Shown here one piece after another: positions 1-64,000 of a stretch of DNA of 64,000 nucleotides. This DNA comes from Methanoculleus methanifontis (GTDB taxonomy: Archaea; Halobacteriota; Methanomicrobia; Methanomicrobiales; Methanoculleaceae). Positions within the stretch are counted from its first letter, which is position 1. Every line of letters begins with the position of its first letter. A program made the translations under genes and the position numbers. The notes below the pieces were generated by a model. The model ran no database searches. It was not told where the DNA came from and saw nothing but the letters and a program-made list of their open reading frames with translations. Where the stretch lies: the NCBI RefSeq assembly GCF_030464365.1, contig NZ_VCYI01000005.1, positions 62,001 to 126,000 of the forward strand, in the 5' to 3' direction.

Positions 1-252
1 GTCTCGGATGAACGACCGGGCCTCTTCGTCGGCGATCGCATAGGTCGCCTGGGCATCGAGCGCGACGACACGGAGGACCACCGCGACATCATCGAGACGC
101 CGTTTATGATCGCCGCGAACGTGCTTTCTCACCTCGCGCAGGGTCTCGAGCGCGGTCGCGACGTTTGCGATCGTGCATAAGGCACTCTCCCGGGTGCCGG
201 CATCGACAACGGGGAGGGCACGGGGCGGCCGGGTGACGGGGACAGGGGTCAT
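1..252 (-). CDS. Hypothetical protein, 3' part cut by window edge
   Basis: An open minus-strand frame begins with ATG at 252 and runs off the left edge, so 84 N-terminal residues are visible. They start MTPVPVTRPPRALPVVD and continue as a mostly helical, charged stretch with no membrane segment or recognisable motif. A weak purine-rich AGGTAGC stretch precedes the ATG. It is divergent from the membrane protein gene at 364. I do not recognise a family. The clean open frame and the divergent arrangement are the only support for a real gene. Confidence 0.5.
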   Translation of the reverse strand, partial: MTPVPVTRPPRALPVVDAGTRESALCTIANVATALETLREVRKHVRGDHKRRLDDVAVVLRVVALDAQATYAIADEEARSFIRD

Positions 253-363
253 GCTACCTATCCTTGCGCTTCATGAACTTGAACCTGCTGGAACCCCTGC
301 AGATAACGTATTAACCCCAAAACCCCAATCTGAATTGAGTATCTCCCGGTCGGAGATCAACTT

Positions 364-1080
364 ATGAGCGCAGACAATACGACCAATATACCCGGACCGG
401 AGGACTGGAGAGACCTCCTTGCAAATCCCTACCTTGCAGGTCCCATAAAATTCGTCCTCCCGTTCGTCATCGCACTGGGCATTTTTGCTGGGCTTTACCT
501 GATCGAGTCCTACCACCAGTTCCTCGTCATCTCGGGGCTGCTCGCCGCCTACTTCTTTCCCCCGGCCGGGAAGGAGTCGATCATTCCCATCGCGATCATG
601 ATGGGCTACCCCTGGTGGCTCGTCACCCTCGCTATTTTCCTCCTCGACGTGGCCGTCTCCCTCTTCGTCGTCTGGAACTTCGACCTGGCCCTGAAGATCC
701 CGCTCATCGGCCGCCTCCTCGAAAGCGGGATGACAGCGGGCCGGACTTACACCGATGCCCGGCCCTGGCTCCGGCGGTTCTCGACGGTCGGGCTCATCCT
801 CTTTGTCTTCTTCCCGCTCCAGGGAACCGGGGCGATGAACGGGGCGATCCTCGGCAGGCTGCTCGGGCTGGATATGTACCGGGTTTTTTCATGCGTCTGT
901 ATCGGATCGCTTGCCTCCAGCCTCGCCCTCGCCCTCGGCTCCGACGCGCTCCTGGACGTCTATCACCAGAATCCGATGTTCGGGATCGGCATCCTGGCCG
1001 CGATCGTCGTTGCGGTTCTGGCCGCCGTCATGGGATGGCGGATCCACAAGGGGCGGCTCCGGGAACGGATTCCCCGGTAA
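364..1080 (+). CDS. Small multidrug export-like membrane protein (Sm_multidrug_ex)
   Basis: A 238-residue polytopic membrane protein. Hydrophobic segments lie at about residues 28-50, 53-70, 78-105, 140-165, 175-195 and 205-225, joined by short charged loops such as RTYTDARPWLRR. Overall pattern and length fit the COG2426 / Sm_multidrug_ex family, found in many archaea. The transport role is inferred from that family name and no substrate is known. GGAGATC lies about 6 nt before the ATG at 364, supporting this start. It stands alone, followed at 1157 by a Cache-domain gene in the same direction. Confidence 0.8.
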   Translation: MSADNTTNIPGPEDWRDLLANPYLAGPIKFVLPFVIALGIFAGLYLIESYHQFLVISGLLAAYFFPPAGKESIIPIAIMMGYPWWLVTLAIFLLDVAVSLFVVWNFDLALKIPLIGRLLESGMTAGRTYTDARPWLRRFSTVGLILFVFFPLQGTGAMNGAILGRLLGLDMYRVFSCVCIGSLASSLALALGSDALLDVYHQNPMFGIGILAAIVVAVLAAVMGWRIHKGRLRERIPR

Positions 1081-1156
1081 CGGCACGTTTGACGGAAGAG
1101 CAATTTCGCAGACCTTAAATTTTCCGCCACCTATTTCCCTGTATCAAGTGATTTTG

Positions 1157-1999
1157 ATGAATTCTCAATTATACCCGTGGATTGTTGCCGCTCTGGCGGC
1201 TCTGGTCGCCGTCGGCGCCGGTTTTGCTGCGCTGAACCAGCCGGCGCCGACGGCCGCCTCCGCGGCCGATGAGGATGCTGCGACACTCCTCATCCACCTG
1301 CAGTCCGACATCACAGCGGCGCTCGAGGCCCTGGACACCCGCATGAGCCATGCCGCGTTCGAACTCGGAAAGACCGATCTCTCCGACGCCCGCGCTCGCG
1401 GAATCCTCGCGAACCTCTCCATTGCCGACCCGTCGATCGTCGACTACTCGGTCAGCGGCGCGAACGGCACGATCCTCGCCGTCGAACCGGCGGCGTACCG
1501 CGACATCGAGGGTGCGGAGATCAGTGGTCAGGCCCATGTCCGGCACATCCTCGCGACGAAGCGGCCGATCATGAGCGAGGTTATCACGGTCGCAGAGGAG
1601 ATCCCGGCGGCGGTCATTACCGCACCCGTCTTCACGAACGAAGGGCTGTTCGTCGGGTTCGCCTCCGCCGTCTTCCGGCCAGAGGCCCTGATCGCAGGCA
1701 TCGCCGGCCCGGCGGCGAACGGCACCCCGTACCAGGTAATGGTCGTCCAGACGGACGGGAGGGTGATCTACGACACCGACCCGGCCCAGATCGGGAAGAT
1801 GACGTTTGAAGACCCGCTCTACGCCGATTACCCGGATCTGCTCGACGTTGCCCGCAGGGTTGCCGGCGAGCGGTACGGCACCGCGGAATACGGGTTCGCT
1901 GCCGACGACGGAGAGGCGGTGCAGAAGGAGATTACCTGGACGACGGCCGGGCTCCACGGGGTAGAGTGGAGAGTGGCGGTGATCCGGGCGGTTGAGTAA
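1157..1999 (+). CDS. Membrane-anchored stand-alone Cache-domain protein
   Basis: A 280-residue protein with an N-terminal signal anchor (residues about 6-26) and an extracytoplasmic domain resembling Cache/PDC sensor domains. Stretches such as HVRHILATKRPIMSEV, AAVITAPVF and YQVMVVQTDGRVIYDTDP match the usual Cache strand pattern. It has no HAMP, kinase or methyl-accepting region, so it would bind a small ligand outside the cell without an attached output domain. I chose ATG 1157 because the longer frame from 911 overlaps the preceding gene. An AT-rich TTAAATTTT about 35 nt upstream could be its TATA element. A run of eight T after the stop fits an archaeal terminator. Confidence 0.75.
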   Translation: MNSQLYPWIVAALAALVAVGAGFAALNQPAPTAASAADEDAATLLIHLQSDITAALEALDTRMSHAAFELGKTDLSDARARGILANLSIADPSIVDYSVSGANGTILAVEPAAYRDIEGAEISGQAHVRHILATKRPIMSEVITVAEEIPAAVITAPVFTNEGLFVGFASAVFRPEALIAGIAGPAANGTPYQVMVVQTDGRVIYDTDPAQIGKMTFEDPLYADYPDLLDVARRVAGERYGTAEYGFAADDGEAVQKEITWTTAGLHGVEWRVAVIRAVE

Positions 2000-2029
2000 G
2001 CACCGCCACTGCTGAATAATCACACGCTC

Positions 2030-2037
2030 TTTTTTTT
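2030..2037 (+). terminator. Oligo-T terminator after the Cache gene
   Basis: Eight consecutive T residues begin 30 nt past the stop at 1999. Archaeal RNA polymerase terminates at such U-tracts without needing a hairpin. The sequence up to the next gene at 2215 holds no other recognisable feature. Confidence 0.6.
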
Positions 2038-2214
2038 ATCGAACGCCTACCGACCTCCTGCTCACCACAACCTATAACATGCCCCGTGTCCCCACCGCCG
2101 CCGCTCAGGCAGGGCATTCCCACTCCATCAGTCCGGATTCCTCAAAACCGCCGCACCAATTGAAAGGGCCTTGGAGCGGGTGCTCACCTGCGGCATTCAA
2201 TGAGGTGTATTCGA

Positions 2215-3435
2215 ATGAAACGTATATCGAACCTCTGCATCCTCGCGGCAGCTCTGGTCTTCCTCTGCGCCGTCCCGGCCGGGGTGCTTGCCCAGCAGGG
2301 CGGCCCGGGACCGATCGAAGTCAACGGCTCCAGCTTCGTACCAGAGCGCCTGGAGTTCAGTGAAGAACTGCTGGACGACCTGAACCTCCCCGAGGGCTTT
2401 GAAGTGAACGTTTTTGCGCGAGATCTGGTGAAACCGAGAATCATAACGGTCGGTGACGACGGCACGGTCTACGTCACGCAGCCGGAGGAGAGCCAGGTGA
2501 CCGCCCTCCGCGACACGGACGGCGACGGCGCAGCTGATGAAGAAGAGGTCGTTGTCTCCGGCATCGAGTACCTGCACGGCATCACGTATCACAACAACAG
2601 CCTCTACCTTGCGACGCCGACAGAGATCTACGTCGCCGCGGTCGGTCCGGACGGCAGCGTCGGCGATGCCGAGCTCCTGATCAACGGACTCCCCGACGGC
2701 GGGCAGCACCCGAACCGCACGCTCCGCTTCGGCCCCGACGGCCGGCTCTACGTCTCGGTGGGGAGCAGCTGCAACGCCTGCCCGGAGCAGAACCCCGAGT
2801 ACGCGACCATGCTCCAGATCGAGGACACCGAGCGCCGGATCTATGCCGAGGGGCTCCGGAACACCATCGGGTTCGACTGGCACCCCGAGACCGGTGAGTT
2901 CTGGGCATTCGACCAGGGCTCAGACTGGCGGGGCCCGGACCGTCCCCCTGAAGAACTGAACAGGATCCAGGAAGGAGGAAACTACGGGTGGCCGTGGTGT
3001 TACGGGAAGCAGCAGATCGACACCGTCATCGCACAGGACCCTCCGAACATGACCCGGGAGGAGTTCTGCTCCATGAGCGTGCCGTCCTACCTCGAGTACC
3101 AGGCGCACAGCTCGCCGATGCAGTTTGTCTTCTACGACAGCGAGCAGTTCCCGGAAGAGTACCAAAACGACGCCTTCTTAACCCTTCGTGGTTCGTGGAA
3201 CCGCTACCCGCCGGTTGGCTACAAGGTGGTGCGGGTCCAGTTCAATGACGCGGGTGACCCCGAGGGGTTCGAAGACTTCATGACCGGGTTCCTCCATGAC
3301 AACGATACAGCCTTCTCCGCCAGGCTCTGCGGCCTTGCAATTGCAGAGGACGGGTCGCTGCTCGTGGGCGATGATACCAACGGCGTGATCTACCGGGTAT
3401 CCTACGCAGGAGCGGACAACACAACGACCGGATAG
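2215..3435 (+). CDS. Secreted glucose/sorbosone dehydrogenase-like beta-propeller
   Basis: A 406-residue protein with a signal peptide (MKRISN then a hydrophobic core ending near VLAQ) and a beta-propeller fold typical of the PQQ-dependent sugar dehydrogenase family (GSDH). Family hallmarks include LNLPEGFEVNVFARDL, HPNRTLRFGPDGRLYVSVGS, YAEGLRNTIGFDWHP and GGNYGWPWCYGK. ATG 2215 is preceded by GAGGTG at 2202-2207, a good ribosome site, and is preferred over the ATG at 2200. Family members oxidise aldoses or act on other polyols. Whether this one uses PQQ is unknown, because methanogens are not known to make PQQ. It stands alone between the Cache gene and a convergent histidine kinase. Confidence 0.85.
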   Translation: MKRISNLCILAAALVFLCAVPAGVLAQQGGPGPIEVNGSSFVPERLEFSEELLDDLNLPEGFEVNVFARDLVKPRIITVGDDGTVYVTQPEESQVTALRDTDGDGAADEEEVVVSGIEYLHGITYHNNSLYLATPTEIYVAAVGPDGSVGDAELLINGLPDGGQHPNRTLRFGPDGRLYVSVGSSCNACPEQNPEYATMLQIEDTERRIYAEGLRNTIGFDWHPETGEFWAFDQGSDWRGPDRPPEELNRIQEGGNYGWPWCYGKQQIDTVIAQDPPNMTREEFCSMSVPSYLEYQAHSSPMQFVFYDSEQFPEEYQNDAFLTLRGSWNRYPPVGYKVVRVQFNDAGDPEGFEDFMTGFLHDNDTAFSARLCGLAIAEDGSLLVGDDTNGVIYRVSYAGADNTTTG

Positions 3436-3474
3436 AGCACCCATGGGAGCGGGGGCCACAACCCCTCTCCCGTT

Positions 3475-5076
3475 TCACGACCGGGCCGGTGTGCCGTCCG
3501 CTTCCCGGAGCAGGAATACAAACGCTGCCCCTTCCTCAGGATGGCCGGGCACCCGGTCTTCCACCCAGATCCGGCCGCCGTAGCGGTCGATCAGGATCTG
3601 CACGAGATACAGCCCAAGACCCTCACCCACGCCCCGTTGCTGCTTCTCGTAGCGGTGAAAGATCTCCTCTTTCTGGTCGTCCGGGACGCCCCGGCCGGTA
3701 TCCGCGACCGTCACCCGGACAAACCCTTCCTCCGCCGCCTCGACACGGACGGTCACGGCGACGCCGGGGCCGCCGTGCTTGACGGCGTTGCCAATCAGGT
3801 TCGTAAAGACCTCGCAGAGGAGGTCGTCGGCAACGATCTTGCGCGACGTGCCCTCGTAGTGGATGGAGACGGCCGGGAAATGATCAACCTCAGCCAAAAT
3901 GACCGCATCGAGGTCGGTCGGCCGGAGCGCGGGCGATCCAGCGTGAATCCGCCGAATCTTGGAGACAAGGCCGAGGATCTCGACGCTCTTTGCTATGCTG
4001 CGCTTCAGGTTTGCCGCGTATCCGGCCGCCTCGCCCTTCACGGAGTCGACGAGCAGGTCAGCATAGAGGTTCGAGACGTTCTCGGTGTTCCCGATGTCGT
4101 GGGTCAGGATATCGAGGTAGAGGTTCGCCTCCCGGTGAGCGGAGGTAAGATCCCGGTGTACCCGGGCGAGCTCCGTCTCAGCCTCCTTTCGCCCGGTGAC
4201 GTCGCGGATGCTGCCGCCCCGGTAAAGCGGCCGACCGCCGGGATCGCGGATCACCATGAGGTGGTCTTCAAGCCAGCGGTACTCTCCGTTTTTCGCCCGG
4301 AACCGGTATACGAGGAGTCCTCTCCCCGAGGAGGCAGCGGTGTTCAGTTCCGCCTTGACCGCCGGGCGATCGTCGGGATGAACGCGCTCCATGACCTCCT
4401 CAAGGTTCATCACAGCCATCTCCTCCGGGGTGAAGCCGAGAATCTCCTCGATGGTCGGACTCACGTAGTCGTAACGGTCGGCCTGGAGGTTGCGCCGGTA
4501 GGCCGCGTCGAGCGAGTTCTCAAGAACCGCCCTGAACCGTTCTTCACTCTCGCGCAGGGCATCCTCCGCCCGTTTGCGCTCCGAATCGTCGTAGACATAA
4601 CCCTGGACCTCGAGCAACTCGCCGTCCGCGCTGAAATATCCGACTATATTTTCTACAACGTGAATGCGCGTCCCATCCCGGCGCTTCCGGATCCGGCCCT
4701 CGTTTTCGACTTTCCTGTCCCTTTGCAGGCGTGCCAGGAGCGTCTCCCGGTCACGGCGATCTTCATAGAGCTCCAGGATACTGGTGCCCAGTGCGCCTTC
4801 TATGGAAGCAAACCCGAACATCCTGACGAACGCCGGGTTGCAGGCGAGTATCCGGCCATCCGCAGTGGTGAGGAAGTCCCCGGTGAGATCGTCCTCGAAG
4901 AGGCGCCGGTAACGTTTCTCGCTCTCCTGCAGACCGTCCTTTACGGACTGCAACGTAGCGTTATCGCGCCGGAGCAGCTCATTCTCGGCCAGAAGGCGGG
5001 CCATGCGTTCATGAACCGCCCGCTCCGGCGCTGCAGCGCGTGACGCACTCTCTGGGTTCTCTGAATGTGCCACCAT
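3475..5076 (-). CDS. Soluble sensor histidine kinase with two PAS domains
   Basis: A 533-residue protein without membrane segments. After an N-terminal coiled coil (about 20-55) come two PAS domains (about 57-180 and 185-305), the second followed by a PAC-like motif. Next is a dimerisation/phospho-acceptor region around LDILTHDIGN, a form common in methanogen kinases, and a HATPase_c domain with N-box NLIGNAVKHGG and G-boxes DTGRGVPD and GEGLGLYL. The ATG at 5076 has GGGAG six nt upstream. The longer frame to 5112 would need TTG. No response regulator lies beside it, so its partner is unknown. The signal is presumably cytoplasmic, such as redox or a small ligand. Confidence 0.9.
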   Translation of the reverse strand: MVAHSENPESASRAAAPERAVHERMARLLAENELLRRDNATLQSVKDGLQESEKRYRRLFEDDLTGDFLTTADGRILACNPAFVRMFGFASIEGALGTSILELYEDRRDRETLLARLQRDRKVENEGRIRKRRDGTRIHVVENIVGYFSADGELLEVQGYVYDDSERKRAEDALRESEERFRAVLENSLDAAYRRNLQADRYDYVSPTIEEILGFTPEEMAVMNLEEVMERVHPDDRPAVKAELNTAASSGRGLLVYRFRAKNGEYRWLEDHLMVIRDPGGRPLYRGGSIRDVTGRKEAETELARVHRDLTSAHREANLYLDILTHDIGNTENVSNLYADLLVDSVKGEAAGYAANLKRSIAKSVEILGLVSKIRRIHAGSPALRPTDLDAVILAEVDHFPAVSIHYEGTSRKIVADDLLCEVFTNLIGNAVKHGGPGVAVTVRVEAAEEGFVRVTVADTGRGVPDDQKEEIFHRYEKQQRGVGEGLGLYLVQILIDRYGGRIWVEDRVPGHPEEGAAFVFLLREADGTPARS

Positions 5077-5130
5077 CCAAACTCCCGTGACCGTTGTACT
5101 GCTGATAGTCAATTTCTCGTTTGTCTGAAC

Positions 5131-5140
5131 TGTATTAATG
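5131..5140 (-). promoter_or_regulatory. Candidate TATA promoter of the histidine kinase
   Basis: On the minus strand CATTAATACA lies about 60 nt upstream of the kinase ATG. It is positioned to start transcription near 5110 and to give a leader containing the GGGAG ribosome site. Confidence 0.4.
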
Positions 5141-5247
5141 CTACCTCCCGGCGGCCGCCCGCACGAACCAGGAGAAGGACGGGGCTATAACGAGTATCTT
5201 ATGCTCGTACGACCAACGTGAATACGTTGCAGCCTGCAGGGGAAAGC

Positions 5248-6228
5248 ATGAGGTTTGAGGAGATCAACGGCAACATCTTCTACAACGGGGACTGCATCGC
5301 GGGGGCAAGAGCACACATTCCCGACGGCTCGATCGACCTGATCGTCACCGACCCCCCTTACGGCATCAACGGTGACCGGCTGCACCAGCACTACAACCGT
5401 GACGAAGCGTTCGTCGTTGACGGCTACATCGAGGTTCCCGCATCCGATTACGGGGAGTTCAGCAGAGACTGGGTCCGCGAAGCCGAACGGATATTAAGGC
5501 CGGGCGGGTCGATCTACATCGTCTCGGGCTACACGAACCTCTACCACATCCTCCACGCGCTGCGCGGGACACACCTCCGTGAGGTCAACCATATCATCTG
5601 GCGTTACAACTTCGGCGTCTACACGAGCAGAAAGTACGTCTCTTCCCACTACCACATCCTCTTCTACGAAAAGCCGGGCGGCGAGCGGACGTTTAACCTG
5701 GAATCGCGCTACGGGGCCGGGGAGCGGGGGCCGGACAACGGGTCGCTGAACTACCGCGACCGCGAAGACGTCTGGTGCATCAACCGCGAGTACAAACCGG
5801 GGCAGGCGAAGAACAAGAACGAATTGCCGACGGAACTGCTCGTAAAGATGATCCAGTACAGCAGCAACGAGGGCGATCTCGTCTGCGATATGTTCCTCGG
5901 CGGATTTACGACGGCAAAGGTGGCTATCGGCCTCAACCGCCGGGCGACCAGGTTCGAGGTCTCAAGGCAGGTCTTCGACCTGAAGATCGCAGAACTGCAG
6001 GACACCTCGCCGGGCTGCCTGCTCCCCACGCTCCGGACACCCCGGACCGGGGAGCCGGCGAACCGGGGCAAACCCTGGACGGACGCCGACCGCGACATTC
6101 TGGTCTCCCGGTTCGCCGCGCTCATCGCGTCCGGCGAGACGAAGAAGAGGGCGGTCGAGATCCTGGGAAGAGAACTCGGCCGGGGCCGGTGGGCAATCGA
6201 GAAGATGCTGAAAAAACGGTTCGGTTGA
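5248..6228 (+). CDS. DNA N6-adenine/N4-cytosine methyltransferase, beta class
   Basis: A 326-residue AdoMet-dependent DNA methyltransferase. The catalytic motif DPPYG (motif IV, about residue 43) precedes the AdoMet-binding motif DMFLGGFTT (about residue 222), the order of the beta class. Motifs FYNGDCI and LPTELLVKMI also fit the N6/N4 family. The last 60 residues (GKPWTDADRDI onward) form a charged helical extension that may be a DNA-binding domain. ATG 5248 is preferred to a GTG at 5218. It lies in tandem with a Dam-type methyltransferase at 6538, a pairing seen in DpnII-like systems, but no restriction gene is adjacent. The target sequence cannot be told from the sequence. Confidence 0.88.
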   Translation: MRFEEINGNIFYNGDCIAGARAHIPDGSIDLIVTDPPYGINGDRLHQHYNRDEAFVVDGYIEVPASDYGEFSRDWVREAERILRPGGSIYIVSGYTNLYHILHALRGTHLREVNHIIWRYNFGVYTSRKYVSSHYHILFYEKPGGERTFNLESRYGAGERGPDNGSLNYRDREDVWCINREYKPGQAKNKNELPTELLVKMIQYSSNEGDLVCDMFLGGFTTAKVAIGLNRRATRFEVSRQVFDLKIAELQDTSPGCLLPTLRTPRTGEPANRGKPWTDADRDILVSRFAALIASGETKKRAVEILGRELGRGRWAIEKMLKKRFG

Positions 6229-6284
6229 AATGCTTTCCACAATCTCTGGATAGTACCCGATTACCAGTAGAAGTTAGTGACGTG

Positions 6285-6355
6285 GCCTCACGCGAAGGCG
6301 CGAAGTCTGGATAGGCACTGATGGACTCCTTCGCATTATTCGCGTCTTCGCGTGA
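6285..6355. repeat. Dispersed GC-rich inverted repeat, copy 1
   Basis: An arm reading CTCACGCGAAGGCGCGAAG (about 6287-6305) faces an inverted arm ending CGCGTCTTCGCGTGA (6341-6355), with a short spacer. The same two arms recur near 8.1, 34.0-34.3 and 58.0 kb, always between genes. The rest of the 309-nt gap between the two methyltransferase genes holds no recognisable gene. Confidence 0.75.
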
Positions 6356-6537
6356 ATCGGTGACGTATAGATAATCCGGAGGTGATTCGCCCTCCGAGGG
6401 GGTGGTTTAACAAAGCCCAAAAGCAGGGTGCTCGGACGGGCGGCAACGGTGCCTGAAACCAATGCAGGGTACAGACAACGCTAATGCCCTTCAAGCCCAA
6501 CCTCTCTTCCAGCATTCATCCCGATGAGAAGAGACTG

Positions 6538-7461
6538 ATGGCAACACCCACCGCACGACCGTTCCTCAAGTGGGCAGGCGGCAAGGCGCAACTGCTCGAT
6601 GCGTTCACCGCGAGAGTTCCGCGGGAACTCACCGAGGGAACCCTTCCGGTCTTTGTCGAACCGTTCATGGGGGGTGGGGCGGTCTATTTTCACTTCAACA
6701 GCACCTTTGCGTTCAGGGAGTGCCACCTCTTCGATATCAACGAGGACCTTGTCCTCGCATACACCGTCGTAAAAAACAACGTCTCCAGCCTCATCGAGTA
6801 TCTCCGCGACGTCGAAGACGAGTTTCTCGCAAAAGACGATTCCGGGCGGAAGGACTACTACTACACTATTCGGGATGCGTTCAACCGCGAGAGAGAGGAG
6901 ATCGATTTTACCAGGTACGGCGACGCGTGGGTCGAACGGGCAGGACGGTTCATCTTCCTCAACAGGACGTGCTTCAACGGCCTCTACCGGGTGAACTCCC
7001 GGGGCGGGTTCAACGTCCCGTTCGGCAGGTACAAAACGCCAAAGATCCTGCATGAAAAGGTTCTTTCAGCCGACTCGCTCGCGTTCCGGAACACGACCAT
7101 CCATCTCGGCGACTTCATGCAGGCGGAGCCGTACATCGCGGAGGACACCTTCGTCTACTTCGACCCGCCCTACCGGCCGCTGAACCGGACGTCGTCGTTC
7201 ACGCAGTACTCGAAGAACAGGTTCTCCGACGAAGAGCAGAGGCGTCTGGCGGAGTTTTACGCACGCTGCGACGCAAAAGGGGCGAGGCTGATGCTGAGCA
7301 ACTCCGATCCGAGAAACGTCGACCCGGACGACACGTTCTTCGACGACCTCTACGCCGGGTATCGTATCGACCGGGTTCCGGCGAGGCGGGCAATCAATTG
7401 CGATGGGACGAAACGGGGAGAGGTTCACGAGATCATCGTCATGAACTACCCGCCGGCGTGA
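6538..7461 (+). CDS. Dam-type DNA adenine methyltransferase (D12 class)
   Basis: A 307-residue alpha-class N6-adenine methyltransferase of the Dam/DpnM family. AdoMet-binding motifs PFLKWAGGK (about 8-16) and EPFMGGGAVYF lie at the N-terminus. The catalytic motif YFDPPY comes after the target-recognition region that contains FLNRTCFNGLYRVN. By family, it most likely methylates adenine in GATC-like sites. I chose ATG 6538 because it gives the usual short N-terminus before the first motif. An in-frame ATG at 6484 would add 18 residues. It follows another methyltransferase and precedes a transposase remnant, so the pair may be orphan methylases or a restriction system that has lost its nuclease. 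Confidence 0.9.
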   Translation: MATPTARPFLKWAGGKAQLLDAFTARVPRELTEGTLPVFVEPFMGGGAVYFHFNSTFAFRECHLFDINEDLVLAYTVVKNNVSSLIEYLRDVEDEFLAKDDSGRKDYYYTIRDAFNREREEIDFTRYGDAWVERAGRFIFLNRTCFNGLYRVNSRGGFNVPFGRYKTPKILHEKVLSADSLAFRNTTIHLGDFMQAEPYIAEDTFVYFDPPYRPLNRTSSFTQYSKNRFSDEEQRRLAEFYARCDAKGARLMLSNSDPRNVDPDDTFFDDLYAGYRIDRVPARRAINCDGTKRGEVHEIIVMNYPPA

Positions 7462-7484
7462 TCGCGGGAACCCGAACCGTCCCA

Positions 7485-7495
7485 AAACTATAAGG
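7485..7495 (+). promoter_or_regulatory. TATA box ahead of the transposase fragment
   Basis: AAACTATAAGG is centred about 28 nt before the ATG at 7519, the spacing expected for a leaderless archaeal transcript. Confidence 0.45.
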
Positions 7496-7518
7496 TTTCG
7501 CCGGGGTATGCGGCGCTC

Positions 7519-7833
7519 ATGACGTTTCAGGAGATCAACGACGACCTCTGGGAGATCGTCCGTAGACACCTCCCGCCCCAAAAACCCCATATCGGCAGAC
7601 CCCGGCGCGATCCCCGGAACCTCTTCAACGGGGTCCTCTACGTTCTCACCACCGGGTGCGCCTGGAGCGACGTCCCGGCAAAATACGGGACGAAATCGAC
7701 GGTGCACCGCTACCACCTCGAACTCTGCAGGCGGGGGGCGTACCAGGCGATCTTCCTCGATCTCCTCGGGTCGGGCTACGAGTTCCGGAAAAAAGAGAGC
7801 ACCGCGGCGGATCTCGCGGCTTCCACAGCGTAG
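7519..7833 (+). pseudogene. Truncated IS5-type transposase (DUF4096 N-terminal part)
   Basis: A 104-residue frame whose first 90 residues match the N-terminal domain of IS5-family transposases: LWEIVRRHLPP, GRPRRDPRNLFNGVLYVLTTGCAW and the conserved tryptophan/tyrosine pattern after it. The frame ends soon after LLGSGYEF with an unrelated tail, and the DDE catalytic core is missing. No second frame downstream restores it. I saw no clear terminal repeats. It therefore marks an old insertion next to the two methyltransferase genes and the repeat cluster. It could be expressed, since a TATA-like box is suitably placed, but it cannot transpose by itself. Confidence 0.75.
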
Positions 7834-7900
7834 AATATGTGGTTCCAACCGCCTGCGGAATAGCGTGACGTTCAGTATTCCACAGATCTCTTCGCGTTCT

Positions 7901-8071
7901 TCGCGGCTCGCACCTGCGGTGCTCATGCTCCGGGCCGGATGGAACGTCGCGGCTCGCACCTGCGGTGCTCATGCTCCGGGCCGGATGGAACGTCGCGGCT
8001 CGCACCTGCGGTGCTCATGCTCCGGGCCGGATGGAACGTCGCGGCTCGCACCTGCGGTGCTCATGCTCCGG
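7901..8071. repeat. Tandem repeat, 46-bp period, about 3.7 copies
   Basis: Identical units begin at 7901, 7947, 7993 and 8039. The last is cut off after TGCTCCGG. Each unit contains TCGCGGCTCGCACCTGCGG and TGCTCATGCTCCGGGCC. There are no unique spacers, so this is not a CRISPR array. The 549-nt gap from 7834 to 8382 holds only this array and the adjacent inverted repeat. Confidence 0.95.
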
Positions 8072-8138
8072 TTCTAACGAACCATCGCACTTCGAAGACC
8101 TTCGGTCTTCTCAAGCTCCGGATGCCCCATCCGTCGCA

Positions 8139-8227
8139 CTTCGCGGCTTCGCGCTCTTCGCGCTCTTCGCGTGAGATCTCGGCACTACGCCTACCGTCAC
8201 CTCACGCGAAGGCGCGAAGAACGCGAA
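8139..8227. repeat. Dispersed GC-rich inverted repeat, copy 2
   Basis: The arm CTTCGCGGCTTCGCGCTC (from 8139), with an extra CTCTTCGCG duplication, is followed about 25 nt later by the inverted arm CTCACGCGAAGGCGCGAAG. It belongs to the same family as the copies at 6.3, 34 and 58 kb. Confidence 0.8.
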
Positions 8228-8382
8228 CTCCGGTGTCCAGGTGTTACCAACCCCTCGATACCGAATTGTACGAAGCCGCATTGCTCAGTGCCGGGCACCG
8301 AAATTAGTGAATCACTGAGACTTCAAACCCAGAAGGGGGTGCATCGCCTATCCTCGGGTGACGTATCCGGATCGGACACCCT

Positions 8383-8955
8383 CTAAAACTCTCCCGCCAC
8401 CACCACGAAGAGGTCGCCCCGCGGTGCCGGGGGCTGTGCCGCCGTCCCGACGGCGATCCGTTCAGCCGGGTAGCCGAGGTCCTCGCAGACGGCAACCCGG
8501 GTCTGGGCCATGAGGGCGGCCGCGAGCGCCCCGACATCGAAGGCCGGGTCAGCGATGAGGAAGACAACCTTCCCCCGGATGACCTCCTCCCGCGCCTCCG
8601 CTATCGCCCGGGCGTGATCCTTCCCGTGGGCGGAGACGACCGCGGCCCGCGCCAGCGGAACCTTCAGGCGGGCGAACGCGACCTGAAGTGAGGATATCCC
8701 GGGAACCACATCGCCCGGGAGATAACCGAGCCCCGCAAGCATCGGGTCCCCCGTCGAGAGGACGACCGCATGATCGGGGAGGGAGCGGAGACCCCGGTAA
8801 TCCTTAATCTCGTAAACCTCAGATCCCGGCGGGATGGCGTCGCGGGCAAGCGCGATCGCCCGTGCTGAGCCGTAGACGAGCGTCGCACACGCGATGACGC
8901 TTGCCGCCTCCGCAGTCAGCATGCCGGGACCGCAGCCCACCCCGACGATCTTCAC
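8383..8955 (-). CDS. cbiE: Cobalt-precorrin-7 C5-methyltransferase
   Basis: A 190-residue tetrapyrrole methylase that methylates C5 of the corrin ring in the anaerobic B12 pathway. The N-terminus MKIVGVGCGPGML carries the GxGPG motif, and LSTGDPMLAGLG is the conserved SAM-site GDP motif. The length is that of stand-alone CbiE; the fused CbiE/T form is absent and CbiT is a separate gene at the head of this operon. The ATG overlaps the cbiD stop by 4 nt, implying coupled translation. It is the last gene of the operon and is followed by the repeat cluster. Confidence 0.93.
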   Translation of the reverse strand: MKIVGVGCGPGMLTAEAASVIACATLVYGSARAIALARDAIPPGSEVYEIKDYRGLRSLPDHAVVLSTGDPMLAGLGYLPGDVVPGISSLQVAFARLKVPLARAAVVSAHGKDHARAIAEAREEVIRGKVVFLIADPAFDVGALAAALMAQTRVAVCEDLGYPAERIAVGTAAQPPAPRGDLFVVVAGEF

Positions 8956-9965
8956 GGCGACTCCCCGATGATCCGGCCGTCGCGGTCAACGATCACGACC
9001 CTGATGTGAGGGTAGCGGGCACGGAACGCTGCAAGTTCCCGGCGGACCGTCTCCTCCCAGAGCGGGGTCGCCGAGAGTTCCTCTACCGTCGCGCACCCGC
9101 TTCCCTCGAGAACGTCAGGGTTCATGAACTTCAGGATCAGGCCGGGCAGCCCGCAGATGACCGCATCGCCGTCGACCGCCCGGAGTGCCTCCTCGAGTCT
9201 GTTCCCGACCAGAATCGCCTCATGGTCCGGGAAGAGGAGACGGGAGTAGCGCAGGCCGAGCCGGCCGGTCGTCAACACGACCGCTCCGGGAACCCGGGCG
9301 ATACGGTCGATCACCCCCTCCGTCACGTGGTCGTCCCAGGGCTCCACGAACCCGGTCGTCCCGAGGACGGATATCCCCCCATGCACCCCTACCCGGGGAT
9401 TCAGCGTCTTCTGCGCCACCTCCGCCCCCCGGGGGATGGTGAGGATGACCGTCGTCCCGGATAGGTCCGCCTCCTCCACCGCCTCGTCGATGGAGCGCCG
9501 GATGCAGTCGAGCGCCGGATCGCTGATCGCGGGCGTCCCCCGCAGGTGGCGGGGCGTGTCGCGGGCGAAACTCCCGATACCCTCGCCGGGAACAAACTGG
9601 ACGCCGCCCGAGAGGGAGGGGGCCGCCATCGCGATGAACTCAAGCCCCCCGGTCACATCCGCGGTGTAGTCCCCGGCGTCCTTGCGGCAGGACGCCTGCC
9701 CACGGTAGCCGTCGACCGGGAGCCGAACCGCGATGCCGCAGGGGAGGGTGACGTCCACCTCTCGAACAGTCTCGCAGGCGAGCGAGAGAACCGCAGCCTT
9801 ACAGGCCGCGGCCGCCGTCGTCCCGGTCGAAAAACCCCGGCGGAGGATTGTTCCCGATGCGGTCAGGACTGCAAGACCGCGCCGGACGTCGTCGAGAAGG
9901 TCCGGGGAGCGGCAGGCCGCCACCCATGCCCCGGGATACTCGAAGTCAGTAACCGGGTCCCGCAT
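8952..9965 (-). CDS. cbiD: Cobalt-precorrin-5B C1-methyltransferase
   Basis: A 337-residue CbiD, which methylates C1 during anaerobic corrin synthesis. The family signature RRGFSTGTTAAAACKAAV is near residue 40, and GGISVLGTTGFVEPWDD and ALRAVDGDAVICGLPGL lie further on. ATG 9965 has AAGGTC just upstream. The frame could extend to a TTG at 9983. It overlaps the preceding cbiC by about 20 nt and the following cbiE by 4 nt. Confidence 0.93.
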   Translation of the reverse strand: MRDPVTDFEYPGAWVAACRSPDLLDDVRRGLAVLTASGTILRRGFSTGTTAAAACKAAVLSLACETVREVDVTLPCGIAVRLPVDGYRGQASCRKDAGDYTADVTGGLEFIAMAAPSLSGGVQFVPGEGIGSFARDTPRHLRGTPAISDPALDCIRRSIDEAVEEADLSGTTVILTIPRGAEVAQKTLNPRVGVHGGISVLGTTGFVEPWDDHVTEGVIDRIARVPGAVVLTTGRLGLRYSRLLFPDHEAILVGNRLEEALRAVDGDAVICGLPGLILKFMNPDVLEGSGCATVEELSATPLWEETVRRELAAFRARYPHIRVVIVDRDGRIIGESP

Positions 9966-10629
9966 GACCTTCACGCTCAGCAAGAATCGTGATGATCTCG
10001 TTTATCGCTGCTACCGCGACCGGCGTCCCGCCCCGGGTGCCGGCGTTCGAGACCGACGGGACGTCGAAGGCGCGGAGTTCCTCCTTCGACTCCGCAGCGT
10101 TCACGAACCCCACCGGGGTTCCGACGACCAGTGCCGGCCGGACTCCTTCCCGGATCAGGTCGCAGACGACGAGAAGCGCCGAAGGAGCGTTCCCGATCAC
10201 CACCACCGCCCCTTCCAGCCGGTCGCGCAGGGCGAGAAATCCCGCCGAGGTCCGGGTGATCCCGCGCTCGCGGGCGATCTCCTCGCCGTAGTCGAGGGCG
10301 CAGAAGACCTCGCTTGCGTGCCCGCGTTTCAGGATGCCCGCCTGCACCATCCGGATATCGACAACGATGGGTGCCCGCCGGGCAAGCGCGGCAACCCCGG
10401 CCTCGGCAGGATCACCGCAAAAGCGCATCAGGTCGGCCATCGCGAAGTCACCGACCGCGACCGAGCACCGCTGCCGGATCCGGTCCTCGAGTGTGGCGTT
10501 CCCCACCTGCTCACGGGCCAGGTTCCGGCTCGTGCTCGCTATCGCGTAGGCCTCCGGCGTGACCGCCGCAAGGTCAGTATACGTATTTCCGGTGGTATCC
10601 CCGGGGCGTGATGATTCCTCTTGCACCAT
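9946..10629 (-). CDS. cbiC: Cobalt-precorrin-8 methylmutase
   Basis: A 227-residue CbiC/CobH enzyme that moves a methyl group from C11 to C12 to give cobyrinate. Typical stretches are DLAAVTPEAYAIASTSR, KRGHASEVFCALDYG, IGNAPSALL and VGFVNAAESKEEL; the last two are hallmark motifs. The start is decided by GGAGGG six nt before ATG 10629. A second ATG six bases upstream lies directly against that site and is unlikely. The gene overlaps cbiH by 56 nt and cbiD by 20 nt. Confidence 0.93.
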   Translation of the reverse strand: MVQEESSRPGDTTGNTYTDLAAVTPEAYAIASTSRNLAREQVGNATLEDRIRQRCSVAVGDFAMADLMRFCGDPAEAGVAALARRAPIVVDIRMVQAGILKRGHASEVFCALDYGEEIARERGITRTSAGFLALRDRLEGAVVVIGNAPSALLVVCDLIREGVRPALVVGTPVGFVNAAESKEELRAFDVPSVSNAGTRGGTPVAVAAINEIITILAEREGHAGPGY

Positions 10630-11368
10630 TCTCATCCCTCCAGATCCTCGTCTCTTCTCCGCCGACAAAGACGATCGAATGCATGTCCACGAAGGCGAAG
10701 TGATCGTCAAACTCCCCAAGCGTCGTGATCAGCCGTTCCTCCCCCTCCCGGTAGGCGTTTTTGATAACACCGACCGGCGTCGTGTCCGGGAGGTGGCGCC
10801 GGGCAGTCGCGACCGCCGCATCAAGGTTGTGCGGCCTTCCTCTTGAACGGGGGTTGTAGAGGACGACCGGCACCCGCATCCGGAACGCGAGGTCGAGCCT
10901 CCGCTCGATCTCCTCCCAGGGGGTCAGGAGATCCGAGAGGCTCATCGTGACGTAGTCGCCCGAGAGCGGCGAACCGAGCCGTGCCGCCGCCGAGACCGCG
11001 GCCGTGATCCCGGGGACGACCTCGACCGTGACTGGCGAGCCCGACCGTTCCGCCACCTCAAGCACGATGCTCGCCATCCCGTAGACCCCGGCGTCGCCGC
11101 CGCTCACCATCGCGACGACGCGGTCGCGCGCGAGGTCGAGCGCTTTTGCCGCCCGGTCGACCTCCTTGCCCATGCTGCTCCGGACGACCTCTTTTCCGGC
11201 GAGCATCGGCTCGACGAGATCGAGGTAGAACCCGTTGCCGATAACACAATCGGCCTCGCCGAGGGCTTTTAAGGCCCGGGGCGTCATCTGCAGCAGGTTA
11301 CCAGGACCGGTGCCGACGATGTAGAGTCTTCCTCCGCTATCGTGCGATTGCAACAGTGACACATCCAT
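10574..11368 (-). CDS. cbiH: Cobalt-factor III / precorrin-3B C17-methyltransferase
   Basis: A 264-residue tetrapyrrole methylase for the C17 methylation and ring-contraction step of anaerobic corrin synthesis. It shows YIVGTGPGNLLQMTPRA at the N-terminus, MVSGGDAGVYGMASIVLE at the SAM site and VVPGITAAVSAAARLG, which are characteristic of CbiH. Start ATG 11368 is used, and an upstream TTG at 11383 is the alternative. It overlaps cbiG by about 32 nt and cbiC by 56 nt. Confidence 0.93.
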   Translation of the reverse strand: MDVSLLQSHDSGGRLYIVGTGPGNLLQMTPRALKALGEADCVIGNGFYLDLVEPMLAGKEVVRSSMGKEVDRAAKALDLARDRVVAMVSGGDAGVYGMASIVLEVAERSGSPVTVEVVPGITAAVSAAARLGSPLSGDYVTMSLSDLLTPWEEIERRLDLAFRMRVPVVLYNPRSRGRPHNLDAAVATARRHLPDTTPVGVIKNAYREGEERLITTLGEFDDHFAFVDMHSIVFVGGEETRIWRDENGARGIITPRGYHRKYVY

Positions 11369-12209
11369 ACGTCTGTTTGACAAGAACCAGTTCTTTTCGC
11401 TTCGCGATCGCGAGAGCCGCAGGTTCCGCGACCCCGGCGAGCCCTATGAGGGAGGCACGCGAGGGCGACGGGGCCGCCTCCTCATTAACCGTATCATCGT
11501 CTAAGAAGACGAGGTTGCCGCCGAGTTCCGCGACGCCATCAATGAGCCCCGTCTCGCTGCGCTTCTTTATGGTCGTCGCGTAGACGAGCACCTCAACAGG
11601 CGCGATCCCGGCAAGTCCGAGTGCCCTCCGGACAGCAGCCGTCACCTCGGCCGCGCCGACGCCCTTTTTGCACCCGACGCCGACGACGTAATCGCCCTCC
11701 CGGACGAGGAGGGAGACGGCCGGGCCAGCGACGACGATCCCGGGGCCGGTGACGGCATAGAGGGGCACGTCACCGTCCAGCATCGCGGCGTTCACCGCCC
11801 GGGTGGAGTCGCGGTTCACGACATCGCAGCCTTTCTGGGCGGCAAGCCCCTCGACCGACTCCCGCCCCCGGGTCTCGGTCGCGGTCGTGATCACCGGTTC
11901 TATCCCGAGAGCGGCGAGTTCCCGGGCAAGGTCGTTTCCGCCGTGGTGCCCGCCGACGACCGGGACGGCGTAGCGGAGATCCGGGCCGACCACCACCACC
12001 GTCGGGTCGCGCCACTTGTCGGTGAGGAGGGGCGCGACCCCCCGGACGGCGATCCCGGCCGACATCACGGCGACGACCCGGCCGTAGCCGGCAAACGCCG
12101 CCCGGAAGGCGTCCGGGCCGTAAGGAAGGACGTCGGCACCGAGAGCATCCGCAATCCTGCGGGCGTCGGGGAGGAACCGCTCGAGCGCGATCACGACAGT
12201 CCCGGTCAT
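11337..12209 (-). CDS. cbiG: Cobalt-precorrin-5A hydrolase
   Basis: A 290-residue CbiG that opens the delta-lactone of cobalt-precorrin-5A with loss of acetaldehyde. The N-terminal domain carries VVAVMSAGIAVRGVAPLL and VGGHHGGNDLAREL. The C-terminal domain carries VVGVGCKKGVGAAEVTAAV and the late LIGLAGVAEPAAL. These are clear CbiG signatures. The ATG overlaps the cbiF stop by 4 nt. Confidence 0.93.
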   Translation of the reverse strand: MTGTVVIALERFLPDARRIADALGADVLPYGPDAFRAAFAGYGRVVAVMSAGIAVRGVAPLLTDKWRDPTVVVVGPDLRYAVPVVGGHHGGNDLARELAALGIEPVITTATETRGRESVEGLAAQKGCDVVNRDSTRAVNAAMLDGDVPLYAVTGPGIVVAGPAVSLLVREGDYVVGVGCKKGVGAAEVTAAVRRALGLAGIAPVEVLVYATTIKKRSETGLIDGVAELGGNLVFLDDDTVNEEAAPSPSRASLIGLAGVAEPAALAIAKRKELVLVKQTYGCVTVAIAR

Positions 12210-12922
12210 GAGTAGAGGACCGACCTCCCGAACCCGGACGTTGCCCCTTCAACGGCCTTCCCGATGATGATCAGCGCCGTCCGCTCGATCCCGGCCGCCC
12301 GGGCCTTTGCCGCGATGTCGGCCACCGTGCCCCGGACGACCTTCTGGTCGGGCCAGGAAGCGTGGTAGACGACCGCTGCCGGGGTCTCCGGCGGGCACTC
12401 CGCCCGGGCGAGAACCTCTTCCATCCGTTCGGTCCCGAGGAAGACCACCATCGTCTGCTCGAGCCGGGAGAACTCGGGGATCAGATCGGTCTCAAGCGTC
12501 GCCCCTGCCGGGCGGGTGACGACCAGGCTCTCGGAGACGTCGCGGAGGGTGAACTGGGTCTTTAAGGCCGCAGCGGCCGCAAAAAGCGACGAGACCCCCG
12601 GGACAATCTCAGCCTCGATCCCGCGCCGCTCGAGTTCCGCCATCTGCTCGACGATAGCGCCGTAGAGCGCCGGATCGCCGGAATGGAGCCGGACGACGAG
12701 TTTGCCGGCCCGGACGTGCTCCTCGACGGCGTCCACGATCTCCGGAAGCGTCATCCCCCAGCTGTCGAGCCTCACGCCCGCGCCGGACTCCGCGACAAGC
12801 TCCGGGTTCACGAGCGAACCCGCGTAGATGAGGACGTCCGCCCGGCGGAGGAGATCCATCCCCCGGACGGTGATGAGATCGGTCGCCCCCGGCCCCGCAC
12901 CCACGATGTAGAACTTATGCAT
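12206..12922 (-). CDS. cbiF: Cobalt-precorrin-4 C11-methyltransferase
   Basis: A 238-residue tetrapyrrole methylase acting at C11. MHKFYIVGAGPGATDLITV starts the protein. VVRLHSGDPALYGAIVEQM is the SAM-site motif, and EIVPGVSSLFAAAAAL is characteristic of CbiF/CobM. ATG 12922 has a GAGGCGG purine stretch upstream and is preferred to a TTG at 12937. It overlaps cbiL by 8 nt and cbiG by 4 nt. Confidence 0.93.
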   Translation of the reverse strand: MHKFYIVGAGPGATDLITVRGMDLLRRADVLIYAGSLVNPELVAESGAGVRLDSWGMTLPEIVDAVEEHVRAGKLVVRLHSGDPALYGAIVEQMAELERRGIEAEIVPGVSSLFAAAAALKTQFTLRDVSESLVVTRPAGATLETDLIPEFSRLEQTMVVFLGTERMEEVLARAECPPETPAAVVYHASWPDQKVVRGTVADIAAKARAAGIERTALIIIGKAVEGATSGFGRSVLYS

Positions 12923-13532
12923 GCGGCCGCCTCGCAAAGAGGATCGAGAAGTAGTCGCTCATCTCGGGGAGATCACCCCCCCGGTAGACCCGCTGCTCCG
13001 GCATGAACATCCGCTCGACGAGGACGAACTCCGAGTAGCCCTCTTCCGAGAGAGAGGCCGCGAGCGCCGCCGGCTTCCTGACTTTCATGAAGATCCGCGA
13101 TTCCGGCCCGTTCCCGTCCGAGACGAGGAAACCCCCGGCCACCGGAACGTTTGCGACCGACGCAAACGCGGTGATGGAACTGATCCCGGGCTCGGTCGCG
13201 AACGTGATCTCCGGGTGGCGCTTAGAAATCACCTCGCAGAGCCGTGAGAAGGTCGAGTAGAAGTTCGGGTCGCCGATGATCCCGAATACCGCAAGGCCGC
13301 TTCCGGCGTGCGGCGCAATCCGGTCGGCATTCTCTTCCATGCACGTTCGGATGTAATCCTCGTCGTTCGTCATCGGGAAGTTGAGGACGACGGCATCGGG
13401 GCGGTACGGCCGCACCAGGTCAAAGGCAAGGTTTCCGGGGACAAAGACCGCCTCTGCATCGCCTAGAAGCCTGACCGCCCGCAGGGTCAGGAGTTCCGGG
13501 TCGCCGGGCCCGAGCCCCACGCCTACGAGCAT
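12915..13532 (-). CDS. cbiL: Cobalt-factor II C20-methyltransferase
   Basis: A 205-residue tetrapyrrole methylase (CbiL/CobI type) that adds a methyl at C20 of cobalt-factor II. It opens with VGVGLGPGDPELLTLRAV, typical of the family, and has GIIGDPNFYSTFSRL and TEPGISSITAFASV. It overlaps cbiT by 10 nt and cbiF by 8 nt, as second gene in the operon. Confidence 0.92.
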   Translation of the reverse strand: MLVGVGLGPGDPELLTLRAVRLLGDAEAVFVPGNLAFDLVRPYRPDAVVLNFPMTNDEDYIRTCMEENADRIAPHAGSGLAVFGIIGDPNFYSTFSRLCEVISKRHPEITFATEPGISSITAFASVANVPVAGGFLVSDGNGPESRIFMKVRKPAALAASLSEEGYSEFVLVERMFMPEQRVYRGGDLPEMSDYFSILFARRPHA

Positions 13533-14053
13533 CCGGCACCCCCGACGACGATGTAAACGGGGTTGATGGGTTTGAACATCACCCCGCCGGCGATCCCGGC
13601 CGACCGCGAGACCTGGAGGTGGACCGCCTCAACGAAGATCCCGAGGCGCTGCATGCTTGCTATCGCTTCGTAAAGCGTCCCGACCATCACTGCGTTCACG
13701 ACGATCTTCCCCCGCACCTGGTCGGCGAGGAGACCGAGGACCTCCGGCAGGCGGCGGGACCCGCCGACGAAGGCGGCGTCGAGCCGGCCGATGTCGGCAA
13801 GCACGTCTACCGCGTCGCCCTCGAAGAACTCGATGTTGCCTCTGCCGGCGCGAGCGGCTTCGGCCCGGGCATACGCGACCGCCTCCGGCCGCCTGTCGAT
13901 CGCGTAGACCCGTTCCGCCGTCTCCGATACAGCGACGGCGATCTTTCCCGTCCCGCACCCGATATCGGCCACCCGGTCGCCCGGACGGATGCCGAGTTTT
14001 GCGAGCGAGACGGTCATGACCTCGTCCTGTGTCGGCCCACCCTTCAATCCCAT
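13523..14053 (-). CDS. cbiT: Cobalt-precorrin-6B C15-methyltransferase (decarboxylating)
   Basis: A 176-residue Rossmann-fold methyltransferase that methylates C15 and removes the C12 acetate carboxyl. Motif I is VADIGCGTGKIAVAVSE. PTQDEVMTVSLAKLG at the start and DAAFVGGSRRLPEVL are typical of archaeal CbiT. ATG 14053 is used, and GTG 14062 is an alternative. It heads the minus-strand cbi operon, about 17 nt downstream of the predicted transcription start. Confidence 0.92.
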   Translation of the reverse strand: MGLKGGPTQDEVMTVSLAKLGIRPGDRVADIGCGTGKIAVAVSETAERVYAIDRRPEAVAYARAEAARAGRGNIEFFEGDAVDVLADIGRLDAAFVGGSRRLPEVLGLLADQVRGKIVVNAVMVGTLYEAIASMQRLGIFVEAVHLQVSRSAGIAGGVMFKPINPVYIVVGGAGCS

Positions 14054-14090
14054 AGCATTCACGTTACCCTAATTAATTTGTGTTAACTTC

Positions 14091-14100
14091 TATAAAATAG
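14091..14100 (-). promoter_or_regulatory. TATA box of the cbi operon
   Basis: On the minus strand CTATTTTATA is followed by an AT-rich stretch. A start about 25 nt downstream, near 14070, would give a very short leader before cbiT. No cobalamin riboswitch fits in such a leader. Confidence 0.6.
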
Positions 14101-14201
14101 CGTAGTGACTGCCTTACCGACCGGGTCGGGGCGGCCCGGAACGGCGGGCCATAGATTTGGCGTCAGGAGCGGAGAATCTGGTGCTGCAACTCGCACGAGG
14201 A

Positions 14202-14210
14202 GCATAAAGG
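14202..14210 (+). promoter_or_regulatory. TATA box of the ferredoxin-reductase operon
   Basis: GCATAAAGG is centred about 27 nt before the ferredoxin ATG at 14233, the spacing of a leaderless or nearly leaderless archaeal transcript. Confidence 0.5.
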
Positions 14211-14232
14211 TTTTTGCGACGACGACGACATT

Positions 14233-14418
14233 ATGAGTACAATGCTCAGGATAAACCGAGACAAGTGTGGATATTGCGGCACCTGCGTTGCAGTCTGTCC
14301 CGAGGACGCGCTCGAGCTGATCGACGCCTACCTCAGCCTTGAGCGGGAGTGCATCGGCTGCGGGATCTGCGCGCGGGCGTGCCCGCTTGGAGCACTGGAG
14401 GTCGTCCATGAAGAGTAG
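14233..14418 (+). CDS. 2[4Fe-4S] ferredoxin
   Basis: A 61-residue ferredoxin with two complete cluster motifs, [12 protein letters not shown] (about 12-23) and [12 protein letters not shown] (about 41-52). It overlaps by 11 nt with the geranylgeranyl reductase at 14408. Archaeal ferredoxin genes in this position supply electrons for saturation of membrane lipid chains, which is the likely role here. Confidence 0.92.
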
Positions 14419-15604
14419 TTACGATATCCTCGTCATCGGAGGCGGCCCCGCCGGCGCTCTTGCCGCGAAGACGGCAGCAGAAGCCGGGAACTCGGTCTGC
14501 CTCATCGAGAAGCGCCCTGCCATCGGCACGCCCGTCCGGTGCGCGGAGGGAATCGGGAAAGAACTCTTAAAAGAGTTCGTCAAACCCGATCCCCGCTGGA
14601 TCTCCGCCGATATCGAGAGTGCCCGGATCATCGCCCCGAACGGCACCGCCATCCGCCTCGATCAAGCCCAGGCGGGAAACGAGGTCGGCTACGTCCTCGA
14701 CCGGAAGGTCTTTGACCGGGAACTCGTCTGGCAGGCGGCCGAGGCCGGAGCGGACGTCATCGTCAAGACCCGGGCGACCGTGCCGATCATGGAGAACGGA
14801 GCGGTCCGGGGCGCGAAGGTGCTCTCCGCCGGCGTCCCGGCAGATATCCGGGCCGAGGTCGTCATCGCCGCAGACGGCACGGAGGCACAGTTCGCCCGCC
14901 GGGCCGGTCTCGACACCACCGTTCCCCTCCGGGAGATGATGAGCTGCGCTCAGTACGTGATGACGGATATCGATATCAACGCGGGTTGCACCGACTTCTT
15001 CCTGGGCAACGAGATCGCGCCCGAAGGCTACCTCTGGATCTTCCCAAAGGGTAATAGGACGGCAAACGTCGGGATCGGTATCTCCGGCCGGAAAAGCCGG
15101 GAAGGAACCCGGGCAAAGGACTACCTTGATCGGTTTGTCGCAAAGAACTTCCCCAACGGAAAGACGATCGAGGCGATCGCGGGGGGGGTTCCCGTCTGCC
15201 GGCCGCTTCCCTGCACGGTCGGTGATGGTCTTCTCGTCGCCGGCGACGCGGCGAGAGTCGTCGACCCCATCACCGGGGGCGGGATCGGGAACGCCATGTA
15301 TACCGGACGGCTCGCCGCTCAGGTGGCCTCAAGGTGCATCGAGGCGGGCAACTGCTCAAAGGAGGCCATGATGCCCTACGACACGGAGTGGCGGGCATCA
15401 AAGATGGGCGCAGGCATCGAGCGGAACTACAAGGTCAAAGAGTACTTCGTCACGCTCGACGATGCAAAACTCAACGCCCTCGCGGACTCGATTGCAAGCA
15501 TCAGCTTCAGTGAATTCTCGGTCCTGGCGCTTATCAAGGAACTGATCAAGCGGAACCCAAAACTGCTCCTCGAACTCAAAGCACTCAAAGATACGCTATC
15601 CTGA
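14408..15604 (+). CDS. Digeranylgeranylglycerophospholipid reductase
   Basis: A 398-residue FAD-dependent reductase that hydrogenates the geranylgeranyl chains of archaeal lipids. The N-terminal Rossmann motif [19 protein letters not shown] binds FAD. The second FAD motif [20 protein letters not shown] lies near residue 280, and the substrate-side region has [10 protein letters not shown] and a GTPVRCAEG cysteine motif, as in characterised archaeal GGRs. ATG 14408 lies inside the end of the ferredoxin gene, so the two are translationally coupled. A longer in-frame start at 14339 would overlap the ferredoxin further and is rejected. A second, more distant member of the superfamily lies at 43663. 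Confidence 0.92.
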
Positions 15605-16261
15605 GCGTATCAACTGCTTGTTGAGGGTCTTTAAGGTCTCCCTCTCCGCCTCTTTTTTCGTGAACACCGTGATGACGTCGCCCGGCCGAATACGGACGGT
15701 GCCGCTCGGGATGATGAGATCGCCCCCGGCACGCCGGATGGCGATGAAGACGAAGTCCCGGACTTCGAGTTCGCGGATCTCGTGGTCGACGATGGGAGCG
15801 CCCTCGTCGGCGACGATCTCGAAGATGGTGCCGCCGGGGATCGAGGCGACCTGCTGGAGGTTCGGGCTCTTCGCCCAGTAGTAGAGCCGGGTCGCCACCA
15901 GCTCGTCGGGATTCTCGCTGATCCTCACCCCGACCTCGTTGAAGAGATCGGAGTGCTCTTTCTGGTTGACGATCGAGACGACGTTGCCGACGTCGTAGCG
16001 TTTCGCGAGCCAGCAGGTCATCAGGTTCACGGCGTCGTCGCTCGTCGTGGCGACCAGAGCGTCGGCCCGGTCGATCCCCGCATCCTCGAGCACCGATTTG
16101 TCGGTCGCGTTCCCGGTGATGGCGAGAACGTCGTAGTGCTCCAGGATGTCGCTCGCGCGTTCCTCGTCCTGGTCGATCACCACCACGGAGTCACCGGCGT
16201 TCACGGCGATCGCAGTCAAATTCCGGCCGATTCCGCCAAGGCCGACGATGATCGTGTACAT
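15596..16261 (-). CDS. TrkA-type potassium channel regulator
   Basis: A 221-residue cytosolic regulator with an N-terminal TrkA_N (RCK) domain, [19 protein letters not shown], followed by the nucleotide-contact acidic residue in [11 protein letters not shown] and [16 protein letters not shown]-terminal TrkA_C domain is at about 135-220 ([22 protein letters not shown]). It would gate a Trk/Ktr or RCK channel in response to NAD(H) or ATP. No membrane partner is adjacent. ATG 16261 is used, and ATG 16285 is possible but abuts the divergent RNase HII gene. It converges on the lipid reductase with a few bases of overlap. Confidence 0.9.
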
Positions 16262-16314
16262 CCATCTGGATTCAACCGTCAGCATTGAAATACCTTGCGA
16301 ATAAACCAGCTTGT

Positions 16315-16944
16315 GTGATCTGCGGGGTTGACGAAGCGGGGAAAGGCTCGGTTCTCGGCCCGATGGTCGTCGCTGCCGTCGGGTGCTGTGAGATCGAGGA
16401 CCTTGCGGCCCTTCCCATACGGGACTCGAAGGCGCTCCGGCCAAAACAGCGCGAGGAGCTCTACGAGATCCTTTTCCGCGATTTTTCAATAGCGATCGTC
16501 ACCATCGACGCCGCCGGGATCGATGATGCCCGGAGCAAGATGAGCATGAACACTTGCGTAGCCGAGCTTCATGCCGAGGCGATCATGGGGCTCCAGCCGG
16601 AGTACGCCTATGTGGACGCCTGCGACGTGAACGCGGAACGCTACGGCCGGACGGTTGCGGGGCTCCTCGACTATCCCTGCGCGATCGTCGCCGAACACCA
16701 CGCCGACGCCCGGCACAAGATCGTCGGTGCAGCAAGCGTCGTCGCGAAGGTCACCCGTGACCGGGCGATCCGGGAACTCAAGCAGCAGTACGGAACGATC
16801 GGGAGCGGCTACCCATCCGACCCGGCGACCATCGAGTTCCTCCGAAGTTACATTCGGGAACACGGGAGCCCGCCGGCCTGCGCCCGCCGGAGCTGGAAGA
16901 CGGTCACGAACCTTTGCCAGACAACGATGCAGGATTTTTCATAA
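16315..16944 (+). CDS. rnhB: Ribonuclease HII
   Basis: A 209-residue RNase HII that cuts RNA in RNA-DNA hybrids and removes misincorporated ribonucleotides. The catalytic acids appear in ICGVDEAGKGSVLGPMVV (D-E), in the IRDSKALRPKQRE motif and in YVDACDV. The sequence ends with the family's C-terminal RRSWKT. The GTG at 16315 gives the usual archaeal N-terminus (one residue before ICGVDEAG). A TTG at 16285 would add ten residues. It is divergent from the trkA gene, with very little promoter space between them. Confidence 0.92.
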   Translation: MICGVDEAGKGSVLGPMVVAAVGCCEIEDLAALPIRDSKALRPKQREELYEILFRDFSIAIVTIDAAGIDDARSKMSMNTCVAELHAEAIMGLQPEYAYVDACDVNAERYGRTVAGLLDYPCAIVAEHHADARHKIVGAASVVAKVTRDRAIRELKQQYGTIGSGYPSDPATIEFLRSYIREHGSPPACARRSWKTVTNLCQTTMQDFS

Positions 16945-16984
16945 CCAGGAAGGTTTTATGCCCCCCGCGTTCTAACCGTGAGTG

Positions 16985-18316
16985 ATGAACTGGCTCCAGA
17001 TACTCCTTCTCCTCGTCGCGGCATACCTTCTTATTGCCTATTACATCCGCGAACGGGGGCTGTTTAAGGATCACGTCATGTTCTTCGGCCCGATCCTCGC
17101 CATAAAGACCGAACGGGTCGGTTTCTTCGACTGGTTCCGGAAGTTCGGGACGATACTCCGGGCCTACGCGACGCTTGGCGTCTTGCTGGTTGTCGTCATT
17201 TCGGCCTTCATGACCCTCGCCCTGCTCGTCGCGGTTCCCCAGTATCTGGTGCATACCCCGGAGCCGACCGGGATCTACGACCCGAGAAACCTCCTCGCGA
17301 TACCCGGTGTCAACGAGGCGATCCCGATCACCGCGGCCGTCTTCCTCGGCCTCCTCCTCACGATCGTCATCCACGAGTTCGGCCACGCCATCCTCGCCCG
17401 GGTCGAGGATATGCGGGTGCGGAGCATGGGTCTCCTCATCGCCGTCATCCCGATAGGAGCATTCGTCGAACCCGAAGAGGAGGACGTGGAAGCGGCGAAG
17501 GGGATGCCGAAGATCCGGATGTTCGGCGCCGGGATCACGAACAACATCGTCATCGGCCTCGCGTGCTTTGTGGTGATGTTCCTCCTCATGGGAATGGCGA
17601 CGCCCCTTGCGGTTCCGCTTGTCCAGGGGGTCTACCAGGACTACCCGGCGGACGACGCGGGGCTCCCCGGCTACTCGGTCATCACGAACATAAACGGCGT
17701 TCCCGTGGCAAACCAGGAGGAGATCGCGGCGCTCATGGACGGGACACGGCCGGGAGAGGCGGTCACGCTGACGGCCGAGAAAGACGGGGTCGAGAATACC
17801 TATACACTCACCCTGGCCGAATGGCCGGAGGTGCTCGACGGTGATCAGGACTCGGGGTTCATGGGAGTCTACTACTACAGCGCTCCCGCGGTGAAAGAGC
17901 ATATCGGGAATATTGCGGATCTCGGGCTTCTCGCACCCCTCTACCTGACGATAGCCCCGATCGACGCCTTCATCCAGGGCAACACACAGCAGCTCGGGAT
18001 CCTGCTCACCGACACCCCCGAGCAGATGGCCTGGCAGGAACCGTTCCCCCTCTTCTGGGGCACGGTTCACCTTCTCTTCTGGACAGGGTGGTTCAACCTG
18101 CTGGTCGGGATGTTCAACGCCATACCGATCGTCCCGCTCGACGGCGGCTACATGATGAAGGAGGGCGTGGAACGGTTCTTCGAGCGCCGGGGCTGGTCTC
18201 AATACGCACAGAAGGTCGTCGCCTCGATCAGCGGCTTTGTGACGGTGATGCTGATCCTCCTCATCACGATGCCGATGATCGTCGCGGCGCTGCGATTCGT
18301 GCTGGCGATGGGATAA
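16985..18316 (+). CDS. Site-2-type intramembrane metalloprotease with PDZ domain
   Basis: A 443-residue polytopic membrane protein of peptidase family M50. The zinc motif HEFGH is at about residues 130-134 inside a hydrophobic segment. The distal NAIPIVPLDGGY motif, near 380, supplies the third zinc ligand. A PDZ-like insert occupies about 195-285 (GLPGYSVITNINGVPV). The family cleaves membrane-spanning regulators or clears membrane proteins. ATG 16985 is used in place of the GTG at 16982. It lies just downstream of rnhB, and a six-T run follows the stop. Confidence 0.9.
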   Translation: MNWLQILLLLVAAYLLIAYYIRERGLFKDHVMFFGPILAIKTERVGFFDWFRKFGTILRAYATLGVLLVVVISAFMTLALLVAVPQYLVHTPEPTGIYDPRNLLAIPGVNEAIPITAAVFLGLLLTIVIHEFGHAILARVEDMRVRSMGLLIAVIPIGAFVEPEEEDVEAAKGMPKIRMFGAGITNNIVIGLACFVVMFLLMGMATPLAVPLVQGVYQDYPADDAGLPGYSVITNINGVPVANQEEIAALMDGTRPGEAVTLTAEKDGVENTYTLTLAEWPEVLDGDQDSGFMGVYYYSAPAVKEHIGNIADLGLLAPLYLTIAPIDAFIQGNTQQLGILLTDTPEQMAWQEPFPLFWGTVHLLFWTGWFNLLVGMFNAIPIVPLDGGYMMKEGVERFFERRGWSQYAQKVVASISGFVTVMLILLITMPMIVAALRFVLAMG

Positions 18317-18319
18317 CCC

Positions 18320-18325
18320 TTTTTT
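18320..18325 (+). terminator. Oligo-T terminator after the M50 protease
   Basis: Six T residues directly follow the stop codon at 18316, giving a short archaeal U-tract terminator. Confidence 0.4.
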
Positions 18326-18402
18326 GCCCCCCTACCCGTCCAGGGCAGCGCAGAAGGGGCCATTAAGTATCTCAAGAACGAAGATCGCCATCAGGCGATG
18401 AT

Positions 18403-18645
18403 ATGATCCCCAATCCCGGAGCACCGCGGGCCTCAACATACTTTGATGCCGATGAGGTTCTTCAGACCCCCGACACAACCGATAGCCTGCAGGCCATCGT
18501 CACCCACGCCACCGATGCCATAGCGACCCATACCGCCAGTGTTGCAGACCCGTCGCCGCTAATAGGGGGATTCAATTTTCTCATGAGCATTGCGCTCATT
18601 TACGTTGCCGTATCGCTCATCAGCATTATATTCGGCAGACGCTGA
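18403..18645 (+). CDS. Small protein with C-terminal membrane anchor
   Basis: An 80-residue frame with a polar N-terminal two thirds and one hydrophobic segment near the C-terminus (FNFLMSIALIYVAVSLISII), ending GRR. This topology suggests a tail-anchored membrane protein. I do not recognise a family. It sits alone between the protease gene and a convergent lipoprotein gene. Support is limited to its compact position and membrane-protein composition. Confidence 0.45.
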   Translation: MIPNPGAPRASTYFDADEVLQTPDTTDSLQAIVTHATDAIATHTASVADPSPLIGGFNFLMSIALIYVAVSLISIIFGRR

Positions 18646-18663
18646 AGACAGATTCGTTGCATC

Positions 18664-18672
18664 AAAAAAAAA
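18664..18672 (-). terminator. Oligo-T terminator of the substrate-binding protein gene
   Basis: Nine A on the plus strand give nine T on the minus strand about 21 nt past the stop at 18693, fitting an archaeal terminator. Confidence 0.6.
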
Positions 18673-18692
18673 GTCAGGGATGGTATCGGCAC

Positions 18693-19958
18693 TCAGGCGC
18701 CGATCCACTCGAGCTCCGGAGCGGCGTCTGCCGACGTGATGCCGTACTGGACGACCGGCACCCACCGGTAGGCGTCCCCATCGGCACCCACCGTCCAGAA
18801 GGTGTAGTGCGCATTCGACAGGTCGCCGGCACCGTTCAGGTGCGCCGGCCCGAACAGGGGGCCGCCGGATTCCCCTGCGGTTCTCTCGAGTGCGGCCTTC
18901 AGCATGGCGGCATCCGTGGTATCGGTCTCTATCCGGGCCAGGGTGACGATCCAGAGCGCATCATAGGTCGCGAGGCCGTACCCGTCGGGATGCCGGCCGA
19001 GGAGCTCCCGCATCTTCTGGATGGTGGCCGTGTTCGACGCAACACTCTCCTGGTTCCAGAGCGCCGGGGAGGTAAACCGTGTCTGCTCCGCAAAGCGGGC
19101 GGGCTCGCCCGTCACCAGTTCATCGAGGAGGACGTTCCCGTCGCACCCGTACCACCGGATCTCCGGCAGGTTCTCTGTCGCGAGAGCCGCCTCCATGATC
19201 CTGTCCGCCTCGTCGAGGCTGACCAGGTAGACGGCGACGTTCTCTTTCCCGTGCACCGCGATCGCCTCGGCCACCCGGGCATCGAGGTCCGCCGCTATCG
19301 CGCTATACTCCTCCTGCTCCGGCGTATACCGGGCGCCGTCGAGAACCTTGCCGCCGCCTCTCACAAACGCCGCCGTCGTCAGTTTCTCCAGTTCGTCGCC
19401 CCAGACGTCGCCGCGCCAGACCGGCAGGATCACCGTTACTCCCTGCTCTCTCAGGTAGTACGCCATGACGTCGGCCTGGTAGGTGTCCGGCGGCACGAAC
19501 CGGTAGACGTTGTCGCCCACAATCGCAAGCGACGGCGCCGTGCTCATGGTGCTGGCAATCAGGATCCCGTGCTCGTCGGCATACGTCCGGATCGCCTCCA
19601 GTTCGGCGCTGGTGCCGGGGCTGATAACAATTCTCGCCCCCTGCTTTTCAAGCGTCTGGAGTTTCGCGAGCGCGATCGCGGGATCGGCCTTTGTGTCCTC
19701 GACGATTATTCCGACACGGTGATCCGACCCGATCGAGACCAAGTAGTCGTTGATGTCCCCGGCCGCCACCTCGAGGGCGACCCGGCTCGCTTCCCCGCCC
19801 CCGGCGTAATCACCGGTGAGAGGCAGGAGGGCACCGACAACGATGTCCTGCACTGCCTCTCCCTGCTGTCCGGGACCGGCCTCTGTGCCGGTGCACCCGC
19901 AGGCGAAGACAACCGCTGCAAGAAGGGTAATCACGAATGCTGCTGAAACCTCTCTCAT
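18693..19958 (-). CDS. Branched-chain amino-acid-type substrate-binding lipoprotein
   Basis: A 421-residue periplasmic-binding protein, type I fold (Peripla_BP_6 / LivJ-like). A signal peptide ends in a lipobox-like FACGCTG (cysteines 20 and 22), so it is probably lipid-anchored outside the membrane. The mature part opens DIVVGALLPLTGDYAGGG, and ILIASTMSTAPSLAI and YGLATYDALWIVTLAR fit the family. Such proteins deliver amino acids or small organic ligands to ABC permeases, but no permease or ATPase is adjacent. It may instead serve as a ligand sensor. Confidence 0.88.
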   Translation of the reverse strand: MREVSAAFVITLLAAVVFACGCTGTEAGPGQQGEAVQDIVVGALLPLTGDYAGGGEASRVALEVAAGDINDYLVSIGSDHRVGIIVEDTKADPAIALAKLQTLEKQGARIVISPGTSAELEAIRTYADEHGILIASTMSTAPSLAIVGDNVYRFVPPDTYQADVMAYYLREQGVTVILPVWRGDVWGDELEKLTTAAFVRGGGKVLDGARYTPEQEEYSAIAADLDARVAEAIAVHGKENVAVYLVSLDEADRIMEAALATENLPEIRWYGCDGNVLLDELVTGEPARFAEQTRFTSPALWNQESVASNTATIQKMRELLGRHPDGYGLATYDALWIVTLARIETDTTDAAMLKAALERTAGESGGPLFGPAHLNGAGDLSNAHYTFWTVGADGDAYRWVPVVQYGITSADAAPELEWIGA

Positions 19959-20152
19959 AGGATTTACTTTATGAGAAAAAGAATAATCATTTCGTTTTGA
20001 AGCGTAGACGCACGGCAGATTAGACCCGAAAATAGCCTTTCAGGAAATATTTCACCCGCAGGCATCGAAGGCCGCTCACGCCGAGCGCGTGCCCGACCGA
20101 CGCGGATGGTGACGGGATGCGGTCGAGTCCAAAAACAGGCGAGGAACGGGGC

Positions 20153-21244
20153 TTACAGCCCCTCCTCGTCTCCCTTGCTGATCAGGTCCCGCGACTTCTT
20201 CTGCATCTCCACGCCGATGTCGGTATCGATGCTCTTGACCGCCTCCTCCGCGGTCCGGACCACGTCCCTGCCCGGAACCTCCCCGAGAATATCCTCCGGC
20301 GGGAGTTCCGTGCCTTCCGGAACTTCGGGTGCCTCGGTCGTGGCGCCGAGGTACTCCGCGGCCTGCTTCACGACGCTCGAGAGCTCGAACGGGAATATGA
20401 TCTTCGTCGCCTGGCCCTCGGCCATCTTCTTCAAGGCGTCGAGGGAGAGGACGGTGATCGCCCGCCGGTCCAGCGGCCGGGCGCCGACCGAGAGGATGCG
20501 CAGCCCCTGCGCCTCGCCCTGCGCCTGCAGGATACGCGACAGCCGCTCACCCTCGGCCCGCAGGATCTTGCTCTGCCGCTCGCCCTCGGCCTCGAGGATA
20601 ATACTCTGCCGGCTCCCCTCCGCCTTGAGGATCGCCGCCCGCTTCTCGCCGTCCGCACGGAGGATCGCCGCACGCCGCTCACGCTCGGCCGCGGTCTGCT
20701 CGGTCATCGCCTGCTTGACCGCACCCACCGGGTCGACCTCCTTGATCTCCACCCGCTCGACTTTGACGCCCCAGGCATCGGTCTCCCGGTCCAGGATGTC
20801 CCGGAGACGGGCGTTGATGACGTCCCGGTTGTAGAGGACCTCGTCGAGTTCCATGTCGCCGATGATCCCGCGCAGGCTCGTCTGCGCCAGCGCCACCGTC
20901 GCCGATCGGTAGTTCATCACCTCAAAGTAGGCCTTCTCGGGATCGATAATTCGGACATAGACAATCGCGTCGACGTTCGTCGGGGAGTTGTCCTTCGTGA
21001 TCACCTCCTGCCGCGGGACGTCCATCACCTCTGTGCGGAGGTCGAGTTTCCTGACTACCGTGATCAGCGGGACGACCCACCGGAAACCGGGGTTCATCCT
21101 CCCGATGTAGCGTCCCAGACGGATCTGAAGTCCTTGTTCGTAGGGCTGTACGATCACCACGCCACGGGCGAAGATGATGATGATGACGATGATAAGAAAG
21201 ACCGTGATAAGCCCGGTCCATGGAAATTCTCCGGTAAAAAGCAT
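20153..21244 (-). CDS. Slipin/SPFH (band 7) membrane protein
   Basis: A 363-residue SPFH protein. An N-terminal membrane segment (about 9-28) is followed by the band-7 domain (RGVVIVQPYEQGLQIRLGRY onward, to about 190). Next is a long charged coiled coil of near-repeats such as ILRADGEKRA, ILKAEGSRQS and ILRAEGERLS (about 190-260), and an acidic tail. Slipins oligomerise on membranes and organise microdomains or regulate proteases. It lies one base after the NfeD gene in the same operon, the classic NfeD-slipin pairing. The upstream 19959-20152 gap shows no other gene. Confidence 0.93.
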   Translation of the reverse strand: MLFTGEFPWTGLITVFLIIVIIIIFARGVVIVQPYEQGLQIRLGRYIGRMNPGFRWVVPLITVVRKLDLRTEVMDVPRQEVITKDNSPTNVDAIVYVRIIDPEKAYFEVMNYRSATVALAQTSLRGIIGDMELDEVLYNRDVINARLRDILDRETDAWGVKVERVEIKEVDPVGAVKQAMTEQTAAERERRAAILRADGEKRAAILKAEGSRQSIILEAEGERQSKILRAEGERLSRILQAQGEAQGLRILSVGARPLDRRAITVLSLDALKKMAEGQATKIIFPFELSSVVKQAAEYLGATTEAPEVPEGTELPPEDILGEVPGRDVVRTAEEAVKSIDTDIGVEMQKKSRDLISKGDEEGL

Positions 21245-21245
21245 C

Positions 21246-21704
21246 TTAAACTACCTCCTTCACGACGACGTGCACCCCTTCGGAACGCACGACAATAACT
21301 TTTCTCCCGACCGGGATCTCTCCCGATTCAGATCGGGCGCTCCATTCCATGCTCCCCAGCCGCACCTTCCCCGTGAGCGTCTCCGCATCGACCGCTGCGA
21401 CCACCGTCCCCTCGAGGCCGACAAGCGAGTCCCGGGAGAGGGTCGTCGGCGGTTCCTGACCTGGCGTGAGGCGGCCGTAGAGCCATACGGTGACCGAAGC
21501 CGCCACAATCGCAGCGAGGACCCCGACGACGAGACCCCAGGGAGACGTGAGGATGTCGACGCCGAGGAGGAGGAGAACCCCGAGAATGATCATGACCGTC
21601 GCGGGGACGGCGATGAAGAACCCGGGCTGGTAAACCTCCACCAGGAGCAGCACCGCCCCGAGGACGATCAGCATCCAGCCGAGAGTGATCCCCTCTGCAA
21701 GCAT
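21246..21704 (-). CDS. Short NfeD family membrane protein
   Basis: A 152-residue NfeD protein of the short form, without the serine-protease domain. Membrane segments at about 8-45 and 55-75 are followed by a C-terminal OB-fold domain (SLVGLEGTVVAAVDAETLTGKVRLG to the end). NfeD partners with slipins, and the slipin gene begins right after its stop. Together they probably form a membrane-quality or microdomain module. Confidence 0.92.
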   Translation of the reverse strand: MLAEGITLGWMLIVLGAVLLLVEVYQPGFFIAVPATVMIILGVLLLLGVDILTSPWGLVVGVLAAIVAASVTVWLYGRLTPGQEPPTTLSRDSLVGLEGTVVAAVDAETLTGKVRLGSMEWSARSESGEIPVGRKVIVVRSEGVHVVVKEVV

Positions 21705-21751
21705 GCAGAGTGAGTTGGCTTTTGGCTATAAAAGCCTGCTGAAGGATGTTT

Positions 21752-22363
21752 TCAACCGAGATCCATCACCGGCGTGATCCGGGGCGGCACGGCGCGTTCG
21801 ACCGTGAGCGGAACCCCGGCGGGCGGGGAGACCCGGATATGGAACTTCTCGCCGGGCGCAAGCGGCCGGGAGGGGTAGACGACCAGGTCGAACTGTTCCC
21901 CGGGCTCAAGGAGCGTGTCGTCGTCCGCCTGCATAAACGGGATCGTGTGCCCCATCCGGACGATCGTCCAGGTCCCGGGTGAAACCGGCGCTCCGGTAGT
22001 CCTTCCGAGGCGTTCAGTTCCTTCGGGGGTAGCGACCTCGACCGTGGCGCGGCCCATATCGACGCTCCCCATATCGCCGACGAAGAGACGGACGCTGCAG
22101 GAGACCGACCCCATGCGTGACGGGTCGGGCCGGTCGCAGACGAGGGCGACGCCGTCGACGGACCGTTCGCCAAGCGCGTAGCCGTAGACTTTCCCGGAGA
22201 CCATCAGGCATTCCCCGGTCTCCTCGAGGGCTGTGTAGACGAGACCCCCTGGAGGGCCGGGGGGAGCGTTCAGGATGTGAACCGCACATATGGCAACCAT
22301 GACCGCCACGACGCAGAGGATGGCCCCTTCGAGCGCCGTGAGACCACCGTCCGCCGAATCCAC
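21752..22363 (-). CDS. Archaellin-like protein with class III signal peptide
   Basis: A 203-residue protein with a prepilin/prearchaellin N-terminus: short charged leader, predicted cut after Gly, then LTALEGAILCVVAVMVAI with the conserved Glu at +5 and a long hydrophobic helix. The C-terminal part follows the archaellin pattern (SGKVYGYALGE, LEPGEQFDLVVYP, LAPGEKFHIRV). It starts with GTG at 22363. Archaellins build the archaeal swimming filament, but this gene is solitary with no fla/arl genes nearby, so it may be a minor filament subunit or an adhesive pilin. Confidence 0.75.
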   Translation of the reverse strand: MDSADGGLTALEGAILCVVAVMVAICAVHILNAPPGPPGGLVYTALEETGECLMVSGKVYGYALGERSVDGVALVCDRPDPSRMGSVSCSVRLFVGDMGSVDMGRATVEVATPEGTERLGRTTGAPVSPGTWTIVRMGHTIPFMQADDDTLLEPGEQFDLVVYPSRPLAPGEKFHIRVSPPAGVPLTVERAVPPRITPVMDLG

Positions 22364-22399
22364 ACTGGATCCCCACTGCAGAGGATATATACCCCAGCG

Positions 22400-23365
22400 T
22401 TACGTGCCCGGGCCGTACCGGGCAAAGAATGCCGGGGCGCCGAACGAGACCCAGGCACCGGCAGCGGCGGCCCGGAGGTACTGGAAGAGATAGGCAGCGA
22501 GAACGGCGTCTTGCGGGACGAAGAGCCCGAACCCGTACCAGATTACCCCGGCCACAGCGAGCCCGAAGATGTAGCGGAACAGACGCACCGATCCCTTCCC
22601 TCTCGCGCACATGCTCCCAGGATAGCGATCCGCCGCCGCACCGGCCGCAAACCCGAAGAAGAGCCCCGAGGCCGTGATCGCGTCCAGGATGTCGAGCGGG
22701 TGAACCGGCTCCCCGGAACGCTCAAGCGCCCCCGCCGCCCAGGAGGCGGGAACCTCCCAGTCCCCGAGGGCCGCAAGAGCACCAAACGAGGCCAGTGCCA
22801 GGGCAAGCGATCCTGCAAATGCGGCAAGCACCTGCCCTGAGAGGGGAAGGGCGGCGATCCGGCGGCCGACCGGTTTCTCGAGAGCAAGGAATCCGAGGAG
22901 GATGGCGACGCCGAACGCCCAGCCCGCGAGGACATCAGTCGGGAAGTGAACCCCAAGAACAACCCTTGATACACCGATGAAGAAGGCCATTCCGATGGCG
23001 AAGACGGTGAACCACTTCCACCGGGCGTCGGCAGCGAGCAAACCCCAGAACGACGCCGAGCCCTGAGCGTGCGCAGACGGCAGCCCGAACGACGGGTGAC
23101 TTCCGAACGCCCTGACCTCCGGGCTGACCCAGTAGGGGCGGGGGAGGTGAAACGCGACCTTGAGGGCCTGGTTGAGCCCGCCGGATATCCCCATAAGGAG
23201 GGCCAGACGGAGTCCGAGGCGCGTGTCCCAGCACCAGTAGAGGACCGCGATGACGAGCAGGTATAACTCAGGCTCCCCGAGGAACGAGAAGAAGAGCATC
23301 GGCGCTTCGAGCCACGTCGCGTGGGTCTGGAGTGCCTGGATGAGAGCGAACTGGATATCCGTCAT
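22400..23365 (-). CDS. PAP2-superfamily membrane phosphatase
   Basis: A 321-residue membrane protein with the three PAP2 phosphatase motifs: KVAFHLPRP (KxxxxxxRP), LPSAHAQG (PSxH) and SRVVLGVHFPTD (SRxxxxxHxxxD). Membrane helices surround these motifs. About five more hydrophobic segments follow them, making it longer than minimal PAP2 enzymes. It probably removes phosphate from a lipid phosphate or polyprenyl diphosphate at the membrane surface. It lies just upstream of the archaellin-like gene on the same strand, with 36 nt between. Confidence 0.88.
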   Translation of the reverse strand: MTDIQFALIQALQTHATWLEAPMLFFSFLGEPELYLLVIAVLYWCWDTRLGLRLALLMGISGGLNQALKVAFHLPRPYWVSPEVRAFGSHPSFGLPSAHAQGSASFWGLLAADARWKWFTVFAIGMAFFIGVSRVVLGVHFPTDVLAGWAFGVAILLGFLALEKPVGRRIAALPLSGQVLAAFAGSLALALASFGALAALGDWEVPASWAAGALERSGEPVHPLDILDAITASGLFFGFAAGAAADRYPGSMCARGKGSVRLFRYIFGLAVAGVIWYGFGLFVPQDAVLAAYLFQYLRAAAAGAWVSFGAPAFFARYGPGT

Positions 23366-23411
23366 ACGCTGCCTGCCGGTACCGCTTCCCGGAACCCGTG
23401 AAAGCGGTCGA

Positions 23412-24590
23412 TTAAGATCTTCCGTTCATGACCGCTTCCGGGACGTGAATCGTGGGGAATGCGTCGAGGAGTTCCCGCGTCAGCTCGGCGCCGATCGACG
23501 GCTGGACGGACTCGAGCCAGAGGAAGAACCCCGCCATATGGGGCGTCCTTCGGCTCTCGAACTTGAACCCGCCCGTCTTGTTCGGCACCATCTTGAGGTA
23601 ATCCTTCTTGTTCCGGGATCGCAGGTAGATGATCGGCCGGTACTCCGGGATATTCACGGCGAGGACAACCTTCGAGAACTGTTTCTGGATCGTATCCGGG
23701 TCGTAGGTCTTCCCCTTGATGCGGATGGGGTACCGGGCATCGAGCATCCGGACGGCGGAGGGGTAAAGTCCCCCGAAGAGGACTTTCTTCACGATCGGCG
23801 GGATCTCGTCCGGGGTGCCGAGTTCCCCGACGCCTTTCTTCGAGGTGACGGTGGAGATGATGCTCTGCAGCCGCTCGTCATGCAGTTTCTTGTAGTCGAA
23901 CGGCCGGCGGGGCGGCATGTCCTTGATGGATATCAGTTTTTCGTGCTTGATCCGGCGGGTAGGACTCCTTTTTAAGTCCCGCTGCCGGATAAGGGCCTTC
24001 AAGTCCTCGCAGGTCGGGGTGGTGAGGAGAACGTTGTCGGGTTCCTTGAGGAGACGGCGGACGACCGCCGTCCGGGAGATATCGACCGAGGAGATGAGGA
24101 GGAACGGCACGGTAGGCTGCCCGTAGAGGTAGCCGAAGAGTTGTTTTTTGTAGCGGATCTCCGCCTCGAACTCTTTTAGGTCGGCAGGAGACGTGATGAT
24201 CTCTCCAAACGTCAGCGCCCCGGTATGATCGACGAGCACAAGATCGACCTCGGCGAGATCCTGGCCGTTCCCCCGGACCTTGATATCCCCGATGTTTGAG
24301 TAGAAGAGCCCGTTCTGACCGAGTTGCGCACGCCGGACTTTGGCGGGCCCGTCGGCACCCCGGGCCACGACGGAGAGGATGAGGTCGGTCTGCAGAGAGA
24401 GATCAAGGATCATCTCGTAGACGATCGCCTCGAACCACCGCCCTTCAGCGGTTCGCATCTCAGGGATATCCTCTGAGAAGAGCTTTTTTCGATCCGCGGG
24501 GCGCAGGTGGCGCAGCGCTCTCATGATGATCGCCCGCGTCGGCTGGAGCGAGCTGAAGTTTTTGTCGAGCCACGTAATCATTTGCAACAT
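23412..24590 (-). CDS. Unknown protein with a possible PD-(D/E)XK-like nuclease core
   Basis: A soluble protein of about 392 residues that I do not recognise. Residues about 50-170 read like a restriction-endonuclease fold: helix with Glu near 54 (RWFEAIVYEMIL), EVDLVLVD with Asp 116, a turn, then TFGEIITS with Glu 130, and a helix rich in Lys (RYKKQ, 147-150). The usual Lys two residues after Glu is replaced by Ile, so activity would need a migrated Lys. The C-terminal half (YPIRIKGKTYDPD, YRPIIYLRSRNKKDYLK, SRRTPHMAGFFLWL) is unfamiliar. ATG 24590 is chosen because the frame further upstream is not protein-like. Confidence 0.7.
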   Translation of the reverse strand: MLQMITWLDKNFSSLQPTRAIIMRALRHLRPADRKKLFSEDIPEMRTAEGRWFEAIVYEMILDLSLQTDLILSVVARGADGPAKVRRAQLGQNGLFYSNIGDIKVRGNGQDLAEVDLVLVDHTGALTFGEIITSPADLKEFEAEIRYKKQLFGYLYGQPTVPFLLISSVDISRTAVVRRLLKEPDNVLLTTPTCEDLKALIRQRDLKRSPTRRIKHEKLISIKDMPPRRPFDYKKLHDERLQSIISTVTSKKGVGELGTPDEIPPIVKKVLFGGLYPSAVRMLDARYPIRIKGKTYDPDTIQKQFSKVVLAVNIPEYRPIIYLRSRNKKDYLKMVPNKTGGFKFESRRTPHMAGFFLWLESVQPSIGAELTRELLDAFPTIHVPEAVMNGRS

Positions 24591-24891
24591 TCGTTTCACA
24601 CAGCCGGGTATTGTTATCGTATTGTGGACCGGATAGGGGTCAGAGCACTTCCTGACAGGGAAGTCTATCATTCTATGAGTGCTCATAGAGTTTCCGGTCT
24701 CCAGGACTATGAAATTACGCATGGTCTCAAAACCAGGGAGGGCGACCGGGGAGGGAAAAAGAGGAGAGTTTCGATGCCGTGCAGCGCCCGAATCAGACCG
24801 TCTTGATCGCTTCGTCGAGCGGCATTGCCGGCACGACGTGGGCAACCCCATACGAACTGAACGCCGTGGCTTCCCGTCCCCGGTGACCCCG
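24591..24891. other. Intergenic stretch with a possible gene remnant
   Basis: There is no complete gene. On the minus strand between the permease stop (24892) and a TGA near 24806, the same frame reads a protein-like stretch, SSYGVAHVVPAMPLDEAIK. It looks like the C-terminal end of a lost gene, or chance coding in GC-rich DNA. The AT-rich part near 24600-24680 could hold the promoter of the minus-strand gene at 24590. Confidence 0.35.
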
Positions 24892-26085
24892 TCACTCGTA
24901 GCGGAGCGCCTCGATGGGGTTCAACTGTGCCGCCTTCCACGAGGGGTAGAACCCGGCGATGACACTTGTTCCGATGCCGAACGCCATTGCGAAGGCGACA
25001 TACCCGATCACCACGGAGACAGGAATCCCGGCCTCTCCGGAGACGGCGAAGTCGGCGAAGAGAACGCTTATGGAGGCAGAGGCATAGTAGGCGACCACCG
25101 CACTGATGGTGCCGCCGATGATGCTCCCCAGGATCCCGAGGATCAGGCTCTCGTAGAGGAACATCCGCAAAATCTCCCGTTTCCGCGCCCCGATGCTCCG
25201 CACCAGCCCGATCTCCGCCGTCCGCTCCGTGACCGATATGATCATGACGTTCAAGATGCTCACGCTCGCGACGAGGAGCGATACCCCGCCGATACCGAGG
25301 AGAAAGATGTTCATGGCGTCGAGAGTCTCGTAGTAGATCTCCAGGATTTCGCGTGAGTCCAGGACGTCCACGACCTCTCTCCTGCGGTTGATCTGCTGGT
25401 CGATGGAGGCCTTAACATCCTCGATTGCGGAGAGATCGCTGACCTTCACGATGACCTGGCTGTAGTCCTGGTCACCGTGCCGCTCCGTGTACCAGTCCTC
25501 CGTGACGATGACGGCGTAATCAGGATTGATATCGATGCCCATCCCCCGCTCCGCCGCGATCCCCACGACACGGACGCTCTCGCCCCCGATCTCGATGCGA
25601 CTCCCGGGGTGTAGGTTAAGTTCATCGGCAAGGAGCGAACCCACCATCACCCCCGAAGACCTCCCCTGCGGATAGAGGCCTGCCTCCCATTCGAGCAGGA
25701 AGGGTATATCGGCTGCGGGCATGGCGTATATCGTCGCATAACCACTCGTATCCCGTACCTGCAGCCGATCCGATGCAAGGATCATTGGGACGACGCGGTG
25801 CTCTCCCGCGGCCCTCTCTATCAGTCCCACGTTCTTCGTGGAGATGCTTGCCGCAAGGGTGTTTCTGGGATCAAACGGGTCGCCGCTCGATGCTGCGCGG
25901 TGAGGAGTGACGAGCACGGTGTCGCTCACGTCCGAGACCATACCCCCGACGAGCGTCGAGAAACTGCTGCCCATGATACCGAGGGAGGCGATGGCGACGA
26001 CACCGATGATGATGCCGACCGTTGCGAGAAACGAACGGACTTTGTGCCGCTTGAGGTTACGCACCGCGAGATTGATAAAGATCAT
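24892..26085 (-). CDS. MacB-like ABC transporter permease (second of pair)
   Basis: A 397-residue permease of the MacB/FtsX type. One N-terminal helix (FLATVGIIIGVVAIASLG) is followed by a large extracytoplasmic domain (about 45-265). Three C-terminal helices follow, with the conserved ERTAEIGLVRSIGARKREIL cytoplasmic loop. Such exporters are mechanotransmitters that act on extracytoplasmic substrates. It is the last gene of a four-gene minus-strand operon (Ig-like protein, ATPase, two permeases) and is paralogous to the permease just upstream, 12 nt away. Confidence 0.9.
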   Translation of the reverse strand: MIFINLAVRNLKRHKVRSFLATVGIIIGVVAIASLGIMGSSFSTLVGGMVSDVSDTVLVTPHRAASSGDPFDPRNTLAASISTKNVGLIERAAGEHRVVPMILASDRLQVRDTSGYATIYAMPAADIPFLLEWEAGLYPQGRSSGVMVGSLLADELNLHPGSRIEIGGESVRVVGIAAERGMGIDINPDYAVIVTEDWYTERHGDQDYSQVIVKVSDLSAIEDVKASIDQQINRRREVVDVLDSREILEIYYETLDAMNIFLLGIGGVSLLVASVSILNVMIISVTERTAEIGLVRSIGARKREILRMFLYESLILGILGSIIGGTISAVVAYYASASISVLFADFAVSGEAGIPVSVVIGYVAFAMAFGIGTSVIAGFYPSWKAAQLNPIEALRYE

Positions 26086-26097
26086 ATCCTGCCACCT

Positions 26098-27297
26098 CTA
26101 TTTCTGCCTCATCGCATCGACCGGGGTGAGCTGCGACGCTTTCCACGCCGGATAGAACCCGGCGGCGATACTTGTTCCGATGCCGAACGCCATCCCGAAG
26201 ACGATGAACCCGATCGCGCTCTGGTCGAAGAGCATGAGATTCTCGCCGAAGGTCGTCCCGGCCGTGGCGACCTCGATAAAGACGACGCTGATCAGGTAAC
26301 CGAAGGCGGTGCTCAGAAGACCGCCGATGACGCTTCCGATGACCCCGAGGATCGCGGCCTCGTAGAGGAACATCCGGAGGATCTCCCGGCGCAACGCCCC
26401 GATGCCTCTCATGACGCCGATCTCGCGGATACGCTCGGTCACCGAGATGTACATGACGTTTAAGATGTTGACGGCGGCGATGACGAGGGCAATCCCGCCG
26501 ATGCCGAGGAGGAATATCGTGATCTGGTCGTAGATCTCCTCATACTGCCCGAGCATCTCGCGCGAGTCGGACACGTCGACCACCTCCTCGCGCCGGTTGA
26601 TCCGGCTCTCGATAGCCTCCTTTACGGTGTCGATCTCATCGACATCGCCCACCCGGACGATGACCAGCGGGTAGGAGTCTTCCGTCCCGAAATGGCTCTC
26701 GTACCAGCCGTCGGGGACGACGATCGCATAATCCGGGTTGATATCGAACCCCATCCCCCGCTCCGCAAGCACGCCCGCCACCCGGACGTCCTCGCCCCCG
26801 ATCGCGATCCTTGAACCCGGGGCTATGCCGTACTCCCGGGCCAGGTGGGCCCCGACAAGCGCGCCCGCCTGGTTCTGCCGGAGGTGTTGCCCCTCCGCGA
26901 TGGTCAGAAGAATGGGTATATCGTCCGGTGCGAGCCCGATGATCTGGGCATACCCGCTCTCGCCGCGGCCGAACTCAACCTCGTCCGCCCCCTGGAGCAC
27001 CGGGATCGCCCGGTGCGGGTTTGCCGCGCGCCGGATCTCTTCGACCTCGCGGGCGGGGATGGCAGCGTCCACGACGGTCCTCGGGTCTCCGGCGAAGGTT
27101 CCGCCGATCGCGGTGTGCGGCGTGACCACGACGGTATCCCCGACGTCGGTGATGATGTTCGCGACGAGGAGGTTCATGCTGTTGCCCATGACGCCCATCG
27201 AAGCGATGGCGACGACACCGATGACGATCCCGATGATCGAGAGCGCCGAGCGTGCCCAGTGCCGCCGCAGGTTCCTTGCCGCGAACGAGAAGAACAC
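26098..27297 (-). CDS. MacB-like ABC transporter permease (first of pair)
   Basis: A 399-residue MacB/FtsX permease with the same plan as its neighbour: helix at about 17-38, external domain, then three helices around VTERIREIGVMRGIGALRRE. GTG 27297 starts within the ATPase stop codon (TAGTG), implying translational coupling. The two permeases share many blocks, for example AERGMGxDINPDYA, so they arose by tandem duplication and may form a heterodimer. Confidence 0.9.
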   Translation of the reverse strand: MFFSFAARNLRRHWARSALSIIGIVIGVVAIASMGVMGNSMNLLVANIITDVGDTVVVTPHTAIGGTFAGDPRTVVDAAIPAREVEEIRRAANPHRAIPVLQGADEVEFGRGESGYAQIIGLAPDDIPILLTIAEGQHLRQNQAGALVGAHLAREYGIAPGSRIAIGGEDVRVAGVLAERGMGFDINPDYAIVVPDGWYESHFGTEDSYPLVIVRVGDVDEIDTVKEAIESRINRREEVVDVSDSREMLGQYEEIYDQITIFLLGIGGIALVIAAVNILNVMYISVTERIREIGVMRGIGALRREILRMFLYEAAILGVIGSVIGGLLSTAFGYLISVVFIEVATAGTTFGENLMLFDQSAIGFIVFGMAFGIGTSIAAGFYPAWKASQLTPVDAMRQK

Positions 27298-27965
27298 TAC
27301 GCCACCTTCCCGTCGACGAGGCGGATCGTGCGGTCGGCGTATTCGGTCATACGTGGGTCATGGGTCACCATGACGACGGTCTTGCCCTCCTCGCGGTTCA
27401 TCCGCTCGAGGAGGGTCATGATCGCGGTGCCGGTCTTCGAGTCCAGGTTTCCGGTCGGTTCGTCACAGAGGAGGAAATCAGGGTCGTTCACGAGCGCTCT
27501 CGCGATCGCCACGCGCTGCTGCTGGCCACCGGAGAGCTCGCCCGGCTTATGGGTGAAGTGGGTCTTCTCGATCCCGACCGCCCGGAGGACTTCTTCCGCC
27601 CGTTCCCGGGTGCCGTTCTGCCGGCCCTTCAGGATCAGGGGATACTCGACATTCTCGACGATCGAGAGGAGCGGGATCAGGTTGAACTGCTGGAAGATGA
27701 ACCCGATGTGATCCCGCCGCAGCAGGGTCAGGTCGTCATCGTCCATCCCGCCGATCCTCTTTTCGGCGATGGTGACCTCGCCCGAGGTCGGGACGTCGAG
27801 AGACCCCATGATGTTTAAGAGCGTCGACTTCCCCGACCCCGAGGGGCCCATGATCAGGACGAACTCCCCCTCCTCGATGGCGATATCGACACCGTCCAGC
27901 GCCACGACGTCGCCCGCCGGGAGGGGGTAGACCTTCGTCACGTTCTCGAAACTGATGACTGCCAT
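27297..27965 (-). CDS. MacB/LolD-type ABC transporter ATPase
   Basis: A 222-residue ATP-binding subunit. Walker A is [13 protein letters not shown], the signature is [16 protein letters not shown] and Walker B is [31 protein letters not shown] is typical of the LolD/MacB class. It lies 5 nt after the Ig-like protein gene and overlaps the permease by one base. A close paralog lies at 30472. Confidence 0.93.
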   Translation of the reverse strand: MAVISFENVTKVYPLPAGDVVALDGVDIAIEEGEFVLIMGPSGSGKSTLLNIMGSLDVPTSGEVTIAEKRIGGMDDDDLTLLRRDHIGFIFQQFNLIPLLSIVENVEYPLILKGRQNGTRERAEEVLRAVGIEKTHFTHKPGELSGGQQQRVAIARALVNDPDFLLCDEPTGNLDSKTGTAIMTLLERMNREEGKTVVMVTHDPRMTEYADRTIRLVDGKVA

Positions 27966-27970
27966 CGTCG

Positions 27971-29146
27971 TTACGTCCGCTTCCAGAAGTAATAGATTGC
28001 CCCGCCGACCCCGAGCGCGACCAGCACCACGACAATGATCCCGGTGACCGGGAACCCGCCGTCTTCCCGCTCGTCGAGCGGGGCGGCTGCGTTACCGAGC
28101 CCGACCATCGTCGTCGCGGTGTAGCGGTTGCCGTCGTCGTCCCGGTACTCGACGACGACCGGGATCTCCGCCACACCGGCACCGGAGCGGAACGTAACCT
28201 CAAACGACGAAATGTCGTCGGGGTCGAGTGTCCCGACAACGTAGACCCGGAAGGGGTCGGTGGGCGTCGCGGGCGCGCCGGGGGTGATCAGCACCGACCG
28301 GGCGGATTCGAGGCCGGCGTTCGTGACGTCGCCCACGATCCGGTAGCCGCCGGCGATCGGCGTGACCTCGACGTTGGTGATGACAGGGTCGGCCTGCCGC
28401 TTGTCCTCGCCGAACGCGACCGGCAGCATCAGGTCGGCGGTGTGGGTGTTGATCCCGTTGCGCCAGACCACCTGGAACGTGACGTCCGTCTCCGCGGCCG
28501 GGGTCAGGTTAAAGGTGACCATCCCGGACGCATCAGGGGCAAGGGTGCCGATGAACCCCCCGGTCGGGGTTACGGCAAACCCGCTCCCCTGCGGGACGAC
28601 CTGGACGCCGGACGCGGCGTTCGGTCGCGGGTTACCGACCCGGACGGTGATGTCGGCCGTCCGCGACGCGGAGAAGGCGTCCGGCTTCTCGATCACCGAC
28701 GCGCTGAGCGGGGTGTTCTCGACCTGGACCGGAACCGGATAGCGCAGGCTGCCGGCGTCCCGGAAGTCGAGCACGAACTGGGGGTAGAACGTCCCCTCGC
28801 CCCCGTCCGCCCGGACGGTGAAGGTGAACGTCTTGCTGTTCCCGGCGCCGAGCTCCCCGACCGAGGGGTAGGGGTCGCTCAACGGCACGACCCCGCTGCC
28901 GTAGAGCCGGGCGCTCCGGATCGCCACGGTATCGGCACCGGTGTTCTGGATCACCACCGTCAGTGTCCCGGTGTCCCCTTTCATCAGGACCGGGGGATCG
29001 AGCGACGAGGAGACCACGGTGACGTCCGCAGGGGCGGCGCTGGCCACAGGCACAAGACTGCAGAGCAGAGCAAGCAGCCCCAGGAGGACCACCAGGCCGG
29101 GGTGCCCCTTCCTGCCTTCAGCCGACAGGCGTTTGCCGACCATCAT
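27971..29146 (-). CDS. Secreted, C-terminally anchored Ig-like (CARDB/COG1361-type) protein
   Basis: A 391-residue protein with a signal peptide (to about residue 38, SAAPAD). It then has about three Ig-like beta-sandwich modules of the COG1361 S-layer/CARDB kind (PPVLMKGDTGTLTVVIQNTG; VEVTPIAGGYRIVGDVTNAG) and a C-terminal membrane helix (TGIIVVVLVALGVGGAIYYF) ending KRT. It faces outward and probably contacts the MacB-like permeases encoded next in the operon. The start has GGGAGTG upstream, and ATG 29143 is an equal choice. A paralog with the same architecture lies at 31143. Confidence 0.85.
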   Translation of the reverse strand: MMVGKRLSAEGRKGHPGLVVLLGLLALLCSLVPVASAAPADVTVVSSSLDPPVLMKGDTGTLTVVIQNTGADTVAIRSARLYGSGVVPLSDPYPSVGELGAGNSKTFTFTVRADGGEGTFYPQFVLDFRDAGSLRYPVPVQVENTPLSASVIEKPDAFSASRTADITVRVGNPRPNAASGVQVVPQGSGFAVTPTGGFIGTLAPDASGMVTFNLTPAAETDVTFQVVWRNGINTHTADLMLPVAFGEDKRQADPVITNVEVTPIAGGYRIVGDVTNAGLESARSVLITPGAPATPTDPFRVYVVGTLDPDDISSFEVTFRSGAGVAEIPVVVEYRDDDGNRYTATTMVGLGNAAAPLDEREDGGFPVTGIIVVVLVALGVGGAIYYFWKRT

Positions 29147-29293
29147 TTCACTCCCTTCGTCATCATCTGTCTGTTATAGTCATTCGGATTCCGCACCGGG
29201 TGGCTCCCCCCTGAAGCAGCCGGTTCTCGTATGTCTTTCATACTAATGGGTACGGATAGACCGGAAATTTAGTATTCTCCCGTACATGAACGG

Positions 29294-29303
29294 GATTTAT
29301 AAC
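29294..29303 (+). promoter_or_regulatory. TATA box of the HTH regulator
   Basis: GATTTATAAC lies about 26 nt before ATG 29325, pointing to a leaderless transcript beginning at that codon. Confidence 0.55.
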
Positions 29304-29324
29304 GAGGGGCGCCCCACGCAACGT

Positions 29325-30023
29325 ATGCGCAAGATGATCATCGAGGTCTGCCTGAAGGATATGCTGAAGGGGCTGCTGATGGATGCACCCGCTACCGGCA
29401 CCCGGGATCTCATCCAGGCGATGGAGCGGTTCATGGACGGGATCGAATCCATAAAACCCGTTGAGATGCTCAAAGTAGACCTTGAGCGGGGCGAGAAGGT
29501 GGTGGTCGCCGATATAACGATGAAAGAGGGATACACCATCGACGACATCGAATTCTCGGAAATTCTCGGATCCATCGAGGTGCTCAAGACCAAGGGTCGG
29601 ACCCACACCTGTTTTGTGTGGTATGTTGTCCAGGACGGGTTTCTGCGGCAGAAAATGCACGAGTTCGCCCTGGATGTTATCTGGACCTCCTCCACGTACA
29701 AGCCCCACAACGTAATCGCCTACACCTGCATCGGCGACGCCGAGAACCTGAACAAAGTTCTCCGTCTTATGTCCACCTACGGCGAGGTCCGAAACGTTAT
29801 CTTCGAGGAGGCCACTTTCTCCGAAAACCACCTCCTTTCGCAGCTCACGCCCCGGCAGAGAGACCTGTTGATCGCGGCGAACAGGTACGGTTACTACATG
29901 TATCCCCGAAAGATCAACAGCCAGCAACTGGCAGAAAAACTGGGCATCAGCAAAGCCACCGCGATAGAGCACCTGCGAAAGGCAGAGGCGCGGCTCATCT
30001 CCACGCTTCTTACCGGCTACTGA
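29325..30023 (+). CDS. Bacterio-opsin activator-type HTH regulator (HTH_10)
   Basis: A 232-residue transcription regulator. The C-terminal HTH_10 domain (LTPRQRDLLIAANRYGYYMYPRK then SQQLAEKLGISKATAIEHLRKAE, about residues 175-228) is the form found in archaeal Bat-like regulators. The N-terminal 170 residues resemble the sensory/BAT-N part of such proteins but carry no clear ligand motif. ATG 29325 is chosen because the TATA box at 29294 excludes the ATG at 29286. It stands between two copies of an Ig-like protein/ABC cassette transcribed the other way, so it is a natural candidate to regulate them. Confidence 0.82.
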   Translation: MRKMIIEVCLKDMLKGLLMDAPATGTRDLIQAMERFMDGIESIKPVEMLKVDLERGEKVVVADITMKEGYTIDDIEFSEILGSIEVLKTKGRTHTCFVWYVVQDGFLRQKMHEFALDVIWTSSTYKPHNVIAYTCIGDAENLNKVLRLMSTYGEVRNVIFEEATFSENHLLSQLTPRQRDLLIAANRYGYYMYPRKINSQQLAEKLGISKATAIEHLRKAEARLISTLLTGY

Positions 30024-30471
30024 CGGATTGCTTCAGGCATGCAGAAAAAACCGGTTCGGGCGGCGGCTCAGCCACGCCCGGGGTCGCTGCCGTTGCCGCC
30101 GCAATACATGTAGATGGCAGATCACCGGTTTTCGGAGGGATGATCCATCCAAAGCATCAAGTCTAGGTGGTATCGTTCTTGCGTTCTGCTCTCATCGGTT
30201 CTCACCTGAGCAGCCTCCTCAATGGCGGATATGCCCCGCCTGGCCCGGCGTTCCGACCACCTCAGCGCGGGATCGGTTCGCCGTACACGCTTGACCCCGG
30301 CAGGGCGGCTGCTCCCGTGAACGGTCTTGCGAGGAGAGGTGGACTCTCACTCGCCGATCAGTATTGATGAGTCCGGCGATTCAAGATTTCCCCATACATA
30401 TACGGGTCTCACCGGCAACGGGCCCTGCGAAAGAAACATCACCCGAACCACCCTCGTGCAGGTTGGAGAAG
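30024..30471. other. Intergenic region without a recognised gene
   Basis: This 448-nt stretch lies between the stops of the regulator and the convergent ATPase gene. It contains an inverted pair (AAAACCGGT near 30050 and ACCGGTTTT near 30125) that could form a terminator-like fold. No frame in it looks like protein. It occupies the place where the permeases of the second cassette would be expected. Confidence 0.5.
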
Positions 30472-31146
30472 TCAGACCACCCTCCCGTCGACGATCCGGA
30501 TCGTGCGGCGGGCGTATGCGGCGATGTTGGGGTCGTGAGTGACCATGACGATCGTCTTTCCTTCGCGGTTCTCCCCGGCGAGAATTTCCATAATCGCCGT
30601 GCCGGTCTTCGTGTCCAGGTTCCCGGTCGGTTCGTCGCAGAGGAGGATGTCGGGGTCGTTCACGAGCGCACGGGCGATGGCGACGCGCTGCTGCTCGCCG
30701 CCCGAGAGCTCGCCCGGCCTGTGGGTAAAGAGAGTGTCGTTGAGGTTCATCGCCCGCATGACCTCGAACGCCCGGTGCCGGCTCTCCTCCCGGTCGGTAG
30801 TGAGGATGAGGGGAAACTCGACGTTCTCGACCGCAGAGAGCAGCGGGATCAGGTTGAACTGCTGGAAGACGAAACCGATGCGGTCGCGCCGGAGCCGGGT
30901 GAGGTCGTCATCACCGAGTCCCGATATATCCTGCCCGGAGAGATAGATCCTCCCGGCTGTAGGGACGTCGAGACAGCCCATCATATTCAGGAGTGTCGAC
31001 TTCCCGGAGCCCGAAGGGCCCATCACGGCGATGAACTCGCCCGGATCGACGGTAAGCGTGACGCGGTCGAGCGCCACGACGTCGCCTGCCGGAAGGGAAT
31101 AGATCTTGCTGACCTCCTCGAACCGGAGGATCGGTTCGCCGCTCAC
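30472..31146 (-). CDS. MacB/LolD-type ABC ATPase, second copy
   Basis: A 224-residue ATPase with Walker [14 protein letters not shown], signature [16 protein letters not shown] and Walker [17 protein letters not shown]. It is close to the ATPase at 27297 over its whole length. GTG 31146 overlaps the stop of the preceding Ig-like gene (GTGA). No permease gene follows; the next 448 nt are non-coding and the gene beyond is convergent. It must therefore work with permeases encoded elsewhere, perhaps those at 24.9-27.3 kb. Confidence 0.92.
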
Positions 31147-32276
31147 CGCCGCCGCCTCCGGACATACCAGAGGGCCGCGAGGCCGGCGGCGACGACGACC
31201 AGCACTACGGCGACAACGGCCGGAGCGGGTAGCCCGGCATCTGGGCCTTCTTCTGCGGTGCGGTTCTCGAGCGAGATCGGCCGCTCGACGGAGTAGGGGT
31301 TGCCGTCGTCGTCCCGGTACTCGATGACGAGCGGGATCTCCTCCACAGTTCCGTCGGTCCTGAACGTAACCTCGAACGTCGAGATGTCGTCGGGATCGAG
31401 CGTTCCAACGACGTAGACCCGGAAGGGATCGATGGGCGCCGCGGGTGCGGCCGGAGATATGGTGACCGAACGGGCGGGCTCGAGCCCTGCGTTCATGACG
31501 TCACCCGTCGCCCGGTAGTTCTCGCCCTCCACGGCGACTTCGACGTTGGTGATGACGGGGTCAGCCTGCCGCTTGTCCTCGGCGAACGTGACCGGCAGCA
31601 CGAGATCGGTGGTATGGGTGTTGATCCCGTTGCGCCAGACCACCTGAAACGTGACGTTCGTCTCTGTGGTCGGGGTCAGGTTGAAGGCGACCATCCCGGA
31701 CGCATCGGGTTCGAGGGCGCCGATGAACGCGCTACCCGGCGTGACGGGGAAATCCGCGCCCTCGGGGATCACCTGGACACCGTAAGCGGTGTTCGGCCGC
31801 GGGTTGCCCACCAGGACGGCGACGGCGGCCGTCCGTGACGTGGAGAAGGCATCCGGCCTCTCGAAGACCGACGCCTCAAGCGGGGTGCCGTCGACCCGGA
31901 CAGGAACCGGGTGGCTGAGGGTTCCGTTCTCCCGGAGATCGAGAGAGAACCGCGGGTAATACGTCCCGCTGGGAGCGTCCGCCCGAACGGCGAAAGTGAA
32001 CGTCCGGTTGAGACCGGCCCCGACATCTCCGACCGAGGGATAGGGCTCGTCCGTCGGGACGACGCCGTCACCGTAGAGGCGAGCACCGCCGAGCGGGAGA
32101 GTGTACGGGCCTGTATTCTGCACGGTGATCGTGACGAAGCCCGCATCGCCCGGCATCAGGACTTCCGGCTCGATGGCAACGGACGTCACCGTCACGTCTC
32201 CCGGGGCTCCCACGGCCGGAGAGACGAGGAGGCATACCAGGACGAACAGGACGGGGAGAGGATGACCGGATTCCAT
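31143..32276 (-). CDS. Secreted Ig-like (CARDB/COG1361-type) protein, second copy
   Basis: A 377-residue paralog of the protein at 27971: signal peptide (MESGHPLPVLFVLVCLLV to SPAVGAPGD), Ig-like modules (PEVLMPGDAGFVTITVQNTG, FQVVWRNGINTHTTDLVLP, VYVVGTLDPDDISTFEVTF), C-terminal membrane helix and a RRRRR tail. The blocks NPRPNxAxGVQV and ADPVITNVEV are shared with the other copy. The frame stays open upstream to 32921, but that part is antisense to the pyrophosphatase gene and has no signal peptide, so ATG 32276 is used. Confidence 0.83.
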   Translation of the reverse strand: MESGHPLPVLFVLVCLLVSPAVGAPGDVTVTSVAIEPEVLMPGDAGFVTITVQNTGPYTLPLGGARLYGDGVVPTDEPYPSVGDVGAGLNRTFTFAVRADAPSGTYYPRFSLDLRENGTLSHPVPVRVDGTPLEASVFERPDAFSTSRTAAVAVLVGNPRPNTAYGVQVIPEGADFPVTPGSAFIGALEPDASGMVAFNLTPTTETNVTFQVVWRNGINTHTTDLVLPVTFAEDKRQADPVITNVEVAVEGENYRATGDVMNAGLEPARSVTISPAAPAAPIDPFRVYVVGTLDPDDISTFEVTFRTDGTVEEIPLVIEYRDDDGNPYSVERPISLENRTAEEGPDAGLPAPAVVAVVLVVVAAGLAALWYVRRRRR

Positions 32277-32405
32277 GCGAGAGAATGGAGAGAGCCCTAC
32301 TTCAACGTTACCCCCGCACCACCCGGAGGCCAGCATAAAACCTTTGACGGCAGAGGGTGATACCTCTGGAGACAACCGTTGCCCCGCCGGGGTTCCGAGG
32401 AAAAC

Positions 32406-34028
32406 ATGGGACAGAACAAGATCATCATCATCGGCCACAAACAGCCAGACACCGACAGTATCTGCAGCGTCATCGGCTACGCCGAGCTCCGCAACCGCGC
32501 CGAACCGGGAAAATATATTCCTGCCCGGTGCGGGGAGGTAAGCCCGGAAGCGAAGTTTGCGCTCGAGACGTTCGGCGTCGAGGCACCGGTCTACGTAGCG
32601 AGCGTCGAACCCACCGTATCGGATATACCGCTCGACACCCGGAGCGTCCGCCAGGATGTCCCGACGGTCGACGTCGCCGGCCTGATGGACACCTACGACA
32701 TGCGGAACATGCCGATCACGGACGGCGACGAGACCCTGGTCGGCCTCGTCAGCGAGTACGGCCTCGCCCGGGCCTACGTCCGGAAGAATCCACGGGAGCA
32801 ACTCTCCCTCATCCCGATGCCGCTCGAGACCCTCGCCCGCATCCTGGATGCCCGGATCGTCGTCCCGGCGCGCGAGACGCTCGGGGAAGGCCGGGTCTAC
32901 ACCGTCATCGACGCCCTGCACGTCACCCTCTCAAGGATGACGCCCAACGACATCGCGATCGTCGGGGACAACGAACCCGCCCAGCTCGCGCTGATATCGG
33001 CAGGAGTCGCCGCGCTCATCATCGCCGAAGGGGCGCCGGCGGGCGAGCGGGTGATCGATGCCGCACGGTCGAGGGGTGCCTCAGTGCTCGCGACGACGCT
33101 TGACGCGTTCAGCGTCGGCAAGATGATCAGCCTCTCTCTCCCCGCGAGCATGATCATGGAGACCGATATCCCCACGGTACGGCTGGAGGACTCGCTCGAG
33201 TATGCAAAAGGGATCGTCTCGAACTCCAAGTTCAGGACGGCCTGCGTCGTCGGGGAAGACCGGCAGCACATCGGGCTCGTATCCCGGACGACGCTGATGC
33301 AGGAGGTTCAGAAGTCGGTGATCCTGCTCGACCACAACGAGTACTCCCAGGCCGTGGACGGGATCGAGCAGGCGGACATCCTCGAGATCATCGACCACCA
33401 CCGCCTCGGCGCGATCTCCACCTTAAAGCCGGTGAGGTTCCTCAACGACCCTGTGGGGTCGACCTCGACGATCGTGGCGAACAAGTTCATCGAGGCGTGC
33501 GTGGAACCCACGCCGTCGACCGCCGGGCTCCTTCTCTCGGGGGTCCTCTCGGATACGATGGTGATGAAACTCTCGACGACCACCTCCGCGGACATCCGGG
33601 CGGCCGACTACCTCGCGGCGATCGCCGGGGTCGACCCGGCCGAGTATGGCCCGGAACTGATCCGGAAAGGCATGGACCTCGACGCCCTCCCCAAGGACGA
33701 ACTCCTCACCCGCGACATGAAGCGATACAACCTCTTCGGGCGGAGCATCATGGTCTCGCAGGTGATGACGTCATCGTTTGAGTTCGCAGAGACCCACGCC
33801 GCTGAGATCCGCGCAGAACTGGATCACCTGAGGACGACGATGGGAGTCGACTGTTTCTTCGCCCTCTTTACGAACGTCTTTAGTAACGCAAGCGACCTCT
33901 TCGCCGCCGGGGACGAGGCCTGCATCACCAAACTGGATCTCCGGGACCAGCCCGTCCGGCTCGAGGGCATCATGTCCCGCAAAAAAGATTTCATCCCGAA
34001 GTTCGGGCAGATGTTCCGGCAGCTCTAG
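32406..34028 (+). CDS. ppaC: Manganese-dependent inorganic pyrophosphatase with CBS/DRTGG insert
   Basis: A 540-residue family II pyrophosphatase. The DHH-type metal motifs GHKQPDTDSI (about 10-19) and IIDHHR, and the C-terminal DHHA2 domain (LLTRDMKRYNLFGRSIMVSQV), are intact. Inserted at about 70-300 is a regulatory segment: a CBS-like motif, a DRTGG domain (around DNEPAQLALISAGVAALII) and another CBS motif, as in nucleotide-controlled pyrophosphatases. The enzyme hydrolyses diphosphate and is probably controlled by adenine nucleotides. ATG 32406 has GAGG upstream. It is divergent from the second Ig-like gene. Confidence 0.93.
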   Translation: MGQNKIIIIGHKQPDTDSICSVIGYAELRNRAEPGKYIPARCGEVSPEAKFALETFGVEAPVYVASVEPTVSDIPLDTRSVRQDVPTVDVAGLMDTYDMRNMPITDGDETLVGLVSEYGLARAYVRKNPREQLSLIPMPLETLARILDARIVVPARETLGEGRVYTVIDALHVTLSRMTPNDIAIVGDNEPAQLALISAGVAALIIAEGAPAGERVIDAARSRGASVLATTLDAFSVGKMISLSLPASMIMETDIPTVRLEDSLEYAKGIVSNSKFRTACVVGEDRQHIGLVSRTTLMQEVQKSVILLDHNEYSQAVDGIEQADILEIIDHHRLGAISTLKPVRFLNDPVGSTSTIVANKFIEACVEPTPSTAGLLLSGVLSDTMVMKLSTTTSADIRAADYLAAIAGVDPAEYGPELIRKGMDLDALPKDELLTRDMKRYNLFGRSIMVSQVMTSSFEFAETHAAEIRAELDHLRTTMGVDCFFALFTNVFSNASDLFAAGDEACITKLDLRDQPVRLEGIMSRKKDFIPKFGQMFRQL

Positions 34029-34043
34029 CATCAAGCCACTTCC

Positions 34044-34325
34044 CTTCGCGGCTTCGCGTGAGGCCAGGGCGCGTAGATGTTGACAGGGTCTCACGCGAAG
34101 CCGCGAAGAGCGATGGGCGGAACGCCCGGAGCTTGAGCACCACAGGTGCGAAGAACGCGAAGTTCGGTAGAGGGGTACTGTAATGCTCCTTCGCGGCTTC
34201 GCGTCCTTCGCGTGAGGCCGTATCATCGCTTATAAACCGTTAACTCACGCGAAGCCGCGAAGAACGCGAAGTTCGGTTATCCGAGAGGGATTCCCCTTCG
34301 CGGCTTCGCGCTCTTCGCGTGAGGT
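34044..34325. repeat. Dispersed GC-rich inverted repeats, cluster of several arms
   Basis: Forward arms (CTTCGCGGCTTCGCG with or without CTCTTCGCGTGAG) begin near 34044, 34188 and 34296. Inverted arms (CTCACGCGAAGCCGCGAAG) begin near 34090 and 34244. A segment near 34128-34160 (GAGCTTGAGCACCACAGGTG) matches, inverted, part of the 46-bp unit at 7.9 kb. This fills the 322-nt gap between two convergent genes. Confidence 0.85.
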
Positions 34326-34350
34326 TCTAGCGTTACCCTCTGCTATCAGA

Positions 34351-35676
34351 TCACTCGTTCTTCTTTTTGAGCATCCCCGCAGCGTAGCGCGCGAGCCCGT
34401 AAACGCCGTCGGTCGAGGGATGGACCTCGACGATATCGTCGAAGTCGTCGACGGTGATGCCTCGCTTCATCAGGTAGCCGACGTAGGAGAGGAGGATCGA
34501 CGCCCCGGGGACGGCGGCAGACGCCCCGATCAGCCGGCCGGTCGCGGGATCGACCCGGACCTGGGCAAGCCCCGCCCAGCCCCCCGCGACATCCCAGAAC
34601 GATCCGGGGCCCGCGGGGGCGGGGGCCGAGAGAGTGATGCCCTCGGCACCGGCACCGGTCGCGGCGAAGGCGTAATCGTAGCGGAGGCTCATCGCCTGCG
34701 GGATGCCCTCGTAGTTCATGACGGTCTCGCGGCCGAGGATGTTCTCGGCCGCCACCACGCCCTCCCTTCGGGCCGCGGGGGTGAGGTAGGGCGGGCCGAT
34801 GACGTCGCCTGCGGCGTAGACCCCCGGAACACTCGTGCGCATCCTCGTGTCGACAACGACCGCGCCGTCCGGGCGCTTCTCGAGTCCCTGGAGCATCTCC
34901 GAGTTGGGGACGAGCCCGGTTGCAAGCAGCACGGCATCGGCCACGATCTCCTCGCCGTCGGCGAGAAGAACCGAGCTGACCCGTCCACCGCCTTCGATAC
35001 TGGAAACGGCGGTCTCTTCACGGATGCCGATCCCGGCAAGGTCGCGGAGCGCAGCGGAACGCATCTTCTCGTCGAGATCGCGGAGCAGCCCGTGCCGGGC
35101 GATCATCTCGACTTCGACCCCGAAGGCGTGGAATACATGGGCGAACTCCGACGCCACCACCCCGCCGCCGATGACGACCATGCGGCGCGGGAGATCGGGC
35201 ATGGCGGGGAGTGTCTGGTAGGTATAGACGCCGGCAAGATCGGTTCCGGGGATATCAGGGATTGCCGACCGCGACCCGGTGGCTGCGATGACCGCGTCGG
35301 CCCGGACCTCCTCGTCGCCGATGAAGACACGGTTCCCCTCCAGCCGGCCTTCTACGCCGTAGACCACCTCGACCCCGGCCCGGCGTGTTTCCGCATCGAG
35401 AACCGAAGAGAGTTTCTCCTGAACCTCGCAGATCCGCTTTCGGATCGCCGGGTATGAGACGGCCGGCACCGAATCGAGGATGCCGAGGTCCCTCTGGGTT
35501 CTGGCGCACTCAATGAGCCGTGCAATTTCGTTTAAGGCGCAGATCGTCATGCACCGCTCGTGGAGGCACTGCCCCCCGATGCTACGCTGCTCGACGAGCC
35601 TGACCTCCTTCCCCGTCTGTGCGAGGTGCATCGCCCCGAGCCTTCCCGCGGGCCCGCCGCCGATGACAACGATCAT
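34351..35676 (-). CDS. FAD-dependent pyridine nucleotide-disulfide oxidoreductase
   Basis: A 441-residue enzyme of the dihydrolipoamide dehydrogenase/mercuric reductase class. FAD motif [16 protein letters not shown] is at the N-terminus, the redox pair is CLHERC (residues about 38-43, CxxxxC), NAD(P) motif VVIGGGVVASEFAHVF lies in the middle, and VYAAGDVIG is the second FAD contact. The usual C-terminal HPTxSE catalytic dyad is replaced by HPSTDGVYG, so the substrate is probably not lipoamide. It may reduce another disulfide or quinone. The next gene downstream on the same map side (35686) ends 9 nt before its start. Confidence 0.88.
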   Translation of the reverse strand: MIVVIGGGPAGRLGAMHLAQTGKEVRLVEQRSIGGQCLHERCMTICALNEIARLIECARTQRDLGILDSVPAVSYPAIRKRICEVQEKLSSVLDAETRRAGVEVVYGVEGRLEGNRVFIGDEEVRADAVIAATGSRSAIPDIPGTDLAGVYTYQTLPAMPDLPRRMVVIGGGVVASEFAHVFHAFGVEVEMIARHGLLRDLDEKMRSAALRDLAGIGIREETAVSSIEGGGRVSSVLLADGEEIVADAVLLATGLVPNSEMLQGLEKRPDGAVVVDTRMRTSVPGVYAAGDVIGPPYLTPAARREGVVAAENILGRETVMNYEGIPQAMSLRYDYAFAATGAGAEGITLSAPAPAGPGSFWDVAGGWAGLAQVRVDPATGRLIGASAAVPGASILLSYVGYLMKRGITVDDFDDIVEVHPSTDGVYGLARYAAGMLKKKNE

Positions 35677-35685
35677 GGTTTATAC

Positions 35686-36651
35686 CTACAGCAGTTCGAC
35701 GCCTTCGTCCATCGGCATCGAGAGAACCTCGCCGGTGAACCCGTTGACCTCAACGATCTTGCTCCCGCCCCGCACCTGCCAGACAGGCACGTAAACGGTT
35801 TCGAGATCGACGGTGATGTTGCTCCGGTCGGGTTTGAGAGTCTTTTCTTCGTAGAAGATGGCGTCGCCCTTCTCGTAGCGGAATCGGATCCGCTGGGTGA
35901 GCCGGTCGACGACATCCCGCACGAGCTGTTCCTCCACGTCCTCCCGCACGAGCCGGGTGGAGACGATCTCGGAACCGAACGGAACCGGGCCCCGCTCGAT
36001 GTCGTCTGGATTGATCTCCATCTTCAGGCCGTTGATGGCGTTGATCGCCCCGGCACCCTCGGCGTCGAAGGAGACCAGCCGGTCTTTCACTTCGCGCTCG
36101 CCGGTGCTCACGTAGCGGTAGTTCCAGTATGGGATGAACCGGCACTTTGCCTTCCCGTGCACCCCGGCAATGCCGCAGGCGCGTTTCTCGGCCACCTGCA
36201 CCGGGAGGTGGGGCAACTCCGGCCCATCCTGCGGCTCTTCCTCCACCGGGACGGGAGAAGCCTCGATCTGCCCCCGGCGGGCAGTCCGGGCCGGCAGAGG
36301 AAGATCCAGGATCAGGCTCTGCCCGAGCACATCCGCAAGCGCCGCCCTGCCCGCGTAGCGGACGAACTCATCAGGCCCCCACCGAATGCAATCCTCCGTC
36401 TGCACCGCCGAATCGAGGGTGAAAAGCAGTTTCCTGCAGATCCAGTCGTCTTCGCCGGTGCGCAGGCGATAGATCATCGAATCGAAGTTCTCAATCGTCT
36501 CCGGATCGTCCGAGCAGAGCACCACCAGGGCGTCATCGCTCCCGACCGCAGAGAGATCCAGCGGGTCGCCGACCTCCTCAACGTCGTAGGATGCCGCGGC
36601 AAGGATCCGCTTCAACACGTTCCGGGCTTTCTCCCGAGTCCCACTCTCCAT
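35686..36651 (-). CDS. Conserved-looking hypothetical protein, partner of the oxidoreductase
   Basis: A 321-residue soluble protein that I do not recognise. An alpha/beta N-terminal part (about 1-120) is followed by a proline- and glutamate-rich linker (about 125-155). The C-terminal domain (about 160-321) has Cys residues in ACGIAGVHGKAKCRFIPYWNY and ends VYVPVWQVRGG and VNGFTGEVLSMP. It is transcribed in the same direction as the flavoprotein gene and lies just upstream of it (9-nt gap), so the two are probably one operon and may act together. Confidence 0.75.
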   Translation of the reverse strand: MESGTREKARNVLKRILAAASYDVEEVGDPLDLSAVGSDDALVVLCSDDPETIENFDSMIYRLRTGEDDWICRKLLFTLDSAVQTEDCIRWGPDEFVRYAGRAALADVLGQSLILDLPLPARTARRGQIEASPVPVEEEPQDGPELPHLPVQVAEKRACGIAGVHGKAKCRFIPYWNYRYVSTGEREVKDRLVSFDAEGAGAINAINGLKMEINPDDIERGPVPFGSEIVSTRLVREDVEEQLVRDVVDRLTQRIRFRYEKGDAIFYEEKTLKPDRSNITVDLETVYVPVWQVRGGSKIVEVNGFTGEVLSMPMDEGVELL

Positions 36652-37171
36652 TCATCTAACAATACCACAGGGAGATAGAACAAGTTTTCCCCTCCATCGG
36701 CCGGATAGGCGGAGTGCAGAACCCGGGAGTCTGCCGGGCGGGCAAATGGAACTGCGCATTATCAGCGCAGGGGGCAACCCCGGGCGAAAAAAACGATAAT
36801 AGGCCCTAAACAGGCGTGATTAAGCAGATAAAGTGTGAAAGCGACACCGTCACCATAGGAGCGCGAGCCCCATGCCCCGCTCCCGCACGTTTTGAAGGGA
36901 AAGTGCCTCAACCCAATCACCAGGTGCGGCGCCAACGTGCCCGTTGAGGTGCAACCTCCTCTGCACGGAGCACCTGTCCAGGGCCGAAGAGTATGCTGCC
37001 GGCGATAATATTGGCGGCGCGAGGAAATGGAGGTGGACGACCCGGGAGAGTTGCTCCGCATGATCCTGGTCCCGTTCACAGCCGGTCTCATCCCAATCCC
37101 GTCTCGTCCCCACCAAACCTCCTATATCGCCGAACCTCCAACACTCTCCCAGGAGAACGGGGAGGAGTTCA
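36652..37171. other. Intergenic region without a recognised gene
   Basis: A 520-nt gap between divergent genes. It holds a short A-rich tract (GAAAAAAACGATAATAG near 36784-36800) and the ribosome site of dinB at its right end. The overlapping open frames are poor protein candidates. I see no tRNA, CRISPR or known riboswitch here. Confidence 0.5.
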
Positions 37172-38254
37172 TTGACAACCGGCAGCCGGATAGTCCTGCA
37201 CGTGGATATGGACAGTTTCTTCGCCTCTGTCGAGGTCCGCCGCGACCCGGCCCTTGCCGGAAAGCCGGTGATCGTGGGTGCCGACCCGAAGGGAGGGGCG
37301 GGCCGCGGGGTCGTGAGCACCTGCTCCTACGAGGCCCGCCGCTACGGGGTGCACTCCGGCATGCCGATTTCCCGGGCGTTCGACCTCTGCCCGCACGGCA
37401 TCTACCTCCCGGTGGATCGCGCCTTCTACGCCAGAGCCTCAAACGAGATCATGCTGATCCTCTCCCGGCACACCGGGAGCATCGAGCAGGTGAGCATCGA
37501 CGAGGCCTACCTCGACGTCAGCGATGCCGGGAGTTTCTCTGCGGCGGGAGCGCTTGCCGCCGCGATCAAGCGGGAGGTCCGGGAAGAGACGGGGCTCACC
37601 TGCTCGGTGGGAGTCGCTCCGGGCAAGGCCGTGGCGAAGATCGCCTCCGACTACCAGAAGCCCGACGGGCTGACGATTGTCCGCCCGGACGAGGTCGCCG
37701 GATTCCTCGCCCCTCTGCCGGTGGGGAGGATCCCCGGGATCGGGAAGAAGAGCGGCGAGGAACTCCGGCAGGCGGGCATCCTGACCGTCGGCGATCTTGC
37801 ATGCCGCGACGTCCAGGAGGTCATTGCCTTGCTGGGAAGACCCGGCGTTCGGGTGCACCGCCTCGCCCGGGGCATCGACGACGGCGAGGTTCAGGGCAGG
37901 GAAGGGTGCAAGTCCATCTCCCGGGAGACAACGTTTGATGCGGATACGGCCGACCCGTCGATCCTCGCGGGAACGCTCGCCGAACTTGCGGACGATGTCG
38001 CAGAGACGCTCCGTGTCGAGAACCTCCGGTGCCGGACCGTCACGGTCAAGGTCCGGTACCGCGGCTTTCAGACGCACACCCGGTCGCGGACGCTCCCGCG
38101 GTTCACCGCCGACCCCGTGGTGATCCGGCAGGCCGCGTCCGGGCTGCTCGAGCCGTTCCTTAACGGCGAGCCGATCCGGCTCCTCGGGGTCCGGCTCTCG
38201 GCGCTCGAGGGTGGGCAGACCCGGCAGACGTCGATCGACGAGTTCCTCTCCTGA
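37172..38254 (+). CDS. dinB: DNA polymerase IV (Y-family translesion polymerase)
   Basis: A 360-residue Y-family polymerase that copies past damaged bases. The catalytic carboxylates lie in LHVDMDSFFASVE (residues 9-21) and SIDEAYLDVS (about 109-118). PVIVGADPKGGAGRGVVST, the thumb motif LPVGRIPGIGKK and a little-finger domain follow, and the tail QTSIDEFLS resembles a PCNA-binding box. The start is TTG at 37172, decided by the strong site GGAGGAG at 37161-37167. No upstream ATG in frame is plausible. Confidence 0.93.
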   Translation: MTTGSRIVLHVDMDSFFASVEVRRDPALAGKPVIVGADPKGGAGRGVVSTCSYEARRYGVHSGMPISRAFDLCPHGIYLPVDRAFYARASNEIMLILSRHTGSIEQVSIDEAYLDVSDAGSFSAAGALAAAIKREVREETGLTCSVGVAPGKAVAKIASDYQKPDGLTIVRPDEVAGFLAPLPVGRIPGIGKKSGEELRQAGILTVGDLACRDVQEVIALLGRPGVRVHRLARGIDDGEVQGREGCKSISRETTFDADTADPSILAGTLAELADDVAETLRVENLRCRTVTVKVRYRGFQTHTRSRTLPRFTADPVVIRQAASGLLEPFLNGEPIRLLGVRLSALEGGQTRQTSIDEFLS

Positions 38255-38274
38255 ACCGTCTCCCGAAGCGAATG

Positions 38275-38286
38275 TTCTTTATTAGG
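38275..38286 (+). promoter_or_regulatory. TATA box of the SDH-type protease
   Basis: TTCTTTATTAGG is centred about 27 nt before ATG 38307, suggesting a leaderless transcript. Confidence 0.45.
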
Positions 38287-38306
38287 GGTGCGCATTACGC
38301 TCTGGC

Positions 38307-39137
38307 ATGCCCGACCTCTGGACGGTGCTCCTCGTCGCCGTCGTCCTCCTCCTCTTCGCAGTGCCGGTCGTCCAGCAGCAGGTGACCCGTGCCCGCCGCC
38401 TGCGGGCGATCCGGGACCTCGAAGCCGAGCGGCATACCCGGGTCATCGCCCTCATCCACCGGCAGGAGCGGATCGGGTTTCTGGGCATCCCGCTTTTTCG
38501 CTACATAGACATCAACGATTCCGAAGAGATTCTCCGGGCGATCCGGCTCACCACCCCGGAGATGCCGATCGACTTCGTCGTCCACACCCCCGGCGGTCTG
38601 GTTCTCTCGTCGGAGCAGATCGCGATGGCGCTCCGGCGCCATAAGGGCAAGGTGACGGTCTTTGTTCCCCATTACGCCATGTCGGGCGGAACACTCCTGT
38701 GTCTCGCGGCCGACGAGGTGGCGATGGACGAGAACGCCGTGCTCGGCCCGGTCGACCCCCGGATCGGGGAGTACCCCGCGGCATCGCTTCTGCGGGTTCC
38801 GCGCCTCAAACCCCCGGAGGAGATCGACGATGAGACGTTCGTCCTGGTCGATATCGCAGCGAAAGCCCAGACCCAGATGCGGGAGTTCGTGACCGATCTC
38901 CTCCAGGAGCGGATGGACGCCGGGCGGGCCGACTGTCTCGCACGCCTGCTCGCTGAGGGGACGTGGACGCACGACTACCCGATCACCTTCGAGCAGGCCC
39001 GGGAACTCGGGCTCCCCGTCACGTCAGGCATGCCTGCCGGGATCTACCGGCTGATGGATCTCTTCCCTCAGGCGATGCCCCGCCGCCCGTCGGTCGCCTA
39101 CGTCCCGATCCCCTACCGGGAAGAGAAGAAGGGGTGA
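38307..39137 (+). CDS. Membrane-anchored SDH-family (ClpP-fold) serine protease
   Basis: A 276-residue protein with one N-terminal membrane helix (about 4-24) and a ClpP/crotonase-like domain of the serine dehydrogenase proteinase family. The oxyanion region VVHTPGGLVLSSEQIA and nucleophile motif HYAMSGGTLLCLAAD (Ser 126) are intact, and GPVDPRIGEYPAASL follows. It probably degrades membrane or exported polypeptides on the cytosolic side. It stands alone after dinB. Confidence 0.88.
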   Translation: MPDLWTVLLVAVVLLLFAVPVVQQQVTRARRLRAIRDLEAERHTRVIALIHRQERIGFLGIPLFRYIDINDSEEILRAIRLTTPEMPIDFVVHTPGGLVLSSEQIAMALRRHKGKVTVFVPHYAMSGGTLLCLAADEVAMDENAVLGPVDPRIGEYPAASLLRVPRLKPPEEIDDETFVLVDIAAKAQTQMREFVTDLLQERMDAGRADCLARLLAEGTWTHDYPITFEQARELGLPVTSGMPAGIYRLMDLFPQAMPRRPSVAYVPIPYREEKKG

Positions 39138-39238
39138 CGGTTTGCCGCAACTCCCATAAAACCAATTTTTCTGTCCCGGCGCCAATACTTCACTGTCCGC
39201 GGCGCACGCTCGTAGCCGTGCCGGACAGGGAAGCAGTA

Positions 39239-39667
39239 ATGACGACTACAACGACAATGCGCCTGATTTTCGTGTGCCTGTGTGTCGCGGCGGCGCTCCT
39301 CTCCGCCGGATGCATCGGTGAAGAGGGGCCTTCCGCAGGGCAGACGGCCACGGAGTTCCGGAGCGAGACCTCCAGTTACGACGATCGTGTGGAGTTCCGG
39401 TTCGTCCCGGACTCCGATGAACCGGGAACTTACAGCACAACCTATACGATCGAGCGGGACGTCTCGTGGGGTACGACGATCGAAACCCGGGAGAACGTGC
39501 GATACGAGGATATCTCCCGCACCAGCCCCATCGAGATCGTCGTCCCGCGCGAAGAACCCCCGGACGGCGTAGCGCTTGAGATCGAGATCCGAAACACTGC
39601 AGGAGACGTCCTGCACCAGAGCCGGACGTCCATGGCCCCTGCAGCGCCCGCCCCGACACCGCCGTGA
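39239..39667 (+). CDS. Small secreted lipoprotein
   Basis: A 142-residue protein with a signal peptide and lipobox LLSAGCIGEE (Cys 25), then a beta-rich domain (about 40-125: VEFRFVPDSDEPGTYS, SPIEIVVPREEP, VALEIEIRNTAG) and a proline-rich tail. I do not recognise the family. ATG 39239 is used, and ATG 39257 is a possible alternative. It precedes the HNH gene by 61 nt. Confidence 0.65.
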   Translation: MTTTTTMRLIFVCLCVAAALLSAGCIGEEGPSAGQTATEFRSETSSYDDRVEFRFVPDSDEPGTYSTTYTIERDVSWGTTIETRENVRYEDISRTSPIEIVVPREEPPDGVALEIEIRNTAGDVLHQSRTSMAPAAPAPTPP

Positions 39668-39728
39668 TCCGCGAGATGGATGGACATCCCACCCCTTATC
39701 CCATCCCGCGACCCATCCTCTCTGGATC

Positions 39729-40160
39729 GTGAGTATCGAAATTCAACTCTGCCTGGATGCATTCGATCGTTCGCGGCCCCCCCTTTGCGGAGACAATCCC
39801 GACCGGAACGGTTTTCGCCGGCTCTGCTGTCGGTGCCCTTTTGCCGTGAGGGGCAGGGGCCTCATTTATTGCGAACGCTTCGAGACCCCCATCCGGGCGC
39901 GGGACAAGTACGGCCTCCCGGGGTGGAAGGAGATTCGCAACGCTGTGCTTGAGCGCGACGGCCAGCAATGCTCTGTCTGCGGCGGAGAGCAGGACCTCCA
40001 CATCCACCATCTCGACCGCGACCCCACGAACGACGGCCTCACAAACCTCATCACGCTCTGCGGCATCTGCCATGCCCGGGTGCATACCGAGCTCCGCCGC
40101 GAGGGCGGGGCAAGGAGGGTGGCGCGGGTGCTTCCGGCAGCACGGCGTCGTTTGAGGTGA
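39729..40160 (+). CDS. HNH endonuclease domain protein
   Basis: A protein of about 143 residues with a C-terminal HNH nuclease domain: VLERDGQQCSVCGGEQDLHIHHLD, then DGLTNLITLCGICHARVH. These supply two zinc CxxC pairs and the His-Asn-His set. A cysteine-rich N-terminal segment (RLCCRCPFAVRGRGLIYCERF) may bind another metal. The start is uncertain. GTG 39729 is the best compromise, because the frame is open further upstream into the lipoprotein gene. It could be a stand-alone nicking enzyme or a mobile-element remnant. No restriction partner is adjacent. Confidence 0.7.
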   Translation: MSIEIQLCLDAFDRSRPPLCGDNPDRNGFRRLCCRCPFAVRGRGLIYCERFETPIRARDKYGLPGWKEIRNAVLERDGQQCSVCGGEQDLHIHHLDRDPTNDGLTNLITLCGICHARVHTELRREGGARRVARVLPAARRRLR

Positions 40161-40226
40161 CGCGTCCGGCAGGACTCCCCTGAAAGGCGGCAGGTCTACC
40201 TGCCGGTCCGGCTACAGGGGTAACGG

Positions 40227-40234
40227 TTATATGA
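40227..40234 (+). promoter_or_regulatory. TATA box of the TPR protein gene
   Basis: TTATATGA within GGTTATATGATATG predicts transcription near 40255, which rules out the ATG at 40236 and supports ATG 40269. Confidence 0.5.
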
Positions 40235-40268
40235 TATGCGCGCTACCAGTTGCGTGACCGTGGGGGGA

Positions 40269-41108
40269 ATGTCCAGCGTGAGTATTACCGAGAGACTCTT
40301 CGGCAGGAGCGATCCCGAAGCCCGGGAAGATGCCTGCACTGATACCACAGTGAGCAGGAAAGCCGTCTCCCTTGCCCAGCAAGGGCGGTTCGGCGAGGCG
40401 ATCGGTTGTTTCGACCAGGTGCTCAAAGATGATCCGGCAAACGTGAAGATGTGGAACAACAAAGGAGTCTTTCTCGATCTCCTGGGGCGAGACCAGGATG
40501 CCCTCGCCTGCTGGGATAAAGCTCTCTCGATCGATCCGGATTTTGCTCCCGCCTGGGTCTCACGGGGGATGCTGCACCGGCGCCGCAACCGCCTCGAAGA
40601 AGCGCTCGCCTGCTACGATCGGGCCGTGGAGCTCAACCCGGACTCAGCGGTCGCCTGGTACAACCGGAGCGGCGTCTTCGTCGCGATGCGCCGTCTGGAC
40701 GATGCAATCACCTGCTACGAGCGCGTTCTCGCGATCGACCCTCACTTCGTGGCAGCCTGGGCGGATCTCGGCTACGCCCACTTCCTCCAGCACCGGCACG
40801 AGGAGGCGATCGGGTGTTACGACCGCGCCATCGCCGACGATCCTGGAAGCGTCCGGGTCTGGAGCCTGAAAGGCGGCGCCCTGTATGCGCTCGGCGAGTA
40901 CCGCAAAGCGCTCGAGTGCTTTGATAAGGTGCTCGCGATCGATCCGAAGTACTCCGCTGGGTGGAGCATGAAGTGCAGCGTCCTCTACCACCTCGGCATG
41001 TACCGGCACGCGCTTGCATGCGCCGATAAGGCGCTTGAGATAAACCCCTCCTGCGAGCTGACCGCACAGGTCAGAAAGATGCTCCTCTCTCTTATCCAGA
41101 AGTGGTGA
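40269..41108 (+). CDS. Tetratricopeptide-repeat protein (about seven TPRs)
   Basis: A 279-residue soluble protein made of about seven consecutive 34-residue TPR units from about residue 30 to 270. Examples are GRFGEAIGCFDQVLKDDPAN, NRLEEALACYDRAVELNPDS and GEYRKALECFDKVLAIDPKY. TPRs form a superhelix for protein binding, and no catalytic domain is present. A G-rich stretch lies directly before ATG 40269. Its partner cannot be inferred from the neighbours. Confidence 0.9.
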   Translation: MSSVSITERLFGRSDPEAREDACTDTTVSRKAVSLAQQGRFGEAIGCFDQVLKDDPANVKMWNNKGVFLDLLGRDQDALACWDKALSIDPDFAPAWVSRGMLHRRRNRLEEALACYDRAVELNPDSAVAWYNRSGVFVAMRRLDDAITCYERVLAIDPHFVAAWADLGYAHFLQHRHEEAIGCYDRAIADDPGSVRVWSLKGGALYALGEYRKALECFDKVLAIDPKYSAGWSMKCSVLYHLGMYRHALACADKALEINPSCELTAQVRKMLLSLIQKW

Positions 41109-41265
41109 CGGCCCTTACCCTTACCCTCCCCCTCCCGGATCGTTTCGGAAGGTTGACGCCTCCGGCCGTCCAACCGCGAATCACTGCGCCGGACGTCGGG
41201 AACTCTCCCCCGGGGGAGAGTCCGACCGTCTATTACCCGGCGGCACCAACAGATGGATGTAGTCC

Positions 41266-42126
41266 ATGCCGGTCGATCAGATCCCCATAGGCACGTTCTC
41301 GCGGATCACCCATCTCTCGCAGAAAGCGCTCCGTCTCTACGACGAACGAGGACTCCTCATCCCTGCGGCAAGAGACATCTGCACGGGATACCGCTACTAT
41401 ACTTACGACCAGATTGAGCGGGGTATTCGCATCCGGCACCTGCTCTGGCTCGGGTTCGGCCTCACCGAGGTCGAAGCCATCCTCGAAGCACGGGAACGCG
41501 GCGATGCCGGGACGATCCAGGAACACTTTGCACGGCGTCTCGCTGAGAACGAACGGGATATCGGGCGGCTGTATGCGATTGCAGAGGCCCTGCGCAGACA
41601 ACAGCAGGACCCGTTCAACGGAGGCTTCAGTATGTCCATCACCGAACCTGTTATCAAGGATATCCCCGCCCTGCGAGCGCTCAGCCTCAGGGAGCGGGGT
41701 GTTTACCAGGAAGTGATCCCGAGAATGATCCGGGAACTCTTCACGCACGTCTGCCCTGAAGACGGACGGCAGCCCGCTGCAAGGGTTGCCGGGCCGATCA
41801 TGTTCATCTGCCACGACGAGGAGTACCGGGAGGCGGACGCGGATATCGAGGTGGCAATCCCGATCACCGGCCCGGTCAGCCTCGAGGAAGCGATTGCCGG
41901 GGTCGTGACCCTCCCGGGCGGGCGATTCGCCTCGGTGCTCCACACGGGCCCCTATCCCGCCGTAGGAAAGGCGTACGAGCGGCTTTTCGCCTACATAAAC
42001 GAGCACGGCCTTGTGCCGGCCGGCCCTTCGCGGGAACTCTACCTCAACGACCCCGCCGAGGTGCCGGAGAAGGAACTCCTGACCGAGGTCCAGTTCCCGG
42101 TGGAGAATCTTCCCCCGTCCCCCTGA
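41266..42126 (+). CDS. MerR-family regulator with GyrI-like effector domain (BmrR type)
   Basis: A 286-residue regulator. The N-terminal MerR winged helix (about 6-75: IGTFSRITHLSQKALRLYDERGLL, GYRYYTYDQI) is followed by a dimerisation coiled coil (about 80-112). The C-terminal GyrI/AraC effector-binding domain is at about 125-285 (LPGGRFASVLHTGPYPAVGKAYERL, ELYLNDPAEVPEKELLTEV). This is the architecture of BmrR-like multidrug sensors, which bind hydrophobic cations. It converges on the glycosidase gene, so its target is not evident. Confidence 0.9.
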   Translation: MPVDQIPIGTFSRITHLSQKALRLYDERGLLIPAARDICTGYRYYTYDQIERGIRIRHLLWLGFGLTEVEAILEARERGDAGTIQEHFARRLAENERDIGRLYAIAEALRRQQQDPFNGGFSMSITEPVIKDIPALRALSLRERGVYQEVIPRMIRELFTHVCPEDGRQPAARVAGPIMFICHDEEYREADADIEVAIPITGPVSLEEAIAGVVTLPGGRFASVLHTGPYPAVGKAYERLFAYINEHGLVPAGPSRELYLNDPAEVPEKELLTEVQFPVENLPPSP

Positions 42127-42131
42127 CGGGG

Positions 42132-43619
42132 TCATCCCTCCTCCGGGCGGACCTCGAAGACGTGGCGGCCCCACCCGGGGATGTCGAGGAAAAGCCCGGG
42201 AGAGAGGAGCCCCGCACCGTCCCGACCGTATACTGCCTCCCCGATGAGATCCCGGAGCCGGACCGTCTTCCCCGCGAGGTCCGCCCAGGGGAACGGGACG
42301 TAACACTGGCCCCGGTCGGGAGCGTAGTTGACGGTGACGATGAAGCGCTCTCCCCCGCGCTCCCAGGCGAAGGCGATATACCCATCGTGAGAGGGGTTGC
42401 CCTCCCAGGCCGGGTTGCAGTCGAGGAGCCGCCACTCACCGTCCCGGAACGCCGGCAGGCGCAGGCAGGCAACGAGCCGCCGGTAGAACTCTTCTACGGC
42501 CGGGTCGGCCGGGTCTTCCGGATCCCGGCAGAGGTGGACGGGGGTCTTCTTGTGCCGGCCGGAGAACTGCCCGCGGTGAAAGAACCGCAGACCCGGTGAG
42601 AGAAAGCCGAGGACGGCGGCGGCCCGGTGCTGTTCCGGCAGAAAGACCGACGCCGCCCTATCTTCATCGTGGTTCTCGATGAACCGGACGGACTTATTCT
42701 GGTATTCGAGATCCGCCCAAAAATGCTCCCGCACCGGCCGTGCCGCTCCGTCCCGGAGCCGGTCGTAGAGGCGTTTGTCGTAGGTGTAGTCAAACCCCTG
42801 CTCTTGCAGCGTCCACTCGAGATCCCAGTAGACCTCCGCCATGAAGGTCAGCCCCGGGTGCTCTCTGTGGACGCTGTCGATTGCGCGGGGCCAGAAGGGC
42901 TCCATCTCCCGCCCCCAGGTTCGGCGGAAGACTTCCGGGAGGACGAGCATCGCCATATCGCACCTGAGGCCGTCGCATTGCCCTCCAATCCTCCGCAGTT
43001 CGGCGATCATCGCGTCCTGTAGGGCCGGGTTGCCGTAATCGAGCTGCAGGGTGTCGGGCCAGCCGCCGGAGTAGGGGTCCCGGCCGTGAGCGGAGACGGC
43101 CGATCCGCCGGGTTGGTTCACTCTGGTGAACTCCTGCGGGTTGCGGGCGAGTTCCTCCGCTGTGCCGTGGACGTAGTAGTCCGGGTGCTCGCGCACCCAG
43201 GGGTGGTCGGGGGCGGTGTGGTTCGGGACGAAGTCGAGCATGAGGCGGAACCCCTCTCCGTGAAGGCGCTCGCGGAATCGGGTAAGTTCCTCCGGTTCCC
43301 CGAGGTCGGGGTGGAGCGAGTAGCCGGTGACGGCAAAAGGGGATCCGCAGATGTCCTCTTCGCTGAGATCGGGGAGCAGGCCCCGATACCCGGTGAGCCA
43401 CTGCTCGTTCGAGCGGGAGACCCGGAGTGCGGCCTCCCCGGTCTCCCAGACCCCCATGAGGTAGACCCACGAGAAGCCGCATTCGGCAATCTTCGCGATC
43501 CAGGTATCGGGGACGTCGTCGAGCGTGAGGCGGCGCCCGGCTATCCTCGCGAGCTGCCGGAGCAGAATGCGGGCGTTGACCTCGTAGAGGGCGGGGTAGC
43601 GGGGGGTGTGGGTGTTCAT
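42132..43619 (-). CDS. Alpha-amylase family (GH13) glycoside hydrolase
   Basis: A 495-residue GH13 enzyme. Region I is DFVPNH (about 129-134), region II is GLRCDMAM with the likely nucleophile Asp 221, region III is FMAEVYWD with the acid/base Glu 262, and region IV is FIENHDED with Asp 318. A beta-sandwich C-terminal domain follows. There is no signal peptide, so it is cytosolic and probably acts on storage glycans, maltodextrin or trehalose-like sugars. ATG 43619 has GGGAGAG close upstream and is preferred to a longer frame to 43694 that would overlap the next gene. Confidence 0.9.
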   Translation of the reverse strand: MNTHTPRYPALYEVNARILLRQLARIAGRRLTLDDVPDTWIAKIAECGFSWVYLMGVWETGEAALRVSRSNEQWLTGYRGLLPDLSEEDICGSPFAVTGYSLHPDLGEPEELTRFRERLHGEGFRLMLDFVPNHTAPDHPWVREHPDYYVHGTAEELARNPQEFTRVNQPGGSAVSAHGRDPYSGGWPDTLQLDYGNPALQDAMIAELRRIGGQCDGLRCDMAMLVLPEVFRRTWGREMEPFWPRAIDSVHREHPGLTFMAEVYWDLEWTLQEQGFDYTYDKRLYDRLRDGAARPVREHFWADLEYQNKSVRFIENHDEDRAASVFLPEQHRAAAVLGFLSPGLRFFHRGQFSGRHKKTPVHLCRDPEDPADPAVEEFYRRLVACLRLPAFRDGEWRLLDCNPAWEGNPSHDGYIAFAWERGGERFIVTVNYAPDRGQCYVPFPWADLAGKTVRLRDLIGEAVYGRDGAGLLSPGLFLDIPGWGRHVFEVRPEEG

Positions 43620-43662
43620 GCCATCTCTCCCGGATCTCGGGGCGGATAGAGGTATCCCTGCT

Positions 43663-44874
43663 CTACCAGATAGCGGAATGGAGGTCGTCATCACGCAAAA
43701 ACCCCCGAAACGACCGGGTGCCCTGCACCGCGTCGATGACCAGCGGTTTCGTCGCCCTCATGAAGGCCGCGAGCGGTGCATGCATCCGAACGTCGAGAGA
43801 GCGGTAGACGAAGTTTCGGAGCGCTGTCTCCGCCCGCAGTTCAGGGATGAGGCGCCGATGGAGGAGGGCGGCGTAGGTTCCGGCGAGCGGTGCTCCGGCG
43901 GCCAGGTGGCGATCGATGGCGTGGGCGGCGAGTTCCGCCGTCCGGTGGGCGTAAAAGATCCCCTCCCCGAGGAGCGGGGCCGTAAACCCGGCCGCATCAC
44001 CGACGAGAACCGTCCCCTCATAGGCCGGCGAAGAGACGTAGTTCCCGAGCGGCAGGGAGTATCCCGCTGGTTTCCGGTCGGCGAACGCGGAGAACCCGAC
44101 GGTCTTGAGGAACGCCCTGAACGTATCGCGGAGATTGTTCCCGTTTGCCGATAGCAGTCCCCCGATCCCCACGATGATCGCCTCCCTGTTCGGAAAGACC
44201 CAGCCGTAGCCCCACCGGCAGGCGGCAAGAACCAGGTGGGGCGTCGCGAGGTCGTCATCCAGGCGGATCGGCCCGTCCTCGTCTACGAGCGCCTCCGCCT
44301 CCCCGCGTGGGATCGCGAGTTCCAGCGTCCACCCGAGGTTGCTCTGCCAGCGCTCCCTGTCGACGACGCCCTCCGGGAGGGTCCGTCTGACCCGGCTGTG
44401 AACCCCGTCCGCCCCGACGATCACCCGGGCGGAATACCGGTCGCCGTCCGACGTCGTGACGGTCCGGCGGGCGTGGTCGATCCCTGCTGCTTCCGCGCCC
44501 GTGTGGACTTCCGCCCCTGCCCGTGCCGCCATCTTTGCAAGAAAAGCGTCGTAGCGTTCCCTGCCGGTGAAGTAGACCGGTTCATCAAGGTCTTCGGCGA
44601 AGATGCGCCTGCTCCCGATGTAGAGCGCGTACCCCGTCCCGGTGAAGTCGATCAGCCCTTCCTGCCGGAGGGCCGGAACCGGGAGGGAAAAGACCCGGTC
44701 GAGAAACCGGACGGTCTTCTGGCTGAGGCAGCCCCCGCAGATCTTGTTCCGCGGATATGCCTCTCTCTCAAGGAGCGCCACGCTGTGTCCGGCCTCCGCG
44801 AGCAGGCAGGCGGCGGTGCTCCCGGCGGGTCCGCCGCCGACGACGACCGCATCGTATTCGGGCCGACCCTTCAT
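43663..44874 (-). CDS. Geranylgeranyl reductase-family FAD oxidoreductase
   Basis: A 403-residue flavoprotein with FAD motifs AVVVGGGPAGSTAACLLAE (about 9-27), IVGADGVHSRVRR (GD-like motif) and VLVGDAAGFTAPLLGEGI. KICGGCLSQKT contains the cysteine pattern of this family. It is clearly diverged from the lipid reductase at 14408. It may act on another polyprenyl substrate such as a quinone-like or dolichol chain. It lies 43 nt upstream of the glycosidase on the same strand. Confidence 0.85.
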   Translation of the reverse strand: MKGRPEYDAVVVGGGPAGSTAACLLAEAGHSVALLEREAYPRNKICGGCLSQKTVRFLDRVFSLPVPALRQEGLIDFTGTGYALYIGSRRIFAEDLDEPVYFTGRERYDAFLAKMAARAGAEVHTGAEAAGIDHARRTVTTSDGDRYSARVIVGADGVHSRVRRTLPEGVVDRERWQSNLGWTLELAIPRGEAEALVDEDGPIRLDDDLATPHLVLAACRWGYGWVFPNREAIIVGIGGLLSANGNNLRDTFRAFLKTVGFSAFADRKPAGYSLPLGNYVSSPAYEGTVLVGDAAGFTAPLLGEGIFYAHRTAELAAHAIDRHLAAGAPLAGTYAALLHRRLIPELRAETALRNFVYRSLDVRMHAPLAAFMRATKPLVIDAVQGTRSFRGFLRDDDLHSAIW

Positions 44875-45003
44875 CTCCTCTCTCCTCGCGATGGTAGAGT
44901 CCGGCAGAGGTCATATCTCTTTCCCCCGGAAGAGGAGACCGGTCCCGGACACTTTCACCCTCCGCGGAGCAGGCTCTTTTACTTACGGGCCGATGCTTCC
45001 GGT

Positions 45004-46206
45004 ATGTCCGTCGCGGAGCAGAAACTCACCTACCTCACCACGGCCGGACGTTTCGACATCTGCAGCCCGGGCGAGTGCCTGCAACTCCTCCCGGTCGCGG
45101 TCGAGACCAGAGAGGTCTCTCCAGCGCCGGAAATTCTGCCCGTTCCGCTCGATACCCTTCGTGCATCCCAAGAAGCCCCTGACGGTCTCGAAAACCCGAA
45201 TGCGCGAACCGTGGTCGGCCCCTATATATCCTACAACCGTCGGACGGGCGGGTGCGGGCGGATGTTCAAGATGCTTCTCAACGGCACCTGCTCCTACGAC
45301 TGCGCCTACTGCCCCGTCCGCCTCCAGCGTGAGCCGGTAAGTTACTCCCCCCGGGAGTTCGCCGATACCTACCTCCGCCTCTGGCGGGACGAACTCGTGG
45401 AAGGACTCTTCCTCAGTTCCGGCATCCCCCGGGACGTCGACTGTGTGATGCACGACCTCGTGGAGACGGGGGAGACCCTGCGGCGCCGGGGCTACGACGG
45501 CTACCTTCACCTGAAGATCCTTCCCGGCGCAACCCGGGCGGACATCCACGACGCCGCACGCGTGGCCGATCGGATCAGCATCAACCTGGAGACGACCTCG
45601 CCCGACCGCCTCGGGGGTATCGCCGGGGTGAAGGACTACCGGCAGGATATCCTGAAGCGCCAGTCGTGGGTAGCGGAGGAGAAGCCCGGCGGTCACACCA
45701 CGCAGTTCGTCGTCGGGGCTGCGGACGAGACCGACGCGGAGATCCTCTCCTGCCTCACCGACCAGTACCGGCGGGTCCGGCCTTCCCGGGTCTACTTCTC
45801 GGCGTTCCGCTCCCTCCCCCGGACTCCCCTCGCATCGCACCCCGATACGCCGGCGTGGCGGGCGCGGCGGTGGTACCAGGCCGACTACCTGCTCCGGGAT
45901 TATGGGATCACGGCCGACGAACTCCGGGCTGCCCTCGACGAGGAGGGGTTCTTCGCAAACCGCGACCCGAAAGCGGTTCTTGCGGCCGGGAACGCGCCGG
46001 TGAACGTCAACCTCGCCCCGCGCCGCGACCTCCTCCGCGTCCCCGGGATCGGGCCGAAGGCCGCGGACCGGATCCTCAGCCTGCGGAGGGTGCGCCCGTT
46101 CACCGGCCCGGCCGACCTTACGCGTGCCGGTATCCGGGGGAAGGCCGCCGGGTGCCATCTCGTATTCAGTGAACGGGACACCATTCAGACGAAACTCTTC
46201 TCGTAA
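45004..46206 (+). CDS. Radical SAM protein with C-terminal helix-hairpin-helix domain
   Basis: A 400-residue protein (COG4277-like). The radical SAM cluster motif is CSYDCAYC (Cys 96, 100, 103) in a domain spanning about 85-320. The C-terminal HhH DNA-binding motif LLRVPGIGPKAADRILSLRRV is near 345-365, followed by FTGPADLTRAG. In bacteria this family often pairs with a uracil-DNA-glycosylase-like protein, and a DNA modification or repair role is suspected. No such partner is beside it here. ATG 45004 is used because the longer frame is antisense to the preceding gene. Confidence 0.88.
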   Translation: MSVAEQKLTYLTTAGRFDICSPGECLQLLPVAVETREVSPAPEILPVPLDTLRASQEAPDGLENPNARTVVGPYISYNRRTGGCGRMFKMLLNGTCSYDCAYCPVRLQREPVSYSPREFADTYLRLWRDELVEGLFLSSGIPRDVDCVMHDLVETGETLRRRGYDGYLHLKILPGATRADIHDAARVADRISINLETTSPDRLGGIAGVKDYRQDILKRQSWVAEEKPGGHTTQFVVGAADETDAEILSCLTDQYRRVRPSRVYFSAFRSLPRTPLASHPDTPAWRARRWYQADYLLRDYGITADELRAALDEEGFFANRDPKAVLAAGNAPVNVNLAPRRDLLRVPGIGPKAADRILSLRRVRPFTGPADLTRAGIRGKAAGCHLVFSERDTIQTKLFS

Positions 46207-46218
46207 CTGCCGATCCGG

Positions 46219-46231
46219 TTTTTGAAAAAAA
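46219..46231. terminator. Bidirectional terminator between convergent genes
   Basis: Five T then, one base later, seven A lie between the two convergent stops at 46206 and 46238. They give U-tracts for both directions. Confidence 0.5.
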
Positions 46232-46237
46232 GTGGGG

Positions 46238-47416
46238 TTACCTGACCTTCCCGAACTCCGTGCTCACGTCTGCGGCCGACCGGTAATCTTTCTCCTCGAA
46301 TCGCTCGAGCGCCGCGATCACGGTCTCCGGCGCATCGTTCTTCCGGGCGTGGGTTATGAGGTCCTGCCTGCCCGCCGGGTAGTCCATGCCCTTGAGGTAG
46401 ACCTGCAGGTCGGCGGCCGAAAGGTGAGTCAGAGACGGCTGCCGCGCCCCGGTCTCGCGAACCTCCCCGGACGGCGTCTCGATTCCAGTCGGCTGTCGGG
46501 TGCGGGCCTCCCCGCCGAACTCCGCGCTCACGTCGGCAGCCGAACGGTACGTCCGGTCGGGGAACCCTTCGAGCGTCGTGAGTACGCTCTCCGGGGCATC
46601 GTTCTTCCGGGCGTGGGTAATGAGATCCTGTCTCCCTGCCGGGTAGTTCATGCCCGCAAGATAGACCTGCAGGCCTGCTGCCGAGAGACGCCCGGGAGCG
46701 GGTTCCATCGTCGTGGGCCGTTCGGGCTCACGTGGCGTGGTTGCGGTAACGGGCACCGTCGTCGTGACCCTGCCCACTTCCACGTCCTCGGCCTTCATCA
46801 TGGACTCAAGCGTGGGCGCATGCGCCTCCGTCACCGGCCGGGTCTCAACCTCCTCGACAGCAGTCTCGCGGGGCGGAGCCGGCGTTACGGGCACCGCCGT
46901 CCGCTCCCGGGTTTCTTCCACCTCCTCGGCCCGTATCGCCATCCCTTCCCGGGGCGCCCGCTCCCGCACCTCCACCCGCTCCGTCGTGACGACCTCGCGG
47001 GGCGGCGGCTCTGTCTGGGTCACGGCCCGGGCCTCCTCCTGGCTCGGCGGGCCCATGGGGCGTCTCGACTCGATCAGACCCCAGTTCGCTTCTCTCGGCC
47101 AATCCCCCTCCGAGAACCCGGGTTCGTTCTCGAGCCGGTACTTGCTGATGTTCACCAAGAAGACATCGTCCCCCGGCCGGTAGACCATGGCCTCGATGGG
47201 GATTGCGAAGTGCTTCGCTCCAAGGCCGAACATGCCACCCGTCCTGAGCACCGCGTATGCCACTCTTCCCGTGGGCAGGCCGACCCGCAGGCTCGATATC
47301 TCGCCGAGGTCATACCCTTCCGGGTTCTTCACCCGTTTCCCCACAACATCTTCGGATGAGAAGAACTCCTGCCCCTCCGTCCTTCGCACCTGCTGCTCCA
47401 GAATCGTTTCAGCCAT
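46238..47416 (-). CDS. PRC-barrel protein with two DUF2795-like repeats
   Basis: A 392-residue soluble protein. The N-terminal PRC-barrel domain spans about 18-105 (GKRVKNPEGYDLGEISSLRVG, GLGAKHFAIPIEAM). A long Pro/Glu/Arg-rich linker follows (about 110-240). At the C-terminus are two copies of a roughly 60-residue module (LSAAxLQVYLxGMxYPAGRQ, ITHARKNDAPExV, YRSAADVSxEFG). The module resembles DUF2795. ATG 47416 has GGTGG five nt upstream. It is a paralog of the gene just upstream at 47619. The function is unknown; PRC barrels bind RNA or partner proteins in known cases. Confidence 0.82.
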   Translation of the reverse strand: MAETILEQQVRRTEGQEFFSSEDVVGKRVKNPEGYDLGEISSLRVGLPTGRVAYAVLRTGGMFGLGAKHFAIPIEAMVYRPGDDVFLVNISKYRLENEPGFSEGDWPREANWGLIESRRPMGPPSQEEARAVTQTEPPPREVVTTERVEVRERAPREGMAIRAEEVEETRERTAVPVTPAPPRETAVEEVETRPVTEAHAPTLESMMKAEDVEVGRVTTTVPVTATTPREPERPTTMEPAPGRLSAAGLQVYLAGMNYPAGRQDLITHARKNDAPESVLTTLEGFPDRTYRSAADVSAEFGGEARTRQPTGIETPSGEVRETGARQPSLTHLSAADLQVYLKGMDYPAGRQDLITHARKNDAPETVIAALERFEEKDYRSAADVSTEFGKVR

Positions 47417-47618
47417 TGCAACCACCATATCCCTGGCGTGTATTCGAAGGCGATCTTCACCTTCGCGCAGAGCGCGCGATGCGTGTTTCGACTATTTAAC
47501 AGTTCCCCGGTTCCGGTACCGGGGTACCGGCGAAGAGTTCTCCGCCGCAGAAAGGGTGTGCCGGGGAGGTTGGGTGAGGTGTTTCCCGGCTGCTGCCCGT
47601 AGCGGCGGATCCGCTCCG

Positions 47619-49199
47619 TCACCTGACCTTTCCAAACTCCGTGCTCACATCTGCCGCCGACTGGTATGTCCGGTCGGAGAAGCTCTCGATCGCCGTGATC
47701 ACGTCCAGGGGAGCGTCGTTCTTCCGGGCCTGGGCGACGATCTCCTGTTTACCTGCCGGGTAATCCATACCCTTGAGGTAGAACTGCAGGTCGGCGGCGG
47801 AGAGATGGGTACGGGGTGGTACCGTCCTCCGGGCCGCGGGTGCCTCCTCGACAGGGGTTTCAGGTCGAACCACCTCCTCTCTCCGGACCTCCTCTGCACT
47901 GATCTCGGGCTCCGGCCGCGTCTCCATCCCGACCGGCTGTTCCCCGCGGACCTCCCTCCCGAACTCCGTGCTCACGTCGGCGGCCGACTGGTATGTCCGG
48001 TCGGAGAAGCCCTCGATCGCTGCAATCACATCCTGCGGGGCATTGTTCTTCCGGGCCTGAGCGGCGACCTCCTGCCTCCCTGCCGGGTAGTCCATGCCCT
48101 TGAGGTAGACCTGCAGATCGGCTGCAGAGAGATGGGTGCGGGGCGGTACCGTCCTCCGTGCTGCGGGTGCCTCCTCGCGGATCTCCTCCACAGTAGTCTC
48201 GCGGACCTCCCTTGCAGGCACCTCGATCCCGGTCGGCTGCCGGGTGCGGGCCTCGCTGCCAAACTCTTCACGCACGTCGGCGGGCGACCGGTACGCCCGG
48301 TCGTTGAAGTTCTCAAGTACCGAGACCACACCCTGCGGCGCGTCGCTCTGCCGGGCCCGGGTTATGAGATCCTGTTTGCTCGCCGGGTAGTTCATGCCCG
48401 CCAGATAGGTCTGCAGGCCGGCGGCCGAGAGACGCCCGGCGGAAGGCCCCGGGGTCATCAGTGACCGTTCGGGTCCCGTTGCCGGCCGAGCCTCCATCGT
48501 GGCTGCCGGTTCTCTCCGGACCTCCTCGACGACGGTCTCACGGGGTGGCGTCTCGACTATCCGTTCCCTCCTGACCTCCCTGACGCCGGCCCCCGAGGGC
48601 GGCGGGCCCTCCGTCATCACCGGCCGTTCCTCGACACGCTGCGTTGCCGGTTGACCTCCCCATCCGGCTGCGACCGTCTGGACGGGCGGCGGCGTCGGAA
48701 CGATCCGCTCTCCGCCAGAGGGCGTAGTCTCCGGCGGTGCCGCAGTCTCTGCCGCCCGGGACGGCGGCACCTCCCTCTCTGTTACCGGGACCGGGGGTGC
48801 CGCTGCCGTTGCCGCAGCCGCACGTGCCGGGGGCGGTGTCCGAACCAGATTCCAGTTCGCCTCGTTCGGCATCCTGTCCCGGGAGAACCCCGGAGAGCTA
48901 TCCAGTGTCCGCTTGTCCGCGTCCACGATAGCGCTCCTTTCACCGGGGCGGGTCTGAACCGCCTCCCAGGGGATGGCGAAATGCTTCTCGCCGAACCCGA
49001 GAATCCCACCGTAAGAGAGCACGGCGTACGCGATGCAGCCGCTGTCGCGGTCTATCGCGACATCACTGATATCACCGAGGTTTTCTCCTTCTGTGTTTCG
49101 CACCTTGATGTCGCGGATGTCGTACGCACGCATCAGGTTCACCGTCTCCTCCCGCCGCGGCCTGGTCTCCAGTACCGATCCCGTCTGTTGTTCAGCCAT
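47619..49199 (-). CDS. PRC-barrel protein with three DUF2795-like repeats
   Basis: A 526-residue paralog of the neighbouring protein. It has an N-terminal PRC barrel (RDIKVRNTEGENLGDISDVA, GFGEKHFAIPWEAV) and a low-complexity linker of about 160 residues with many EVRRE-type motifs. Three C-terminal repeats follow; the last two are nearly identical (THLSAADLQxYLKGMDYPAG, SDRTYQSAADVSTEFG). GGAGGGAG upstream decides ATG 49199. The 202-nt gap to the next paralog contains a TTAAATAG-type promoter element, so the two may be separate units. Confidence 0.82.
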   Translation of the reverse strand: MAEQQTGSVLETRPRREETVNLMRAYDIRDIKVRNTEGENLGDISDVAIDRDSGCIAYAVLSYGGILGFGEKHFAIPWEAVQTRPGERSAIVDADKRTLDSSPGFSRDRMPNEANWNLVRTPPPARAAAATAAAPPVPVTEREVPPSRAAETAAPPETTPSGGERIVPTPPPVQTVAAGWGGQPATQRVEERPVMTEGPPPSGAGVREVRRERIVETPPRETVVEEVRREPAATMEARPATGPERSLMTPGPSAGRLSAAGLQTYLAGMNYPASKQDLITRARQSDAPQGVVSVLENFNDRAYRSPADVREEFGSEARTRQPTGIEVPAREVRETTVEEIREEAPAARRTVPPRTHLSAADLQVYLKGMDYPAGRQEVAAQARKNNAPQDVIAAIEGFSDRTYQSAADVSTEFGREVRGEQPVGMETRPEPEISAEEVRREEVVRPETPVEEAPAARRTVPPRTHLSAADLQFYLKGMDYPAGKQEIVAQARKNDAPLDVITAIESFSDRTYQSAADVSTEFGKVR

Positions 49200-49345
49200 C
49201 GTATCTCCCTCCAACTATTCTCGAAGGGGTATCCCTTCAAGGCGGGGGAGTAGAGGATCGAGGATACTTAAGGGTTTCCGGCTCAGAGAGATCGAGCTGT
49301 TTCAGCCAGGAGAAGGAAGAATGGGGGCGGATGCCAGCCCAAACC

Positions 49346-50653
49346 TTACGGCCGGGCGTAACGGAGGATGAGCTCGGTCGCCGCCCTGATATCCTGCCCC
49401 TGCTTCCTTGCCTCGGCGAGGTAGGTGTTGTAGACCTCGTCGGTCACGAGCCGCAGCTGCGGGCGGAAGAGGTCGGCGTGCATCATCAGGTCAAAGCACC
49501 GCGCTTCGCTCTCGGTGAGACCGAGCGCCCGGTACTCCCCGGTGTGCGGTAAGAATGCCGGGTTTTTGTCACGGGGCGTCCTGACCACGAGGTCGGCGAG
49601 CGGTGTCGCCGGGATAGGCTCGGCGCTGCTCACGAAGACGTCGTCGAGGGAGAGCGCAGCGATGAGATCCTTCGTCGCCTCGTAGTCCCGCTCCGTCTCC
49701 CCGGGGTAGCCGACGATGAAACTCCCCGCAACCCGGAGGCCATGCTCCCGGCACCGCTCCACCGCCTCCTTGACCTGCCGGACGGTCGCGCCCTTGCCCA
49801 TCAGCCTGAGCACCCGCTCGCTCCCCGACTCGATCCCGAAGAAGACCCACCCGATGGTGTACTGCCGGACGGCGTCCAGGATCTCGTCGGTGATGCAGTC
49901 GACGCGGATGTCCGGGGAGGAGACGTTCTTTTGTCCCATCACCTCCGCCATCGAACGAAGGAGGGCGATGAAAGCTTCCGGGTTCATCTCCCCGCCGGTG
50001 GAGCCGTAGAGCGATCCCGTCCCCCCGGAGACCGAGAGCCTTGTCGCTCCGTGCGCCGCAAAGGCCTTCACCTCCTCGATGATGCTTCCGAGCGGGCGGC
50101 TCCGGACCGCCCTCCCGAAGAACCGGGGGACCTGGCAGAAGGTGCACCCCCCGATGCACCCCCGATGGGTCTCGATGTAGGCGCTCGCTCCCCTGACGCT
50201 CTGGCTCCCGATGTCGTCCGGGATCAGGGGGAGCGGACGATCCATCGACGCCGGTGGAGCGGGCGGCGTCACGACCGGCCGGTCGGCGTCGAGGAACGCG
50301 ATCCCCAAAAGATCGGGCGACACCCCTTCTTCGACGAGCCGCACCACCGTCTCCTCACCCTCGCCGACGACCACCGCGTCGGGGGCGAGCTCCCCGAGCA
50401 CCATCTCCGGAGCGGCCGAGACCGGCCCCCCGATGTAAACCTTACCCCCCTGCTCGCGGTGAGTCCGGACCAGGTCCCGGATCGCGGGGTCGAGGAGGTG
50501 CTGGGTCGAGAAGAGGCTCATCAGCAGGACCGAGTCGGCCGGCACGGCGGGCGTCCGGGTGAGGGTTACCCTGTGTCCTGCGTCGCGGAGGACACCGCCG
50601 ATCAGCATGGCGCCGTAGGTGTAGATGCCGGGGGAGAGGATCGTGATCTCCAT
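49346..50653 (-). CDS. B12-binding-type radical SAM protein
   Basis: A 435-residue protein with an N-terminal cobalamin-binding-like Rossmann domain (about 1-125: ILSPGIYTYGAMLIGGVLRDAGH, GGKVYIGGPVSAAPE, AVVVGEGEETV). A radical SAM domain follows with cluster motif CIGGCTFC (about residues 166-173), plus FFGIESGSERVLRLMGKG and FIVGYPGETERDY. It resembles the MJ0865-type family of methanogen B12/radical SAM proteins. The reaction is unknown, possibly methylation at an unreactive carbon. The corrinoid operon in this window shows the cofactor is made. Confidence 0.88.
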   Translation of the reverse strand: MEITILSPGIYTYGAMLIGGVLRDAGHRVTLTRTPAVPADSVLLMSLFSTQHLLDPAIRDLVRTHREQGGKVYIGGPVSAAPEMVLGELAPDAVVVGEGEETVVRLVEEGVSPDLLGIAFLDADRPVVTPPAPPASMDRPLPLIPDDIGSQSVRGASAYIETHRGCIGGCTFCQVPRFFGRAVRSRPLGSIIEEVKAFAAHGATRLSVSGGTGSLYGSTGGEMNPEAFIALLRSMAEVMGQKNVSSPDIRVDCITDEILDAVRQYTIGWVFFGIESGSERVLRLMGKGATVRQVKEAVERCREHGLRVAGSFIVGYPGETERDYEATKDLIAALSLDDVFVSSAEPIPATPLADLVVRTPRDKNPAFLPHTGEYRALGLTESEARCFDLMMHADLFRPQLRLVTDEVYNTYLAEARKQGQDIRAATELILRYARP

Positions 50654-50699
50654 GATACAGTATCGCCGGAACAGTATACAAAAGGTAGTGATCTGCCGG

Positions 50700-51377
50700 T
50701 CAGAGCGGCGCGGGCTGCCTGAACCGCCGGGCCTCGGCGACGGTATGGGCGGCCCTGTCCGATGCAGCGATCAACCGTGCCTGGAGTCGCATGATGTCGG
50801 CGATGATGGGTTGCGGGTGCTTCTCCAGCGCCTCCGCGACAACGGTGCGGGCCTCCCGGAACCTCCCCGCCCTGCGGAGCAGATCGGCGAGAACGGCTTC
50901 GTCTGCCCCCTCAAGGGCGGCCAGGCGCTCGCCCTTCTCCCACGCCCGCCGCAGCAGGTCGGCAGCACGCTTCCGGCAGATCCGGGCGGGCACATCCTCC
51001 CCCTCGTCGTCGCAGACCCAGGCGGCATGGAGGGACGCCCACGCTGCCTGGGCCGGGGCACCGAGATCCTCCTGGATGATTGACCAGCAGAGGAAGGTGT
51101 TTGCGATATTCGGAAACTTCCGGGCGTCGAGTTGCCAGCGGTAGCGCGGGAGTTTCGCCACGTCGGCCGCCCCTTTTGGGGCCTTGCCCGGGTCGGGTGC
51201 ACAGTAGCCGCAGGACGGGCACCGTTTCACCCATGCGTAGATGGTGGACCGCAGCGGCTCGGCGGGGCGGGTGTCGAGGTCGCGCGACCCGACGCTGCCC
51301 GTGGCCTCGGGAATGGTGAACCGGCAGGCCTCGCCGCAGACTGCGCAGGTGGTATTGAGGTGACGGAGGGGGATCAT
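50700..51377 (-). CDS. Zinc-ribbon protein with TPR-like tail (DUF2225-like)
   Basis: A 225-residue protein. The N-terminal zinc ribbon uses TCAVCGEACRF and KRCPSCGYCAPD. A helical C-terminal part (about 75-215) looks TPR-like (ADLLRRAGRFREARTVVAEALEKHP). The pattern resembles DUF2225 proteins, whose function is unknown. It follows the radical SAM gene region on the same strand but with its own start, 46 nt upstream of that gene. Confidence 0.7.
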   Translation of the reverse strand: MIPLRHLNTTCAVCGEACRFTIPEATGSVGSRDLDTRPAEPLRSTIYAWVKRCPSCGYCAPDPGKAPKGAADVAKLPRYRWQLDARKFPNIANTFLCWSIIQEDLGAPAQAAWASLHAAWVCDDEGEDVPARICRKRAADLLRRAWEKGERLAALEGADEAVLADLLRRAGRFREARTVVAEALEKHPQPIIADIMRLQARLIAASDRAAHTVAEARRFRQPAPL

Positions 51378-51443
51378 CGATGGGCTGAATGACCTATCCG
51401 CCGATATATAGTTTGCCCACGATGGAATGCGGCGAGATGACGG

Positions 51444-52520
51444 CTACGCTGGAACCCCTTCCCCGACCCGGCGGGCGTAGGCCGTTACCGCCCACCCGAG
51501 GAGCGCCGTTACGCCCGCGACCAGAAGAAGGATCAGCCAGTGGACGGGACCGGCGGTGTCCACCGCGAGCCTGACCATGAGGTTCAAGGGGTTGTAGGGG
51601 ACGGCCATGACGAGGAGGAAGACCACGACGAGCGCGGTCGAGAAGATGAACTGGGCGCTCGTCCGTTCGCGGTAGTGGAGCGCCACGAGAGCTCCGAGCA
51701 GGATGAGGAAGAGCCCGCCCGCCGAGGCGTGGAGGAGGATCGCGGCGGCGTTATCGACCGCGATGCCGTTGAACCCGAGGAGGAGGAGCCAGGCTCCGGC
51801 CTGAACCGGGACCAGAACCTCGCAGGCGGCAACCTTCCCCCAGACCATCTCCGCGAACGTGACCGGCGTCGACATGAGCGTCTCGAGCGTCTGGCGCTGG
51901 TATTCTTCGGTGATGAGGTCGATGATCAGGGCGGCCGAGACGATCGCCGGGAGAAGGACGAGCAGCGGAATGAGGAGGCCGTAGACGAACTCGAAGAAGT
52001 TCTCGCCGCCGCCGGACTCGGGGAAGTTCAGCGAGACCGGGAAGGCGGTCATCCGGTCGGCCCGGACCTCCCGCAGTTCCTTCTCGTAGCCCTGGAGCAC
52101 CTCTTTTACCTTGACGTTGATGACGCTCGACTGCAGGTCGTTCTGGATGAGATAGAGCGTGACCATGACCGGCCCCTCGGCGTCGGGCGGGGTGTCCGGG
52201 ACGTAAACCACCGCCGAGACCGCTCGTTCGCGGAGCGCCGCAAGCGCCTGGCTGAGATCCATCCGGTGGAGGATGAGGTCGTCTCTCTTCTCGAACTCGT
52301 CGATGAGCGGTGAGTCCGCCCCTGCGTAGCCGACGCCGTAGGTGACCGTCGAGTAGCCCTCGATCGCCTCCGGGTCGTACATGGCGGTGAGCCCCACCAT
52401 CAGAAACGACGAGAACATCGCGATGAAGACCTGCAGGAGGATCGCAAAGACGATCGTCTTCTCCGACGAGAGACCCAGGAGTTCTTTCTTCGCGATAAGG
52501 CCGATGTTTCGTCTTTTCAC
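51444..52520 (-). CDS. ABC-2 type transporter permease
   Basis: A 358-residue ABC-2 exporter permease (NatB/YhaP-like). One helix near the N-terminus (IVFAILLQVFIAMFSSFLMVG) is followed by an extracytoplasmic domain (about 50-180), then five or so helices, with EEYQRQTLETLMSTPVTFAEMVWGK as the coupling loop. Start GTG 52520 overlaps the stop of the upstream permease-PrsW gene (GTGA), so the two are translationally coupled. The matching ATPase is divergent at 54403. Confidence 0.87.
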   Translation of the reverse strand: MKRRNIGLIAKKELLGLSSEKTIVFAILLQVFIAMFSSFLMVGLTAMYDPEAIEGYSTVTYGVGYAGADSPLIDEFEKRDDLILHRMDLSQALAALRERAVSAVVYVPDTPPDAEGPVMVTLYLIQNDLQSSVINVKVKEVLQGYEKELREVRADRMTAFPVSLNFPESGGGENFFEFVYGLLIPLLVLLPAIVSAALIIDLITEEYQRQTLETLMSTPVTFAEMVWGKVAACEVLVPVQAGAWLLLLGFNGIAVDNAAAILLHASAGGLFLILLGALVALHYRERTSAQFIFSTALVVVFLLVMAVPYNPLNLMVRLAVDTAGPVHWLILLLVAGVTALLGWAVTAYARRVGEGVPA

Positions 52521-54322
52521 AGGAGCGCCCCCATCAGGAAGTAGAGGTTGTAGAGACTGTGCACCATGCACGCCGCGATGAGCCCCGGCCCGTAACCCTG
52601 CCGCCCCCAGAGCAGGAGGAAACCGCCGGTGACGAGCACTCCCGCGATGTGGAGGAGGAGCGGCATCCAGAGCACCTGGAGGGAGAGGAAGAGGACGCTC
52701 CCGAAGATCGACTCGGTGATCTGGGCGAGCGTGGCGAAGAGGAGGAGTTTTTCACCGGCCAGGAACCCGAACCCGATCGCGACCGCCCCGAGGAGCAGGT
52801 TCTTCGGCGTCAGGAACCCGGGCCGCTCCCGTGCCACCGCGTAAAGCCCGATCGACTTCGCGAACTCCTCGATGAACGCCGCGGAGACGGTCAGGAGAAC
52901 GAGAGAGAGCGGCATCGGGATGTTGAAGAAGAGGACAAGCGTCAGCATCTGGGCCATGAAGACGAACGGTATCGTGAAACCGGCGATCAGGAAGAGCGAG
53001 AGGTGCGGGTGGTCGCGACTTATCCCGCCCGAGACGAAGTCCGCGAGCCTCGATGCAAGCGGCTTCTGCGAGAAGAGGCGTTCCTCGCGGAAATTCGCGA
53101 TGCCGACGTAGAAGAGGATGATGCTCGTTGCAAAGAAGAGCACGGTCGAGTAGACATACTCCATGGCGGTGAACCCGTCACCCTGGATATCGAGGACGAC
53201 CAGGGTGAGGGGCGAGATGATGCTGATGACGTGGGTGTTCGCAAAGACCGTCGGGAAGAAGAGGTACGACGTGGCGAGGGTCGAGAAGAAGATCGAGACG
53301 AACGAGAGTTCCTTGAAACTCCGGGAGGCCATCCCGATGATCAGGGCGTTTGCGAGGAAAAAGAGGATGACCGGGAGGAGCGGGAGGAGGATTGTCATCG
53401 GCGCTCCGGCAAAGAGGGTGATCGCGACGGCGATGAGGAGCATGATCGTGAAGTAGGGGAGCGCTTTGCCGACGACGATCGCGGCCGGCCGGACGGGAGT
53501 GGAGAGGAGGGCTTCCCCGGCCCTTCCCACCCGCTCGTTCATCACGCTCATCATGAAGAACTGCGAGGTGAAGTAGAGCGGGAAGATGAAGACGAATACC
53601 AGGATGATTGCATCGAAAGGAAGCGGTGGAGAGAGCTCCGAGGGCGTCCTGAACTGCTCCATGGCGGAATCGCCCGAGATGACGCCGGTGTAGCGCTCGA
53701 TGGGGTGTCCGCTCCCCGTGTCGGCGAGGTGCTCCCGAAGGACGTCCTCGGAGATGGGCATTGCCGACGCCGGCGGTGTCACCGTTTCGACCGGGCCGGG
53801 GGGAGCAGGAGGTCTTCCGGTATCCGCCGGGGCACCGACCTGCTGCCCGCTCTGGGTCGCCAGGAAGTCGATCTCACTCTTTACGTATTGCAGGTCTATC
53901 CAGAGCGGGTAGGCGGCGAAGAGGTCGGGTTCTCCTGCGGCCACGTAGGAGACGTAGCCATCGTAGTCACGTTCGAGCGTTTTTAGCGCCGCTCGCCCTT
54001 TGTCCGTATCGGCGGCATAGACCTCGCCGTTCAGGACGACGACGTCGTACGCGAACCGGTTCTCCCAGAGGGCCGCCCCATTGTCGAGGTAGGGAGTAAA
54101 ACGGCTGTCGGGAGCGACGATCCTGGCGATCTCGGGGTCGTCGATGCCGATGCGGTACATGCCGTCCTGCATATGGACGCCGCTCTGGGCGGCAAACGCT
54201 GTTACCAACATCAGGAGGACGAGAAGCCCCGCCGCGAGCGGGAGGACGCTTCTCCCCATCGTGGTCATCGACCGGTTCATCTCCCAGGCGGCGATCGTCC
54301 GAATGGAGGAGGCAAGACTCAT
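52517..54322 (-). CDS. ABC-2 permease fused to a PrsW-like intramembrane protease domain
   Basis: A 601-residue membrane protein. Residues 1-410 form an ABC-2 permease: helix at 27-46, external domain with a proline-rich loop, five later helices and the coupling loop GRAGEALLSTPVRPAAIVVGK. Residues about 440-601 form a second membrane domain with PrsW motifs: EEFAK (485-489, ExxxK form EExxK), FLAGE (520-524) and HSLYN (588-592). PrsW enzymes cut membrane-bound anti-sigma factors in bacteria, but archaea lack those targets. It pairs with a second permease (51444) and a divergent ATPase (54403), so the protease may process the exported peptide or an immunity/sensor protein. Confidence 0.85.
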   Translation of the reverse strand: MSLASSIRTIAAWEMNRSMTTMGRSVLPLAAGLLVLLMLVTAFAAQSGVHMQDGMYRIGIDDPEIARIVAPDSRFTPYLDNGAALWENRFAYDVVVLNGEVYAADTDKGRAALKTLERDYDGYVSYVAAGEPDLFAAYPLWIDLQYVKSEIDFLATQSGQQVGAPADTGRPPAPPGPVETVTPPASAMPISEDVLREHLADTGSGHPIERYTGVISGDSAMEQFRTPSELSPPLPFDAIILVFVFIFPLYFTSQFFMMSVMNERVGRAGEALLSTPVRPAAIVVGKALPYFTIMLLIAVAITLFAGAPMTILLPLLPVILFFLANALIIGMASRSFKELSFVSIFFSTLATSYLFFPTVFANTHVISIISPLTLVVLDIQGDGFTAMEYVYSTVLFFATSIILFYVGIANFREERLFSQKPLASRLADFVSGGISRDHPHLSLFLIAGFTIPFVFMAQMLTLVLFFNIPMPLSLVLLTVSAAFIEEFAKSIGLYAVARERPGFLTPKNLLLGAVAIGFGFLAGEKLLLFATLAQITESIFGSVLFLSLQVLWMPLLLHIAGVLVTGGFLLLWGRQGYGPGLIAACMVHSLYNLYFLMGALL

Positions 54323-54402
54323 AGTAATCCCTGGCGGCGTTAGAGAACCATACTTCTGTGCAGCAACCTATTAGTAGGCATCGGAGACATAAGGGATACC
54401 GG

Positions 54403-55290
54403 ATGATCACGGCCCGCTCTATTATCAAGCATTACGGCGACTTCCCGGCTCTCGACGGCGTCTCTTTCGACCTCGACGATGCACGGATACTTGGGGTTAT
54501 CGGGCATAACGGCGCAGGGAAGACGACGCTCTTGAAGATCATGGCCGGCCTTATCTCGCCGACGGCAGGAAGCCTCGTCATCGACGGGGTTGACGTTGTC
54601 AGAAGGCCGCTCGACCTGAAACAGAACCTGGGGTACCTCCCCGAAGAGTCGCGTCTCTACGAGACGATGACCACGGACGCGTACCTCGCGTTCTTCGGTG
54701 AGATCTACGGTCTAACGAAAGCGGCTATCCGGGACCGGCGTGACGAACTCCTCGATTCGCTCGCGCTCGATGCGGACAACAAGAAGATCGGGGAACTCTC
54801 GAAGGGGATGAAGCGGAAGGTCGCGATCGCGCGGTCGCTGATGCACGATCCGGGGCTGCTCATCTACGACGAGCCCACCTCCGGTCTCGACCCCATGACC
54901 TCGCGGTCGGTGCTCGACTACGTCAAGGATCTCCGCGAACGGGGCAAGACGGTGATCTTCTCCGCCCACAACCTCTTCCAGGTGGAGGAAGCCTGCGACC
55001 ACGTCCTGATCCTGCGCCGGGGGAAGGTGGTGGCGAAAGGCACCATGCCCGAACTCCGGGAGACCTTCGGCTCGCTCACCTACCAGGTCTTCTTCCGGGT
55101 GCCCGATCCGGCGACGTTCGCGACAGCGATCGATTATGCGGCCTCCGACGGCCGGTACCTTGCCGAGGCGCGTTCCGTCGAAGAACTGAACCGGACGACC
55201 GCGGTGCTTGCGGCCGACGGTGCGACGATCGAGCGGATCGAGTCCCATTACCCGACGCTCGAAGAGATGCTCTTGAAGATCGGGCAGTAA
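54403..55290 (+). CDS. ABC-2 type transporter ATPase
   Basis: A 295-residue ATP-binding subunit. Walker A is GHNGAGKTTLLKIM, the signature is ELSKGMKRKVAIARSL (KGM variant usual in NatA-like exporters), Walker B is LLIYDEPTSGLDPMTS, and an H-loop follows in IFSAHNLFQVEEA. A C-terminal extension of about 75 residues is typical of ABC-2 ATPases. ATG 54403 is chosen over the frame start at 54358. It is divergent from the two permease genes and almost certainly powers them. Confidence 0.9.
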   Translation: MITARSIIKHYGDFPALDGVSFDLDDARILGVIGHNGAGKTTLLKIMAGLISPTAGSLVIDGVDVVRRPLDLKQNLGYLPEESRLYETMTTDAYLAFFGEIYGLTKAAIRDRRDELLDSLALDADNKKIGELSKGMKRKVAIARSLMHDPGLLIYDEPTSGLDPMTSRSVLDYVKDLRERGKTVIFSAHNLFQVEEACDHVLILRRGKVVAKGTMPELRETFGSLTYQVFFRVPDPATFATAIDYAASDGRYLAEARSVEELNRTTAVLAADGATIERIESHYPTLEEMLLKIGQ

Positions 55291-55726
55291 GCCCGGGCCG
55301 GCGCGGGACGGCGCCGTGCCGATGAGTGGAGTATTCCAGCCCCCTGCACCTGGGAACCGCGGCCCCCACTCTACCGGCGTGAAGTGTCGAGAATCCGCTC
55401 TTTTTTGACCCTGCCGTCTTACCTGCGTGAGGGGGTGTGAAAGAGGTATCTCGGGGCCTCTCCTTCCTGTGCAACGCTCTTGCGGGTTTTCCGCCGGGGC
55501 AGAATATATATAGCAGCGGCATATATGTGCCTTCACAACCTTGTTCCCGTTGCAGCAACCGGGCTCCCGTGAGAAAACCCGGCTCGGGCGGAGGGCGGCG
55601 GGGGTTGGTCGGACGACCGGGCGTCCCGTCCGTAATGGAGAAACCGCTCTGCGGAGTATGAACGCGCGAACCGAATGTAACCGAAGATCATCTCGGGTGC
55701 AAGGATGGGAAAAATCGGGTGTTCGA
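55291..55726. other. Intergenic region with a strong TATA-like element
   Basis: This 436-nt stretch contains AATATATATA at about 55503-55512 and CATATATGTG shortly after, the most AT-rich spot in the neighbourhood. It could be a promoter for a short plus-strand RNA of up to about 190 nt before the tRNA, but no structure or frame confirms that. A GC-rich segment follows. Confidence 0.35.
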
Positions 55727-55799
55727 CGGGCCTGAAGGGATTTGAACCCTTGGCCTACGGATTAAGAGTCCGTCGCTCTGCCAACTAAGCTACAGGCCC
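55727..55799 (-). tRNA. tRNA-Lys (anticodon CTT)
   Basis: A complete cloverleaf on the minus strand: acceptor stem GGGCCTG/CAGGCCC, D-arm AGCTTAGTTGGCAGAGC, anticodon loop CTCTTAA with CTT, and T-arm AGGGTTCAAATCCCT. Position 73 is G. CCA is not encoded, as is usual in archaea. A TATA-like box lies upstream near 55834-55842. Confidence 0.96.
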
Positions 55800-55833
55800 A
55801 TACGTCTGACCTAACAGTGTTGCATGGGAAAAG

Positions 55834-55841
55834 GTATAAAC
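55834..55841. promoter_or_regulatory. Bidirectional TATA region between tRNA-Lys and the DHH gene
   Basis: GTATAAAC reads as a TATA box for the plus-strand gene starting at 55871. Its complement GTTTATAC is correctly placed about 35 nt upstream of the minus-strand tRNA. It lies downstream of the first in-frame ATG at 55817, so that start is excluded. Confidence 0.5.
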
Positions 55842-55870
55842 TTTATGGAACCTCCCCAAAAATCGCCGAA

Positions 55871-57373
55871 ATGGAATCCCTTAATACCATGAGAAGTTAC
55901 ACCATTGTACGCATGCCTGAGGCGGTCCAGAACGTTTCAAAGGAACGTATCAAATACATCATTCTTGGCTGCGGGAGCACCGGCTATAACGTCGCCGAGG
56001 AGCTCGAGCAGGAGAGCGAAGATCTCATCATCGTCGATAAGAACGAGAAGCGGGTGGAAGACCTTCGCGATCAGAAGTACGAAGCGCTCGTTCGCGACCT
56101 CCTTGACCCGGGTTTCATGGAAGGGCTGCCCGTGCCGGAGGTCGCGTTCATCCTCGCGAACGACCGGGAGGCCAACCTGACCGCGCTCAAAACCGTCAAG
56201 AACCGGTACCCGGCGACATACGTCATCGCACGCGCCACCGACCCGGTCAGCGTCGACCTCCTCCACCAGGAAGGCGCCGATATCGTCCTCTACCCACAGG
56301 AGGTGGTTGCGAGAACCGCCATCCACCACATCAGGAAGCTCCAATCATCGAGGCTCGCCCTGCGGCTCTACGACATGCTCGCCTCCTGGGAGGGGACGCT
56401 CTGCATCGTCACCCACTTGAACCCTGACCCCGACTCGATATCGAGCGCCATGGCGCTCTCGATGATTGCACGGCACGCGAGCCGCAACAAGCTCAACTGC
56501 CGCATCGTCTACGAAGGGGACATCGGGCACCAGGAGAACCGGGCGTTCATCAATCTCCTCGATATCAAGCTGGAGCGGCTCACCCCCCAGATCCTCGAGG
56601 AGTGCGACTACATCGCCCTGGTCGACTCGTCCGGGCCCGGCGTGAACAACGAGCTCCCCAGGTCGACCCGGGTCAACATCATCGTCGACCACCACAAGAA
56701 CGGCGAGCACCCGTCCACGGTCGCTGACTTCATCGATATCAGGCCGGGGGTCGGCGCCACGGCGAGCATCATGACCCAGTACCTGATGGAACTCGATATC
56801 CCGGTGAACAAATCAGTGGCCACCGCGCTCCTGTATGGTATCCGGGCCGACACCCGCGACTTCAAGCGCAACGTCACCCCCCAGGACCTCAACTACGCGG
56901 CGTTCCTCCTCCCCCTGACCGACTCGGACCTTCTCGATAAGATCACCTCCCCCTCCATGTCGCTTGAGACGGTGGAGATCATCGGGAACGCCATCCGGAA
57001 CCGCCGGCTCAAGAGCGGCTATCTCTTCTCGAACGTCGGCTACATCAGGAACCGCGACGCTCTCCCGCAGGCTGCCGATATGCTGATCCACCTCGAGGGC
57101 GTGAACACGGCGCTGGTCTACGGCATCAGCGACCGGAACATTGTCATCTCGGCGCGGAACAAGGATATCCGGCTCCATCTCGGCAACGTGATGGCCGAGG
57201 CGTTCGGGCCTATCGGTGAGGCCGGCGGGCACGCCACGATGGCGGCGGCCATGATACCGCTCAACTACTTCTCCATGGCGAAGGAGAAGGAAGGCCTGCT
57301 CGAGCTCATCATCGATCCGATCCTGAAGAGGTTCTCGAGCATCGTCGGCCTGGACGACGAGGACGGACAATGA
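55871..57373 (+). CDS. TrkA-N / DHH / DHHA1 three-domain protein
   Basis: A 500-residue protein. A TrkA-N Rossmann domain (about 28-150: YIILGCGSTGYNVAEELEQE) is followed by a DHH phosphoesterase domain (HLNPDPDSISSAMALS, ALVDSSGP, IIVDHHKNGEHP) and a C-terminal DHHA1 nucleic-acid- or nucleotide-binding domain ending EAGGHATMAAAMIP (GGH motif). Related DHH-DHHA1 enzymes hydrolyse oligoribonucleotides or cyclic dinucleotides. The fused nucleotide-binding domain suggests control by NAD(H) or a similar ligand. ATG 55871 fits the TATA box. Later ATGs at 55889 and 55913 are possible. Its stop overlaps the mptE start. Confidence 0.87.
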   Translation: MESLNTMRSYTIVRMPEAVQNVSKERIKYIILGCGSTGYNVAEELEQESEDLIIVDKNEKRVEDLRDQKYEALVRDLLDPGFMEGLPVPEVAFILANDREANLTALKTVKNRYPATYVIARATDPVSVDLLHQEGADIVLYPQEVVARTAIHHIRKLQSSRLALRLYDMLASWEGTLCIVTHLNPDPDSISSAMALSMIARHASRNKLNCRIVYEGDIGHQENRAFINLLDIKLERLTPQILEECDYIALVDSSGPGVNNELPRSTRVNIIVDHHKNGEHPSTVADFIDIRPGVGATASIMTQYLMELDIPVNKSVATALLYGIRADTRDFKRNVTPQDLNYAAFLLPLTDSDLLDKITSPSMSLETVEIIGNAIRNRRLKSGYLFSNVGYIRNRDALPQAADMLIHLEGVNTALVYGISDRNIVISARNKDIRLHLGNVMAEAFGPIGEAGGHATMAAAMIPLNYFSMAKEKEGLLELIIDPILKRFSSIVGLDDEDGQ

Positions 57374-57990
57374 GGTTCTCGGACTGGGAGCCTCACTACA
57401 CTGCAATTTTAGAGTATTTCGGATTCGAGCGCGAGGCGGACGAGGCGGCCGCCCGGGTGCTCGCAGATCTTACCCGGCGTGACGATCTCGGGTTGCTCGA
57501 AGCGCTCATCCGGGAGAGGCCGGTGACGGTCTGCGGGAATGCACCCTCTCTCCCGGAGGAGCTCGACCGGATCGAGGGGACGGTGCTTGCTGCCGATGCG
57601 GCAGCGGAGGTGCTCGCGGATCACGGGATCCGGCCGGACGCGGTCTTCACCGACCTCGACGGGGCGACGGATATCTTCATAGACCTCTCGGAGCAGGGGA
57701 CGGTGATGGTCGTGCACGCCCATGGTGACAATCTTCCGCTCCTCCGTCACTGGGTTCCGCGTATCCCCGGCCCGCTGGTCGCGACCACCCAGGCGGCACC
57801 GCTCGCGCACATCCACAACTTCGGCGGGTTCACCGACGGCGACCGGGCGGTCTTTGCCGCCGACGAACTCGGGGCGGCGAGTATCCGGATCATCGGGTTC
57901 GATCTTGCCGACAAAAACGTCGATCCCCTCAAGCGGGGAAAACTCTACTGGGCGGGGGAACTCCTGCGCCTGATCGGGTATGACCTCTAG
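57370..57990 (+). CDS. mptE: 6-hydroxymethyl-7,8-dihydropterin pyrophosphokinase (MptE-like)
   Basis: A 206-residue DUF115-type protein matching archaeal MptE, which activates 6-hydroxymethyl-dihydropterin with ATP on the route to methanopterin. Indicative stretches are VTVCGNAPSLPEEL, DAVFTDLDGATD, VVHAHGDNLPLLRHW, NFGGFTDGDRAVFAA and LYWAGELLRLIGYDL. It overlaps the DHH gene by 4 nt (ATGA), so the two are co-expressed. Confidence 0.85.
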   Translation: MRFSDWEPHYTAILEYFGFEREADEAAARVLADLTRRDDLGLLEALIRERPVTVCGNAPSLPEELDRIEGTVLAADAAAEVLADHGIRPDAVFTDLDGATDIFIDLSEQGTVMVVHAHGDNLPLLRHWVPRIPGPLVATTQAAPLAHIHNFGGFTDGDRAVFAADELGAASIRIIGFDLADKNVDPLKRGKLYWAGELLRLIGYDL

Positions 57991-58025
57991 TGGACCATCG
58001 TACCCGGCATCGCATGTGCATCGTG

Positions 58026-58114
58026 GCCTCGCGCGAAGCCGCGAAGGACGCGAAGGGAAGGTACCAGGGGGCATCAATTGCATGGTCTTCGCGGTTTCGC
58101 GCTCTTCGCGTGAG
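58026..58114. repeat. Dispersed GC-rich inverted repeat, copy near mptE
   Basis: An arm CTCGCGCGAAGCCGCGAAG (58028-58046) and an inverted arm CTTCGCGGTTTCGCGCTC followed by TTCGCGTGAG (58087-58114) flank about 40 nt. It is a diverged member of the family also seen at 6.3, 8.1 and 34 kb. Confidence 0.78.
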
Positions 58115-58140
58115 TCTGCCCGGGAGGGGTGAAATCGAAG

Positions 58141-59790
58141 ATGCCGCGATCGACTAACGCCCTCATCATCGACGGCTACGTCGACGAACCCGCGTGCCTC
58201 GGCGTTTCGCCCTACGTCTCCCCGTACATCCGGGAGGTCGCCGGGGTTCTTATCGGGCATGGCTATGCTCCCCGCTACGTCACGATCGACCAGGTCCGGG
58301 CCGATCCCGCCCTTGCCACCTCGCCCGGCCGCGGCGATCTCGTGGTGATGATCGCCGGCCTGACCGTGCCGGGAGCATACATCGGGGGGAGACCCGCGAC
58401 CCTGACGGAGATCCAGCAGATCGGGATCCTGCTCCGGCAGCCGACCACCGCGATCGGCGGGCCGATCGCCTTCGGCTACGCTCCCGGGGGTGGGAAGAAG
58501 GCGATCCGGCAGGCGATCGCCGGGTTCGACGTCACGCTCTCCGGATCGCCCGCGGTCGCGCTCGACTCCTGGCTCTTGGGCGGGGAGCCTGCCGGCGCGG
58601 GCGATTACTCCCTGACCGACCCCTGGGCCGCAGCGGGCGCCGGGATCATCGGTGGGCACCCGGCATTCCCCTACGTGATCTGCGAGCTCGAGACCGCGAC
58701 CGGGTGTTCGCGGGCGACGGTCGGAGGATGTTCGTTCTGCACCGAACCGTTCTACGGGCTTCCGCGCTACCGGAGCATCGAGGGGATCGCGGAGGAGGTC
58801 GCGGCGCTATATGCGGCGGGTGCCCGCCATTTCAGGCTCGGCCGCCAGCCGGATCTCCTCGCCTACAAGAGCGGCGGCGGGGAGTTCCCGGTCCCCCGCC
58901 CCGAGGCGCTCGCCGAACTCTTCTCGGCCGTCCGGGAGAACGCCCCGGACTTGAAAACCCTGCACATCGACAACATCAACCCGGGCACCATCGCCCGCCA
59001 CGAGGACGCGGCACGGGCGGCGCTCGAGGTGATCGTCGCCGGCCACACCCCCGGCGACACCGCGTCCTTCGGGATGGAGACCGCCGATCCCGCGGTTGTC
59101 GCGGCAAACAACCTCAAGGCAATGCCGGATGACGTCTTTCGCGCGATCGAGGTCGTGAACGAGGTCGGGGGGAAGCGGACTCGCGGCATCCCCGAGCTCC
59201 TGCCGGGCCTGAACTTCATCGTCGGCCTCGCGGGGGAGACGCCGGCGACGTTCGACGCAAACGAGGCGTTCCTCCGGCGGGTGCTCGATGCCGGTCTTCT
59301 CGTCCGGCGGGTGAACATCCGGCAGGTGATGCCGTTTGAGGGAACAAAGGCCTACACCGAGAACACCCTCGGGAAGCACGATGCCCGGTTCCGCTCCTTC
59401 AAGGAGTGGACGCGCAAGGAGTTCGACGAGCCGATGCTCCGCCGGGTCTTCCCCGTCGGCACCGTTCTTTCGGAGGTCGTCGTCGAAGTTCCCGGGAAAC
59501 CGTCGTTCGGGCGGCAGATGGGCTCCTATCCCATCCTTGTCGGAATCCCGCTCGAACTCCCGGCACGGGCGGTGATCGACACCGTCGTGGTCGACTGGGG
59601 GATGCGGTCGGTGACGGCGCTTCCCTCTCCGGTCGAGGTCAACACCCTGCCGGCAGCGGCACTCCGGTGGATCCCGGGGGTGGGGAAGAAGAGGGCCGCG
59701 ACCATCGCCGCCCGCCGCCCGTTCGGAAGCGTCGAAGAGTTCCGGGAGGTTGCGGGGGAGACGGGGATCGAGGGCGTGATGAGGTTTTAG
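58141..59790 (+). CDS. Radical SAM protein with C-terminal helix-hairpin-helix motif (COG1031-like)
   Basis: A 549-residue archaeal radical SAM protein. The cluster region is CSRATVGGCSFC (near residue 195), an expanded Cys spacing compared with the usual CxxxCxxC. The domain runs to about 400 with NINPGTIARHED and NFIVGLAGETPATFD. Next come a small beta domain (GRQMGSYPILVGIP) and an HhH motif, LRWIPGVGKKRAATIAARRPFG, near the C-terminus. GGTGA lies 8 nt before ATG 58141. The function is unknown; RNA or DNA modification is the natural guess. Confidence 0.85.
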   Translation: MPRSTNALIIDGYVDEPACLGVSPYVSPYIREVAGVLIGHGYAPRYVTIDQVRADPALATSPGRGDLVVMIAGLTVPGAYIGGRPATLTEIQQIGILLRQPTTAIGGPIAFGYAPGGGKKAIRQAIAGFDVTLSGSPAVALDSWLLGGEPAGAGDYSLTDPWAAAGAGIIGGHPAFPYVICELETATGCSRATVGGCSFCTEPFYGLPRYRSIEGIAEEVAALYAAGARHFRLGRQPDLLAYKSGGGEFPVPRPEALAELFSAVRENAPDLKTLHIDNINPGTIARHEDAARAALEVIVAGHTPGDTASFGMETADPAVVAANNLKAMPDDVFRAIEVVNEVGGKRTRGIPELLPGLNFIVGLAGETPATFDANEAFLRRVLDAGLLVRRVNIRQVMPFEGTKAYTENTLGKHDARFRSFKEWTRKEFDEPMLRRVFPVGTVLSEVVVEVPGKPSFGRQMGSYPILVGIPLELPARAVIDTVVVDWGMRSVTALPSPVEVNTLPAAALRWIPGVGKKRAATIAARRPFGSVEEFREVAGETGIEGVMRF

Positions 59791-59974
59791 GGGGGACTCT
59801 TGTGTCTGGTGTTGTATCTTTTGGCGGTGGGCTGGTGCCTTGCGGTGCCCGGATTCTGACGGTTCTATCCGATTTTCTTTAAATTGGGTTTGATTGACGT
59901 TAGAATTCCTAAATTCTTTTGGATCGTTGTTCAGTAACCATGCACGGCTTCCCGGGGAGTATCGCCACGCACTG

Positions 59975-59997
59975 CCCGCCCCCCTTAGGGGGGCGGG
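59975..59997. repeat. Perfect 10-bp hairpin in the TIR element
   Basis: CCCGCCCCCC, loop TTA, then GGGGGGCGGG: a perfect GC stem with a three-base loop. Confidence 0.85.
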
Positions 59998-60129
59998 AGG
60001 AGCGCGAAGCGCGGGTGGTGGGGGGTTTCTGAGGAGGGGCTTGTAGATGCCCACGTAGGAGAGCGCTCCTATCTTGGAAAAGCCGACGGATAACGCCTGA
60101 GGCGTGATATGGCCGAAGAGTGTGAGACA

Positions 60130-60156
60130 GGGGAGGGGGGATGCTCCCCCCTCCCC
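60130..60156. repeat. Perfect 11-bp hairpin in the TIR element
   Basis: GGGGAGGGGGG, loop ATGCT, then CCCCCCTCCCC: a perfect 11-bp stem near the right end of the element. Confidence 0.85.
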
Positions 60157-60381
60157 GTCAGCCCTACCCCCAATGGCGATATCCCCTAGAAAGCCGTGCA
60201 CCGGGAGAACCGATGTTCTGATAGGAAGCAGTTATCTGCAAGACCGAGAGTTTGAGGAGCTGGGAGGCATCTCAAGCCCCGTCGTTCAGTATATCGCACC
60301 TTTGGTAGGTCGCCAATCGCACCTGGCGGTGCTCCAGATCCTGCCCATCGGGCAGTCGCATTCCGGAGGAAGATTGCCTGG

Positions 60382-61518
60382 TCATTCCTTCTCCCGCAGT
60401 TCCATCACCCGCAGAACGTCCGTCCGGGTCACGATCCCGACCAGGTCGCCATCAGCGACCACCGGGATCCTCCCGATGTTCTGGCCGGTTATGATCCGGA
60501 GCGCGTCGATGAGCGACGCCGACGGCGGGAGGGTGGTCGGGTTCCGGGTCATGACGTCGCGCACCTGCATCGCTTCCCGGTCGATCGGCGAGGTCTTGTG
60601 GATGTCGGCGAGGGCGACGATCCCCACAAGCGACCCCCGCTCCATCACGGGAAAACCGAGGTGCTTTGTCTCATACATCATCTCCACCACCCGGGGCAGC
60701 GGCATCGTCGGCTCGACGGTAGTTACAGGACTGCTCATCGCGTCCGCCACCGTGACGTCCTGCAGCAGGATGTTGTAGCGGAGGGAGGTGGCCTCCTGGT
60801 TCGCCCCGATGTAGATGAAGAAGGCGATGAGGATCAGGATCGGGTTCAAGAGCAGGAACCCGACGAGCCCGAAGAGGACGGCAAACCCCTTCCCGACGTC
60901 GGCGGCGATCCGGGTCGCCCGGGAGAGCGGCATCCGGCGGGCGAGCCATGCCCGCAGCACCCGCCCGCCGTCCATCGGAAACGCCGGGAGGAGATTGAAC
61001 CCGAAGAGCAGGACGTTCAGGAGCCCCAGGTAGCCGAAGGTGAAGATCAGGACGCCGGCGACCCCCGGGTCCAGATTGATCGCCGCAACGACGTAGACGA
61101 GGGCGGAGGAGACGATGCCGACCCCAAGGCTCGTCAGCGGCCCCGCGAGCGCCATGGGGAGCTCGATCTTCGGGTCCGGCATCGTCTCCTCCATCTGGGA
61201 GACGCCGCCGAGGATGAGAAGCGTGATGCTGTGGATCTCGATCCCCTTCGCCTTCGCGATGAGCGAGTGGGCCATCTCGTGGATGAAGACGCCGAAGAAG
61301 AGGCCGAGCGCCACGACGGTCCCGAGGATGTAGGGGTTGAACCCCGCCGTGATCAGCGTCATGTCGATCGGAACACCGAAGAGGACCGCGATCAACTCGG
61401 TCGTGAGCACGATCTGGCTCCCGATGATCCAGGCGAAGAGGGGGATCACCAGAAGGAAACTCCAGTGCAGTTTGACCGGTATTCCGGCCAGGTTTCCAAT
61501 CTGTAGCGACGCTTCCAT
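60382..61518 (-). CDS. Site-2 protease with C-terminal CBS pair
   Basis: A 378-residue M50 intramembrane metalloprotease. The zinc motif HEMAH is at residues 80-84, and the third ligand lies in LLPAFPMDGGRVLRAWLARR. A CBS-domain pair follows at about 255-375 (TVADAMSSPVTTVEPTMPLP, VRDVMTRNPTTLPPSASL). CBS pairs sense adenine nucleotides, so cleavage may follow energy state. Many archaea carry this fusion, and the solved Methanocaldococcus S2P is a family relative. ATG 61518 follows a TATA region shared with the divergent PRC-barrel gene. Confidence 0.93.
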   Translation of the reverse strand: MEASLQIGNLAGIPVKLHWSFLLVIPLFAWIIGSQIVLTTELIAVLFGVPIDMTLITAGFNPYILGTVVALGLFFGVFIHEMAHSLIAKAKGIEIHSITLLILGGVSQMEETMPDPKIELPMALAGPLTSLGVGIVSSALVYVVAAINLDPGVAGVLIFTFGYLGLLNVLLFGFNLLPAFPMDGGRVLRAWLARRMPLSRATRIAADVGKGFAVLFGLVGFLLLNPILILIAFFIYIGANQEATSLRYNILLQDVTVADAMSSPVTTVEPTMPLPRVVEMMYETKHLGFPVMERGSLVGIVALADIHKTSPIDREAMQVRDVMTRNPTTLPPSASLIDALRIITGQNIGRIPVVADGDLVGIVTRTDVLRVMELREKE

Positions 61519-61529
61519 AAGAAAGAGTA

Positions 61530-61558
61530 TCTTTTTATCATTTATAGTAATATACCTT
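61530..61558. promoter_or_regulatory. Shared divergent promoter region (CBS protease / PRC-barrel gene)
   Basis: An AT-rich block contains TTTATAGT on the plus strand, about 26 nt before ATG 61571. Its complement CTATAAAT is placed similarly before the minus-strand ATG at 61518. Both transcripts would be leaderless or nearly so. Confidence 0.5.
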
Positions 61559-61570
61559 CAGAGGATACCG

Positions 61571-61834
61571 ATGAGAACACAGATCACAGAGATGTTCGGG
61601 TTACGCGTCTATACCGACAGGGCTGTCTTTATCGGGAATGTTGACGATGTCGTACTCGACGTGGACCAGAAGAAGATCGACGCCCTTGCAGTCGGCGAGC
61701 TCAACCCCGAGATCGGAGAGGTGAAAGGCTACACCGGGCTGCAGATACCCTTCCGCATCGTGAAGAGTGTCGGCGATATCGTCATCGTCCGCCACATTCC
61801 CGGGCTCTTCAAGTCCCCGACCAAAGAAGACTGA
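61571..61834 (+). CDS. Small PRC-barrel domain protein
   Basis: An 87-residue single-domain PRC barrel: FGLRVYTDRAVFIGNVDDVVLDVDQK through GYTGLQIPFRIVKSVGDIVIVRH. Small stand-alone PRC-barrel proteins are widespread in euryarchaea, and the related CdpB proteins act in cell division in haloarchaea. Whether this one does so is inference. GAGGAT precedes ATG 61571. The longer open frame from 61337 is antisense to the protease gene. The Thg1-like gene follows after 5 nt, probably in the same operon. Confidence 0.82.
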   Translation: MRTQITEMFGLRVYTDRAVFIGNVDDVVLDVDQKKIDALAVGELNPEIGEVKGYTGLQIPFRIVKSVGDIVIVRHIPGLFKSPTKED

Positions 61835-61839
61835 CCACG

Positions 61840-62601
61840 ATGTCCGGGGCTCCCTGTCGATACAATATGGATACCGGGGATCGCGAGATCTTCTCGAACC
61901 TCACGATCTTCCCCCCCGTTTTTGTCCGGCTCGACGGCCGAGCCTTCCACCGCCTGACACGTGCGCTCAACCTCAAAAAACCGTTCGATCCCGCCTTCAA
62001 CGAGAGCATGCGGTCGGTCTGCCGCTACCTCCTCATGGGGAGCGGTCTCTCTCCCGCGTTCGCCTACACCTTCTCCGACGAGATCAGCCTCTACTTCCCG
62101 ACGCTGCCGTTCTCGGGGCGCGTGGAGAAACTCGACTCCGTGACCGCCGCGGTCGCGGCGAGCAAACTCACGATCGAACTCGGGTCTGCCGAACCGCTTG
62201 CGTTCGACGCCCGGACGATCCCCGCGGCGGGGGAGTTTGCGGTCGAGTACCTGATCTCGCGGCAGAACGAGGCGTGGCGAAACCACATCAACGCCTACTG
62301 CCAGAACGCGCTGATCGAGGAGGGGATGACCTCCCGTCAGGCTGCCGCGGCGCTCCGGGGGATGCAGTCCGGGGCGCTGCACGAGATGATGTTCGAGCGG
62401 GGCATCAACCTGGCGGAGACGCCGGCCTGGCAGCGGCGGGGAACGCTCCTCTATCGTGAAGAGTGCATAAAAGAGGGGTATAACCCCCTTACGGGGGAGA
62501 CTGTGCAGGCTGCAAGAACCTGCATCCGGGAACCGGAGGAGACGCCTCTCTTCTCCACCCCGGAGGGCGAGGCGCTGATCCGGTCACTCACCGGCGCGTG
62601 A
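61840..62601 (+). CDS. Thg1-like protein (3'-5' nucleotidyltransferase)
   Basis: A 253-residue member of the tRNAHis guanylyltransferase superfamily, which adds nucleotides in the 3'-to-5' direction. The catalytic region shows FVRLDGRAFHRLT (metal-binding Asp 32) and YTFSDEISLYF (second acidic pair). RNHINAYCQNALIEEG and the C-terminal YREECIKEGYNP also fit. Archaeal members mostly repair 5'-truncated tRNAs in a template-dependent way. ATG 61840 is used, and ATG 61867 is possible. Its 3' end overlaps the convergent ileS gene by 18 nt. Confidence 0.87.
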   Translation: MSGAPCRYNMDTGDREIFSNLTIFPPVFVRLDGRAFHRLTRALNLKKPFDPAFNESMRSVCRYLLMGSGLSPAFAYTFSDEISLYFPTLPFSGRVEKLDSVTAAVAASKLTIELGSAEPLAFDARTIPAAGEFAVEYLISRQNEAWRNHINAYCQNALIEEGMTSRQAAAALRGMQSGALHEMMFERGINLAETPAWQRRGTLLYREECIKEGYNPLTGETVQAARTCIREPEETPLFSTPEGEALIRSLTGA

Positions 62602-64000
62602 GATGCCGATCCGCATCTGCACGCCTTCCACGTCCCAGTCCTTCTCGAGGGCGAAGGGCCCTGCCGATCTCTCACTGCTACGGCGGACGGTGAGGGTTGC
62701 CGCCCGCACCTCGCCGGCGATCTCCTTCTGCCACTCCTCGGTCGCGATCAGCGAGGCCACCCGCTCGTCGGCGACACCCACGGCTGCGACGATGAAGTCG
62801 TCGACGTTCAGGTCGAGCTGGCGGCGCATCTCCTGGACCCGCCGTATCACCTCGCGGGCGTACCCTTCGGCCTCCAACGCCGGCGTGAGGGTGACGTCGA
62901 CGTAGACCGTCGCGTCCTTCATGGGCGCGGCAAAGACCCCCTCGGGGAGGGCTTCCGCGAAGGTGACATGGCGCTCTGTGATCTCGTAACCGTCGAGCTG
63001 GGCCTTTCCATCCCGCTCGATCGCGGCCTTCAGGGCGGTGCCGTCTGCGTTCTCTATCAGCGCCTTGACCTTCGGCCCTTCCTTCCCGAACTCCGGCCCG
63101 ATCGCGCGCATCACCGGTTCGGCCTTCCAGAGGATCCGGTCCCAGGTCCCGGTGACGACCCTGACCGTCCGGGTGTTCGCCCGGCTCAGGGCGAGGTCGT
63201 TCAACCCCTCAAGACCCCTCCTCACCTCGCTACTTCCCGTGACCACGACCGTCTCGGAGACCGGCCAGCGGAGTTTCCGTCGCCCATTTTGCCGGGCGGT
63301 GGCGACCGCGTCGTCGAACGACTGGACGATCTCCATCTCTGCCTCAAGGCGCTGGTCGATCAGGGTGCCGTCCGCCGCCGGCCAGTCGAGCATATGGGCG
63401 CTCTCCGGGTCGCCTGCGAGGCGGAGGTTCTGGTAGATCTCCTCGGCGATATGGGGGGTGAACGGCGCAAGGAGCGCGGTCAGGCGGCGCATGACGTAAT
63501 AGACGGTCTCGTAGGCGTACCGCTTCTCCATTGAGTCCTCTTCGAGCCACATCCTCGGCCGGACGAGCTGGACGTACCAACGGGAGAGATCCTCGAGGAT
63601 GAAGGAGGCAAGCGCCCGCGTCACCCTGTGGAGGTGGTACTCCTGCATCTCCCCGCTCGTCGTCCGGGCGAGCGAGTTTACCCGGGAGATTATCCAGCGG
63701 TCTTCCTCAGGCATATCCCTGATATGCGACCGGACGAACGAGTCGTCCCAGCGACCTCCGGCGGATGCCGGCTCGAACGAGTCGAGAACCATGTAGGGGA
63801 GCGGGAACCGGTAGACGTTCCAGAGGATGTTGAGCGTCCGGTGGATGGTCTTGACGCTGTCCCAGTTGAACTTCATGTCGTCCCAGGGAGCGTTCGCCCA
63901 GAGGACGTAGAACCGCAGGACATCGACGCCGAACTGGTTCATCACCTCTTCAGGCGTCACCACGTTGCCGAGACTCTTGCTCATCTTGCGCCCCTCGGCG
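62584..64000 (-). CDS. ileS: Isoleucyl-tRNA synthetase, C-terminal part (runs off right edge)
   Basis: The visible 471 residues are the C-terminal portion of a class I synthetase that charges tRNA-Ile. The KMSKS catalytic loop appears at the very edge as GRKMSKSLGNVV. Next come the anticodon-binding helical domain (FYVLWANAPWDDMKF, RYAYETVYYVMRRLTALLAPFTPHIAEEIYQN) and the C-terminal editing-side region with RKLRWPVSE and VRRVQEMRRQLDLNVDDFI. The archaeal/eukaryal type is about 1,060 residues, so more than half lies beyond 64000. No internal stop or frameshift is seen. Confidence 0.93.
   Translation of the reverse strand, partial: AEGRKMSKSLGNVVTPEEVMNQFGVDVLRFYVLWANAPWDDMKFNWDSVKTIHRTLNILWNVYRFPLPYMVLDSFEPASAGGRWDDSFVRSHIRDMPEEDRWIISRVNSLARTTSGEMQEYHLHRVTRALASFILEDLSRWYVQLVRPRMWLEEDSMEKRYAYETVYYVMRRLTALLAPFTPHIAEEIYQNLRLAGDPESAHMLDWPAADGTLIDQRLEAEMEIVQSFDDAVATARQNGRRKLRWPVSETVVVTGSSEVRRGLEGLNDLALSRANTRTVRVVTGTWDRILWKAEPVMRAIGPEFGKEGPKVKALIENADGTALKAAIERDGKAQLDGYEITERHVTFAEALPEGVFAAPMKDATVYVDVTLTPALEAEGYAREVIRRVQEMRRQLDLNVDDFIVAAVGVADERVASLIATEEWQKEIAGEVRAATLTVRRSSERSAGPFALEKDWDVEGVQMRIGISRAGE

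Follow-up and report, generated by a model that had tools for sequence, protein, structure and literature searches.

An archaeal ABC-2 permease fused to a predicted PrsW-like intramembrane protease, conserved across a phylum

Intramembrane proteases and ABC exporters depend on each other, as Eep does with EcsAB and Ecs with RasP, and in streptolysin S export SagE, a CPBP-family protease, accompanies SagGHI, a two-permease ABC-2 exporter. There the protease is a separate protein and a dedicated substrate gene is linked, and the archaeal fusion described here is unlike that system on both counts; SagH gave a trace match only (19 bits against a cut-off of 450). The NCBIfam family NF041647 (ABC permease subunit/CPBP intramembrane protease) likewise joins an ABC permease to a glutamic intramembrane protease within a single chain, so permease–protease fusions as a kind are already known. 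Its module is CPBP, whereas that of the archaeal fusion is PrsW-like, and what is new here is this predicted PrsW-like module in place of CPBP. The N-terminal part of NF041647 resembles the unfused second permease of our locus (~50.6–50.7 bits), a similarity not seen in the fused protein: the latter has no match to NF041647 at E ≤ 1, and the best score in the genome, 50.7 bits for the second permease, compares with a cut-off of 435.

In Firmicutes, an intramembrane protease (Eep/RseP) and an ABC exporter (EcsAB/PptAB) act in series to yield secreted short peptides, and in S. aureus, mutants in eep and in ecsAB alike lose secreted linear peptides that derive from lipoprotein signal sequences (PMC7157817). 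That system differs in having separate genes and an M50 metalloprotease, and the archaeal permeases are not of the EcsB family: PF05975 is absent from their Pfam matches at E ≤ 1, so the parallel is confined to function. The PrsW family (PF13367, MEROPS M82), for which four conserved motifs have been described (PMC3482391), shares with the archaeal domain EExxK, a glutamate motif, a histidine motif and HxxxN, carried in four helices. The archaeal domain has five helices against about eight in PrsW, reads FxxxEK and PLxxH where PrsW has xxxEN and PGH, and is fused to a transporter.

The locus lies in a window of 64,000 nucleotides from Methanoculleus methanifontis, and its features are as follows.

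51444..52520, minus strand: second ABC-2 permease (permease 2), 358 aa, GTG start; overlaps the stop of the fusion gene; conserved partner
52517..54322, minus strand: fusion protein, 601 aa; ABC-2 permease (residues 1 to ~410) plus predicted PrsW-like intramembrane protease (~431–601)
53093..54322, minus strand: ABC-2 permease half, residues 1–410; ABC2_membrane_3 matches in homologues
53618..54184, minus strand: predicted extracytoplasmic domain between TM1 and TM2, residues 47–235; helix/strand pattern of the model and acidic composition
52520..53032, minus strand: PrsW-like domain, residues 431–601; PF13367 over cut-off, AlphaFold2 model
52856..52870, minus strand: motif 1, EEFAK (E485, E486, K489; residues 485–489); invariant in 74 phylum-wide and 80 haloarchaeal homologues
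52748..52765, minus strand: motif 2, FLAGEK (F520, E524, K525; FLAGE at 520–524); E524 and K525 invariant
52649..52663, minus strand: motif 3, PLLLH (P554, H558); invariant, aligns with PGH of standalone PrsW
52547..52561, minus strand: motif 4, HSLYN (H588, N592; residues 588–592); H588 invariant
54323..54402, no strand: divergent intergenic region, 80 bp, with a conserved CCTATTAGTAGG core (from conservation)
54403..55290, plus strand: divergent DrrA/NatA-type ABC ATPase, 295 aa; PF00005 at 106 bits

The reading frame of the fusion is intact, with no interruption, and its TGA stop and the permease 2 GTG start overlap by four bases, GTGA (CTC CTG TGA / GTG AAA), which bears out the translational coupling of the two permeases that had been proposed. 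The interval first assigned to the locus, 52517–55290, does enclose the fusion and the ATPase, but permease 2 falls outside it. The ATPase is divergent from the fusion, as stated in the original prediction, but its start is most likely the ATG at 54403 and not position 54358. Its translation carries a Walker A sequence (GHNGAGKTT), an LSKGMKRK signature and DEPTSGLDP, and its best NCBIfam match is drrA (232 bits, under the cut-off). Both the length of the region between the divergent genes and its core are strongly conserved within the genus, and across the order the length is mostly 65–190 bp; this region is a putative divergent promoter.

Eleven TM helices are predicted for the fusion protein, of which six make up an ABC-2 permease and five the PrsW-like domain, and this 6+5 topology fits the positive-inside rule with the N-terminus in, domain 47–235 out and the C-terminus out. 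The domain between TM1 and TM2 is acidic in composition, with a mean of 28 D/E as compared to 16 K/R. In the copy from the window, the ABC-2 half reaches 17.8 bits against Pfam, under the cut-off, over residues 238–404; ABC2_membrane_3 is matched by 26 of 34 full-length homologues (best 1.2e-14), and these matches, together with those of permease 2 (62 bits against Pfam, ABC-2 type) and of the ATPase, support assignment of the cassette to the ABC-2 exporters. Modeled whole with AlphaFold2, the fusion protein scores in the middling range (pLDDT 73, pTM 0.64), and the C-terminal domain is among its best parts. A fold search with this full-length model returned mostly transporters, with ABC transporters near the top and nothing significant, and a search of solved structures by sequence gave no match.

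Family assignment of the C-terminal domain draws on the domain itself and on its homologues. Residues 431–601 alone score 24.8–25.1 bits against PF13367 (PrsW-protease), as compared to a gathering cut-off of 23.5 (E 1.5e-5), and a whole-genome search independently pinpointed the same region (24.5 bits with in-frame neighbours). The full-length fusion used as a Pfam query reported no PrsW match at E ≤ 1, just the weak ABC-2 match, and so the assignment leans on homologues too: PrsW is found at E ≤ 0.01 in 25 of 54 homologous domains (best 1.6e-9), which makes the match more than chance, and several relatives exceed the PF13367 cut-off, with up to 30 bits. Together, the scores of the domain and of its homologues uphold the proposal that an ABC-2 permease is fused to a PrsW-type module. 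Of the two protease families that had been considered, PrsW is thus recovered over its cut-off and CPBP is not: the window domain has no match to PF02517 (CPBP/Rce1-like), and a single homologous domain of the 54 matches it weakly (E 0.005).

The genome also encodes a normal standalone PrsW (140 bits), which scores 164 bits against the 225-bit cut-off of the PrsW equivalog NF033739, a model to which the fusion protein has no match at E ≤ 1. Profile comparison of the fusion domain with this standalone protein is weak (probability 5%, P 0.0075), with all four motifs in register: EEFAK with EEYGK, GEK with LEN, the LLLH histidine with PGH, and HxxYN with HxxFN. Another PrsW-family protein, HVO_0408, is known from Haloferax volcanii (PMC9263693). 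Since PrsW-family proteins thus occur in archaea, the absence of anti-sigma factors there, raised in the original prediction, matters little.

Modeled alone with 54 sequences, the domain gives a confident AlphaFold2 prediction (pLDDT 91.9, pTM 0.87). Foldseek comparison with solved structures placed gamma-secretase APH-1B chains and another APH-1 at ranks 1, 2 and 4; these matches, the best solved-structure neighbours of the domain, are weak (probability 0.47–0.66, E about 1, TM up to 0.47) and alone not significant. APH-1, which unlike the domain has no ABC partner, is to our knowledge not known as a protease. It is distantly related to PrsW and CPBP (PMC3482391).

EEFAK, FLAGE and HSLYN had been named before, and each lies at exactly the residues given for it; PLLLH, the fourth PrsW motif, had been overlooked and completes the set. 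Across 54 phylum-wide domains, nine columns are invariant (E485, E486, K489, E524, K525, P554, H558, H588 and N592, or E55, E56, K59, E94, K95, P124, H128, H158 and N162 in domain numbering), and all of them are motif residues (EExxK, ExK, PxxxH, HxxxN), with no others. Adding 20 more homologues, the most divergent members among them, gave the set of 74, which keeps all nine with the exception of five N-to-D changes at 592 (N in 69/74); among 80 haloarchaeal homologues the sole change is again N to D, in three (N in 77/80). N or D at this motif 4 position is usual in CPBP proteases too. F520 is retained in 73/74 phylum-wide sequences (Y in one) and in 80/80 haloarchaeal ones. Degeneration of the protease in the most divergent members, whose matches end at residue 493, was considered and rejected, their sequences being intact.

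In the predicted model, the catalytic-type residues sit at 0.3–0.76 of helix depth, as measured between helix ends placed manually on the model, on four successive helices. This mid-membrane position of all motifs, like the profile alignment, accords with a putative common pocket for E485/E486, E524 and H588. The domain could instead lack catalysis and serve the transporter structurally, given that the superfamily has non-catalytic members such as APH-1; this is very improbable, because the catalytic-type residues are all invariant while, outside the order, identity of the rest drops to 25–38% (54 phylum-wide domains). At the level of sequence, the invariant motif residues are strong evidence, short of proof, of selection for catalysis.

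We surveyed the host phylum and, with a haloarchaeal query, scanned named genomes once. The same fusion recurs through the order, in 113 of 132 good genomes, with 33 of 38 genera represented (one genus appears to be without it throughout), and through the phylum, in 139 of 235 good genomes. As ~40% of the phylum's good genomes are without the cassette, it is dispensable there. The scan found 249 relatives, of which 80 were kept, with Haloferax, Halorubrum, Natrinema, Haladaptatus and others among them. Haloferax mucosum, Haloferax sulfurifontis and Haloferax denitrificans are among the carriers of the cassette. The fusion is not specific to methanogens, since it also occurs in haloarchaea and in further lineages of the phylum. 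The ATPase, fusion and permease 2 genes adjoin in almost all loci read; the ATPase gene is divergent in the host order and several other families, and in most haloarchaea it lies on the same strand, ahead of the fusion. No orthologue without the protease domain was found among the homologues examined across the phylum. When distances for the four parts (the two halves of the fusion, permease 2 and the ATPase) are compared over 45 loci, they show correlations of 0.90–0.97, a result that plain vertical inheritance would also give.

Beyond the three-gene cassette, the neighbours vary among loci. Outside the order they are RDD, PEGA or DUF11 proteins, and within it a syntenic block holds DHH/TrkA, MptE-like, radical-SAM and M50-CBS protease genes. 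A survey for small peptide genes beside the fusion had been suggested, and none of at least 40 aa is conserved there in 50 phylum loci or in 80 haloarchaeal loci, which makes a dedicated neighbouring substrate unlikely. The physical joining of protease and exporter does speak for the maturation of a single dedicated exported peptide, as the original prediction proposed, but with no such gene alongside we consider this reading improbable.

The M50 gene of the syntenic block encodes a site-2-type protease with CBS domains (60382–61518, four genes from the cassette), and its synteny is conserved in ~20 loci of the order. It raises the prospect of regulated proteolysis, in which the exporter or the extracytoplasmic domain would sense the envelope and the fused protease would cleave a membrane-tethered regulator first, ahead of a site-2 protease. 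PrsW of B. subtilis is a site-1 protease, in keeping with such a scheme, and the Ecs ABC transporter of the same species is reported to influence intramembrane proteolysis (PMC2996298). However, the synteny does not extend beyond the order, and the genes in between (DHH, MptE-like, radical SAM) are unrelated, so it may be a relict of gene order, and no membrane-tethered regulator is conserved beside the cassette; we regard regulated proteolysis as unlikely.

CPBP proteins can act in bacteriocin immunity, and intramembrane proteases of the superfamily participate in bacteriocin systems. SilX is one example (PMC9298176). By analogy, the cassette might serve self-protection, exporting membrane-active peptides or toxic compounds while the protease degrades the peptide within the membrane. 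Resistance is often conferred by ABC-2 exporters that have a DrrA-like ATPase; the drrA match of this ATPase is below the cut-off. Such a role seems rather unlikely for a cassette that is single-copy and largely vertical across the phylum, is not accessory and has no linkage to biosynthetic genes.

We tentatively favor, at somewhat short of an even chance, a putative cut-and-export activity, in which a protease built into a heteromeric exporter would cut peptides in the membrane and the exporter would expel the fragments. Firstly, the ATPase, permease 2 and the permease half of the fusion would form a heteromeric ABC-2 exporter, whose direction of transport we infer from ABC-2 family membership; secondly, the last five helices of the fusion would act as an intramembrane protease of the glutamic type, within the PrsW/CPBP/APH-1 superfamily, and cut peptides lodged in the membrane, for instance signal peptides left after cleavage or other transmembrane remnants; thirdly, the fragments would pass into the translocation path next to it and be exported at the expense of ATP. 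One complex would then do what separate Eep and EcsAB/PptAB do in Firmicutes. Many substrates, with genes located elsewhere, are favored because the cassette is phylum-wide, mostly single-copy and without a linked substrate.

A more specific version of the cut-and-export proposal, which we hold to be decidedly doubtful, is an ancient phylum-wide machine that would rid the membrane of signal-peptide remnants and of C-terminal sorting tails such as archaeosortase leaves behind. Archaeosortase A (TIGR04125) is found in 235/235 good genomes of the phylum, and sorting tails therefore exist wherever the cassette does. Its co-occurrence with the cassette was rejected as a clue, since a protein present in every good genome gives no discrimination.

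No NCBIfam model names an archaeal permease–PrsW fusion, and a literature search found no paper that describes one, in agreement with the original prediction, which knew of no characterised example in methanogens. The one public record inspected, haloarchaeal orthologue WP_227356692.1, is annotated merely as 'ABC transporter permease subunit'; with the protease half unrecognised in this record and absent from NCBIfam models, it is easily missed in surveys of archaeal proteases. A natural fusion whose active site is invariant and which is conserved phylum-wide suggests that cutting and export may be one reaction, and it offers a single protein in which the dependence between protease and exporter can be tested. 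We know of no signal-peptide disposal pathway in these archaea, and the fusion is a concrete candidate for that role.

The fused PrsW-like domain is not the only PrsW of this genome, as a standalone copy is encoded elsewhere. Further proteases and neighboring genes are as follows:

Stretch L001, 1438–2142, minus strand: ordinary standalone PrsW (PF13367, 140 bits)
Window, 60382–61518, minus: site-2-type protease of family M50, carrying two CBS domains
Window, 55817–57373, plus: fusion of a TrkA-N domain with a DHH-DHHA1 phosphoesterase
Window, 49346–50653, minus: B12-binding radical SAM protein
Window, 47619–49214, minus: PRC-barrel protein with three DUF2795 repeats

The M50-CBS protease is syntenic with the cassette in ~20 loci of Methanomicrobiales, with DHH/TrkA-N, MptE-like and radical-SAM genes lying between them. 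The TrkA-N/DHH-DHHA1 gene adjoins the cassette ATPase, an arrangement kept in most of the order. Archaeosortase A (TIGR04125) is present phylum-wide, in all 235 of 235 good genomes.

On the permease 2 side, about ten other loci also carry, downstream of permease 2, genes from the radical SAM protein's sequence cluster; the DUF2795 repeats of the PRC-barrel protein are separated by long, Pro/Glu/Arg-rich linkers. Some relatives encode secreted proteins beyond permease 2:

Locus L094, 8920–10746: secreted DUF11-type protein, 608 aa
Locus L049, 10558–11877: secreted PEGA-domain protein (also in L035, L040, L043, L048 and L051)

The DUF11-type gene, which begins 20 bases after permease 2 and has relatives in two genera (family f8), is probably co-transcribed with it. 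The PEGA-domain proteins, encoded directly past permease 2, occur in one family of the order (f2) and are possible partners or substrates.
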